Positions 1 through 40,874 of a stretch of DNA of 40,874 bases are shown piece after piece (within the stretch, counting starts at the first letter, position 1; each line of letters starts with the position of its first letter). The stretch covers positions 1 to 40,874 of IMG/VR virus record IMGVR_UViG_3300044675_005678; one strand, 5' to 3'. This DNA is from a virus. The notes beneath the pieces were generated by a model. The model worked only from the letters and a program-made list of their open reading frames with translations, was not told the DNA's origin and made no database searches. The translations under genes and the position numbers were made by a program.

Positions 1-45
1 GAAATAAAAAATATTTTAATTACAATTGTAAAATACTTATATATT

Positions 46-231
46 ATGTTAATAATCAAAATCGAAAAAAACATCGAAACTGCTTTAAAACTTTACAAAA
101 ATAAAGTTAATAAAATAAAGCAGATACAAAAATTGAGGGAGAGACAGGAATTTGTTAAACCGTCAGTTAAGAGACGTAATCAAGTTTCAAAAGCAACTTA
201 CATTCAAAAAATTAAAAATGGTCTTGATTAA
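46..231 (+). CDS. rpsU: Ribosomal protein bS21 (phage-encoded)
   Basis: A 61-residue basic protein matching bacterial bS21, and specifically the short Bacteroidota form: it begins MLIIKI, then an ALKLYKNK helix, LRERQEFVKPSVKRR, and an AxYIQ-type C-terminal helix. bS21 sits on the 30S platform beside the 3' end of 16S rRNA. In Bacteroidota ribosomes bS21, with bS18 and bS6, is known to help cover the anti-Shine-Dalgarno (ASD) sequence. Phage copies of bS21 are known and are thought to exchange into host ribosomes late in infection. No SD-like purine run lies upstream; the leader is pure A/T (TACTTATATATT before ATG). The gene converges on the 228-965 gene and its last codons lie inside a palindromic terminator. 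Family assignment is firm; the role in infection is inferred. Confidence 0.93.
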   Translation: MLIIKIEKNIETALKLYKNKVNKIKQIQKLRERQEFVKPSVKRRNQVSKATYIQKIKNGLD

Positions 232-245
232 TCAAGACCATTTTT
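214..245. terminator. Perfect 32-nt palindromic bidirectional terminator
   Basis: Two exact 16-nt arms (214-229 and 230-245), AAAAATGGTCTTGATT and its reverse complement, give a strong hairpin with a T run on either strand. It contains the stop codons of both converging genes (46-231 and 228-965). Confidence 0.9.
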
Positions 246-965
246 TAATTCTACCAAACTGTGGTAATTAATTCTCGAGGGTTTTTTACTGTTAACCTCT
301 TGTTTAACTTTATTCAATTTATCTTTTATTTCTGAGTCAGTTGATTCTGAAATTAATGTATCAATTTTTTGATTTAAAGATTCTTTTAATTCTAATGTTT
401 TCATTTCAATTACATCACCTGGCATGGACAGAATATCCCTCAATGTTTGTTTTTGTTCTTCTGTCAAATTGTTATTGTAAAGTATATTGAAATTATTAAC
501 CAATACCGCCTGTAAAAGATTTTCGTTGTTTGTGTGTAAAGTCTTTTCCAATACAACCGTTTCCTTTTTTGTGGTTAAATGTTCAAATAATTTTTTCTTA
601 GAAATAACTTTTTTGTCAATATTGTTTAATGTATCTTCTTCTGAAAGTTGGTCCAGTATTGAATAGATTTCATTTTCTTCAACCTCCACATTTTTTAAAG
701 ATTCATTTAAAGTTTTAGAAAACTCTCTTACTTTCTTCGATTTTGTTTTTAGAACTGAAGACAACTCCTCAACAAATAATCTTGCAACTTCTTTATCCTC
801 AAAATATTTGTTTTCAATTTGTTCATAGAACAAGTACATTTCTCTAAAGTCATTATTTCCTTTAATCGACTTTAAAATATTCTTCATCTCTTTTTTATTT
901 TTGGATGAATAGGATTCAGTAAGTTTCCCTAATATTTTTGTTTTTAATTTTCCAAAAGTGTTCAT
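228..965 (-). CDS. Unknown phage protein after portal, possible head or core protein
   Basis: A 245-residue Lys/Glu-rich protein with no signal peptide or membrane segment and long predicted helices (for example NKKEMKNILKSI, SSVLKTKSKKVREFSKTLNE). It starts 2 nt after the portal stop codon, so the two are co-transcribed. In T4 the genes after the portal (gp67, gp68, gp21, gp22) encode prohead core proteins and the protease; position and composition make a core or scaffold role possible. I see no protease motif and do not recognise the family. Its last five residues, KNGLD, equal those of the convergent bS21 because both ends lie in one palindrome. Confidence 0.8.
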   Translation of the reverse strand: MNTFGKLKTKILGKLTESYSSKNKKEMKNILKSIKGNNDFREMYLFYEQIENKYFEDKEVARLFVEELSSVLKTKSKKVREFSKTLNESLKNVEVEENEIYSILDQLSEEDTLNNIDKKVISKKKLFEHLTTKKETVVLEKTLHTNNENLLQAVLVNNFNILYNNNLTEEQKQTLRDILSMPGDVIEMKTLELKESLNQKIDTLISESTDSEIKDKLNKVKQEVNSKKPSRINYHSLVELKNGLD

Positions 966-967
966 TT

Positions 968-2770
968 CTAATCGTTTAATATATCTTTTATTTTATTTTC
1001 TATTTCATAAATATTCTGTTGTGCTCTATCCATGTCAAATAAATCGGTAAACTCGGTTTTTTCTTCACCCAACATTCCAAGAATTTTAGATTTTCTTGAT
1101 TCACTTAATGGTTCAGAACCACCACCGGCTGGTGGTGGAGGTGGTGGTGCTCCACCCATTTCTCCGCCTGATTCTCCACCAGATTGTCCTGCTTCCATAG
1201 CTTCTCTCTCTTCTTCAGGAATACCGTATTTTGAATCAACCTCATCAAATACACCAGATCGTTTAATAACATTTTGTGTATTCTGTAATTCAAATCCCAT
1301 CGCTCTCTCAATACGTTGTTGTTGTAAATCAAGAATGACTTCACTATCACTCATACCAAGAATATTTTTCTTAGCCCAAGTATGTGATACCGGTAAAATA
1401 CCTACCTGAGACTGGTCAGACGTTGCGTCCTTATATAGAGTAACTTTTTCTTTCCACTGTTCAATTTTCAACAAATCAGACTGAGCAGATGGATTTGTTA
1501 GAGATAGGGTGAAATTACCCAATTCATCTTCCAAACCTAAAAGATAAAGATGTATTAGAGCGATTTTATTTAATTCTTGTATTAATGATTTTTGTATTCT
1601 ATTAATTGTTCTTGCGAATCTAATATCCATTAATGCCAATGTCTTACCTTCCGCAACGACTTCTTCAAAACCCAAAAATGCTTTAGGGATTCGTAGTGCC
1701 GCCAACATCTTCTTTTGGATATATTCAATATCAGCAATTTCACCCAAATTCTGAGCTCCTGCTAATGTTTCAATTGGACTTGTTTGTGCGGCATCACGAA
1801 CCGGAATGAAGTAATCTTGGTCGACAGCCATTTGGTTGTATCTCATATCAACCTGACCATTTCTTGGGTCTGAAATCTGGTCTCTTTTAAATTTGTTAGC
1901 AACACGTTGAACGTATGATTCGATATCTTTATCATCCATGTTACCAACGAAAACTTTAAAAACTCGTCTTTCAGGTGCTCTTGATGTTCTATAAATCAAC
2001 ATTGCATCTTCCGCCAATAATAACTGTTTCCATATTCTTCTAATTTTTTCTAACATAGAAGTACCATATGGAAGTTTTCTATCATCACCAAGTAATCTAA
2101 AATGTGCAATTTCCCAAGACTGGAATTCCATTTCTTTGTTATTCCATTGGAATCTTAATTCCTTTGTAGGAATTTTAATGTCTCTATCATTACCCGGTGT
2201 TTTTGTAGCAGCACCCTCGATTCTTTCAATTTCAATATTTGGAAGTTGTTGACAACCAATAATTCCTTTTTGGGGGTCAACTTTTAAATACACGAAATCA
2301 TCACCATACTTACAAAGTCCACGAGCCCACATTTGTAAATTTGTGTTAATATCTAATTTTTCTTTAAAAAGGTCTTCTAATATCTTTTTTACTCTATCAG
2401 ATTCAGAATAGATAGTTAAAATTTCACCTTTTTCAGAAAGAGTTGTGGATTCTTCAGCATATATGTCCAAAGCGGCAGATATTTCAGGTGTAAATTCCAT
2501 TGACTCGTAATCATAATATGCCGCCAATCTATTTGGTTCATAGTAAACAGATTGGTTATATAGTGATTGATCTAACTTGGTCCATTTATCCGCAATATAT
2601 TGAGTTTGTTGTGCCAGTAGTAGTGCCTTTTCGTACTCCTCTCTACTGTCAGTTTTTAATAATTCATCTTTCGAAAAATTAAACGATGGTGCGTTGTTGG
2701 GGTTTGTTTTACCCTGAAAACCAAAAACTCTTGTTAATTTTTGAAAAACTGTAAGATTATTGTCCGCCAT
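968..2770 (-). CDS. Portal protein, T4 gp20-like
   Basis: A 600-residue protein with the hallmarks of the T4 gp20 portal family: an N-terminal YEPNRLAAYYDYESMEFTPEISAALDIYAEE block, a central GDDRKLPYGTSMLEKIRRIWKQL segment followed by the EDAMLIYRTSRAPERRVF block, and IPKAFLGFEE. The portal is the 12-subunit ring at the capsid vertex through which DNA is packaged and ejected. The C-terminus has a Gly/Pro-rich linker (about residues 530-552, with six consecutive prolines) and then SESRKSKILGMLGEE, which resembles short peptides at the N-termini of other virion proteins here. It lies directly downstream of the terminase with its own TATTTATA motif 3 nt before the ATG. Confidence 0.93.
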   Translation of the reverse strand: MADNNLTVFQKLTRVFGFQGKTNPNNAPSFNFSKDELLKTDSREEYEKALLLAQQTQYIADKWTKLDQSLYNQSVYYEPNRLAAYYDYESMEFTPEISAALDIYAEESTTLSEKGEILTIYSESDRVKKILEDLFKEKLDINTNLQMWARGLCKYGDDFVYLKVDPQKGIIGCQQLPNIEIERIEGAATKTPGNDRDIKIPTKELRFQWNNKEMEFQSWEIAHFRLLGDDRKLPYGTSMLEKIRRIWKQLLLAEDAMLIYRTSRAPERRVFKVFVGNMDDKDIESYVQRVANKFKRDQISDPRNGQVDMRYNQMAVDQDYFIPVRDAAQTSPIETLAGAQNLGEIADIEYIQKKMLAALRIPKAFLGFEEVVAEGKTLALMDIRFARTINRIQKSLIQELNKIALIHLYLLGLEDELGNFTLSLTNPSAQSDLLKIEQWKEKVTLYKDATSDQSQVGILPVSHTWAKKNILGMSDSEVILDLQQQRIERAMGFELQNTQNVIKRSGVFDEVDSKYGIPEEEREAMEAGQSGGESGGEMGGAPPPPPPAGGGSEPLSESRKSKILGMLGEEKTEFTDLFDMDRAQQNIYEIENKIKDILND

Positions 2771-2773
2771 GTA

Positions 2774-2781
2774 TATAAATA
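2774..2781 (-). promoter_or_regulatory. TATTTATA motif upstream of portal
   Basis: Sense TATTTATA ends 3 nt before the portal ATG, in the 43-nt gap after the terminase gene. It matches the motif seen before many genes in this window. The spacing is very short for a -10 box if the annotated start is right. Confidence 0.5.
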
Positions 2782-2813
2782 GTTTTGATTATAATATAAA
2801 CTTTAATTCTGAA

Positions 2814-4595
2814 TTAGGAAATGTTTTTCTTTTTACCGAATAACCATGAATATTCTTGATATGATGATTTTGGAGTATTCATAGGATTATTCTGATGATA
2901 AAAAGATGGGTCAGTTTGTAATGAACCAATTGGGTCTAAAGATGTTCCATATGAGTAAAATGTCTTATTTGGTTCATATGTTCTTTCAGACATTACCCAA
3001 GATTCTAACATTGCCTTATTTTTTGAATCGTTTCTTTGTAATTGATTGAAACACATATCACCAGCGTAAAGTGCCATGGACAAACTCATAATGGCATCAT
3101 CGTGAGCACTTTTCATGTGGTCAGGTCTTCCATTAATATAAACAAACGTATTCAACTCGTTGAGTAATCTACTAGACCTTACTTGAAACCCTTTTCTTAA
3201 TTGTTCTTCAAATGCCGCCACAATTTGTGTTCGTTTATTATTAAAATTCAACCCCGGAATTTTATCCATTACTTTCTTGTTATATTCCCATATGTTTTGT
3301 GTATTGACACCATCAATATATAGGTTTTTATAATTCATTTCTTGTAACTTCCTCGATGTTGCCACACCCATACCTCCGGTTATATCAATAACAATAAACG
3401 CGTCATATAGTACTCCCCATTTGTATGCAATTGATGCTAAATCATCCGGTGGTATTTTTCCAATGTATTCGGCAACTTGTTCTCTTTCATCAAAATCAAC
3501 AATATTGATGGAAGAAAAATCCTCACTATCCCCTCTACTAACGTCAACACCCATAATATAACGATGACCGTTTACGGGTTCTTTCCAATGCCAAAAAGTA
3601 CCTTGCATATATTTTTCTTTAGGTACTCTAATCATATTTTTAGCAATGTTTTCTTGGACATCATTTGGAATAACACCATCACCTGAACCTAAAAAGTCAC
3701 ATTCCAATTCTTGTGCGATTTTTCTTCTATCGTATTTGAATTTCTTTGACATTGATTCAAACCAAGAAGAAAATGGTTTATAACCCATTTCTTCATATTC
3801 ACGATATTTCTCAATATCAAAATTGTGCATGACAACTTCATCATCATTATACTGTTCACGATTCAACATGTAATGTGTAATGTCACTACATTTCACCCAC
3901 CTTAAGTCCTTAGTGTATCTTGGGTCTTTAAACCATCTTAAATCTGTAATGTGGAAATCATTGATACCACGTAGTGCTTGGTCATAAACACCGTAATAGA
4001 TTGGGTCATAACCGTTAGGTGTGGAAATTAATATAATCTTACCACCTGTTGATAGGGATGCCATAGATGCTGCCCAAAAATCATCACCAGCTTCAATATA
4101 TGCAGCTTCGTCAAATACGAGGACTGTTGGTGTATATCCACGTAAAGCATCTGCTGATGTTGCAACCGCCTTAACTTCACATCCATTATTTAATCGGAAT
4201 CTACTTTCAGAGTTTTTATCCACAGAAAACCCAACATTAATCCATTCGGGCCACTGGTCCAAAAAATTACGGACTTTATTAGCCATTTCTATTGCGGTAT
4301 CTCTTTTGTTCGCGATAATAAGAACTCTTTCAGGATTTTCAGGTTTTGCTAATTGTAATTTCCATGAAATCCATGCAGATGTAACTGTGGATACACCCGC
4401 TTGACGATACTTTCTTGTGATATTTTCGTTGTATAAACTATAGTCCTTAATCAACTGAACTTGGTCAGGAAATAATTCTAAGGGAACAAATTTCTTTTGT
4501 GTATTGTCATATGTTTGCAAATATGTTTTCAACGCATATGGTGCGTCTTTCATAATTTTTGCATACTCTTTTAACTGTTCTAATTTTGAATTCAT
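2814..4595 (-). CDS. Terminase large subunit, T4 gp17-like
   Basis: A 593-residue packaging motor. The N-terminal ATPase shows a Walker A-type RQAGVST (64-70), Walker B VLVFDEA (158-164) and coupling motif STPN (191-194). The C-terminal RNase H-fold nuclease shows acidic residues at GVDVSRGD (D351), FIVIDITGG (D404) and HDD (498-500). The enzyme cuts concatemeric DNA and pumps it through the portal, whose gene follows. The ATG at 4595 is preferred over an in-frame ATG at 4628 because the terminator (4611-4633) and the TATTTATA motif lie between them. Confidence 0.95.
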   Translation of the reverse strand: MNSKLEQLKEYAKIMKDAPYALKTYLQTYDNTQKKFVPLELFPDQVQLIKDYSLYNENITRKYRQAGVSTVTSAWISWKLQLAKPENPERVLIIANKRDTAIEMANKVRNFLDQWPEWINVGFSVDKNSESRFRLNNGCEVKAVATSADALRGYTPTVLVFDEAAYIEAGDDFWAASMASLSTGGKIILISTPNGYDPIYYGVYDQALRGINDFHITDLRWFKDPRYTKDLRWVKCSDITHYMLNREQYNDDEVVMHNFDIEKYREYEEMGYKPFSSWFESMSKKFKYDRRKIAQELECDFLGSGDGVIPNDVQENIAKNMIRVPKEKYMQGTFWHWKEPVNGHRYIMGVDVSRGDSEDFSSINIVDFDEREQVAEYIGKIPPDDLASIAYKWGVLYDAFIVIDITGGMGVATSRKLQEMNYKNLYIDGVNTQNIWEYNKKVMDKIPGLNFNNKRTQIVAAFEEQLRKGFQVRSSRLLNELNTFVYINGRPDHMKSAHDDAIMSLSMALYAGDMCFNQLQRNDSKNKAMLESWVMSERTYEPNKTFYSYGTSLDPIGSLQTDPSFYHQNNPMNTPKSSYQEYSWLFGKKKNIS

Positions 4596-4598
4596 ACA

Positions 4599-4606
4599 TA
4601 TAAATA
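4599..4606 (-). promoter_or_regulatory. TATTTATA motif upstream of terminase
   Basis: Sense TATTTATA lies between the terminator of the upstream gene and the terminase ATG (3-nt gap). The terminator-motif-gene arrangement is the one repeated through the late genes. Confidence 0.55.
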
Positions 4607-4610
4607 TAAA

Positions 4611-4633
4611 AAAAGGTGGATTAACCACCTTTT
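4611..4633 (-). terminator. Terminator between the 4637 gene and terminase
   Basis: Arms AAAAGGTGG and CCACCTTTT with a short loop, followed on the minus strand by a run of T. It ends the transcript of the 4637-8153 operon. Confidence 0.85.
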
Positions 4634-4636
4634 ATA

Positions 4637-6007
4637 TTATCTTCTAACAGGTACTCCCCCGTCGTCATCATCTTCTTCGTCTTCGTCATCCATACCGGAA
4701 AAACTAATACCCAACTCATCAAAATTTATATTACCTAGCACATTAGTTAATTCTTCTTCAGTGGTGTTATCAGTTGCATCATCCAAATCATCTCTGAACA
4801 TTGCTACCGCATCTTCATAATCTTGATCGTTGAACATTTTATTAATACCATCCATCAACTCACCCATCAGTCTTTTACCTACAGATGAACCTGATAATAC
4901 TTCTTTTGTGAAAACTAAGAAATTCTTAGCGGGTAGTTTAAAAATCTCTACTAATAGATAGTTTTGTAACTCGATTTTATTTTCATCTGTTAATATATCT
5001 TCAGGAAATTGACTTCTAATTCTATCCCATATTGCAGGGCCAAGTCTTAAATCCCACATTTCCTTTTCTAAGGTATCTTCAGATGATTCAACGTCTTCAA
5101 AATCCTCATCAGGTCTACCTTGTAATGCAAATAATTCAAGTGTTCCTTTAATAAGTTCATGAACTAATACAGGAAAGTTTATACCTCGAGCGATAACTTT
5201 ACCCGGTCCACCCTCTTCTTCGGGACCCTCAGCACTTTCTTTACCCGCAGAAGAACCACCCAAACCTTTAATCATATCATCACTTATTTGCCAATATGTT
5301 AAATCATTAATTGACATTAATGTACCATATAAATTTAAAATATCTGGACGTCCAGTAATTTGTTCTAGTTTTTCGGGAACTAAGTGAAACATATAGTGAC
5401 CTTTTTTAGACGCTCCTTGAATAATTGAATTAATCATTCTTCTTTTGGCTTTTTCTAAATCTAAATTTTGTAACTCGTTGTAAATCTCAATTTCATTTTC
5501 AATATCAACTTGTTCAGGATTTTCTTCATTTTCTTCATCATGTCCGAAGTCCTCCATATCAATTTCACCCATTCCTATGATTTTTGCATCATATTCAATA
5601 GCACCTTCAGGTATACCCATTTCTTTCATCACCAACTCAATTGCCAATTGTTCCAAATCTTGTCTATGATTTCTTTCAATTTGAACAATTGTGTTATGTG
5701 CATTCATTAATGTTTGTTGTAATTGCATTACACCTTCCATACCTCTTTGTATCGGAGACCTATCTCCAAGATACTTTCTTAAATTTGAAACAACTTGTCG
5801 GTATCTTTCAGATGCTAAAACTTCTTGGAAATTTTTATTTGGCTCTTGTCCAGTAGATGGAAATGGAACCTTTTTAAGTGGTGTTTCACCTTGCGATAGT
5901 TTATCCTGAATACCTTGGTCAGGTCTATCTGGTGTATCAAAATCCATTGCCATTTCTTTAATATTACTTTCTATTAAAGATAAGAGATTTTTTTTACTTA
6001 TTTGCAT
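4637..6007 (-). CDS. Acidic virion-type protein of unknown function
   Basis: A 456-residue protein starting MQISKKNLLSLIESNIKEMA, an amphipathic lead peptide like those of several other virion-type proteins here. The centre is helical with glutamate-rich stretches (about 150-175), a Gly/Glu linker near 255-270, and a very acidic tail with a DDEDEEDDDD run. It overlaps the upstream EF-hand gene by 14 nt (translational coupling) and precedes the terminase. The position is consistent with a structural or morphogenesis protein, but no known domain is recognised. Confidence 0.8.
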   Translation of the reverse strand: MQISKKNLLSLIESNIKEMAMDFDTPDRPDQGIQDKLSQGETPLKKVPFPSTGQEPNKNFQEVLASERYRQVVSNLRKYLGDRSPIQRGMEGVMQLQQTLMNAHNTIVQIERNHRQDLEQLAIELVMKEMGIPEGAIEYDAKIIGMGEIDMEDFGHDEENEENPEQVDIENEIEIYNELQNLDLEKAKRRMINSIIQGASKKGHYMFHLVPEKLEQITGRPDILNLYGTLMSINDLTYWQISDDMIKGLGGSSAGKESAEGPEEEGGPGKVIARGINFPVLVHELIKGTLELFALQGRPDEDFEDVESSEDTLEKEMWDLRLGPAIWDRIRSQFPEDILTDENKIELQNYLLVEIFKLPAKNFLVFTKEVLSGSSVGKRLMGELMDGINKMFNDQDYEDAVAMFRDDLDDATDNTTEEELTNVLGNINFDELGISFSGMDDEDEEDDDDGGVPVRR

Positions 6008-6725
6008 CTTTCTTTTCTTTTAAAGCCTTTGGTTTAGACTTTTCACCTGGTTTAGGTGAATAAGGTGTTCTTGGTTTAGTACCTGGGTCAACCTTTGGTT
6101 TAGTTGGGGCTGGTTTAGTAATAGCCTCATAACTCATAAATTCAGGAATACCATTGTGACCCTTTTTAACATTTGGACCAACTTCAACCTCATTAATTTT
6201 GGTTTTAATTAATTCCATAATTTCATTCTTAGATGTAAATGAATGAAAATTATTTTCAGCTAACCTATTAACCCATTCCTTCACTTCCTTTTTTTCAGTT
6301 TTTTTAGAATCTTTTTTAGATCTTAATAGTTTGAAATCTTCAGGGTCAATCTTATTATTTTTATTCGCGTCTATTTTCTTTTGGTTACCAACTAATTCTT
6401 TTACTTCTTTTTTTTCGGTTTTTTTAGAATCTTTTTTAGATCTTAATAGTTTGAAGTCTTCAGGGTCAATCTTTCCATTTTTATTTGCATCTATTTTCTT
6501 TTGGTTACCAACCAATTTCTTTTCTCTCAACTCAACATTAAGACCCTGATCCGTCATTTTTAAAATGTCTACGGGGGGTGTACCTTTCGGCACAAAAACA
6601 CTTCCCTTTTCTTCACCAAAAAGTCTCACATGTAAATCGGATAATTGTTTATCGGAAAACCCAACTAATGTTTTTTCTGAAAATCCTTCTTTTAATAAAG
6701 ATTTAACTATTTCATTTCTTTTCAT
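5994..6725 (-). CDS. Protein with two tandem EF-hand-like repeats
   Basis: A 243-residue protein. The N-terminal segment (KSLLKEGFSEKTLVGFSDKQ) looks like a virion-protein lead peptide. Residues 71-110 and 111-150 are two near-identical 40-residue repeats, each holding a calcium-loop pattern DANKNGKIDPED (second copy DANKNNKIDPED), the DxNxNxxIDxxD spacing of EF-hand or dockerin loops. A Pro/Lys-rich tail follows (about 205-243). The ATG overlaps the previous stop as ATGA (6725-6722). Calcium binding is inferred from the loop residues; function is unknown. Confidence 0.8.
   Translation of the reverse strand: MKRNEIVKSLLKEGFSEKTLVGFSDKQLSDLHVRLFGEEKGSVFVPKGTPPVDILKMTDQGLNVELREKKLVGNQKKIDANKNGKIDPEDFKLLRSKKDSKKTEKKEVKELVGNQKKIDANKNNKIDPEDFKLLRSKKDSKKTEKKEVKEWVNRLAENNFHSFTSKNEIMELIKTKINEVEVGPNVKKGHNGIPEFMSYEAITKPAPTKPKVDPGTKPRTPYSPKPGEKSKPKALKEKKDANK
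6276..6515 (-). repeat. Tandem 120-bp repeat encoding EF-hand units
   Basis: Two in-frame copies (6396-6515 and 6276-6395) encode the 40-residue EF-hand repeats. Near-identity at DNA level suggests a recent duplication and a site prone to copy-number change. Confidence 0.85.
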
Positions 6726-7123
6726 GATTCTTTGAATTTTATTTCTTCTTTTAATAAATGGAAATCTCGTTGTTTTAATTTTTTTGTTACTGAGTCAACA
6801 GATTCACCGAATCTAAATGTTAGTCTACCAAACTCATTATCAAAATCAAATTTTTCCCAAGCCAATGCCACGACATTATCTACAGCATCAATAACTCCGA
6901 AATAATCGGAGTTTTGAATAAGTTCTAATTCTAAATCGGTATTTTTTAATAAACCAACTAAATCCACGTATTCAATACCGGGAGATTTGGTTTCAACAGA
7001 TGATGATGCGGGTATGATAAACCACTCCTCTATGTCAAGATCAGTTGATTTACTGAATATAAATTCATATTGTTTTTGACCTTTATAGTCAGAACCAATT
7101 TCATTGACATATATAAGAACCAT
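6722..7123 (-). CDS. Unknown phage protein, 133 aa
   Basis: A compact acidic protein beginning MVLIYVNEIGSDYKGQKQYE, probably an alpha/beta fold, with no signal peptide or transmembrane helix. It is tightly coupled to both neighbours: it starts 1 nt after the stop of the 7125-8153 gene and overlaps the EF-hand gene start as ATGA. Lying within the head block, it is probably a structural or assembly protein. The family is not recognised. Confidence 0.75.
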   Translation of the reverse strand: MVLIYVNEIGSDYKGQKQYEFIFSKSTDLDIEEWFIIPASSSVETKSPGIEYVDLVGLLKNTDLELELIQNSDYFGVIDAVDNVVALAWEKFDFDNEFGRLTFRFGESVDSVTKKLKQRDFHLLKEEIKFKES

Positions 7124-7124
7124 T

Positions 7125-8153
7125 TTATTTAAAGTATTTACTTAAAGTCTCTCCAATGGCGGTGTTTATACTATGTTTGATTTCATCTAAATCCAACTCA
7201 ACCTCATCATTCATTTCATCGATATCAGAAAAAGCAGATACGTCAGTTTCATTATGTGAATAAGATGATAAATCAATTTCGTCCATATCATCAACAACAT
7301 CTATTGCGGGTTCGTTGACAAAACTTTCTAAAGCATCCATAGGATCCATATCATCCATTTCATTTAAATCTTCTTCAGCCTCTGGTTCCACTGCCGGCAT
7401 TTCTTCGTCACCCATTTCTGGTCCATCAACCGGCATTTCCTCTTCTTCTCTTTCAAATTTTTTACCTATCTCCTCAATATCATCCTCCTCTAGTTGATCC
7501 AAATCAACTGCGGATATAATCATGTTTAGAACATATTTAATATCGTCACTTTCCATTTTGTCCTTTTGGTCTCTTAGTTCCTGTCCAAGTTTGCCAGCAA
7601 ACTTTTGAACTTCAGCCATATAGTCAGAACGTTTCCCTTCTCCTGAAGAACTTCCCATCTCCGAATCCATTGATGGTTCTTCAGATGGTGCAGGTGCATC
7701 CATATTTTCTTCTGGTGAAGGAGATGGTAATTCTGGCATCGGTTCTTCAGGTGCCATTGGTGGCATATCCATTGATGGTTCCGCAACAGGTGCCTCTTCT
7801 TGAGGTGCCTTTGTTTTTAACACATATTTTGTTGCTTCTTGAAGTTCTTCTTGTCCTTTTAAAAGATTTAATCTTTTTAAAGCCTCACCATATGAAGAAA
7901 ATTTATTTTTATTTTTCATGAACATTCCACCGATATAATCGAGAGAAGATTCATTTAATCCTCTTTTAACAAAATACCCGTCTTTTTCTTTAACAATACC
8001 GTATATACCTCCGGTTTTAGATTCCGAAATGAATTCGGCATTCTCTTTCTGTGTTTTATTGTTCGAGTTTTTGTAGTATGTTAATTCGAGAATTCTTTTT
8101 AACTTATCGTCTCCAGTTAACTTTTCACTACCTAGTGGTTTTAAATCTGCCAT
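7125..8153 (-). CDS. Highly acidic Pro/Glu/Met-rich protein, possible scaffold
   Basis: A 342-residue protein. The N-terminal third is ordinary (LKRILELTYYKNSNNKT, then a GGIYGIVKEKDGYFVKRGLNESS segment); residues about 115-170 are a Pro/Met/Glu/Ser linker; the rest is strongly acidic, with EEDDIEEIGKKFEREEEE-type helices and an Asp-rich tail. Acidic helical proteins near portal and terminase are often prohead core or scaffold proteins (T4 gp22 is an example), which is a guess from composition and context only. First gene of the operon running to 4637, with TATTTATA 33 nt upstream. Confidence 0.78.
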   Translation of the reverse strand: MADLKPLGSEKLTGDDKLKRILELTYYKNSNNKTQKENAEFISESKTGGIYGIVKEKDGYFVKRGLNESSLDYIGGMFMKNKNKFSSYGEALKRLNLLKGQEELQEATKYVLKTKAPQEEAPVAEPSMDMPPMAPEEPMPELPSPSPEENMDAPAPSEEPSMDSEMGSSSGEGKRSDYMAEVQKFAGKLGQELRDQKDKMESDDIKYVLNMIISAVDLDQLEEDDIEEIGKKFEREEEEMPVDGPEMGDEEMPAVEPEAEEDLNEMDDMDPMDALESFVNEPAIDVVDDMDEIDLSSYSHNETDVSAFSDIDEMNDEVELDLDEIKHSINTAIGETLSKYFK

Positions 8154-8186
8154 TTTTCAAAAATTAAGATTATGTTATTCTTATCC

Positions 8187-8194
8187 TATAAATA
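8187..8194 (-). promoter_or_regulatory. TATTTATA motif upstream of the 7125-8153 operon
   Basis: Sense TATTTATA 33 nt before the ATG at 8153, in the gap between the nucleotidyltransferase gene and the head operon. The spacing suits a -10-type promoter. Confidence 0.55.
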
Positions 8195-8223
8195 CATAGA
8201 TATATAGAAAAAAATAAGTCTAT

Positions 8224-8997
8224 TTATTGTGTTATGGACAATTTTTTGTCCGTTATATGGGTTTTTAAATCTAATAGTTTTTTAATATACCCGTTTCTCC
8301 GTAATAATTTAAACGTTAAATTCTCATAAGAATACTCTCCACCCGTTTCAAGTCCACTTTGTCTAAACTTTTTAAGTTTTTTTCTAAGTTCCTCTATTTT
8401 AGGTAGGGCATTTTCATTATCACTTAAATTTATTATTTTATCTATTTTTTTAGCAAATTCTTCACCCTTCTCCAGTATTTTTCTATCATCAATACTTGGA
8501 TTTTCTTTCTTAGGTTCGATTACCCACTCATCATTCAATACTGAATAAACTCCTGACGATATGTGTGGTTCACTAATGTCTTGAACATATAATTCAACAT
8601 CAAAATTTTTAATTTTAACATTATGTTTTTCGTTCCAAACATTTTTCTTGGCATCAAAAAATTCTTTGATTATTGAAAGGATAGATTTTGATTCATTATT
8701 GCCTTTTATATCACTATAATCAATTATAATGTGTAAATCAACGTCCGAATACTCAGACCAACCATAATTTGCTAAGGAACCTGTTAAAACAATATCATGA
8801 ATAAAAAATTCAACTCCTAAAGACTCAATAAAATTATTGGATATCTCTAATAATTTTTTTCTAATCTCTTTTTTCATTTTAGAACCATCAGCATCTCCAT
8901 CAAATATATTTTGACATAGAGAGTCCTTAGTCTTAAAAGACTTTATAATTTTTTCATCTTCTTTCTTGTCCTCTATAAGTTCCTCAAATAAACTCAT
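8224..8997 (-). CDS. Pol-beta-fold nucleotidyltransferase
   Basis: A 257-residue protein with the nucleotidyltransferase signature GS (73-74) followed by SDVDLHI (D85, D87), and a third acidic strand FDVEL (D133), which together bind two metals and transfer NMP to an acceptor. Helical N- and C-terminal regions flank the core. The family includes tRNA CCA-adding enzymes, antibiotic nucleotidyltransferases, MNT toxins and CD-NTases; the sequence does not say which acceptor is used, and I see no paired HEPN gene beside it. It overlaps the KTSC gene by ATGA (8997-8994), so the two are co-translated. Confidence 0.8.
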   Translation of the reverse strand: MSLFEELIEDKKEDEKIIKSFKTKDSLCQNIFDGDADGSKMKKEIRKKLLEISNNFIESLGVEFFIHDIVLTGSLANYGWSEYSDVDLHIIIDYSDIKGNNESKSILSIIKEFFDAKKNVWNEKHNVKIKNFDVELYVQDISEPHISSGVYSVLNDEWVIEPKKENPSIDDRKILEKGEEFAKKIDKIINLSDNENALPKIEELRKKLKKFRQSGLETGGEYSYENLTFKLLRRNGYIKKLLDLKTHITDKKLSITQ

Positions 8998-9239
8998 CCT
9001 ATTTTGTTATATTTATAACTCTTTGATATATTCTCATTAAAATATTTTCCTTGAGATTTAGCCATTCTAAACTTTGTAAACTTTTCCCAAGGAACATTAT
9101 TATATTCATAAATAGCACCACTATTAAAAGTGATATTTAAATTTGAAGATTCTGTGTTATAAGTTGCAGATTTCAGATTTGAGGACTCAATTAATACTTC
9201 GATAATTGTACCTTCAATTTTTTCAGATAAAATAGCCAT
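8994..9239 (-). CDS. KTSC-domain protein
   Basis: An 81-residue protein matching the small KTSC domain: SSNLKSATYN, a strand pair ITFNSGAIYEYNNVP, then the signature KSQGKYFNENISKSYKY. KTSC domains occur alone or fused to other domains in phages and bacteria; their function is not established. Co-transcribed with the nucleotidyltransferase, with a TATTTATC motif 25 nt upstream. Confidence 0.85.
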   Translation of the reverse strand: MAILSEKIEGTIIEVLIESSNLKSATYNTESSNLNITFNSGAIYEYNNVPWEKFTKFRMAKSQGKYFNENISKSYKYNKIG

Positions 9240-9264
9240 ATATTTTTTTATGAATAATATACTA

Positions 9265-9272
9265 GATAAATA
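9265..9272 (-). promoter_or_regulatory. TATTTATC motif upstream of the KTSC gene
   Basis: One-base variant of TATTTATA in sense orientation, lying between the hsp20 terminator and the KTSC start. Confidence 0.4.
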
Positions 9273-9280
9273 TCAAATAA

Positions 9281-9303
9281 AAAACCCCACATCGTGGGGT
9301 TTT
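9281..9303 (-). terminator. Terminator downstream of hsp20
   Basis: Arms AAAACCCCAC and GTGGGGTTTT with loop ATC; the minus-strand reading ends in a T run. It lies 3 nt after the hsp20 stop codon. Confidence 0.88.
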
Positions 9304-9305
9304 AA

Positions 9306-9677
9306 TTAATTTAAAGATATTAATCTCTCTAAATTTTTTTTCTTTTCTAATGGTAACCTTAGTTCCAACACACCATTCTCAACCTTACCTTCGATATCTT
9401 TTTCCTTTACATCTTCAGGCAATGTGTAGGATTTTTTAAAATTACTGGTAAAGTAGGTTCTATTACTTTTCTCCTCCTTTTCAAAAGAGATGGTAATAAC
9501 CCCATCTTTTGTTGTGATTTTAATGTCTTCCTTAGTTAGACCGGGTACACTCATTAATAGTTTGTACCCATTTTCATTTTTAGTGAGATTGGTTTGTGGC
9601 GTTGTGGTACCAACGTAAGATGTTTCGAAAACCTTATCGAAAACATCGAAAAACGGATCTTTGAATAATGTTATCAT
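9306..9677 (-). CDS. Small heat-shock protein (Hsp20/alpha-crystallin)
   Basis: A 123-residue Hsp20 with a short N-terminus (LFKDPFFDVFDKVF), an alpha-crystallin beta-sandwich (about 28-115: GYKLLMSVPGLTKEDIKI, DGVITISFEKE) and the family signature GVLELRLP near the end. sHsps hold unfolding proteins in a refoldable state; T4-like phages often carry one, presumably to aid virion assembly. It is divergent from the clpC-like gene with a 166-nt gap; no clear TATTTATA precedes it. The C-terminal IxI oligomerisation motif is absent or weak (RLISLN). Confidence 0.93.
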   Translation of the reverse strand: MITLFKDPFFDVFDKVFETSYVGTTTPQTNLTKNENGYKLLMSVPGLTKEDIKITTKDGVITISFEKEEKSNRTYFTSNFKKSYTLPEDVKEKDIEGKVENGVLELRLPLEKKKNLERLISLN

Positions 9678-9788
9678 ATATTTTTAATTTTAAAATAAAA
9701 TTATCAAGTATGTTGCCAAATGAATAAAACTGACATTTAGACATTATTTAGTCGTTTTTCACACATTTTTAAGACATTTTGTCATAGT

Positions 9789-9819
9789 TTTGTTTTTTAT
9801 TTTTTTAGTGTTATATTTG
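9789..9819 (+). promoter_or_regulatory. Bacteroidota-type promoter for the clpC-like gene
   Basis: TTTG at 9789-9792, 19 nt, then TATATTTG at 9812-9819: an exact -33/-7 match to the Bacteroidota housekeeping consensus (TTTG...TAnnTTTG). The -7 box overlaps potential upstream start codons, which fixes the CDS start at 9844. Confidence 0.75.
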
Positions 9820-9843
9820 ATGAGAACAAATCAAATTAAAAAT

Positions 9844-11862
9844 ATGTCAGTAGATTTCTTTGAAGAAGGACAAACAACAAGTCCCAAACGAACACGTAAA
9901 GGTTCTGAAACACCGATTCTCGATAATTTTAGTAGGGACTTAACTAGACTCGCTGAAGAAGGAAAAATTGATCCTGTAATTGGTCGAGATAAGGAAGTTA
10001 AAAGAATTTCACAGATTTTATCAAGAAAAAAGAAAAACAATGCAGTCATTGTTGGGGACGCAGGTGTTGGTAAATCAGCATTGGTTGAAAAACTTGCACT
10101 ATTAATTAAAGAAGGAAATTGTCCAACAAACTTGTTAGATAAACGGATTGTTTCATTGGATTTAACATCTTTAGTTGCTGGAACTAAATATAGAGGACAA
10201 TTTGAAGAAAGAATAAAGGCGATTCTAAATGAGTTGTTGGAAGTAACAAACGTCATCATATTCATAGATGAGTTACACACAATGATTGGTGCGGGTAATG
10301 CGAGTGGGGCAATGGATGCAGCAAATATTTTAAAACCCGCATTGGCGAGAGGTGAAATCCAATGTATAGGTGCAACAACTTTTGACGAGTATAAAAAACA
10401 TCTTGAGAAAGATTCTGCGTTGGTTAGGAGATTTCAAAAAATCATTCTATCCGAACCAACTGAAAAAGAAACGTTTGAAATATTAACAAATTTAAAAACA
10501 TCATATGAAGACTACCATAGAGTGACCTACGGAGAAGATGTTCTTGAAACAATTGTTAAACTATCAAAACGATATATTACTGATAGACAATTTCCTGATA
10601 AGGCAATTGATATTATGGACGAACTTGGGTCAGAAAAGAAAATCTCAAATAAAGTCCCCGAATCAATTGAAAAACTGAAGAAGGACATTGAAGAGGTCAG
10701 GGAAAAAAAGATTGCGGTGGTCAAAAGTCAAGAATATGAACAAGCCGTAAAATTAAGGGATAGTGAAAAAAAATTAAACCTTAAACTCGATAGTGAGAAG
10801 AAAAAATGGTTGGATAATTTGAAAAACAATAAAATCCCAATTGTATCCGAAGATGTTTATAACATTGTTTCGAATATGACCGGTGTTCCTATAACTAAAT
10901 TAGACTCCAAAGAAACTGAAAAACTTTTAAAGATGGAGGAAATTCTAACTTCAAAAGTTATTGGACAGGATGAAGCTATTAATACGATATCGAGAGCGGT
11001 AAGAAGAAATCGTGTAGGGATTAAGGATGGGGGAAGACCTATTGGAAGTTTTATCTTCTTGGGTTCAACCGGTGTGGGTAAAACATATTTAGCGAAGTCT
11101 GTTGCAGAAATTTTATTTGGAGACCCCGAGAAAATTATTCGTGTCGACATGAGTGAATTCATGGAAAAACATAATGTTTCGAAATTAATTGGTTCACCTC
11201 CCGGATATGTGGGATATGATGAGGGAGGACAATTAACAGAAAAAGTTAAAAATAATCCATTCTCGGTGATTCTTTTTGACGAAATTGAAAAGGCACATAA
11301 GGATGTCTTTAACATTCTTTTACAAATATTAGATGAGGGACATTTAACCGATTCTTTTGGTAGAAAGGTTAATTTCACCAATACATTGATTATTATGACA
11401 TCTAATGTTGGCGCTAAAAAAGTTTCTGATTTTGGTAATGGAGTCGGATTTTCAACCTCATCATCAGAAAATCAGAAATACGAGGTTAGAAAAAGTATTA
11501 TTCAAAAATCACTAAAACAACAATTTACTCCTGAATTTTTAAATAGAATTGATGATGTGATTTTATTTAATCATCTTAGTGAGGACATTATCAATAAAAT
11601 TATTTCAATTGAAATTGGTAAGTTGGTTAAGAGACTAAATGATAAAAAATACCTTGTTTCTTTTGATAAAACTGTCATTGAAAGGATTTCAGAACTAAAT
11701 TCTCAAGAGGAATATGGTGCAAGACCAATTAAAAGAATCATTCAAAATCTTTGTGAAGATTTTATAAGTGAAGAGATTTTAAGAGGTAATATTATAGAAA
11801 ATCAACAACTTACAATTAAATACAAAGGAGAAAAATTAACGGTCGTAAAAAAAATGTTATAA
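9844..11862 (+). CDS. ClpC-like AAA+ unfoldase lacking the N-domain
   Basis: A 672-residue HSP100 protein with two AAA+ rings: Walker A GDAGVGKS (about 71) and Walker B FIDEL in D1, Walker A GSTGVGKT (about 407) and Walker B LFDEIE in D2, plus NRIDDVILF near the end. A UVR-like helix pair (EYEQAVKLRDSEKK, about 297-311) marks it as ClpC type. Host ClpC is around 820-850 residues because of an N-terminal adaptor-binding domain, absent here. A VGF tripeptide at 534-536, in the D2 loop where ClpC/ClpA/ClpX carry their ClpP-docking motif, suggests it may use host ClpP. Start chosen because the -7 box lies at 9812-9819. Which proteins it unfolds is unknown. Confidence 0.9.
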   Translation: MSVDFFEEGQTTSPKRTRKGSETPILDNFSRDLTRLAEEGKIDPVIGRDKEVKRISQILSRKKKNNAVIVGDAGVGKSALVEKLALLIKEGNCPTNLLDKRIVSLDLTSLVAGTKYRGQFEERIKAILNELLEVTNVIIFIDELHTMIGAGNASGAMDAANILKPALARGEIQCIGATTFDEYKKHLEKDSALVRRFQKIILSEPTEKETFEILTNLKTSYEDYHRVTYGEDVLETIVKLSKRYITDRQFPDKAIDIMDELGSEKKISNKVPESIEKLKKDIEEVREKKIAVVKSQEYEQAVKLRDSEKKLNLKLDSEKKKWLDNLKNNKIPIVSEDVYNIVSNMTGVPITKLDSKETEKLLKMEEILTSKVIGQDEAINTISRAVRRNRVGIKDGGRPIGSFIFLGSTGVGKTYLAKSVAEILFGDPEKIIRVDMSEFMEKHNVSKLIGSPPGYVGYDEGGQLTEKVKNNPFSVILFDEIEKAHKDVFNILLQILDEGHLTDSFGRKVNFTNTLIIMTSNVGAKKVSDFGNGVGFSTSSSENQKYEVRKSIIQKSLKQQFTPEFLNRIDDVILFNHLSEDIINKIISIEIGKLVKRLNDKKYLVSFDKTVIERISELNSQEEYGARPIKRIIQNLCEDFISEEILRGNIIENQQLTIKYKGEKLTVVKKML

Positions 11863-11890
11863 ATAGTTGACTTTTTTTGAAAATCATATA

Positions 11891-11898
11891 TATTTATA
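11891..11898 (+). promoter_or_regulatory. TATTTATA motif upstream of a candidate small RNA
   Basis: Exact sense TATTTATA 29 nt after the clpC-like stop. No ORF starts within the next 100 nt before a terminator, so the motif appears to serve a non-coding transcript. Confidence 0.5.
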
Positions 11899-11902
11899 TT
11901 CT

Positions 11903-12005
11903 CAAAGGTTCTCTTTGTCGATTACCTTTTCGTTTTTTTTCATAAGTAAGTGGGGTTGAACCTACTGAAAGACCTTAAAACCCCGACATCCTGTTGGGGT
12001 TTTTA
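11903..12005 (+). ncRNA. Candidate small RNA, copy 1 (CAAAG hairpin/TCGA/CCTTTTCG element)
   Basis: About 100 nt between a TATTTATA motif and a strong terminator, without a convincing ORF. It starts with a hairpin closed by CAAAG (11903-11907) and CTTTG, followed by TCGATTACCTTTTCGTTT. The same order (CAAAG...CTTTG hairpin, TCGA, TTA, CCTTTTCGTTT) recurs on the plus strand after the tmRNA (29799-29846), which is why I treat it as a family. The alternative is a long 5' leader of the lipoprotein gene that ends in an attenuator. Confidence 0.4.
11977..12005 (+). terminator. Terminator after small RNA copy 1
   Basis: AAAACCCCGACA, loop TCC, TGTTGGGGTTTT (one G-U pair), then TTATTTTT. Confidence 0.88.
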
Positions 12006-12036
12006 TTTTTAACAATTTTTTCATATATTTACTCTT

Positions 12037-12237
12037 ATGAGATATTATACACTTATCTTGATGTTTTTCGTTGCAATTGCAATGACATCATGTGGTTCTG
12101 GAACTACCACAAAAGAAACAAATGTTTCCGATACCGTTGCGGTTGAGGGAGTTGACTCTTTGTCAACTGAGGAATTAACTGTAGAAGGCGCCGGAGTTGA
12201 GGCTGATTCTTCAGTTAAAGTTCAACCAATTCAATAA
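12037..12237 (+). CDS. Small lipoprotein
   Basis: A 66-residue protein with a signal peptide (MRYYTLILMFFVAIA) and a lipobox MTSC (Cys19), followed by Gly-Ser and an acidic, Thr/Val/Glu-rich unstructured tail ending in QPIQ. It would be lipidated and held in the inner or outer membrane. It stands alone between two terminators, with a TATATTTA box about 7 nt before the ATG. Small phage lipoproteins of this kind often act in superinfection exclusion or as o-spanin-like lysis proteins; neither can be proved here. Confidence 0.8.
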   Translation: MRYYTLILMFFVAIAMTSCGSGTTTKETNVSDTVAVEGVDSLSTEELTVEGAGVEADSSVKVQPIQ

Positions 12238-12266
12238 AAATGGGACCGTTAATTCGGTCCCTTTTA
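12236..12266 (+). terminator. Terminator after the lipoprotein gene
   Basis: GGGACCG/CGGTCCC stem (12242-12248 and 12255-12261) with loop TTAATT, followed by TTTTAT. Confidence 0.85.
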
Positions 12267-12277
12267 TCTTTTAATTT

Positions 12278-12691
12278 ATGGAATACGTAGGTGATTTAAT
12301 TTTACTTAGGGGATTACCTGGTAGTGGAAAATCTACCTTAGGTGATGTTATACTTAGAACCCCACAACAAGATCCGAATGTTTTATCGGCGGATGATTTT
12401 TTTATAGACGAAAATGGTAACTATAATTTTGATTCCACAAAATTACAAGAAGCCCATAGTCAATGCCAATTAAAATGTGCTGAAAGAATGAAATTACAAT
12501 TAACAAAAATTGTAGTTGCAAATACATTCACACAAGATTGGGAAATGGAACCATATTTTGAAATGGCCGAAAGATACAAATACAGGGTTCATACTCTAAT
12601 TGTAGAAAATAGACACGGTAATTCAAATATTCATAATGTTCCGGTTGAAAAGATTGAACAGATGAGAAATCGGTTTCACTTTAAAATCTAA
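12278..12691 (+). CDS. Polynucleotide kinase-like P-loop kinase
   Basis: A 137-residue kinase with Walker A GLPGSGKST (12-20), an ADD motif (38-40) after the second strand, and a LSADDFF...FDSTKLQEAHSQC pattern like the N4BP2/T4 Pnk 5'-kinase family. The chain ends after the lid and C-terminal helix, so there is no 3'-phosphatase domain as in T4 Pnkp (about 300 residues). Stop and next start overlap as TAATG (12689-12693) with an RNA ligase, which implies co-translation and an RNA 5'-phosphorylation role in repair of cleaved tRNA or other RNA. The substrate is inferred from the neighbour. Confidence 0.82.
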   Translation: MEYVGDLILLRGLPGSGKSTLGDVILRTPQQDPNVLSADDFFIDENGNYNFDSTKLQEAHSQCQLKCAERMKLQLTKIVVANTFTQDWEMEPYFEMAERYKYRVHTLIVENRHGNSNIHNVPVEKIEQMRNRFHFKI

Positions 12692-13698
12692 TGATAGAAA
12701 TCCTAAATAGGTATTATCAAGATGGTTGGTTAATTAAACAAACCCACCCAAATCTCCCATTGACTATTTGGAACTATTCTCAAACTACTCAATATGAGAG
12801 TAAGTGGGATGAGATAACTTTGCAATGTAGAGGTTTAGTTACTGACACTGAAGGTAATATTGTCGCACGTCCATTTCGTAAATTTTTTAATATGGAGGAA
12901 GGTAAACATACCCCAACTTCCGAGTTTGATGTTTACGAAAAAATGGATGGTTCACTTATCATAATATTCTGGTATGATGGTGGATGGGTAGTGGCATCTC
13001 GTGGTTCATTTACATCAGAACAAGCGGTTGCGGCTAAAAGAATTTTCTTTGATGAATTAGACCACAACTTTTCAATTGGTATCACTTATCTTTTTGAGTT
13101 TACTGCAAGATGGAATAGAATTGTGGTGGATTATGGTGAAAAAGAAAACCTAACCCTACTAGGTGCAATTAGAACTGATGATGGTGATGAGGCAAGTTGG
13201 GAGGTCCTAAAAAAAATTGGTGATGGTGCAAGATGTGATGTTGTAAAAAAATACGATGGAATTCTAAATTATTCCGAGTTGAAGGATAAAATTCAACAAA
13301 ATGAGGAAGGATTTGTTATTCGTTTCTCAAATGGAGAAAGAATGAAAATCAAAGGTGAAGAATACTTACGATTACATAAAGTAATGACGGAAGTATCTAC
13401 CAAATCAGTATGGGAAGTTCTTTTTAATGGTGATAGTATGGAGAATCTTCTAAACGATGTTCCAGATGAGTTCTATACTAAAATCAAAGAATACGAGAAT
13501 AAATTAATTAATGATTTTAAAAAAATCAAAAATGAATATACTTGGTATTTCTATTTGATGTCAAAGGATGACAGGAAGGAGTTTGCTCTCACAGCGAAAG
13601 AAACAGATTATCCATCAATTCTTTTTGGAATGTTAAATGAGAAGAACATTGACCCAATAATTTGGAAAATTATTAAACCAGAGTTCAAAAAACTTTAA
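12691..13698 (+). CDS. RNA ligase, T4 Rnl1-like
   Basis: A 335-residue ATP-dependent RNA ligase. The nucleotidyl-lysine motif is EKMDGS (Lys84); other ligase motifs are CRGLVTD...ARPFRKFFN (46-67), YLFEFTARWNR, EEGFVIRF and MKIKGEEYLRLH, the order of the T4 Rnl1 family, and a helical C-terminal region follows. Rnl1-type ligases rejoin 5'-phosphate and 3'-hydroxyl RNA ends, classically restoring tRNA cut by host anticodon nucleases. The gene overlaps the kinase by 1 nt, forming a two-gene repair unit. Length is close to T4 Rnl1 (374). Confidence 0.92.
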   Translation: MIEILNRYYQDGWLIKQTHPNLPLTIWNYSQTTQYESKWDEITLQCRGLVTDTEGNIVARPFRKFFNMEEGKHTPTSEFDVYEKMDGSLIIIFWYDGGWVVASRGSFTSEQAVAAKRIFFDELDHNFSIGITYLFEFTARWNRIVVDYGEKENLTLLGAIRTDDGDEASWEVLKKIGDGARCDVVKKYDGILNYSELKDKIQQNEEGFVIRFSNGERMKIKGEEYLRLHKVMTEVSTKSVWEVLFNGDSMENLLNDVPDEFYTKIKEYENKLINDFKKIKNEYTWYFYLMSKDDRKEFALTAKETDYPSILFGMLNEKNIDPIIWKIIKPEFKKL

Positions 13699-13715
13699 CA
13701 AAGGGTATTTCCGAG

Positions 13716-13745
13716 TTTTTTTTCTGAAAAAAAAGTATAACTTTG
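13716..13745 (+). promoter_or_regulatory. Bacteroidota-type promoter for the 13776 gene
   Basis: TAACTTTG (13738-13745) is an exact TAnnTTTG -7 box with a T-rich -33 region at about 13716. The predicted start lies about 20-25 nt before the ATG. Confidence 0.65.
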
Positions 13746-13775
13746 TTATGAACAAAACATAAAAACAACCACACT

Positions 13776-14090
13776 ATGCCAAAGAATCAGATTTTCAAAG
13801 AATTAACATTTAATAAAAAATTTAAAACCTACCACGAGTTTCACAACGAAAATCGAGAGGAAATTTATAAATCAATTATCGATTTATTTTCCGAATTTCA
13901 AAATGTCAAAAACAAAACACTTGCGGTTGCAATCAAAGCAAACATCGAGAATATTGAATGGTCGACGGAATTAAATTTTAGTAGGGGTGAAGCACATGTC
14001 TTAAAAAAGGATATTATGCCATTTTTTGAAGACAATGAAGATTATGAAACCTGTCATCAAATAATTTCTTTAACTAAATCCTTGACATAA
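13776..14090 (+). CDS. Unknown small protein, 104 aa
   Basis: A soluble, helix-rich protein (MPKNQIFKELTFNKKFKTYH; later ENIEWSTELNFSRGEAHVLK) with no recognised domain. It has its own host-type promoter, which suggests expression from early in infection. A terminator follows at 14160-14187. Confidence 0.75.
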   Translation: MPKNQIFKELTFNKKFKTYHEFHNENREEIYKSIIDLFSEFQNVKNKTLAVAIKANIENIEWSTELNFSRGEAHVLKKDIMPFFEDNEDYETCHQIISLTKSLT

Positions 14091-14131
14091 ACATAATTTT
14101 TGTTTATCCTTTAATATAGATGAAACTATTG

Positions 14132-14156
14132 TAAGATACTTTTATTTATTTTGTCC
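14132..14156 (+). repeat. 25-nt direct repeat, left copy
   Basis: Begins TAAGATACTTTT and ends ATTTTGTCC; identical over 25 nt to 25654-25678 in the same orientation. The two copies lie just outside the ends of the 14186-25598 exported-protein cassette. Each contains a plus-sense TATTTATT. Confidence 0.9.
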
Positions 14157-14159
14157 CAC

Positions 14160-14187
14160 CCCCACCGAACAACGGTGGGGTTTTTTT
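14160..14187 (+). terminator. Terminator after the 13776 gene
   Basis: CCCCACCG, loop AACAA, CGGTGGGG, then TTTTTTT on the plus strand. It directly abuts the stop codon of the converging 14186-15658 gene; the minus reading lacks a T run. Confidence 0.9.
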
Positions 14188-15658
14188 ATAATATCATTCT
14201 AGTCCCCACTAAAATGTTACTCAAGAATGGAGAACCCTTCACAGTATTACCACTCAATCTATAATTAATACTAAATCCAAAACGTTTACTTATTTTATAA
14301 TCAAAAGACGACCCAAGTAAGAATCCAATGTTTCTATTTACTGTGGTTGTTTTTGTAACAGTATTATAGGATAAAGGTGCTAACATTGTGAATATTTGTG
14401 GTGACACGGTTAGTTTTTTGCTGTATTGATAAGGTTTAGTCCAAAAAGAAACAACTGATGACGACATACTAAAATCGTATTTATCATTATTTGTATTCTT
14501 AATTAATAAATTAATTAAACTTAAATTATAACCAAATACACCATTTTTTTGAGTGGGTTTTATATGAGTATACCCCATTAAATTCATATAGGTCCCATTT
14601 AGATATGCAAATGCTGACGAATACGAATGTATTTTTTTGAGTTTACCTTCATTAAAATCTAATTTAGTGTATCCACCACTAACAATAAATGTTTTTAAAT
14701 CACTCATTATAACCGCAGTTCCTGAATAACTTTCATCACCAGCCATTGATGATCTCGATACCCCAATTGTGGCAGATTGTAACCACCTACCATCGGGAGA
14801 TTCAATTGTTGATAAATCTGATGATAACAACATTGGATTAGATACTGGTGCCCTTTCTTTTTTCTTTTCCTCTTTTTTTTCTTCTTTAGATTCTTCTTTC
14901 TTTTCTTCTGATTTTGATTCCTCTTTCTTTTCTTCTGATTTTGATTCCTCTTTCTTTTCTTCAGATTTACTTTCCGATTTACTTTCTTCTTTTGATTCTG
15001 ATTTACTTTCTGATTTACTTTCTGATTTTGTTTCAGATTTAGACTCTGTTTTTGTTTCTGTTTTCGATTCTGTTTTACTTTCAGAAGAACCACCAGAACT
15101 TTGTGATGATGAACTACCTGAACTTTGTGATGATGAGCTACCTGAACTTTGTGATGATGAACCACTTGATGGTGGGGGAGTTGTGGTTCCTCCAGAAGTA
15201 GAAGTGGCATTACTTGTCGCTGAAGACGCTGCACCACCCGCGGCTGAAGACGCAGCACCCCCCGCAGCTGAAGACGCCGCTCCACCCGCGGCTGAAGATG
15301 CTGCACTACTTGCGGCTGAAGATGCTGCACTACTTGCCGCGTTGGCTGCAGTTTGAGCGGCAGTATTTGCCACCGTTTGTTGTACCACAGGATTATTAAT
15401 AACGGGACAGGTTAATGATTCATATGTTGTCTTAGTCGTCAATAACCAAGTTTGTACAGCACCTGTTTGTACTTCTATTGGTGTAAATGTCCTAACTTGA
15501 TTATAAAATGAAACTGTGGCACTTCCATTTACCATTGTAGTTGTTGCTACCTTTTTTTCTCCTGTACATTTATCTATAAATGTTTGAGTATATGTTTGTG
15601 AATTAGCTTTTAAAACAAATACAAAAAAGAAAACAACAAAAACTGCACATTTTTTCAT
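14186..15658 (-). CDS. Exported low-complexity protein with C-terminal beta-barrel-like domain
   Basis: About 490 residues from the start MKKCAVFVVFFFVFVLKANSQ, a signal peptide. After a folded N-terminal part comes low complexity: Ala/Ser repeats (AASSAASS, then AAGG units), Ser/Gln/Gly repeats, then SESKSE and EEKKEESKSE repeats. The C-terminal 230 residues (from SPDGRWLQSATIGVSRS) alternate aromatic and polar residues and end ILVGTRMIL, resembling an outer-membrane beta-barrel like that of the 19406-20296 protein. A TTG 24 nt upstream could be read as a start, but the signal peptide fixes it here. The repeats may tether or extend the protein at the cell surface; function is unknown. Confidence 0.8.
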   Translation of the reverse strand: MKKCAVFVVFFFVFVLKANSQTYTQTFIDKCTGEKKVATTTMVNGSATVSFYNQVRTFTPIEVQTGAVQTWLLTTKTTYESLTCPVINNPVVQQTVANTAAQTAANAASSAASSAASSAASSAAGGAASSAAGGAASSAAGGAASSATSNATSTSGGTTTPPPSSGSSSQSSGSSSSQSSGSSSSQSSGGSSESKTESKTETKTESKSETKSESKSESKSESKEESKSESKSEEKKEESKSEEKKEESKSEEKKEESKEEKKEEKKKERAPVSNPMLLSSDLSTIESPDGRWLQSATIGVSRSSMAGDESYSGTAVIMSDLKTFIVSGGYTKLDFNEGKLKKIHSYSSAFAYLNGTYMNLMGYTHIKPTQKNGVFGYNLSLINLLIKNTNNDKYDFSMSSSVVSFWTKPYQYSKKLTVSPQIFTMLAPLSYNTVTKTTTVNRNIGFLLGSSFDYKISKRFGFSINYRLSGNTVKGSPFLSNILVGTRMIL

Positions 15659-15659
15659 T

Positions 15660-16475
15660 TTAGAAATTAACACCCACGCCAAATGTCCAATTGTTCACTG
15701 TTGGGCTGTAGTCTATTTTTGTTGTGAAATTTTTATGGTCATGAATCATACCAATTTTAACCGCGGTAAATCTGTTAATGTATTTCGGGAATGTAATATA
15801 ACCAACTTTATCTTTACCCCTCCATCTCACGTTTTCAGTTATACCACCAATCATCATGTGAATACCAGTTCTTTTGATTCTTTTACCCGCACCCACAAAA
15901 AAACTTTGTCTCTTTACAAAATCATTAACTAAAGGAAAATCTACTCGAGTAATTGTACCATATGGGAAAAATGTGGAGTTATCTCTTTCGAATGTTGTAT
16001 TTAATTCTGTAATGAAATAAGCTTTATTACCAATTGCAAAAAACCCACCAATCTCTTGATTTGTAGTTTGTTGAATTCCAAAATTTATTATTGGTTTTTT
16101 ACCTCTAACAGTGTCTATTTTACCATCATCGTATACATAAACTCTTGCAGGTTGTCTATACCCCCAATCGTTTTGATACCACATAGGTGTCCAATAATTC
16201 CAACCAAAACCAGGTGCTCCCCACATATCCCATCTATTCCAACCCCATCCACCATAAAACCATGGGTCTGTTACTATCACATTAGGACGAGAATTATTAG
16301 GTCGTGGTCTATTAAAATCTCTCGGACCATCGTTTCTCCATAAACTTATGTCACTTCTTTGTCCCATAGTTGATGGCATTGACCTTTGTGATTGTGGAGG
16401 ATTACTTCTCCAACTACTAACTTGTGAAAATGCAAGTGTCGGTATGAATACAAATAGAAATAATAAATTTTTCAT
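15660..16475 (-). CDS. Exported Trp/Tyr/Gly-rich protein, probable outer-membrane protein
   Basis: A 271-residue protein with signal peptide MKNLLFLFVFIPTLAFSQ. Residues about 20-65 are Ser/Arg/Pro/Asn-rich and disordered, about 66-110 are an aromatic stretch (WFYGGWGWNRWDMWGAPGFG), and the rest has alternating strands (INFGIQQ, GGFFAIGNKAYFITELNTTF) ending WTFGVGVNF, where the terminal Phe is typical of outer-membrane barrels. Followed after 1 nt by the 14186-15658 gene; TATTTATA lies 20 nt upstream. Confidence 0.8.
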   Translation of the reverse strand: MKNLLFLFVFIPTLAFSQVSSWRSNPPQSQRSMPSTMGQRSDISLWRNDGPRDFNRPRPNNSRPNVIVTDPWFYGGWGWNRWDMWGAPGFGWNYWTPMWYQNDWGYRQPARVYVYDDGKIDTVRGKKPIINFGIQQTTNQEIGGFFAIGNKAYFITELNTTFERDNSTFFPYGTITRVDFPLVNDFVKRQSFFVGAGKRIKRTGIHMMIGGITENVRWRGKDKVGYITFPKYINRFTAVKIGMIHDHKNFTTKIDYSPTVNNWTFGVGVNF

Positions 16476-16495
16476 GTTTTAATTATTTAGTTACA

Positions 16496-16503
16496 TATAA
16501 ATA
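16496..16503 (-). promoter_or_regulatory. TATTTATA motif for the 16475-14186 operon
   Basis: Sense TATTTATA 20 nt before the ATG, directly after a terminator. Confidence 0.55.
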
Positions 16504-16511
16504 TAAAAAAA

Positions 16512-16527
16512 GGGAGTTTAAACTCCC
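16512..16527 (-). terminator. Terminator with palindrome GGGAGTTTAAACTCCC
   Basis: Perfect 16-nt palindrome followed on the minus strand by TTTTTTT. It ends the 16562-17281 transcript. The same 16-nt palindrome occurs at 17310-17325. Confidence 0.85.
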
Positions 16528-16561
16528 AAATTTTATATACTGAAATAGTATTTTCTTTTAA

Positions 16562-17281
16562 TTATTCAGTAAAAATTCCCTTTTTAATCATTCTATCCAA
16601 GATTCTAGCACATGCAATATCTAAAGCTTTTTTGGTTGCAATTGATATTGTTGATTGATTAAACTTCACCTCATCAACAGTTGCATCTGATAAAAATGTC
16701 AATTCTCTCGTTGTTGTTGCTTCACCTAATCCGGATGCACCAAATACAACACCGGTTTCTGCATCGGTAAATCTAACTTGTAAACCAATACGAGTTACCA
16801 TCATATTTTTTACACCATCCTTAAGATTTACAGTTTCATCCTCAGATACTGAGTAATCGTAACATTCAATGGTTACAAAATACTTTGCCAAGTTAATTTT
16901 ACCAAAACCATCCAATTTATTTTCAGATATTCCAGCTTGTGATGCTTGGAATTGTTTAACCATTCGATTTTTTATTTCCGTTTTATCTTCGGTAAATTTG
17001 AAACGGTTAAGATTTTCCAAATATTCCATTGAAATATTAGCAACACCCAGACCAACTCGTTTTTCTTTTAACTCAGGATACATCTCATACATTTCATCTG
17101 AAATACCTGCCTTTAAAATTTGAATTGGGATTTGTGGTCCTTCATAATCTAAAAATCGAGAAATGTCAATTGATGTTTCAAATGTTGCTTTATATTGTTC
17201 TGTTTGGGTTTTACCAACAGTTTGTCCAAATAAGGTTATACTAACAAGTATAAAACCTAAAAGTAAAAATATTTTTTTCAT
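16562..17281 (-). CDS. Exported CsgG-like protein
   Basis: A 239-residue protein with signal peptide MKKIFLLLGFILVSITLFGQ. Its core resembles the CsgG family (curli secretion channel and relatives): KYFVTIECYDYSV, a long strand VTRIGLQVRFTDAETGVVFGASG, then TTREL and a final helix TKKALDIACARILDRM. It lacks the lipobox of CsgG itself, so it is more likely a periplasmic or barrel-associated relative than a true curli exporter. A single-gene unit with its own TATTTATA and terminator. Function in the phage is unknown. Confidence 0.6.
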   Translation of the reverse strand: MKKIFLLLGFILVSITLFGQTVGKTQTEQYKATFETSIDISRFLDYEGPQIPIQILKAGISDEMYEMYPELKEKRVGLGVANISMEYLENLNRFKFTEDKTEIKNRMVKQFQASQAGISENKLDGFGKINLAKYFVTIECYDYSVSEDETVNLKDGVKNMMVTRIGLQVRFTDAETGVVFGASGLGEATTTRELTFLSDATVDEVKFNQSTISIATKKALDIACARILDRMIKKGIFTE

Positions 17282-17293
17282 GTGTTTTTTATT

Positions 17294-17301
17294 TATAAAT
17301 A
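17294..17301 (-). promoter_or_regulatory. TATTTATA motif for the CsgG-like gene
   Basis: Sense TATTTATA 12 nt before the ATG, inside a TATTTATAAATA palindrome and directly after a terminator. Confidence 0.55.
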
Positions 17302-17305
17302 TTAA

Positions 17306-17329
17306 AAAAGGGAGTTTAAACTCCCTTTT
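17306..17329 (-). terminator. Terminator ending the ten-gene exported-protein operon
   Basis: AAAAGGGAGTTT/AAACTCCCTTTT palindrome 2 nt after the 17332 stop codon; shares its 16-nt core with 16512-16527. Confidence 0.88.
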
Positions 17330-17331
17330 AT

Positions 17332-17595
17332 TTAACCTTCAAGATCTTCCGTTTCTTCTTTTTTGTTGTGTTTATTATTTATCCATTTATCTACCGATGC
17401 AATACCAAATGCACCGAGTGTGATTACTAAGAAACCATCAAAAATAAATTCATTGATAAGTAATTCTTTACCCAACCAACCTGTTACAAGGTCAACAACT
17501 AAAGAAATAACCATCATTATAAATGATGCGAAACCTACTACTGATTTTTCATTAATTGTGTTGTTATCATTAAATAATTCTTTTAAAAATCCCAT
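17332..17595 (-). CDS. Small two-helix membrane protein, holin candidate
   Basis: An 87-residue protein with an N-terminal amphipathic segment (MGFLKELFND), transmembrane helices at about 20-42 (GFASFIMMVISLVVDLVTGW) and 48-68 (NEFIFDGFLVITLGAFGIAS), and a charged tail (KWINNKHNKKEETED). Size and topology fit a phage holin or a holin-associated protein, and two further membrane-anchored proteins precede it. No lysin lies beside it, so the assignment is tentative. Last gene of the operon. Confidence 0.7.
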   Translation of the reverse strand: MGFLKELFNDNNTINEKSVVGFASFIMMVISLVVDLVTGWLGKELLINEFIFDGFLVITLGAFGIASVDKWINNKHNKKEETEDLEG

Positions 17596-17627
17596 AATTA
17601 AGTGTTTTAGTGTTTGTTTATTATTTA

Positions 17628-18296
17628 TTATCCTTCCATATGGTCATCTGGATCAGAATCTTGTATTTTACCACATTTTAAACATTCGAGAACACCATCA
17701 CCATCTAGGTCACCCCAAACGTGTTCACATTGTCTGTGAGCAAAGTACTCGTCAATTTTACCGTCACCATCGAAATCCAATCCATCCATTACACCATCCC
17801 CATCTTCATCGATTTCAACACCTACTTTAGTTTCAGATTTGAAAGGAGAATCAACCTTTTGTGGATTATTTGGTTCTGATACTACGGATACAACTTGTGG
17901 TTGTGATTGTACATTTGAAATTGCAGTAGTAAATGCTTCAGGAATTAGTGGGGTATTATTTGGTGGTGTTACTGGCATATCAGCAGTATTGCTTAAAGAT
18001 GTGCCATCTTCCTCATCCATTTTCTGAACTAACATTTTATCCTTATCGGTGTCACTAAACCAATAGTCAATTATTTTACCATAAGAACCAATAAAGGCAC
18101 CTAACAATAAAAGTAGAAGTTCTTTCCACTCACCACTAATTTCAGTTTGACTTACGATAGATCCAAAGATACCCATAATGATTACCATAAATCCACCTAA
18201 TACAATAGCGGTGATGAACCATCTTCGCTTCATCATACTACCTAATAATTCTTTAAATCCACCACTGGTTGGTTTTTCTTCTTTTAATTCTGACAT
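17628..18296 (-). CDS. Two-TM protein with calcium-loop and zinc-ribbon-like tail
   Basis: A 222-residue protein from MSELKEEKPTSGG; an upstream ATG at 18344 would overlap the preceding gene. Two transmembrane helices (WFITAIVLGGFMVIIMGIFG and ELLLLLLGAFIGSYGKIIDYW) resemble holin-type membrane proteins. After a Pro/Ser/Val linker come Asp-rich loops (DEDGDGVMDG, DFDGDGKIDE, DLDGDGVLE) of EF-hand or thrombospondin-3 type, and CEH...CLKC, which looks like a zinc ribbon interrupted by one of the Asp loops. Placed between a single-TM protein and a small two-TM protein, it may belong to a lysis or envelope set. Function unknown. Confidence 0.72.
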   Translation of the reverse strand: MSELKEEKPTSGGFKELLGSMMKRRWFITAIVLGGFMVIIMGIFGSIVSQTEISGEWKELLLLLLGAFIGSYGKIIDYWFSDTDKDKMLVQKMDEEDGTSLSNTADMPVTPPNNTPLIPEAFTTAISNVQSQPQVVSVVSEPNNPQKVDSPFKSETKVGVEIDEDGDGVMDGLDFDGDGKIDEYFAHRQCEHVWGDLDGDGVLECLKCGKIQDSDPDDHMEG

Positions 18297-18337
18297 TTCT
18301 TTAGTTTTACAATCTTTTTTTATTTTATTACACTCAG

Positions 18338-18658
18338 TTACCATTTAGGTGCTTCTTGTTTAAACTCATCACCTTCTTTTTTCTTTGCGGGTGCTGGTTT
18401 TTCTTTTTCCACAACTTTTTCTCTTTCAATGATTTTAGTTGTTCCACCTGCCGCCGCTGATTGTTGTTGTTCATTAGAGTTGGTAATGTTAATTACTGGT
18501 GCTGCTTGTTGTACAGGTGCGGGTTCATCTCCACCACCTGTTATTTGAGTCACTCCCCAAGTTCCTAATCCCATTATCGCTGTGGTTGCCACACCAATAA
18601 TCGTCTTTTTTAAACCAGACAAAGTACCGTCGTTATTTTCTTCTAATTCTTCTGACAT
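18338..18658 (-). CDS. Small single-TM protein
   Basis: A 106-residue protein: acidic N-terminus (MSEELEENND), one hydrophobic helix (about 18-38: TIIGVATTAIMGLGTWGVTQI), then a Pro/Gln/Ala segment and a charged coiled region (KIIEREKVVEKEKPAPAKKK). With its N-terminus in the cytoplasm, most of it would lie in the periplasm, as in an i-spanin. No partner o-spanin is certain, though lipoproteins lie just upstream in the operon. Confidence 0.7.
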   Translation of the reverse strand: MSEELEENNDGTLSGLKKTIIGVATTAIMGLGTWGVTQITGGGDEPAPVQQAAPVINITNSNEQQQSAAAGGTTKIIEREKVVEKEKPAPAKKKEGDEFKQEAPKW

Positions 18659-18675
18659 TGTTTTGTTTTTTTAGT

Positions 18676-19047
18676 TTATAGTTTATTAAAATCTGTTATT
18701 CCTAATTCATTACCTTTAGAATCATATAATCCAATTCTATATGCGGATGATGGTAAAGCCGATGTATATACTTTTAAAATATTATCACCAGATTTAACTG
18801 ACATCGACTCTTTAGAAACCACTTTATTAGAAATATCAAATATCTTTATTGTTACTTTTTGAGAAACATCAATTTTTACATTCATTAAAACTTCTGTTGT
18901 TACAAATGCACTTTCTAATTTGATACCAACATTGTTCTTTATTTGTAACTCTGACTTAACTTCGTTAACGGGATATTCATAAAAATAATCATCATTACAA
19001 CTCACCAAAAAAGTGATAAATAAAAATAAAATTAGTATTTTCTTCAT
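18676..19047 (-). CDS. Lipoprotein with T9SS sorting-domain-like fold
   Basis: A 123-residue lipoprotein: signal peptide, lipobox LVSC (Cys17), then a short acidic linker. Residues about 45-123 resemble the type-A C-terminal sorting domain of T9SS cargo: VTIKIFDISNKVV, then a GDNILKVYTSALPSSAYRIGLYDS block and a terminal strand ending FNKL. In cargo this domain directs outer-membrane export through PorU/PorV. Here almost the whole mature protein is that domain. It lies 1 nt from a second protein of the same design (19049-19402). The similarity is by pattern only; an ordinary beta-sandwich cannot be excluded. Confidence 0.72.
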   Translation of the reverse strand: MKKILILFLFITFLVSCNDDYFYEYPVNEVKSELQIKNNVGIKLESAFVTTEVLMNVKIDVSQKVTIKIFDISNKVVSKESMSVKSGDNILKVYTSALPSSAYRIGLYDSKGNELGITDFNKL

Positions 19048-19048
19048 T

Positions 19049-19402
19049 TTAGTTTATAATTAGTTTTGTTTTACTTATTTGTGTTCTATTCTCCGAAGAA
19101 AGTATCAAATATAAATACTTTGTCATTATAGTTTTGGTATATATTTTCTTTAAATTTTTGCCTACCTTACCGTTAAATTTTTCTCTACTTATAACTTGAC
19201 CCGTTTCAAAATCCATATATGTTAGAATATATATACCGTCGGTGGGTAAGTCAAATTGAATGGTTTGTCCATCTACAGCCACACTTTCTTTCATATCAAA
19301 TATACTTTTAGTGGTTGGTGCAGGTTCAATTGGTTCAATAATCTCCTGAACACAAGAAGATAAGGTTAAAATAATTGATAATATTAATAATATTTTTTTC
19401 AT
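19049..19402 (-). CDS. Second lipoprotein with T9SS sorting-domain-like fold
   Basis: A 117-residue lipoprotein with lipobox LSSC (Cys17) and Glu/Pro linker. Residues about 45-117 show the sorting-domain pattern: GQTIQFDLPTDGIYILTYMD, GQVISREKF, then a ...NLKKIYTKTI...YLYLIL strand pair and the terminal Lys-rich strand ISKTKLIIN. It is a likely paralogue of the next gene in layout and size, with low sequence identity. Co-transcribed within the exported-protein operon. Confidence 0.72.
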   Translation of the reverse strand: MKKILLILSIILTLSSCVQEIIEPIEPAPTTKSIFDMKESVAVDGQTIQFDLPTDGIYILTYMDFETGQVISREKFNGKVGKNLKKIYTKTIMTKYLYLILSSENRTQISKTKLIIN

Positions 19403-19405
19403 ATC

Positions 19406-20296
19406 TTAAAACTGAAAGTTTGTTCCAATCATAAACATTATTGGGTTTGCTTTTTTATAACCAACTGATTGACTTGATTTATCAAAAGTTGTGTTATATC
19501 TAATATTAGTATTCAGCACAAATCTTTTAGTGACTTTCCAATCAATAGATGTTCCATAATACAAATCCAAATTGAACTTATTAAAATATGATATATCCGT
19601 TTCACCATCTTTGAAAGTTTTATATATATCACTCATAGCAAATATTTGTGGTGATATATCTACTCTCTTTGTTTTCAAAGTATAGGTATACATCACCATA
19701 CCTCTATATGTAAATTCACTTGAAGCCGGCATTTGCGGATATATTAAATCTACAAAATCACCATTTTCATTTACCGTATATTTTCCTTCCCACTCACCTT
19801 GATAGGTATCCCAAAATGTTTTTGATGCTGTTAAACTATATCCAAATGTTCCCCATTTTTGAGTTCGAAATACATCTACAAATGAGAGTGTAATATCTTT
19901 TTGGAAATCAAAATCCGTTGAATAAAATGTTTGTATTGTTGTGGTTCTCTTTTCGGTATTTCTACTAAAACCATAACCCACACCATAGTATTTCCATACC
20001 GGATTTATTGATGCCGCAAATGTATGTCCCCACTTTCCATTTATAGATGATTTATGGTATCCTAAATTGAGCGTGGTAGATACTTGTCTCCCAATTACAC
20101 CAATCGAAAGGTTTGATGATGAGAGAACGTCTTTTGAGAAATTAACATAGGATTGTAATATACCAACATCATTCCAATCATCACTTTCACCAAATAGTTC
20201 TTTTGGTGATAGTTGTAACGTATCGGGTTTTTGTATTTGTGCTTTCGAAACAAATCCAATACAAAGTAAGAATAATATGATTATTAGTTTTTTCAT
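19406..20296 (-). CDS. Probable outer-membrane beta-barrel protein
   Basis: A 296-residue protein with signal peptide MKKLIIILFLLCIGFVSKAQ. The mature part is built of alternating amphipathic strands (LSIGVIGRQVSTTLNLGYH, GWGHTFAAS-like segments, FGYSLTASKTFW) with aromatic girdles and ends FMIGTNFQF, a classic outer-membrane C-terminal Phe. Similar in style to the 14186-15658 C-terminal domain. It may change the host surface during infection. Its ATG overlaps the previous stop by 1 nt (TAATG). Confidence 0.78.
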   Translation of the reverse strand: MKKLIIILFLLCIGFVSKAQIQKPDTLQLSPKELFGESDDWNDVGILQSYVNFSKDVLSSSNLSIGVIGRQVSTTLNLGYHKSSINGKWGHTFAASINPVWKYYGVGYGFSRNTEKRTTTIQTFYSTDFDFQKDITLSFVDVFRTQKWGTFGYSLTASKTFWDTYQGEWEGKYTVNENGDFVDLIYPQMPASSEFTYRGMVMYTYTLKTKRVDISPQIFAMSDIYKTFKDGETDISYFNKFNLDLYYGTSIDWKVTKRFVLNTNIRYNTTFDKSSQSVGYKKANPIMFMIGTNFQF

Positions 20297-21015
20297 TATG
20301 CACCCAATGCTTTACTGAATCCATTAGGACAAGTTCTTTTACATATCAAATCTGCAACAATTGGTGCCACTGCAGCTCCGATTGCGATACCAACACCAGC
20401 TGGTGTAGCCCATAAGTGTGCCGACTCCAAACTATGATAGATACAATTTGAAATTACATTTTTTAATATTTCGTGGTCAACACTATCACTGACACCGGGT
20501 ATTTGTAAAAACGCCTCTGTCACAATTACACCCATTGCCGTTGATACTACCATTTTAGCAGTCATATCTGCAACGTAAAGAACAGGTGTAGCCATCAATG
20601 ATAATGTAGTTGAAGTTGCTGCTCCAGCAGGTTGTGCCGGTGTAAATGCCGCAACAACACCGGCAGAGATTGCTGCGGTTATTGCTATATTACATGCGTT
20701 TTCATCCACCCAGTTATATGCCATCACAGCACCATCTTTTACTACTTCATATCCTTCTTTAACACCATACTCTATTTGGTTTCCGACATTAATAAGTACC
20801 GGCATAACTTCTTCCTCCCACTCTCTACCTACCACATCTTCAATTCTGTGATTTATTTCAGGATGGTCGTGAATGTACCTTATTGCTTTATTGGTTAATC
20901 CCCACGTATCACATGATGAACAAGGTCCATCACCACCAAATCCATACCATCTTACGTAGTTATCACCACAATCTGAGCGATGATAAACAACTCCGTCTCC
21001 GTTTCTGTCTGCCAT
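20296..21015 (-). CDS. Unknown protein with hydrophobic pore-like core
   Basis: A 239-residue protein with no signal peptide. The N-terminus has an Asp-loop (DRNGDGVVYHRSDCG) and paired cysteines (GPCSSC); residues about 60-100 are charged. From about 105 onward it is dominated by Ala/Gly/Val-rich helices (NIAITAAISAGVVAAFTP, VSTAMGVIVTEAF, WATPAGVGIAIGAAVAPIVADL) and a CKRTCP end. Amphipathic hydrophobic hairpins of this kind occur in membrane-inserting toxins and phage ejection proteins. It sits among exported proteins but has no export signal. Family not recognised. Confidence 0.72.
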   Translation of the reverse strand: MADRNGDGVVYHRSDCGDNYVRWYGFGGDGPCSSCDTWGLTNKAIRYIHDHPEINHRIEDVVGREWEEEVMPVLINVGNQIEYGVKEGYEVVKDGAVMAYNWVDENACNIAITAAISAGVVAAFTPAQPAGAATSTTLSLMATPVLYVADMTAKMVVSTAMGVIVTEAFLQIPGVSDSVDHEILKNVISNCIYHSLESAHLWATPAGVGIAIGAAVAPIVADLICKRTCPNGFSKALGA

Positions 21016-21027
21016 AATTTTTGTTTT

Positions 21028-23307
21028 TTAATTTAATTTTATTTTTAATTGTTTTCCGTCTTTATTAACTGCATCGGTTGTTGATACTGATGTTAATCCT
21101 AATATATCTGTTATATCACCTATTGGTGTAAACACAACTTTATATTCTGTATTCTTATCTAGTACCCCATTTCCACTTGTAATAAGGGAACCTATACTTA
21201 TAAAACTACCTCGATTAGTTCCATAGTTCATGGGATTACCAATAGTTACAAAATCCACTTTTTCAAATTTTAATTTGGTGTTATCATAATTTAATTGGAA
21301 TTGTGTTCCTACAACTTCTTGTTGTAAAGGATCTACCGATATTGTTACTATCACTTTATCGTTACTAATCTCACCCATAATAGATGCATTAATTTCTGTT
21401 GATGTTGAATTAGTCATTAAACTCATAGACCTAATACCGTTACCACTAACTCCACTTACCGATTGTTGTGCCGAATGTGAAAGGTTTACATCACCTTTCC
21501 AACTTACATTAAGGTTAAAATTATTGAGTAAGGTTGAATTACTTAAATTAAGTGGACTGTATTGATTTCTAGTAACGTTTGTTTGTGTGTACCAATTTGT
21601 TTTGGTAATTGCATCGTATTCCGATTTGGTATATAATTTTATATAATCGGCTAAGTTAGTTGAACCCGCACCGATAGTTTCAACACCGGTTAAATGTTGT
21701 AGGAGTTTATAGGTATCCAATTCATTAAACATACCATTACCATCCACATCAGCGTTCATAAACTGAATACCATTTCCAAACTCTAATCCACTTTCATTTC
21801 CAAATAATCCGCTATTGGATACTTCCTTAAATGCTAGAAACACATCCGATACGGTAACAATACTATTGTAAAGTGAAGCCAGATTATTTGTTGTTGATAA
21901 ACGAACTCCATGTGGTTTATATACATTAATGTTATTAAATGATACATCACATGCAAATGCCCAGTTATCATATCCCGAATTTCTTATACTTCCTACAAAT
22001 GATGAAGTCCCATTAGTAATTTTTGTGAGAGTTGATGGAACTATATAATGTGCCCAATATAAAGAAGTTTGTTGATATGTTACTTCACCATCGTACGCAT
22101 CTAAAATAGAAACCCTTTTAACATCAGATGGTTGTGTATTTTGGTCAAATTTTCTTAAATCAATATAAAGAGTTGTTACTCCATTTGAAATATTTACATA
22201 AGACCATTCCACACCACCTGCAATAATATTTCCCTTTTTGCCATTTGATATTTTTACAGTATCCAAATCACTTGTCATATCAACTCTACCCAATCCATTT
22301 AGAGTTCTATTGGTATTTGTAGTTGGTAGGTATTGATTGTTTGATTGTGCTAATAATGTTGTAGTAAATTTAGTTTCATCTATGTTAGTTCCAAAATCAA
22401 AATTGAATTGTGCTCGTAGAGTTTCACCATTTGTATGTGTCACTGAATTCGTATAAAACTCCGTAAATGTTGCATCATCAGGGTTAGTCCAAGTTCCAAA
22501 TTCAACCACATACGGATTTGCAAAATGGTTTGGTAAATCATTCCATTGAGAACCATTCCATTTTGTTACCGCATAATCTTCATTACCAGCATCGTTTGGT
22601 TCGCCTGGTGCCCAGTTATTGTATTGACCGGGAATATTTCCGTTTAATTGTCCGTTATTTATTTTAATTAAAGTTCCAGCTTCAGGGCCTGCATCAATTG
22701 TCCATCTTGCTTCACTTGCGGCATCAGATAATGCAAACCAAATATTCGATTGAGGTACGTTATTGAAAATAAAAGCATCTTCATCTGCTGAAGTAATTGT
22801 TACTAAATATCCTTGCTGTCCCTTGAATGTTTGTTGTGATGCTAATGTTCTAGCATTTGTATAAGTTGTTCCTTGTGATATTGGTCTATAAAAGTGTCCG
22901 TTTGTTCCATTGTAAAAATATCCCGTTGGGTTGACAGTTGCAGCTACCGATAATGTAACATTACCTCTTATTGAACCTGTATTAACTTTTAGAGATGCTA
23001 ATGCCGTATTGATATTAGCAATTGTTCCCGTTACTACTAAACGAGTCTTATTACCGACTAATGTAAATCCACTTGCAGCAGTAAGACCTGTTGTTGTAGT
23101 TAGGTTAAATGTTGTACCTGTTGGTGGGTTTACTAAACTGATTGATGCTAATAGTGTTGCCGTTGAACTAAATCCACTTAAACTGAATCCACTTGCATCT
23201 TGTCCAGTTGTAGATTGTAAAAAAGATTTAGAGTCCGGAGCAGATACACTCTGTCCGAACCCTAAAAATGAAATTAGTAAAAAACATATTACTAATAATT
23301 TCTTCAT
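21028..23307 (-). CDS. Exported C-type lectin/dockerin/cohesin-like protein
   Basis: A 759-residue exported protein: signal peptide MKKLLVICFLLISFLGFGQ; an N-terminal beta-rich domain (20-125); a C-type lectin domain (about 131-272) with EPN (236-238) and WND (255-257), the calcium and mannose-type sugar-binding motifs; a beta region; a dockerin-like pair (VTVSDVFLAFKE at 484-495, then DVDGNGMFNELDTYKLLQHL at 520-539); and a C-terminal cohesin-like domain (about 645-759: QFQLNYDNTKLKFEKVDF, later EYKVVFTPIG). The next gene upstream shares the last two modules. The protein could bind glycans and assemble through dockerin-cohesin contacts; whether it is on the cell or the virion is unknown. Confidence 0.8.
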   Translation of the reverse strand: MKKLLVICFLLISFLGFGQSVSAPDSKSFLQSTTGQDASGFSLSGFSSTATLLASISLVNPPTGTTFNLTTTTGLTAASGFTLVGNKTRLVVTGTIANINTALASLKVNTGSIRGNVTLSVAATVNPTGYFYNGTNGHFYRPISQGTTYTNARTLASQQTFKGQQGYLVTITSADEDAFIFNNVPQSNIWFALSDAASEARWTIDAGPEAGTLIKINNGQLNGNIPGQYNNWAPGEPNDAGNEDYAVTKWNGSQWNDLPNHFANPYVVEFGTWTNPDDATFTEFYTNSVTHTNGETLRAQFNFDFGTNIDETKFTTTLLAQSNNQYLPTTNTNRTLNGLGRVDMTSDLDTVKISNGKKGNIIAGGVEWSYVNISNGVTTLYIDLRKFDQNTQPSDVKRVSILDAYDGEVTYQQTSLYWAHYIVPSTLTKITNGTSSFVGSIRNSGYDNWAFACDVSFNNINVYKPHGVRLSTTNNLASLYNSIVTVSDVFLAFKEVSNSGLFGNESGLEFGNGIQFMNADVDGNGMFNELDTYKLLQHLTGVETIGAGSTNLADYIKLYTKSEYDAITKTNWYTQTNVTRNQYSPLNLSNSTLLNNFNLNVSWKGDVNLSHSAQQSVSGVSGNGIRSMSLMTNSTSTEINASIMGEISNDKVIVTISVDPLQQEVVGTQFQLNYDNTKLKFEKVDFVTIGNPMNYGTNRGSFISIGSLITSGNGVLDKNTEYKVVFTPIGDITDILGLTSVSTTDAVNKDGKQLKIKLN

Positions 23308-23308
23308 A

Positions 23309-24961
23309 CTATTCTATTACTAAGTTTATTTTCTTACCGCTTCCATCAACTGCATCAGATAAAACAAAATAGAATAAACCTGTGGTATTTGTTAATTGAA
23401 CCTTCGGTGTAAATATTAATTTATATGGTGTTCCCGTTTTAATTCTTGCGGTTTTCATTTGGTCTATTGAACCAAAAGTTAATCTACCATCTTTGTGTGT
23501 TGAGAAATTTGTCATTGTTGAACCCGAATCAAATATTACATTGTCTAATGTTAATTTAGATTCGTCATAATTCATGATAACTTCTAATCCTGCTAACCCT
23601 TCTTTTGTGAGGTTTGTAGTTAATACCACCTTATTTCCTTCTAATCCGGATGTTACACTCAATTTAGCAGTTTCCAATGTCTCAGTTTTATATGACATAG
23701 GTCGTGTTGATATTGATGTTTTAGTGTTAACAGAATTTATTGAATTGGTGAATTGTCCCGCACTAATTCTACTTAGAATTTCAGATGGAGAAGATGAATG
23801 TGACCAATCTAAATCACCACCCCAAGCAAATACAGCGTACACTTCTTTAATTGGTGCGTCGATAGTAACTTTATTTTTAACAGTACCATCTAACCAACTT
23901 TGATTTAATAAACCACTAAACCATCTCCAAGATGTTGCCGTCTGTGTTGGTATAAAAGCACTTGTAGACACATCCTGACCCATAACATAAGCGAATGAAA
24001 AATAGGAATCCGATTCATTAAATGTATTATCATTTCTTGTTATGTTACCAACATTCCGTTCTAAAACAGGATATGTAAAGAAGTTAGGTGTACCCCCAAT
24101 ATCAGTTTGTGAGTGACCTAAAAATGATTTATAAGCGTCCGATACTGTAATTACGTTATTCATCCAAGCCTTTTGTGATGCGGGACTTACAAACACACCA
24201 AAGGAATCACCAACCTTAACTTGAGTAGTAAACAATGCCTCACCAGAAGCATCCAAAGGTAATTGTGCAATTGGTTGTTGAGAAAAATCAATTGTCTCAT
24301 CTGATTTTAATCTCATTAATTGGACATTATGGTCGGTAATTGAATATCCCTGTGGAAATAAGACCTTTACCTTAAATTGAGATGTATTACCAACAACATT
24401 TGATAATGATATATTTGTGGAATTTCTTGTAATTGGTGATATAAACGCACCTGAAGCATCAATGGCATATGCTAAATCTAATTTATGAATGTCATTGTAT
24501 GTATTTTGATCCTTTAGTACAAACTTTTGAGTTGCAATGTCTCCATTAATTGATGCGTCGGTTCTTTGAACTGTTAATTGTCCGACATTCCAATCATTAT
24601 TGGATGCATAACCCCACGGAGTTGTGGTATATTGAGCATATAATTGTGTTTCCGAAACATTTGGTGATGGTGTGAATCTAAAGTTATTCCAACCAGTAAA
24701 AAATGTTTGGGTGGAGTTACCCTGAGAAAACACAGTACTGTTTGGTACCATTGCCAATGCTTTATTATTAAATGAATATCTTAACCAAAAATATCTAGGG
24801 GTTGTAACACCTCTAACGACAGTATATTTAACGGTTAAGGTATCACCCACTTTTAATCCCGTTGTTGGAGTTATAGTTTGATTGATTGTTAATTGTGCGA
24901 AAGCTAAATTGGCGATTAATAAAAAAACACCAATTAATGATAATCTTTTCATTCTATTCAA
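23309..24961 (-). CDS. Exported dockerin/cohesin-like protein, paralogue of 21028-23307
   Basis: A 550-residue protein with signal peptide (MKRLSLIGVFLLIANLAFAQ from the second Met). The N-terminal beta domains include LTVKYTVVRGVTTPRYFWLR. A calcium-loop-like helical pair follows (ITVSDAYKSFLGHSQ, later NDNTFNESDSYFSFAYVMG), then a C-terminal cohesin-like domain (about 430-550: EVIMNYDESKLTLDNVIF, PYKLIFTPK, DAVDGSGKKINLVIE). It shares the two C-terminal modules with the downstream protein but lacks the lectin domain. ATG 24961 overlaps the previous stop as ATGAATAG; Met4 at 24952 is an equally good start. Confidence 0.78.
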   Translation of the reverse strand: MNRMKRLSLIGVFLLIANLAFAQLTINQTITPTTGLKVGDTLTVKYTVVRGVTTPRYFWLRYSFNNKALAMVPNSTVFSQGNSTQTFFTGWNNFRFTPSPNVSETQLYAQYTTTPWGYASNNDWNVGQLTVQRTDASINGDIATQKFVLKDQNTYNDIHKLDLAYAIDASGAFISPITRNSTNISLSNVVGNTSQFKVKVLFPQGYSITDHNVQLMRLKSDETIDFSQQPIAQLPLDASGEALFTTQVKVGDSFGVFVSPASQKAWMNNVITVSDAYKSFLGHSQTDIGGTPNFFTYPVLERNVGNITRNDNTFNESDSYFSFAYVMGQDVSTSAFIPTQTATSWRWFSGLLNQSWLDGTVKNKVTIDAPIKEVYAVFAWGGDLDWSHSSSPSEILSRISAGQFTNSINSVNTKTSISTRPMSYKTETLETAKLSVTSGLEGNKVVLTTNLTKEGLAGLEVIMNYDESKLTLDNVIFDSGSTMTNFSTHKDGRLTFGSIDQMKTARIKTGTPYKLIFTPKVQLTNTTGLFYFVLSDAVDGSGKKINLVIE

Positions 24962-25598
24962 ATAATTTAGTTACGAGAGACCCACTGGCCTTTTTTATTG
25001 CATTACTTAATGACGCTTGATTAAATTTACCACCTTCGTCTACAATTAATGTTGACATTGATATTTCGGAAGAACTTTCCTCTACAAGAACTTCTTTAAC
25101 TTTTTTACCTTCTTTGTATAATGTTCCCTTCATTCTAACAACAACCTCCTCTTCATTTTTATGAAATACGGAGATATTTTTCTTTGTTGTTAAAACATCC
25201 AAATAAACAATTTCGACTTTGATTTTATTTTCGGCAGATGGTGTTAAGTCTTTCCCTTGTTCTTGTAGATACTCCTCTAAAATGTTTTTAACACCAAAGG
25301 CGAGTTGTCTATTACCTGCTAATTTTCCGATTTTAACGTTATTCGCAACGTCCTCAACCCAAATATGGTCATCAGAAACATACCATATATTATCGGGTGA
25401 ATTTTTAAAGGACCCATCTAACATATGGGTAATTTTAGTGGACCATGTTGAGATAATCTCAGTGTTTCCACTAAATGTTAGAATAACAAATGTTAATTGA
25501 AAAAGTAGTGCGACAATTATCCATGCACTAACAAATATTAAAAATAATTGAAAAATCCTATCAATTAAGGATTCTGTAAAGGTCTTTATCCCTTCCAT
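24954..25598 (-). CDS. Membrane-anchored periplasmic protein
   Basis: A 214-residue protein with one N-terminal transmembrane helix (about 12-42: IFQLFLIFVSAWIIVALLFQ) and no cleavage site, so the rest is probably periplasmic. The C-terminal half has strands (VEIVYLDVLTTKKNISVFHK, VVVRMKGTLYKEGKKV) and a terminal helix NQASLSNAIKKASGSLVTKL, loosely like CsgG- or LptE-type periplasmic folds. First gene of the ten-gene operon that ends at 17332. Family not recognised. Confidence 0.72.
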   Translation of the reverse strand: MEGIKTFTESLIDRIFQLFLIFVSAWIIVALLFQLTFVILTFSGNTEIISTWSTKITHMLDGSFKNSPDNIWYVSDDHIWVEDVANNVKIGKLAGNRQLAFGVKNILEEYLQEQGKDLTPSAENKIKVEIVYLDVLTTKKNISVFHKNEEEVVVRMKGTLYKEGKKVKEVLVEESSSEISMSTLIVDEGGKFNQASLSNAIKKASGSLVTKLFE

Positions 25599-25653
25599 AG
25601 TTTTTGATTTTTACGTTCGTATCCCAAAAACTTAAAGGAAACCTTTAAATCGT

Positions 25654-25678
25654 TAAGATACTTTTATTTATTTTGTCC
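25654..25678 (+). repeat. 25-nt direct repeat, right copy
   Basis: Identical to 14132-14156 over 25 nt and in the same orientation. It lies 56 nt outside the first gene of the exported-protein cassette. Confidence 0.9.
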
Positions 25679-25681
25679 ATT

Positions 25682-25689
25682 TATAAATA
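25682..25689 (-). promoter_or_regulatory. TATTTATA motif for the ten-gene exported operon
   Basis: Sense TATTTATA 83 nt before the ATG at 25598, leaving a leader of roughly 75 nt. The only such motif in this divergent gap on the minus strand. Confidence 0.5.
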
Positions 25690-25736
25690 TCAGGAAAATG
25701 TTTAATCTGTATAATTAAAATGTTATTATTATAATG

Positions 25737-25744
25737 TATTTATT
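25737..25744 (+). promoter_or_regulatory. TATTTATT motif upstream of the 25759 gene
   Basis: One-base variant of TATTTATA in sense orientation, 14 nt before the ATG. Confidence 0.4.
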
Positions 25745-25758
25745 ATTAAACATATCTA

Positions 25759-26304
25759 ATGAGACTAGTCGAAATATTTAATTCAACATTAAAAACGCCA
25801 TTTAAAGTAAAAAAAAATCTGAGTGCGGGTATAACACCAGTTGTCCCCGATAACTATGAAAGAAGTAATAGATTACGAGCAATTTTAATTAAAGATGTTG
25901 ATAATGATTTACGTTATGTCAAAGTATCATTATTAGATAATAATTTACTGTTACCCGATAATTTTAGAAAATCCATCTATGACACCATTGTTGGTTTTTA
26001 TAAGGTTGAAACCGATTTCCCAATAAATGATAAGGGGTATGTAACTGAACCAAAAATTGTTTCAGATAATAATGTTATGTTTATTTTTAACTTAACAAAA
26101 GAAGTTGACAGAGTCAGACAAAAATATTTTTTGGAATTGTGTGACAGAAATGGTGTAATTCATACTTTGGTTGACGCGTTAGAAGGGTATGATGAAAATG
26201 ACTTAGAACGATTGAGTGATAGGGACATTAGGATACAAGGTCTACATGAAATAGTTGTTGTTGATAGAAGAAGTTTTATTTTTACAAAAACAGAAACAAT
26301 TTAA
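25759..26304 (+). CDS. Unknown phage protein, 181 aa
   Basis: A soluble alpha/beta protein starting MRLVEIFNSTLKTPFKVKKN, with an IVGFYKVETDFPINDKGYV segment and an acidic C-terminal part (EGYDENDLERLSDRDIRIQG). No signal peptide, membrane helix or known motif. It opens the plus-strand RNA region and is followed by the tRNA promoter. Function unknown. Confidence 0.75.
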   Translation: MRLVEIFNSTLKTPFKVKKNLSAGITPVVPDNYERSNRLRAILIKDVDNDLRYVKVSLLDNNLLLPDNFRKSIYDTIVGFYKVETDFPINDKGYVTEPKIVSDNNVMFIFNLTKEVDRVRQKYFLELCDRNGVIHTLVDALEGYDENDLERLSDRDIRIQGLHEIVVVDRRSFIFTKTETI

Positions 26305-26335
26305 ATCCACATTTTTTTTTCTAATTTTTATTTCG

Positions 26336-26343
26336 TATGTTTG
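26336..26343 (+). promoter_or_regulatory. Bacteroidota-type -7 box for the tRNA pair
   Basis: TATGTTTG matches TAnnTTTG exactly and lies 22 nt before the mature tRNA-Leu, with a T-rich -33 region upstream. Confidence 0.65.
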
Positions 26344-26365
26344 TATTGTTGTAACAATAACAATT

Positions 26366-26448
26366 GCCGAGGTGGTGTAAGGGTAGCCACGCAAGACTTA
26401 AAATCTTGTGGACAGATGTCCGTGAGGGTTCGAATCCCTCCCTTGGTA
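26366..26448 (+). tRNA. tRNA-Leu(UAA)
   Basis: An 83-nt cloverleaf with a long variable arm. Acceptor GCCGAGG pairs with CCTTGGT (two G-U pairs); anticodon stem CAAGA/TCTTG encloses loop CTTAAAA with anticodon TAA (26399-26401); T arm GAGGG-TTCGAAT-CCCTC. No encoded CCA. It reads UUA and UUG, the codons an AT-rich genome uses for Leu. Confidence 0.93.
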
Positions 26449-26495
26449 CACGTACTATTATTCTTTAAAAAAATAATCGTAAACTCCTTTAATTT

Positions 26496-26569
26496 GGACC
26501 CATAGCTCAGTAGGTTAGAGCAACTGACTCATAATCAGTTGGCCCCTGGTTCGAGTCCAGGTGGGTCCA
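26496..26569 (+). tRNA. tRNA with CAU anticodon, probably Met
   Basis: A 74-nt cloverleaf: acceptor GGACCCA/TGGGTCC, anticodon loop CTCATAA with anticodon CAT (26530-26532), T arm CCTGG-TTCGAGT-CCAGG, no encoded CCA. The acceptor and D arm look like elongator Met; tRNA-Ile2 with lysidine has the same anticodon and cannot be excluded by eye. The acceptor stem is fully paired, so it is not initiator-like. Confidence 0.9.
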
Positions 26570-26583
26570 CACAATATGATAAT

Positions 26584-26886
26584 ATGTGGTTATATGTTTT
26601 AATTTTCTTTTTTCAGGTATTATTCAATGTGTTTAAAACAATGGAAATTAAATATACCTATGAAAATAAAGTAAAAGAATTAGTTTTGAATTCTGTTTGG
26701 ATTAACCTTGTTTCTCTTGGTTCCATTTATTTCTCATTAGAGAGATTATTTGCAAGTGATTGGGTTGTTATTGTGGTTTATATAAGTGGTAGTGTTTTTG
26801 GAAAATGGTGGGCTATGACACAGTTTGTAAATTATGAAAACAGGTTCTATCAATTCCTCAATAAAAAAAATAAAAAAATAATTTAA
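26584..26886 (+). CDS. Small membrane protein
   Basis: A 100-residue protein starting MWLYVLIFFFQVLFNVFKTM, with three hydrophobic segments (about 2-17, 37-54 and 59-78) and a basic end (FLNKKNKKII). The layout, with a conserved-looking VFKTME...YTYENK stretch and a Y-x-S-G-S-x-x-G-K-W-W segment in the last helix, is faintly like DUF5698/UPF0316 proteins. An earlier in-frame ATG lies inside the tRNA and is rejected. It lies 14 nt after the tRNA and may be co-transcribed. Function unknown. Confidence 0.72.
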   Translation: MWLYVLIFFFQVLFNVFKTMEIKYTYENKVKELVLNSVWINLVSLGSIYFSLERLFASDWVVIVVYISGSVFGKWWAMTQFVNYENRFYQFLNKKNKKII

Positions 26887-26915
26887 AAATTATTTTTTAA
26901 ATAAAAAAAAATACT

Positions 26916-26923
26916 TATATTTG
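26916..26923 (+). promoter_or_regulatory. Bacteroidota-type -7 box for the giant RNA
   Basis: TATATTTG matches TAnnTTTG exactly. Transcription would begin about 26928-26931, at the start of the structured region; the A/T-rich upstream stretch lacks a clear TTTG at -33. Confidence 0.6.
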
Positions 26924-26929
26924 TTAAAT

Positions 26930-27882
26930 AATTCAGGACAAAGGTTCTGAAAAAAAAGAAAAAGTTCTTTGAATTAAAAATATTGGCCGCCTATGGTCAT
27001 TTAAAATAAACCATGAAAGTGGGATAAAGTGAATCAATTGGTTGATTGATTTGCGGTTTCAGTAATGGAACTCGAGTAGGCAAACAGAATATCATTAAAC
27101 CTTAAGTACCGAGGGTAACACTATAGGGAAAGTGGTTTGATGACCAAGCAATCCGAGTTGTTTGGTTGAGGTGGGGACACCAATAAGAATAATCTGTAGA
27201 GTTATTACAAGAAGTAAGACCTCCAATCTTATAATTGTGTGATTCAATATGACGGGTATCTTAAAACCGAAAGGTATGATGAAAAACAGGTGGTGCTGTT
27301 GTCATCCTTAATTAAACTATACCAATGGTTTAGTTTTGAAGATGTCCAAAAATATGGTAGCAGGGATGTTACAGAGAGTAGTTTAGTATCAGGTCGTTCA
27401 AAAGATGGCTTGGCTGGCAGATGGGCCACTACTTTCCAAATTCGGAACCAAACAAACTTTGTTAAAATGGTTTAACAACTAATAGATACAAGGAAAAGTG
27501 CCCATCAGTCGTTGGAGACAGGTGACTACACAGTCGAGAGGGGTTCTCGGCCATGAAGGGTCCCAAGCCCAACATGATTTTTAAGAAAGTTCTCTAGTCC
27601 CGCAAGGATTAATTGGGGTGGCAACCTCGAAGAGTAATTAGTATTAAAAGAGTATCTAACGACTTAAGGATTGGTTAATCTAATTGACCGTCATTGACCG
27701 GTACATCTCAAAAGGATGTGGATGAGAGAAGAAACAATAATGTCTCGAAGTCGGTTGTTAAAACTTGTAATCTCAGAGTTTTTATTTTTTTCAATTTAGT
27801 AAAATTGAATGGTGGATGAGACCTCATATACTTTACGGTGTGGCCCCAAATTAAGTCAGAAATTTGTTTTTCTGACTTTTTT
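26930..27882 (+). ncRNA. Giant structured non-coding RNA, about 950 nt (GOLLD/ROOL-like class candidate)
   Basis: A protein-free stretch bounded by a -7 box and a terminator, visibly richer in G than its surroundings. A possible closing helix pairs 26983-26991 (TTGGCCGCC) with 27837-27849 with bulges. Local helices include 27168-27172/27219-27223 around 27188-27192/27202-27206; 27285-27289/27296-27300; 27314-27319/27331-27336; 27374-27382/27428-27436 (9 bp); 27535-27539/27545-27549; GGGGT-GGCA-ACCTC at 27615-27628; GATT-GGTT-AATC at 27669-27680; and 27703-27707/27715-27719. ATTGACCG occurs twice (27683, 27693). GOLLD and ROOL are known giant RNAs of similar size found in phages next to tRNAs; membership is inferred from size and setting, not from a recalled consensus. 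No RNase P, group I or group II core was found. Confidence 0.75.
27853..27882 (+). terminator. Terminator of the giant RNA
   Basis: AAGTCAGAAA (27853-27862) pairs with TTTCTGACTT (27869-27878), followed by a T run. Confidence 0.9.
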
Positions 27883-27890
27883 TATTTATA
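27883..27890 (+). promoter_or_regulatory. TATTTATA motif upstream of the phosphoesterase gene
   Basis: Exact sense TATTTATA directly after the giant-RNA terminator and 8 nt before the ATG at 27899. It shows that the motif follows the coding strand and is not tied to one strand. Confidence 0.55.
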
Positions 27891-27898
27891 TTCATATT

Positions 27899-28636
27899 AT
27901 GAAAATTGTTTGTATATCTGACACTCACAGTCTCCATAAAAAAATGGAGAAATATGGAAAGTTACCAGATGGTGATGTATTAGTTCATACTGGAGATTGT
28001 ACTAATGTTGGTAAACCTCATGAAGTAACTGAGTTTGTTCATTGGTTTCAAAATATTGAAGGTTTTGACACTAAAATATTCATTGCTGGTAATCATGATT
28101 GGGCTTTTGAAAATTATCGTTATCCTCATAACAAAGGTGATTACGATTGGTATCACAATTTGATGAATGGAGAGAATTTATCACAATCTGATGTTGTTTA
28201 TTTGGAAGACAGTGGTTTTACAATAGAGTCCCCTGAATTTAGTAGACCAATTAAGTTTTGGGGTTCACCATGGCAACCCGAATTTTATAATTGGGCGTTT
28301 AATTTACCAAGAATGGGAGAAGAGTTGGAAAAGTATTGGTCGATGATTCCTGACGATACTGATGTGTTATTAACACATAGTCCACCTAATAATATTAGAG
28401 ATTTTACACCAACTAATATATCAGTTGGTTGTGAATTACTTAGAGTTCGTGTTAATCAAGTTAAACCTTTATTACATGTATTTGGACATATTCATCACTC
28501 GCATGGTGCAGTTCTAAAAGATAATACTATGTTTGTAAACGCTGCAATTTGTAACGAACAATACGTACCATCAAATAAACCAATTGTCATTGAATTAAAG
28601 GAATATGACGGAGAAATAATTACAACATATGTCTAA
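27899..28636 (+). CDS. Calcineurin-like metallophosphoesterase
   Basis: A 245-residue enzyme with all metal-site motifs of the family: SDTH (D8, H10), TGDC (D33), GNHD (N65, H66), LLTHSPP and FGHIHHS. The closest layout is the MPPED/239FB-type cytosolic phosphoesterases, which hydrolyse phosphodiesters or phosphomonoesters; the substrate here is unknown. Start chosen at MKIVCISDTH because upstream in-frame codons lie in the RNA terminator. It overlaps the following glycosyltransferase by 8 nt. Confidence 0.9.
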   Translation: MKIVCISDTHSLHKKMEKYGKLPDGDVLVHTGDCTNVGKPHEVTEFVHWFQNIEGFDTKIFIAGNHDWAFENYRYPHNKGDYDWYHNLMNGENLSQSDVVYLEDSGFTIESPEFSRPIKFWGSPWQPEFYNWAFNLPRMGEELEKYWSMIPDDTDVLLTHSPPNNIRDFTPTNISVGCELLRVRVNQVKPLLHVFGHIHHSHGAVLKDNTMFVNAAICNEQYVPSNKPIVIELKEYDGEIITTYV

Positions 28637-29309
28637 GAATAATGAACCAGTAAGTGTTGTTATATCAACACGTAAAATTGATGATGAGTATTTAAAACAT
28701 GTTGAAAAAATGTTTTCTCATCCTAAAACTGAAATATTAATTTATGAGAATGATGGTGTTAATTCTCTACCGGAGATTTACAACATTGGGTTAAATGATT
28801 CGAAATACGATATCGTTGTGTTTATTCATGATGATTTAATTCTTGAGACAAAAAATATAACACCAAAGATTATTAGATTATTTGATAAAAATCCTGATTA
28901 TGGTATAATTGGGATAGCCGGTACAGATAACCTTATAAGTGGAATGTGGTGGCAAGATAGATCATCCATGTATGGTATTGTTGGCCATGAACATGAAGGT
29001 AAGAGACATGTTAATCATTATTCAAAGGGTGATTATAGTGAAAATCTAAAACAAGTGATTGTTGTAGATGGATTATTTATTATGGTCCACAAAAAAAGAA
29101 TTAAACACACATTCAATCAACAATTTGAGGGATTTCATTTTTATGATTTACCAATATGTATTGAAAACCATTTAGATGGTGTTAAAATTGGTGTAACAAC
29201 CAAAATTAAAGTCACACACAAATCTATTGGTATGGTTAATAAAAAATGGGAAAAAAATAAATTGTTGTTTGAAGCACTTTACGAGAAAAACTTTCCCGTA
29301 AAAATTTAA
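28629..29309 (+). CDS. Glycosyltransferase, GT-A fold
   Basis: A 226-residue protein with a Rossmann-like start PVSVVISTRK, ILIYENDGVNSLPEIYNIGL, and the metal-binding FIHDDL (DxD-type) motif near residue 70, then GIIGIAGTD and a VDGLFIMVHKKR acceptor-site segment; the pattern fits the GT2-like glycosyltransferases common in phages and surface-glycan loci. It may modify phage DNA, virion protein or host surface sugar. Co-translated with the phosphoesterase through ATGTCTAA. Confidence 0.82.
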   Translation: MSKNNEPVSVVISTRKIDDEYLKHVEKMFSHPKTEILIYENDGVNSLPEIYNIGLNDSKYDIVVFIHDDLILETKNITPKIIRLFDKNPDYGIIGIAGTDNLISGMWWQDRSSMYGIVGHEHEGKRHVNHYSKGDYSENLKQVIVVDGLFIMVHKKRIKHTFNQQFEGFHFYDLPICIENHLDGVKIGVTTKIKVTHKSIGMVNKKWEKNKLLFEALYEKNFPVKI

Positions 29310-29311
29310 TA

Positions 29312-29319
29312 TATTTATG
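29312..29319 (+). promoter_or_regulatory. TATTTATG motif upstream of the tmRNA
   Basis: A one-base variant of TATTTATA ending 14 nt before the mature tmRNA 5' end. A precursor of a few nucleotides would be trimmed by RNase P. Confidence 0.45.
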
Positions 29320-29333
29320 AGTAAAAAGTAAAT

Positions 29334-29751
29334 GGGGGTGACAGGAATTGATTGACGTAGTTAGTCATACGGGGCACGTAGTCAAACTTCATCTATGACT
29401 TTAATCTATGATGGAACAATTTAAACGGCAACGTTTATTCACAAATGGAAGTATTGGGTCTTGTATCCACTCCTTCTACTGTAGAAGTAGCCTAAGGTAA
29501 AACTACAAATGGGTCGACTGGACATGTAACCTAGAAACAGAAGTCCTCTAAGGTGTGGTACCTACCCAAAAAGGTATAGCGGTCTCGTTCAGAGTGCTAC
29601 CGTAGTATAAGTGAACTCGACACAGTTATTGGTAACGATGTCAAAATAGGAACCGAATATTTTGGAGAGTATGAAAAACTCTAACCTAAACGTGTAGTCC
29701 TTTATGGTTAGGACGGGCAAGACCAGCGTTCGAATCGCTGCACCTCCACCA
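29334..29751 (+). tRNA. ssrA: tmRNA (transfer-messenger RNA) with atypical tag
   Basis: A 418-nt tmRNA. The 5' end GGGGGTGACAGG pairs with the 3' end CACCTCC followed by encoded ACCA; the acceptor keeps G3-U70, the alanine identity pair. T arm CAGCG-TTCGAAT-CGCTG. The resume codon is GGC at 29427-29429 (nt 94), preceded by TAAAC, matching the U/A spacing before known resume codons and the GGC start of Bacteroidota tags. The tag is 22 codons, GNVYSQMEVL...STVEVA, then TAA at 29493-29495. Typical tags are about 8-15 residues and end ALAA. It would rescue stalled ribosomes and add this tag. Confidence 0.93.
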
Positions 29752-29753
29752 GA

Positions 29754-29779
29754 AACCCACCTATTGGTGGGTTTTTTTA
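29754..29779 (+). terminator. Terminator of the tmRNA
   Basis: AACCCACC-TATT-GGTGGGTT followed by TTTTTT, 2 nt after the CCA end. Confidence 0.92.
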
Positions 29780-29894
29780 TTAATATGGGTCTAAACAAAC
29801 AAAGAGGTCTTTAGGACCCCTTTGTCGAGATTAGAACACCTCCTTTTCGTTTATTTACATTATCGACACACGGCGACCAAACCGTGGACTCAAT

Positions 29895-29902
29895 TATAAA
29901 TA
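29895..29902 (-). promoter_or_regulatory. TATTTATA motif reading into the small RNA region on the minus strand
   Basis: Exact motif 9 nt beyond the T run of the terminator of the 29961-31004 gene, with no minus-strand gene downstream. It could drive an antisense or SD-bearing transcript. Confidence 0.35.
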
Positions 29903-29916
29903 TCTAACGCAAAAAA

Positions 29917-29940
29917 AAAGTCAGAAGTTATTCTGACTTT
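29917..29940. terminator. Bidirectional terminator after the 29961-31004 gene
   Basis: AAAGTCAGAA-GTTA-TTCTGACTTT with a nine-T run on the minus strand and TTTTATTG on the plus strand. The stem is nearly the same as the giant-RNA terminator stem at 27853-27878. Confidence 0.85.
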
Positions 29941-29960
29941 TATTGTTTTTTTAAAACTGA

Positions 29961-31004
29961 TTATGAAAAATCAGCAGTTCTTGAGACACCCTTAGGGACG
30001 TATGACTGAACCGCAGTTGTCAAACCTCTTGTATTTGGTGAAGTACTAGTAGTTGTTGTCGATTTTTGGTTAGATAGTCCTGAAATCGATGTATCGGGTA
30101 ATTTTGTATCAGGTACACCTGGTACTACTTCTCCCTGACTTGCGGATCTTCGTTTTCTTATATCTAAAATTTGGTCTATTTTCTTCGAGGTATTCGTACC
30201 GACCTTCCCATCAGGATTTAAAGAATTTTTTGTTTGAAAATCTATTACTGCGTTTAACGTTTCTGTTCCAAAGTAATTCGTTGGTTTGACAACCGCAGAA
30301 TAACCTAAATCAAGAAGTTTTTGTTGTAGTTCTCCGACTGCTGGAGATGTTACTCCACTTTTTAACACTCCCTTTCCACTTAATATGTCGTTATATGTTT
30401 GTGGTGATGCGGTTGTAACTTGTTGTTTTGTTTCTTCTGGTTTCCATTCTTTTGGAGTTGGTTCACCGGGTTTAGTAACAACAAAATCGGTTGCATTTGG
30501 TCCTGTTTTTGTTACTATCATTGCAGAATCCTCGTCTTTCATTGCTTGTGTGTATCCAGCTTGTTGTTGTGGTGTACTATTATAATTGGTAATTTTGAAT
30601 TTTTTAATGAAAGGTCTTTGTCTTGCCGGTAATGACGGATTTCCACCAAGTCCAGGATCAGAGTCAACGTTAAATTTAGACTTCAACAATTTTTGTATTT
30701 TTTCAGCATCCGCAGAATTATCCTCCTCAAACTCATCATTTATTATACTTTGAAAAGATTTACCTACCTTATTCTGTAAAGTAGTTATAAAATTGAACAA
30801 AGTTAATCTATCTGGAATATTATTTAAAACTGCAATTATTCCGTCAATGTTTGTCCCCAACATTCCAGTAGTTGCCATTTTGAATGAGGACACACTTGAA
30901 TCTACGTTTTTAAAAGAACTTTCCGATAATACACCATCATTTATTGACATCATTTTTTTAATTTTGGATATCTCCTCATTTAAAAGTCTACTATTTTGTT
31001 TCAT
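29961..31004 (-). CDS. Virion-type protein with peptidoglycan-binding domain
   Basis: A 347-residue protein. The lead peptide (MKQNSRLLNEEISKIKKMMS) holds an LLNE site like those recognised by T4-type prohead proteases. Residues about 20-205 are unknown, Pro/Gln/Thr-rich in part. A peptidoglycan-binding (PF01471-type) domain lies at about 215-283: SPAVGELQQKLLDLGYSAVV, NYFGTETLNAVIDFQTKNSL, DGKVGTNTSKKIDQIL. The tail is low complexity (Ser/Thr). Such a protein could help genome ejection or local wall attachment. First of five genes in this minus-strand cluster by coordinate, last in transcription order. Confidence 0.8.
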   Translation of the reverse strand: MKQNSRLLNEEISKIKKMMSINDGVLSESSFKNVDSSVSSFKMATTGMLGTNIDGIIAVLNNIPDRLTLFNFITTLQNKVGKSFQSIINDEFEEDNSADAEKIQKLLKSKFNVDSDPGLGGNPSLPARQRPFIKKFKITNYNSTPQQQAGYTQAMKDEDSAMIVTKTGPNATDFVVTKPGEPTPKEWKPEETKQQVTTASPQTYNDILSGKGVLKSGVTSPAVGELQQKLLDLGYSAVVKPTNYFGTETLNAVIDFQTKNSLNPDGKVGTNTSKKIDQILDIRKRRSASQGEVVPGVPDTKLPDTSISGLSNQKSTTTTSTSPNTRGLTTAVQSYVPKGVSRTADFS

Positions 31005-31019
31005 TTTTTCCTTTTTTTC

Positions 31020-31027
31020 TATAAATA
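31020..31027 (-). promoter_or_regulatory. TATTTATA motif before the 29961-31004 gene
   Basis: Sense TATTTATA 15 nt before the ATG, overlapping the end of the upstream gene region. Confidence 0.5.
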
Positions 31028-31031
31028 TTGA

Positions 31032-31955
31032 TTAGGTATATAATCTCGCCAATGTCTTTAACATAGACAAATTCATTAACATACTTGTTACTCCACCAGA
31101 TTTCTCTTGACTTGTTTCAATTGATGACAATTCTTCAGGTGAAACACCACTTTGATTTACTACTTGTGAAAATTGTGGGTTATTCGCCAACGTATTTCTA
31201 AATTCTCCATCAGTTTCAAATTTTTGTTCAAACGCCTCCAAACTTGGTAAACCGAATATTTCTAAGACTCCATTTGCCATTATAAATTTTTTAACTAAAT
31301 CTCGTCTATCTTTTCTTCCTTGTCTAACAACATTCCACCATCTGGATAACCATGTTTTTGGTTCCATACCTTTTTGAGCAACATATTTTGCTAACGCTTT
31401 TTCTTGGAAAAAACTTTTAAATCCCGTACTAAACTTACCACCCGCAGCAATTTCTTTACCAATTGTTTTTGGTAAACCCGATAAACTCTTAATCTCAGCA
31501 ATAGCCATTTTGTTTTGGTCTATCGATTCTCTCATCCCTTTAGCCCATTTAGGACCCATACCCGGAATCTTTTCAACCTGACTTATTAATTGAGAAACTT
31601 TGGGGTTACCCAAATGCTTTTGAATTTTCAAATACTCCTGTGCTAGTTTTGGATTAGATTTTGCTAATTTCACAATGTCGTCAGCATTTCTCAATACAAG
31701 TTTACCTGCACCTGCGGATCCACGCAAAACACCTATAAATGGTTTTATAATAAAATCACCCACAGTTGGTATCAATGCAATTAACATTAATCCAGCATAT
31801 AGATATTCTTTCTTTGAAATGTATCTTATAATTGAAATTATATCAAATACTTCTCCAATAACAGGTATAAAACCAGCAGCTAAAAGAACAGTCTCAACTG
31901 TATCTTCTTTCAACATCTGTCTTTGTTCTAAAATCTCTTTTTTTGTTATTTCCAT
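31032..31955 (-). CDS. Hydrophobic virion-type protein, toxin-translocation-like N-domain
   Basis: A 307-residue protein. The lead peptide MEITKKEILEQRQMLKED is followed by a hydrophobic hairpin (about 22-80: VLLAAGFIPVIGEVFDII, then LMLIALIPTVGDFI). This FIPxxGExxD...LIPxxGD pattern resembles the pre-toxin or translocation segments of polymorphic toxins. The remainder is helical and basic (KALAKYVAQKGMEPKTWLSR). In a virion-protein cluster it is more likely a membrane-inserting ejection protein than a free toxin; both are inference. It starts 1 nt after the 31957 gene. Confidence 0.75.
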   Translation of the reverse strand: MEITKKEILEQRQMLKEDTVETVLLAAGFIPVIGEVFDIISIIRYISKKEYLYAGLMLIALIPTVGDFIIKPFIGVLRGSAGAGKLVLRNADDIVKLAKSNPKLAQEYLKIQKHLGNPKVSQLISQVEKIPGMGPKWAKGMRESIDQNKMAIAEIKSLSGLPKTIGKEIAAGGKFSTGFKSFFQEKALAKYVAQKGMEPKTWLSRWWNVVRQGRKDRRDLVKKFIMANGVLEIFGLPSLEAFEQKFETDGEFRNTLANNPQFSQVVNQSGVSPEELSSIETSQEKSGGVTSMLMNLSMLKTLARLYT

Positions 31956-31956
31956 T

Positions 31957-32565
31957 TTAGTGTATCATACTACAAAATTTATTTGATATTGCTTCGGAAA
32001 CATTACTATCTTCAATAACCTCACCAAATAAGTTACCTAAATAGGTACTACCAATACCTTTAAAATCTAATGCATAGTTATTAGAATCTCCCCCAACTTC
32101 TTTTGAACCAATGTATCTAATTAGCATTGTAATTAATCTATCAGATAATTTGGGAAATGCATTATCACACTCCTCTTTATTTTTGAAGATTTTTAATAAG
32201 TCCAAAGGATTCCAATCAGCAAAAAGTTGTGAAGCAAATGTTGAAAAACTAGCATTGGCCCCAAATACTTCTTTTAATACAAATCTGATAATATATTCTT
32301 TTGCTGACGTTGCCAATGCATCCGTTAATGCGGATGTAACTTCAGTTTTTCTTAATTCATCAGGAACCAAGTTTTTTACACTATCAGGAATTTCAATCTC
32401 ATCGATATCATACCCCTCATTAACTAAATTCTGTGTGATAAAAAGGTATCTTTCAATTAGATAATTACCATCTCTGATATCATCTAATTCACTGTATACT
32501 TCAGTTACACGTTTTTTTCGTTGTTCCTGAAGTATACTTGATACTATTGTTTTTATTTCATTCAT
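31957..32565 (-). CDS. Unknown virion-type protein, 202 aa
   Basis: A helical, acidic protein whose lead peptide MNEIKTIVSSILQEQRKKR has the ILQE (LxE) pattern shared by the cluster. The body includes SALTDALATSAKEYIIRFVLKEVFG and ends with KFCSMIH. No transmembrane helix or known domain. Spaced by 1 nt from both neighbours, so co-translated with them. Confidence 0.75.
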   Translation of the reverse strand: MNEIKTIVSSILQEQRKKRVTEVYSELDDIRDGNYLIERYLFITQNLVNEGYDIDEIEIPDSVKNLVPDELRKTEVTSALTDALATSAKEYIIRFVLKEVFGANASFSTFASQLFADWNPLDLLKIFKNKEECDNAFPKLSDRLITMLIRYIGSKEVGGDSNNYALDFKGIGSTYLGNLFGEVIEDSNVSEAISNKFCSMIH

Positions 32566-32566
32566 T

Positions 32567-34561
32567 TTACTGTTGTTTTAACCAAACATATTTAGAACCG
32601 TATCTTTTTATGTCCTCAAGTTGTTTAATTCTTGTATAACCCAAACTAGATAAAGCGGAGTCTAACTTAGATAATTGTATTTCATTTAAATCAGGTCCCT
32701 TATATTTAATTCTATTATTTCCATCCTCACCTTTAATATTACCATTATCTTTTAATGCATTAAAGAATTGAGATGGTGTAGCTTCTCTTGCTTCTATATT
32801 TGGTAATTTAAGATTATCCAAATCAATTGGTGAAATAAACGGATTTCTTACAGGTAATTTTATCGGTTCTTCTTTTGTTCTTTCAGGAGTTGTTGTTGTA
32901 CCTGTAGTATTAGAACTTCCACAAACCGTATCGATAATTCCTTGTGTAATTCCATTACTTGTATCAATATTTCTTTTCTCCAATGAACCTTTAGTTAAAG
33001 GACCAAATGCCGAGTCCGCTTTAATATCACCTAAACATTTCTGAAGTTTTCTAATTTGTTCTGATTTACATCCGAATTCATGTGGTAATGGTTTATCATT
33101 ACAATCATAATATTGTCTTTTAGGTGTAGGTGTTGGTGTTACGTCGTCTTGTCCACCACCCCAAATAATATCGATACCATCTAAACCTACTTTATCACCA
33201 TCCGTTGTTGAGGATGAACCACCACCTTCAATTTGAGATATTAGACTATTTAAATATTGTTTCGCCTGTACAGATTTTGGTGCAGATGTGAATATGTACT
33301 TAAGTGATTTTCTCAAATCACCAGTACCTAAACCTGAATTTTTGTATAATTCCAAGAAAGCCTTTCCCTTTCCATTATCAACATATTGTTTTAATAATGT
33401 ACCTGCACTAATTAAATCACTTTGTGATACTGGAAAATCTAATAAATCGACCATTGTCTCGACATCAGTTGACAATTGATCATCAATCTGTTCTTCTAAT
33501 TTAATCTCATTTAGAACACCTTTAATTAATGTTATAATTTTTGATTCATTGATTCCAATCACACCACTTTTACAACTCCAAGTACCCATTTCTGATGTTG
33601 ATAAATTCTTAACTTTACCATCATTAGTAAATAAAATACCATCAGGATATGCTCCCCCTTTGTAAACAACACCAACACTACCATCATCGGCAGTTTCAAT
33701 TTTACCTTCACCACTTTTTATTAATTTTTGAATACATTCTGCCCATTCACCACTATCCACAGGTTGTGTTTCTGGTATATCCGAAAACCCAATTCCATTT
33801 GCCACACAGAATGCCCATAATACTGCTGCCGGAATTCCAAGACCCACAGCCCATTTAACTGCGGTTGGCCAATTTCTAAAATTTTTTAATTCTCTAATTC
33901 TTTCTAATAGTGTTTTATTTTGTGCTGGTGGTATAGGAGTTGGTCCTGTTTTATTTTTACCACCACCACCTAATGGTTTTCCACCCACGACTGCTTTACC
34001 ATCTTGAATGACAAGTTTACCATTCACAATGGTACCGTTAGATTTCATTTGTGCAACAATCTCTTTTATTGATTCGTCTGCATAACCCTTACTTTTAAGA
34101 AAATCACTTATTTCTTTTGTTGTCGTTTTATTATTTTTAATAAAATCATTTAAAACACTAGCGTCTTTTGCAAAATCGGTTGCAATTGCCTTTCTTAAGG
34201 ATGGGTTTGTGCTGGTAGATTTTAAAAAAGCCTTCTCAACTCGCGCCATCTCTTTTCCACCAGTTAAAGTTCCGTCTTTTATTGCTGTGAATATATCATC
34301 TGCGGTTGAAAGTGATTTATTACCAACCTTTATTGGATTACTTTGTAGTCCAGCGGCCACTTCCATATCTTTAAACGCTTTTTGTGTTGATGATGAAAGT
34401 GATGCGAAATCTGCAGCAAGACCGACTTCTTTACCTACATTAGTACCGGCTTTTAACCCTCTAATTTCATCTAATTCGGAATTTGTTTTTCCTTTTATTT
34501 TTTTGGTTGAGGATTCCTTTAAATTACCACCAACAATGTTGATTAGACTAAAATTTTTCAT
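32567..34561 (-). CDS. Large virion-type protein with TM helix and peptidoglycan-binding-like domain
   Basis: A 664-residue protein. The lead peptide MKNFSLINIVGGNLKESSTK contains LKES. An N-terminal helical region is followed by a Gly/Pro linker, one hydrophobic helix (about 232-256: AVKWAVGLGIPAAVLWAFCV), a small beta segment (VGVVYKGGAYPDGILFTNDG), a second lead-like helix (INESKIITLIKGVLNEIKLEE), and a Cys-containing peptidoglycan-binding-like domain (about 480-545: YDCNDKPLPHEFGCKSEQIR, KLQKCLGDI, DSAFGPLTKGSLEKR). The C-terminus is alpha/beta and ends YVWLKQQ. It may span the host inner membrane and touch the wall during ejection; inferred. Confidence 0.78.
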   Translation of the reverse strand: MKNFSLINIVGGNLKESSTKKIKGKTNSELDEIRGLKAGTNVGKEVGLAADFASLSSSTQKAFKDMEVAAGLQSNPIKVGNKSLSTADDIFTAIKDGTLTGGKEMARVEKAFLKSTSTNPSLRKAIATDFAKDASVLNDFIKNNKTTTKEISDFLKSKGYADESIKEIVAQMKSNGTIVNGKLVIQDGKAVVGGKPLGGGGKNKTGPTPIPPAQNKTLLERIRELKNFRNWPTAVKWAVGLGIPAAVLWAFCVANGIGFSDIPETQPVDSGEWAECIQKLIKSGEGKIETADDGSVGVVYKGGAYPDGILFTNDGKVKNLSTSEMGTWSCKSGVIGINESKIITLIKGVLNEIKLEEQIDDQLSTDVETMVDLLDFPVSQSDLISAGTLLKQYVDNGKGKAFLELYKNSGLGTGDLRKSLKYIFTSAPKSVQAKQYLNSLISQIEGGGSSSTTDGDKVGLDGIDIIWGGGQDDVTPTPTPKRQYYDCNDKPLPHEFGCKSEQIRKLQKCLGDIKADSAFGPLTKGSLEKRNIDTSNGITQGIIDTVCGSSNTTGTTTTPERTKEEPIKLPVRNPFISPIDLDNLKLPNIEAREATPSQFFNALKDNGNIKGEDGNNRIKYKGPDLNEIQLSKLDSALSSLGYTRIKQLEDIKRYGSKYVWLKQQ

Positions 34562-34575
34562 ATTATTTTTTTATT

Positions 34576-35841
34576 TTATACACCACCATATGTTTCTGGT
34601 GTTTCTCTGTTATTTGCAAAATATATTTCAGGAGACGTTTCGTCACTAGTATTTTGACTTGTTCGTTCTTTCCATTTTTGATATGTACCGAATGCCGCTA
34701 TCGGAACCCCAACATTCACAACTTGTTGTGCTGCAATACCTGCTTTTCCTCCACCTAAAGCCGTTTTAACTGCTCTTCCAGGTGCACTAACAGCATTGAA
34801 GGTTCCCTTTAGAATTGACTTAATAAAATTCACCATCATTGTTATAAATTTACCAACAGCACTAAAGGCACCCTTTAAAAAATTATAAATACTTGGTGCG
34901 TTCTTCTGTAAATGTGTTGAAGCTCTTTGCATTAAACTACTAGCTCCACTTGTAGATTTTAACATATTTTCTAATATTCCTGTTAATGTTTTGTTTGATT
35001 GAACCGATTTTACTATTGCCTCAGAAGTAGTACCGAATCTTTTAATTAATCCGTTTATTATGACTCTTCCACCCTTAGCAGCAATACCGGCAGTTACTAA
35101 ACCTAATATATCAACACCAAAAAAGAGTAATCTCCACCCCATGGATAAATTAGGGTCCTCATAATTACCAGTAATAAATTCATAAACGTCCAACGCCACA
35201 ACAATTGCCCAAGGAATCCACTGTACACCCTTACCAATACCAGTTGCCACTAAAATTGCATCTAATAATAACCCAAATGGGTTATAAAGAGCGGATCTAA
35301 TACTTCTGGCAACATATAGTATACCTTTACCAATAAGACTAAGTGCTTTTTTCCAATCACCATCCTTTATATTTGTGTATAATTTTTTAAGACCGTCAAT
35401 TGATGTTGTTGTAAAATTTTTAATACCCTGAACAGTACCCTTTGCAGTATCTACTGCCCAATTTCCTAAATCAGTGAAGACATTTTCGTTTAAAAGTTCT
35501 TTTACATATGGCTTTAAACTAGCCATATTTTGATTTGATTCGGTAATTAAAAATGAATTAATTAATGTTAAAGCCGATTCCTTTATTTCTTGGGGTACGT
35601 TTGTTGCAACCTCAAAAGAATGTTTCAAGAAAAACTTAAAATGTTCAAAGTTTTCCCAAATATTACCAATTTTTGTTTTATTCTCAATATCAATTAAATC
35701 ATCAAAAAATATACAATATTTTTCATCAGGAGATAACCAATCGGATATTACTACAGATTCGGGTAGTTGTGGTCTTCCATAAAGACCTAATATCCTATTT
35801 TTTTCATTCTCAGTAATGAGGTTCCTTGTTTGAACTACCAT
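34576..35841 (-). CDS. Hydrophobic virion-type protein, 421 aa
   Basis: Lead peptide MVVQTRNLITENEKNRILGL (LITE site). The middle (about 165-260) is hydrophobic: NPFGLLLDAILVATGIGKGV, WIPWAIVVALDVYEFITG, WRLLFFGVDILGLVTAGIAA. This is again similar to polymorphic-toxin pre-toxin segments and to the 31032-31955 protein. The C-terminal part has amphipathic helices (AFSAVGKFITMMVNFIKSIL) and a Thr/Glu/Pro-rich tail (ETPETYGGV). No signal peptide. First gene of the operon running to 31032, with TATTTATA 11 nt upstream. Inferred internal or ejected protein. Confidence 0.77.
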   Translation of the reverse strand: MVVQTRNLITENEKNRILGLYGRPQLPESVVISDWLSPDEKYCIFFDDLIDIENKTKIGNIWENFEHFKFFLKHSFEVATNVPQEIKESALTLINSFLITESNQNMASLKPYVKELLNENVFTDLGNWAVDTAKGTVQGIKNFTTTSIDGLKKLYTNIKDGDWKKALSLIGKGILYVARSIRSALYNPFGLLLDAILVATGIGKGVQWIPWAIVVALDVYEFITGNYEDPNLSMGWRLLFFGVDILGLVTAGIAAKGGRVIINGLIKRFGTTSEAIVKSVQSNKTLTGILENMLKSTSGASSLMQRASTHLQKNAPSIYNFLKGAFSAVGKFITMMVNFIKSILKGTFNAVSAPGRAVKTALGGGKAGIAAQQVVNVGVPIAAFGTYQKWKERTSQNTSDETSPEIYFANNRETPETYGGV

Positions 35842-35852
35842 AGTTTTTTATT

Positions 35853-35860
35853 TATAAATA
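35853..35860 (-). promoter_or_regulatory. TATTTATA motif for the 35841-31032 operon
   Basis: Sense TATTTATA within a TATTTATAAATA palindrome, 11 nt before the ATG. Confidence 0.55.
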
Positions 35861-35862
35861 TT

Positions 35863-36108
35863 CTATTTCAATGGGTTTGCTTTTCCTCTTTTAAGTACTG
35901 AACCAACAATGTCAGACCACTTTGTTAATCCAATTTGATTTCCCGGCCCTCTAGTTACTCCACTCTCCCATTTACCCACTTGTGGGTATCCTGCACCTCC
36001 CGATGTGGTTGCATCACTAGTAGTTTCCCCTTGTTCAGTTAATTCTTGATTTTCTTTTATATTTCTTAGAATTCCCTTAAACTGTTTTTCCGAAATCTCT
36101 ATTTTCAT
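35863..36108 (-). CDS. Small virion-type protein with LxE-type lead peptide
   Basis: An 81-residue protein from MKIEISEKQFKGILRNIKEN; an upstream ATG at 36156 would span the TATTTATA motif. After the lead peptide (ISEKQFKGIL, then QELTEQGE) comes a Gly/Ser/Thr linker and a C-terminal KWESGVTRGPGNQIGLTKW segment ending basic (LKRGKANPLK). The design (lead peptide plus small basic domain) is like T4 internal proteins. Function unknown. Confidence 0.75.
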   Translation of the reverse strand: MKIEISEKQFKGILRNIKENQELTEQGETTSDATTSGGAGYPQVGKWESGVTRGPGNQIGLTKWSDIVGSVLKRGKANPLK

Positions 36109-36112
36109 AATA

Positions 36113-36120
36113 TATAAATA
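36113..36120 (-). promoter_or_regulatory. TATTTATA motif before the 35863-36108 gene
   Basis: Sense TATTTATA with a 4-nt gap to the ATG. Confidence 0.5.
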
Positions 36121-36200
36121 GTGGAAAAAAGTTTTGAAATTAGTTATGGTAACCAAAAAATAGTTTTTTTATGTGAGTTTTTAAATGAAAAATGTGAAAA

Positions 36201-36569
36201 CTATTCATCATAAATGGTTTGATCCATTTTTGCAAACATTTTGATAAATTGTCCTGCCTTTGCATTTGCTTCATCCTCAATCTCACCACCAATATCAGGT
36301 GGTCTTACTTCCAATCTACCCTGTTCAAACTGTTTGTGGTGGACGAGTTCATGTGCTATACTTCTCATAACATCGACTAATGCACGGTTTTTACTTGTTA
36401 CCTTAATAATTTTGTTCTCTTTGGTGTAGTCGTAATTGGCAGTCGTTTTTAAACCTTCTCTGTGATTCTGTACGGAGATTGTTGGAATGGTTTCCAACTT
36501 TAATTCGTCCTTTACAAATTTTACGAATTTGTTTAATTTTTCTTTTTTATCGTCACTTAAAAATGCCAT
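36201..36569 (-). CDS. Zinc metallopeptidase (HExxH)
   Basis: A 122-residue zincin with active-site HELVH (73-77) in a SIAHELVHHKQFEQG helix and a downstream glutamate helix EIEDEANAKAG (about 96-106) that can supply the third zinc ligand, the arrangement of IrrE/ImmA-type peptidases. No signal peptide or prodomain. In this neighbourhood it may process virion proteins or act as a wall or host-factor peptidase; the substrate is unknown. A TATTTATT motif lies 3 nt before the ATG. Confidence 0.82.
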   Translation of the reverse strand: MAFLSDDKKEKLNKFVKFVKDELKLETIPTISVQNHREGLKTTANYDYTKENKIIKVTSKNRALVDVMRSIAHELVHHKQFEQGRLEVRPPDIGGEIEDEANAKAGQFIKMFAKMDQTIYDE

Positions 36570-36572
36570 AAT

Positions 36573-36580
36573 AATAAATA
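36573..36580 (-). promoter_or_regulatory. TATTTATT motif before the metallopeptidase gene
   Basis: A one-base variant of TATTTATA in sense orientation, 3 nt before the ATG. Confidence 0.4.
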
Positions 36581-36615
36581 TCGGAAAGTTACTTCTCCAT
36601 TAATATCAACACCAA

Positions 36616-36849
36616 CTAAGAAATTTTATTTATATATCTTGATAATAAAAAATATGAGGTAAAAAAGACTCCCGATATAAAATACATAATGATATTTGCG
36701 CTCCAAATACTTTCTGTTATCGATATTAAATAATATTGTACAATATCGAAACCAAAAGGAAGAAAAAACATTGCAAACATTAGAGAAGTGTCTTTGTAAA
36801 ACATAAGTCTCTTTTCTCTGTCTTTTAATTTTTTTAATCTGTTCACCAT
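36616..36849 (-). CDS. Small two-TM membrane protein
   Basis: A 77-residue protein: basic N-terminus (MVNRLKKLKDREKRLMFYK), helices about 22-43 (SLMFAMFFLPFGFDIVQYYL) and 49-70 (SANIIMYFISGVFFTSYFLL), then RYINKIS. The topology would put both ends in the cytoplasm. It could be a holin-like or superinfection-immunity protein; nothing specific supports either. Confidence 0.65.
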   Translation of the reverse strand: MVNRLKKLKDREKRLMFYKDTSLMFAMFFLPFGFDIVQYYLISITESIWSANIIMYFISGVFFTSYFLLSRYINKIS

Positions 36850-36918
36850 CGGGGTCCATGCAACGGGGGTTTATAAAATTATGTTAGAACAACTTTTTAA
36901 TAATAAATATGATTAAAA

Positions 36919-39309
36919 TTACAATGGTGGAAAATAAAATTTATTATAGTGATTCAAAATTTCATTGTACATTGAAACATTTCGATTATATTGATGAACG
37001 ATAGAGTATAAATCATTATCCTTATTTCTAACAATTTTATTCCCTACTATTTGTATACCTTTAAATCTACATTTATCAATATCGTTAAAATGTACATGTA
37101 AATGTGCTGCTAATGGTAATTCATCTCTAACCGTATGTACTTTGATTTTCTGATCGTGGTAAATTAATTTCAAAATTAATGCTTGGTCGACCCCATAAAT
37201 TCCACGTTTAAATTCATCCATCCCTTCAAATTCCTTTATCACAATATCTGCAAACTCAGATATTTTTTGTGGTGAACCATACATAACTCCACAATTTAAA
37301 ACCTCATATGAACTTAAAAAATTTTTCATACTTTCTCCATATACATTACCAATTACATTTCTATTCCATTCCTGATCACCAATGATAACTCCTTCAGAAG
37401 ATAAAACTATTTTGTCTTGTGGTAATTTATTTAGAATATCAAATGGATTATTTTGTATGTAAATGTCCGAAAAATCCATACATAGAATTTTTTCATAATC
37501 ATTAGATAACCCAAATTCTTTATATGCAACTAATCTATCAATAAAAAGATTTTTGAACGTTGACTCTCTTTTAATTACCCTCAACCCAAATGCCTCAATT
37601 TGATTAACAACGTCTTTATTTTCTTCTGTTGATGCATCATATACAACCATATCATAGTTATATGATGAAAAATATGAAACACTTTTAATGAATGGATATA
37701 TAGTATTTTTATTTAAATTTTTAATATATGCCAATATCACATTTTTATTTTTGTGATTTTTGGGGGATATTTTTAATGGTGTGACGTGTTGTCTATAAAT
37801 CGATTCACCAATCTTCTCCAATGAATGAGTCTTACCAAATTTATTAAAATCAAAGATTGAGTCAATATTTCTATTATGTGGTACTTGTAGTAATTTGTAA
37901 CTATTACTATAATTTACTGCAACAAATTTTCTTTCATGATTTTGGTAAGTTGCGTCAAATTTTACATCATACTTTTCTAATTTTGTTACATCAGTTAGTT
38001 TATAATGTATTTTGGAGAATTTGGCATTTAAATCATTATCCTCAGCACCCCAACCCCAAAAACCATTTCTATAACCACCAACCTTCAAAAAATCATCCAT
38101 TTTCATAAGACAACTACCATAATCACCCATATTATAATAAATTTCATTATTTTCAGGATAAGACCATTCACCATCAATCGGGTAAATGTCAACATGATGG
38201 ATATAGAGATATTTGTAATTTGATTTCTTTTTAAAGTTTATTAGAGAATTACACGTTAGACCGGCATTCCAATCTCCAATATTATCTAATTCGGCAATTA
38301 ATATGTCATATGATATATTTCTCTCATTAAAATATTTTGGGGTCTTTTCTAAAAATGTTTCTAAATGTTTTTCTCTATCTCTATATGGAACAACTATTAG
38401 TATGTCCTTATCTTTTGGTTTCTCAAATGTTTTATTTTTAAATGAAATATTATTTAATATTTCAAATTCAGATAAAGACCTTTCAGAACCTAATTTATAT
38501 TGTCCGTCATAATCGTCACCAAAAAGTTTTTTCTCAGCATATCTATTAGAGTTGTTTTCTCTATGCATAGAATCCGAATTTTCCGCGTAATGGGTCATTA
38601 CACCCGTTGTATTGTATTTGTGCCATATTAAACATTCAGGAGTACCAAAAAAATCCCAACCATGTGTGAAACCACGATATGTCTGGTCACTCTCTTCGTA
38701 ATTCCAAAATAAATTCGGGTCATACGGAACTTCTTTAACATATTCAATTGGTGAGAAAAGAAATCCAGCAGCAATCGTAGTACCTAAAATTGGTTTGTTG
38801 TCTCCATTTTGTAAATCACAAAGACCTTTATTCATCCCCACACCAAAAGATGAACAAGCCATTCTATTTAAACCTCGAATTTCATTTTTTATTATATTGT
38901 ATGGTTTTTCATCATTTTCTAAATTGTATGGTGATGGATAAAAGGTCAAAACCGGTTTTAAACTATTACATTCGTTTAAGTAAAATTTAAATTTCTCATC
39001 CCAATCCTTAGCAAATTTCATATGAGAATCAATCTGTAAATAATACTTTTCGTTCTCAATATACGTTTGAATTTTGTGTCTAACCCAAGATACTCCCTTA
39101 GTATGTCGATAATCAACCGAATAAACCTCAACTCTTCTATCGTCAAAAAAAAACTTGTGGTGGTCAAATTGTGTGAAATCAGTCTGATTAAAAACGACAC
39201 ATCTTATTTCACTTGGATTTTTTGCATTTTCATAAAGACTATTCAGTGTATTAATTAGTTCACTATCTTTGTATGAAGCGATACTTACAAATATTTCGTA
39301 ATTTTTCAT
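36919..39309 (-). CDS. Three-domain glycosyltransferase
   Basis: A 796-residue protein with three transferase modules. Residues 1-280 match GlcNAc-transferase (GT60/Skp1-GnT type): IFVSIASYKDSELINTLNSL and the metal-site LQIDSHMKF (94-96). Residues 300-510 match beta-1,4-galactosyltransferase (GT7): VVPYRDREKHL, YIHHVDIYPIDGEW and the signature GFWGWGAEDND (416-426). Residues 520-780 form a third GT-A-like module with MDFSDIY (611-617) and an NCGVMYGSP segment. A single chain could build a short oligosaccharide on phage or host targets. Transcribed alone, with no tight neighbour. The donors and acceptor are unknown. Confidence 0.87.
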   Translation of the reverse strand: MKNYEIFVSIASYKDSELINTLNSLYENAKNPSEIRCVVFNQTDFTQFDHHKFFFDDRRVEVYSVDYRHTKGVSWVRHKIQTYIENEKYYLQIDSHMKFAKDWDEKFKFYLNECNSLKPVLTFYPSPYNLENDEKPYNIIKNEIRGLNRMACSSFGVGMNKGLCDLQNGDNKPILGTTIAAGFLFSPIEYVKEVPYDPNLFWNYEESDQTYRGFTHGWDFFGTPECLIWHKYNTTGVMTHYAENSDSMHRENNSNRYAEKKLFGDDYDGQYKLGSERSLSEFEILNNISFKNKTFEKPKDKDILIVVPYRDREKHLETFLEKTPKYFNERNISYDILIAELDNIGDWNAGLTCNSLINFKKKSNYKYLYIHHVDIYPIDGEWSYPENNEIYYNMGDYGSCLMKMDDFLKVGGYRNGFWGWGAEDNDLNAKFSKIHYKLTDVTKLEKYDVKFDATYQNHERKFVAVNYSNSYKLLQVPHNRNIDSIFDFNKFGKTHSLEKIGESIYRQHVTPLKISPKNHKNKNVILAYIKNLNKNTIYPFIKSVSYFSSYNYDMVVYDASTEENKDVVNQIEAFGLRVIKRESTFKNLFIDRLVAYKEFGLSNDYEKILCMDFSDIYIQNNPFDILNKLPQDKIVLSSEGVIIGDQEWNRNVIGNVYGESMKNFLSSYEVLNCGVMYGSPQKISEFADIVIKEFEGMDEFKRGIYGVDQALILKLIYHDQKIKVHTVRDELPLAAHLHVHFNDIDKCRFKGIQIVGNKIVRNKDNDLYSIVHQYNRNVSMYNEILNHYNKFYFPPL

Positions 39310-39381
39310 TAAAACTTTTATTTTAAATATACTATTATTTTTAAGTATGGTGTAGTGAAAATTTGGTTTTCCTATTTTTTT

Positions 39382-39389
39382 TATTTATT
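39382..39389 (+). promoter_or_regulatory. TATTTATT motif upstream of the 39414 gene
   Basis: A variant of TATTTATA in sense orientation, 24 nt before the ATG. Confidence 0.4.
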
Positions 39390-39413
39390 ATTAAGTAATA
39401 AACGCAAAAAAAT

Positions 39414-39785
39414 ATGCCAAAAGTATATCAACCAATTGTCATCGAAGAAGCCGAAAATCTATTAGAGGGGTTGAAAGACTCAAAATTCTTTGAAGAGTAT
39501 GAAATAACCGATTTAACATTCGCTAAGGAATATCTTTTAGAAATTATGACTGAAAAGTATATTTCTGGGTTAATAGGTGATTTTGATGGGGAAAATGGTG
39601 AACTTTTTACTGAAGAAGAGTTTAGTAAATTACTTAAGGAAATAGTTGCCGGTAGTATACTCAATTCATTAAAAGAAGAAGGATACTTAAATTCTTATGA
39701 GGACGAAACAACTGAAGAATTGTTTTTTTTAACTGAAAAGGGTAAAAAACATTTAGAGGATTTGAATAACGGTATAATAGACTAA
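39414..39785 (+). CDS. Small acidic protein with winged-helix-like C-terminus
   Basis: A 123-residue acidic protein. Residues about 78-118 (GSILNSLKEEGYLNSYEDET, then EELFFLTEKGKKHLEDL) look like the recognition helix and wing of a winged helix-turn-helix, as in PadR/MarR-like or phage regulatory proteins. The acidic charge is unusual for a DNA binder. First of three closely spaced plus-strand genes. A regulator is plausible, not shown. Confidence 0.7.
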   Translation: MPKVYQPIVIEEAENLLEGLKDSKFFEEYEITDLTFAKEYLLEIMTEKYISGLIGDFDGENGELFTEEEFSKLLKEIVAGSILNSLKEEGYLNSYEDETTEELFFLTEKGKKHLEDLNNGIID

Positions 39786-39809
39786 AGTTTCATTTTTTAA
39801 AAAAATAAT

Positions 39810-40523
39810 ATGCCCTACTTAAATACCCCAATACCTATTGTTGAGGCTTACATTCGAGGTAATTTCTTAAGGAATCAAGAAGATTCTTTCGATAAGAAGT
39901 TTCCGTGTTATATTTTCGGAATGTCCTCAATCCCCGCTCAAGCACCACTATTTCACTTTATGATGGAAGATGGTGGTATATGGTGGAGAATGCCAATACA
40001 TGCATTTTGTTGGAAAGAAGATGCACCGCAACAAGAACTAGATGAACTTGTTTTATGGGATTCTTTCACATATCATGTGGGAGTAACGGCATTTCCAATA
40101 TTGAAGAATAAAACTTGTAAATTCACCTCAAGAAGAAGAATACAATATTCTGGACGTTATTTGTTTACGTTAGATTGGGGTAGTTCTGACGACATGAGTG
40201 ACACTGATTTCGGGCTCAGTGAATTCCCATCTCAACACAAATGTGGACATTTTATACAAATGGATAATGGTAATTTTGCAATTCAACCCAATAATCGGTT
40301 GATAATGCATGACCCATCTTTTACGGTGAAACAAGATATTGTTATACACCGAAAATATAATACGACCCTTTGGACTGCAGAAAGAAATGGAAGATGGGTA
40401 ACTCCCGATACCGATGTGTTCAATTACGACCACACTGATTTGGAGGCCGGCGAATCGAACAAAAATCGTTCAGATGAATATGATAAATTAGATTTAAAGT
40501 ATCAAAATGAAAATAATATTTGA
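39810..40523 (+). CDS. Unknown phage protein, 237 aa
   Basis: A soluble protein rich in Trp, Phe and His (MPYLNTPIPIVEAYIRGNFL; GGIWWRMPIHAFCWKED; GRYLFTLDWGSSDDMSDTDF). Its opening (TPIPIVEAYIRGNFLRN) and FIQMDNGNFAIQPNNRLIMH suggest a compact beta-rich fold. No known family recognised. It overlaps the next gene by 17 nt, so the two are co-translated. Confidence 0.75.
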   Translation: MPYLNTPIPIVEAYIRGNFLRNQEDSFDKKFPCYIFGMSSIPAQAPLFHFMMEDGGIWWRMPIHAFCWKEDAPQQELDELVLWDSFTYHVGVTAFPILKNKTCKFTSRRRIQYSGRYLFTLDWGSSDDMSDTDFGLSEFPSQHKCGHFIQMDNGNFAIQPNNRLIMHDPSFTVKQDIVIHRKYNTTLWTAERNGRWVTPDTDVFNYDHTDLEAGESNKNRSDEYDKLDLKYQNENNI

Positions 40524-40874
40524 CCACTCAAATGGTTATGTAAAAAATGATAAAGTTTTTTGTGAGGCGTTTGCTTTACCTGAGGGGGAAACTGAGGATG
40601 AACTTTTAAAACTTGGATATCTACCGAACTCTTTTACAAATTATTGGTATCAAGCAAAAAGTTGTAGAATTAACAGTGAAAAAGTTGTTTTATCGAAGAA
40701 AAGAGAAAAATTATTATCTCAACTCAAAATAGAGATAATACCTTATTCAGAAAATAAAAATGATGTTGATTTATTTTTCAAGGATTACTTTAAACGGAAA
40801 GGATTTAATCTAAAAGAATATTACATAAATAATTCAAACTACGATAACTTAAAAGTCATGAAAGTTATCTTGAA
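40507..40874 (+). CDS. Partial arginyl/leucyl-tRNA-protein transferase-like protein
   Basis: Open to the window end (about 122 residues seen). The N-terminal part MKIIFDHSNGYVKNDKVFCE, a LLKLGYLPNSFTNYWYQAKS segment and CRINSEKVVLSKKREKLLSQ resemble the aminoacyl-tRNA-protein transferase (ATE) pattern, in which a YQ.R.CRI.....LSK.rR core precedes a GNAT-like fold. Such enzymes add Arg or Leu to protein N-termini to create N-degrons. The two Cys of a classic ATE motif are only partly present. Tentative because the catalytic half is outside the window. Confidence 0.5.
   Translation, partial: MKIIFDHSNGYVKNDKVFCEAFALPEGETEDELLKLGYLPNSFTNYWYQAKSCRINSEKVVLSKKREKLLSQLKIEIIPYSENKNDVDLFFKDYFKRKGFNLKEYYINNSNYDNLKVMKVIL

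What the first reader, a model, noticed from the sequence alone, without database searches (positions are those of the whole stretch)
26930..27882. About 950-nt ornate non-coding RNA between tRNAs and a phosphoesterase gene
The sequence shows a host-type -7 box, nearly 900 nt with no credible ORF, many local helices, a possible closing helix joining both ends, and a strong terminator. GOLLD and ROOL are the known giant phage RNAs of this size that sit beside tRNAs, and recent structures show that such RNAs form multimeric cages. This could be a Bacteroidota member of one of these classes or a new class.
Basis: partly seen in the sequence, partly recalled or inferred. Interest (0 to 1): 0.88.

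Follow-up and report, generated by a model that had tools for sequence, protein, structure and literature searches.

The report
Phage GOLLD cage RNA, rRNA-style leader
The stretch is a gene for GOLLD, a known giant phage RNA that builds hollow RNA cages; in this phage and nearly all of its relatives it starts with the same short signal that bacteria put in front of their ribosomal RNA genes, which suggests how phages manage to make it in bulk.

Summary
Window 27374-27779 matches Rfam GOLLD (RF02032) over the whole model, 303 bits, E 5e-86. The about 390 nt upstream, which Rfam does not model, form the GOLLD 5' domain. Across 59 non-redundant full-length homologues, 206 pairs are predicted and 162 show double compensatory changes; 96.5% of cells are paired, against 38-44% when partners are slid. 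Contacts that hold the published 14-mer cage together (bridges B7 and B8) co-vary or are preserved here. No reading frame is conserved. The proposed closing helix is not supported.

The new part lies just upstream. The 9-mer GTTCTTTGA lies between promoter and RNA in 54 of 58 homologues; about 0.2-0.3 are expected by chance. The same 9-mer sits in five of eight Bacteroidota rRNA operon leaders examined. I read it as the boxA antitermination signal, placed after a Bacteroidota-type promoter and a hairpin, as in rrn leaders. No held paper mentions both GOLLD and boxA. Verdict: a new member of a known kind, with a probably unreported rRNA-type transcription leader. Cage formation, boxA function and biological role are inferred, not shown.

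The parts
26916..26923 (+). Bacteroidota-type -7 promoter box TAnnTTTG (TATATTTG)
   Evidence: sequence; the box recurs 20-90 nt (mostly 34-36 nt) upstream of boxA in nearly all homologues
26932..26951 (+). leader hairpin TTCAGGAC-AAAG-GTTCTGAA between promoter and boxA (boxB-like position)
   Evidence: 8-bp stem; other loci have different-sequence hairpins in the same place, e.g. ATCGGA/TCCGAT
26964..26972 (+). boxA-like antitermination element GTTCTTTGA
   Evidence: 54 of 58 homologues against 0.2-0.3 expected; 8 of 12 in a separately collected set, the other 4 with GTTCTTTA; identical 9-mer in Bacteroidota rrn leaders
26984..27373 (+). GOLLD 5' (cap) domain, not covered by Rfam
   Evidence: present in every homologue of the first set with enough upstream sequence; 109 pairs, 86 with compensatory double changes; own covariance model also finds a diverged clade at E 6e-6
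27153..27157 (+). 5'-domain hairpin loop that co-varies with 27441-27445 (contact between 5' domain and start of linker)
   Evidence: pairs GC47/AT5/CG3/GT3, TA44/CG14, GC50/AT4/CG4/GT1, GC56/AT3 over 59 sequences
27374..27779 (+). GOLLD 3' (ring) domain = Rfam RF02032
   Evidence: 303.3 bits, E 5e-86, model 1-416 of 416; 95 pairs, 76 with double changes
27446..27490 (+). variable linker (expected inside the cage), no tRNA in it
   Evidence: gap of 45-70 nt between conserved blocks in all homologues with both domains; no tRNA inside
27492..27493 (+). J13/15 side of kissing contact B7
   Evidence: 27493-27563 is GC36/CG20/AT3, 59 of 59 complementary; 27492-27564 GC57/TA2
27563..27564 (+). L20 side of kissing contact B7
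   Evidence: as above
27602..27605 (+). L21a loop GCAA, self-complementary dinucleotide (bridge B8)
   Evidence: GC in 50, CG in 8, both in 1 of 59; never neither
27782..27850 (+). 3' tail with hairpin and conserved GGTGGA, specific to the window's clade
   Evidence: aligned tails of 11 relatives
27853..27884 (+). intrinsic terminator (AAGTCAGAA...TTCTGACTT + T-run)
   Evidence: terminator scan; conserved in nearest relatives
26366..26449 (+). tRNA-Leu (TAA), upstream neighbour
26496..26570 (+). tRNA with CAT anticodon (elongator Met or Ile2 type), upstream neighbour

Best explanation
This is a GOLLD RNA gene of a phage that infects Bacteroidota. SHOWN by sequence: a full-length GOLLD 3' domain, a homologous and strongly co-varying 5' domain, a short linker, a terminator, and in front of it a leader built as promoter, hairpin, boxA. 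INFERRED: the host's NusB-S10 (NusE) complex binds boxA on the nascent RNA and joins RNA polymerase, as it does on rRNA operons. The polymerase then resists Rho-dependent termination on about 0.9 kb of untranslated RNA, and the complex may help the RNA fold. The product folds into a 5' cap and a 3' ring and self-assembles through kissing loops (L20 with J13/15, L21a with L21a) into the 14-mer cage known from GOLLD env-38, with the linker inside. What the cage does is not known. The likeliest role, held weakly (about 35%), is to hold or shield a part of the translation machinery during infection, because GOLLD genes lie by tRNAs and (here) a tmRNA, and GOLLD was reported to bind ribosomes.
For: GOLLD 303 bits, E 5e-86, complete model (again). 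In the first set all loci whose contig reaches upstream carry the 5' domain. 206 pairs, 162 with double compensation, 96.5% of cells paired against 38-44% slid. B7 contact complementary in 59 of 59 through GC, CG and AT; L21a loop always holds GC or CG, Fisher p 4e-9, not corrected for relatedness; both contacts are described as intermolecular bridges of the GOLLD cage in PMC12286853. boxA: 54 of 58 leaders against 0.2-0.3 expected, 8 of 12 plus 4 near-identical in a separately collected set, also in a clade with a strongly diverged 5' domain. The same 9-mer lies 122-223 nt before 16S in five Bacteroidota operons and again before 23S in three. It shares GYTCTTT with the gamma-proteobacterial boxA consensus GYTCTTTAANA (PMC5725501). 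Spacing from boxA to the 5' domain varies from 11 to 105 nt, so it is a separate module.
Against: No expression, binding or structure data here. Cage formation is carried over from one GOLLD (env-38) whose sequence I could not obtain. Three of eight Bacteroidota rrn leaders examined (Flavobacterium, Chryseobacterium, Flammeovirga) lack the exact 9-mer. Phage-host linkage is indirect. Sequences are related, so counts are not independent events.
Confidence: 0.8

Rival explanations
1. GTTCTTTGA is not boxA but part of the GOLLD fold or of an extended phage promoter.
For: It always lies close to the RNA and to the promoter.
Against: Its distance to the 5' domain varies 11-105 nt while its distance to the promoter box is often constant (34-36 nt); it persists with a diverged 5' domain and precedes tRNA arrays in the same phages; Bacteroidota rrn leaders have it both before 16S and before 23S.
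Confidence: 0.15
2. The RNA is a GOLLD by descent but no longer forms a cage, for example it acts as a monomeric sponge or regulatory RNA.
For: Cage formation is known from one GOLLD only, and the 5' domain differs between GOLLDs (PMC12286853).
Against: Intermolecular contacts B7 and B8 are kept by compensatory change, which a monomer would not need.
Confidence: 0.12
3. A new class of giant RNA, or ROOL.
For: The 5' half is outside every Rfam model.
Against: Complete GOLLD model match, no ROOL match; the 5' half goes with the GOLLD 3' half in every upstream-complete homologue of the first set.
Confidence: 0.01
4. A decayed protein-coding region.
For: A 78-aa ORF can be read at 27239-27475.
Against: Stop-free in 4 of 59 homologues, length changes that break the frame in 38 of 59, ORF lengths as in shuffles; pairs, not codons, are conserved.
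Confidence: 0.01

Closest known systems
GOLLD RNA (Rfam RF02032), incl. env-38 of the cryo-EM cage (PMC12286853)
   Same: complete 3' domain, similar total length and domain sizes, phage gene near tRNAs, conserved B7 and B8 contacts, L27-J24/26 contact, pseudoknots
   Different: linker without tRNA; co-varying contact between a 5' loop and the start of the linker (27153-27157 with 27441-27445) that I could not compare with env-38; extra clade-specific 3' tail; rRNA-type boxA leader, not mentioned in that paper
ROOL RNA (RF03087)
   Same: giant phage or plasmid RNA, RNA-only cage
   Different: no match of the window to the model; no exact boxA near the one ROOL examined, plasmid pMP118
rrn operon leaders of Bacteroidota (promoter, hairpin, boxA)
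   Same: TAnnTTTG promoter box, boxA 9-mer, untranslated structured RNA downstream
   Different: drives a phage cage RNA instead of 16S-23S; boxA lies closer to the RNA (11-105 nt against 122-223 nt)

Membership tests
GOLLD | 3' domain matches RF02032 above the gathering score | tested here: met
   303.3 bits against 150, model 1-416
GOLLD | conserved 3' region preceded by a less conserved 5' region, total about 800 nt or more | tested here: met
   5' domain 26984-27373, 3' domain 27374-27779
GOLLD | secondary structure supported by covariation | tested here: met
   162 of 206 pairs with double changes; slid controls 59-85
GOLLD | sites of intermolecular bridges B7 and B8 conserved | tested here: met
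   59 of 59 complementary or self-complementary; assignment to B7/B8 is by position and description, not by the env-38 sequence
GOLLD | encoded by phage, near tRNAs | tested here: met
   virus record with terminase, portal, tail genes; two tRNAs upstream
GOLLD | forms a 14-mer RNA-only cage | not testable with these tools
   needs in vitro RNA and mass photometry or cryo-EM
GOLLD | expression rises during phage lysis | not testable with these tools
   no transcriptome
ROOL | match to RF03087 | tested here: not met
   no ROOL match in the window
rrn-type boxA leader | boxA sequence identical to that of host-phylum rRNA operons | tested here: met
   GTTCTTTGA in 5 of 8 Bacteroidota rrn leaders and in 54 of 58 GOLLD leaders
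rrn-type boxA leader | boxA in the transcript, downstream of promoter and a hairpin | tested here: met
   26916-26923, 26932-26951, 26964-26972; transcription start itself is predicted, not mapped
rrn-type boxA leader | binds NusB-S10 and prevents Rho-dependent termination | not testable with these tools
   needs binding and reporter assays

The most novel reading that the evidence does not exclude
Bacteroidota phages have taken over the rRNA transcription system for their cage RNA: GOLLD (and tRNA arrays in the same phages) are transcribed by a NusB-S10-modified antitermination polymerase at rRNA-like rates, and the same complex helps GOLLD fold and assemble during synthesis, as proposed for rRNA.
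Probability: 0.45. Interest if true: 0.75.

Novelty: new member of a known kind. Interest (0 to 1): 0.57.

Why it matters
GOLLD makes one of the largest natural RNA-only structures known, yet its function is unknown. A conserved rRNA-type boxA leader offers an answer to how phages make a long untranslated RNA in bulk without Rho stopping it, links the cage RNA to the ribosome-making machinery, and turns that into simple tests (mutate nine bases, measure RNA and phage yield). The collected set also gives independent evolutionary evidence for cage contacts in a phage group beyond the one solved structure, extends a homologous 5' domain over dozens of phage contigs including 634-642 kb phages, and supplies a 5'-domain model that Rfam lacks.

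Tried and rejected
Closing helix between both ends: rejected, its 3' partner is missing in most relatives. tRNA in the linker: none in the window or the 59 relatives; one in a high-G+C GOLLD (L308). GOLLD in bacterial chromosomes: one strict pattern scan of genome contigs gave three chance matches, none GOLLD, which fits virulent phages, but the pattern was narrow. ROOL comparison: two degenerate viral scans found no ROOL; the single ROOL with known sequence (pMP118) shows no boxA, so I cannot say whether boxA is general for cage RNAs. Flavobacterium phage immuto (nearest named phage by terminase) has no GOLLD. Weinberg 2009 (original GOLLD paper) is not held, so earlier mention of the motif there cannot be excluded. 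RNAalifold pairs 26985-27443 and 26986-27442 (columns 18-677, 19-676) compete with the better co-varying 27153-27157 with 27441-27445 and were set aside.

Full report
WHAT IS THERE. A covariance search of the window finds GOLLD (RF02032) at 27374-27779 on the + strand: 303.3 bits against a gathering score of 150, E 5e-86, model positions 1 to 416 of 416. No ROOL match appears. Two tRNA genes lie upstream and a tmRNA downstream at 29334-29751. The window is a 40.9 kb virus record. It carries terminase, portal, tail, endolysin, RNA ligase and Lon-like protease genes. Its terminase is closest to that of Flavobacterium phage immuto, at 28% identity, which has a T4-like portal beside it.

EXTENT. 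Rfam models only the 3' half. I collected homologues from IMG/VR with short patterns from the 3' domain and profile searches. In the first set, 97 loci had the 3' domain and 91 also had the window's 5' domain; the six without it are cut off at the contig edge just upstream. So window 26984-27373 is the GOLLD 5' domain. The 634 kb and 642 kb phages LR745206 and LR756502 have it too. A separate clade (L255, L273, L286) has a diverged 5' domain that the nucleotide profile misses, but a covariance model of window 27082-27246 finds it at E 6e-6 to 4e-5 in the right place. Two high-G+C GOLLDs (L308, L332) are not matched by that model; L308 carries a tRNA inside the linker, as PMC12286853 says some GOLLDs do.

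STRUCTURE. Fifty-nine sequences under 92% identity were aligned. RNAalifold predicts 206 pairs, 162 of them with at least one double compensatory change. Of all cells, 96.5% are paired, against 38-44% when partners are slid by 1-3 columns; double-change cells number 2260 against 184-418. The 5' domain (109 pairs, 86 with double changes) and the 3' domain (95, 76) are about equally well supported. The window alone folds at z = -6.9. No frame is conserved.

CAGE CONTACTS. A covariation scan outside the nested structure gave these contacts. (a) 27493-27563 (J13/15 with loop L20): GC in 36, CG in 20, AT in 3; next to it 27492-27564 is GC 57, TA 2. PMC12286853 reports L20-J13/15 as intermolecular bridge B7. 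(b) Loop L21a: every sequence has a self-complementary GC or CG (50 GC, 8 CG, 1 both). The same paper reports a GC/CG switch there as evidence for the symmetric kissing bridge B8. (c) 27723-27770 (TA 46, AT 13), fitting the L27-J24/26 contact. (d) Two pseudoknots, 27420-27426 with 27500-27506 and 27521-27526 with 27690-27695. (e) A 4-5 bp contact between a 5'-domain hairpin loop (27153-27157) and the start of the linker (27441-27445). I could not compare (e) with env-38. Assignment to B7 and B8 rests on position and description. Conservation of contacts between chains argues that these RNAs assemble, but no assembly was measured.

LEADER. Upstream of the 5' domain, GTTCTTTGA occurs within 200 nt in 54 of 58 homologues; 0.2 are expected from Markov shuffles and 0.3 from its rate elsewhere in the same loci. 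Allowing GTTCTTT[GA]A, 56 of 59 have it within 200 nt and 57 within 500 nt. A set found with a different pattern gives 8 of 12, and the other four read GTTCTTTA. The diverged-5' clade also has it. Distance to the 5' domain varies from 11 to 105 nt, while a Bacteroidota promoter box TAnnTTTG lies 20-90 nt, mostly 34-36 nt, before it, usually with a hairpin between. I then looked at rRNA operons of eight Bacteroidota found in the plasmid collection. The identical 9-mer lies 138, 122, 223, 217 and 176 nt before 16S in Aureibacter, Persicobacter, Segatella and two Prevotella, and again before 23S in three of them; Flammeovirga, Flavobacterium and Chryseobacterium have only variants. The gamma-proteobacterial boxA consensus is GYTCTTTAANA (PMC5725501). 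BoxA is necessary and sufficient for the rRNA antitermination complex, which resists Rho and may act as an RNA chaperone (PMC10250234). The same motif precedes tRNA arrays in several of these phages. I conclude that the phages use the host's rRNA-type leader for GOLLD. No held paper contains both 'GOLLD' and 'boxA', and the cage paper does not mention boxA; the original 2009 paper is not held.

MECHANISM. Shown: gene layout, structure, conserved contacts, leader motif. Inferred from known systems: NusB-S10 binding at boxA, processive transcription of untranslated RNA, self-assembly into a cage. The function of the cage is not known; a role by the translation machinery is a guess from the neighbours (tRNAs, tmRNA, often an initiator-type tRNA) and from the reported ribosome pull-down.

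LIMITS. Sequences are related, so counts overstate independent events. Host assignment is indirect. The window is a fragment. The literature held is open-licence only.

Noticed in passing
window 29334-29751 (+): Phage-encoded tmRNA (Rfam 66 bits) downstream of GOLLD, the metallophosphoesterase and a 226-aa protein; relatives L217, L107 and L038 also carry a tmRNA.
   Followed up: partly
L002, L012, L018, L085, L092, L110, L116, L121, L128, L149, L157, just upstream of GOLLD: The nearest upstream tRNA has anticodon CAT in 13 of 15 loci that have an upstream tRNA within 2 kb; in 11 of them it looks initiator-type (GGCTCATAACC anticodon arm, several with a 1:72 mismatch), unlike the window's elongator or Ile2 type.
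   Followed up: partly
L002 (622 nt before GOLLD), L057, L160, L173, L209: GTTCTTTGA, often behind a TAnnTTTG promoter box, also precedes tRNA arrays in these phages, so the rRNA-type leader is not confined to GOLLD.
   Followed up: partly
L189:3840-4008: Three CRISPR-like repeats (about 36 nt, spacing 66 nt) lie between a boxA leader and the GOLLD gene of a 91.5 kb viral contig.
   Followed up: no
leaders of L172, L201, L208, L229 (and similar in L180, L219, L255): Between boxA and the 5' domain these carry AACACCTCCCTTTCT or close variants, resembling the 3' end of Bacteroidota 16S rRNA (GGAACACCTCCTTTCT) that holds the anti-Shine-Dalgarno. May be chance or mimicry.
   Followed up: partly
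L308:7252-7324 (-): tRNA inside the GOLLD linker of a high-G+C phage; L332 seems to have a tRNA-like stretch at the same place.
   Followed up: no
L229 (14520 bases): Contig carries two inverted GOLLD copies with equal scores and looks like a palindromic assembly artefact.
   Followed up: no
window 27782-27850: Clade-specific 3' tail: co-varying hairpin followed by a conserved GGTGGA before the terminator; a similar GATGGTGGACTC motif stands before another boxA in L028 and L221.
   Followed up: no
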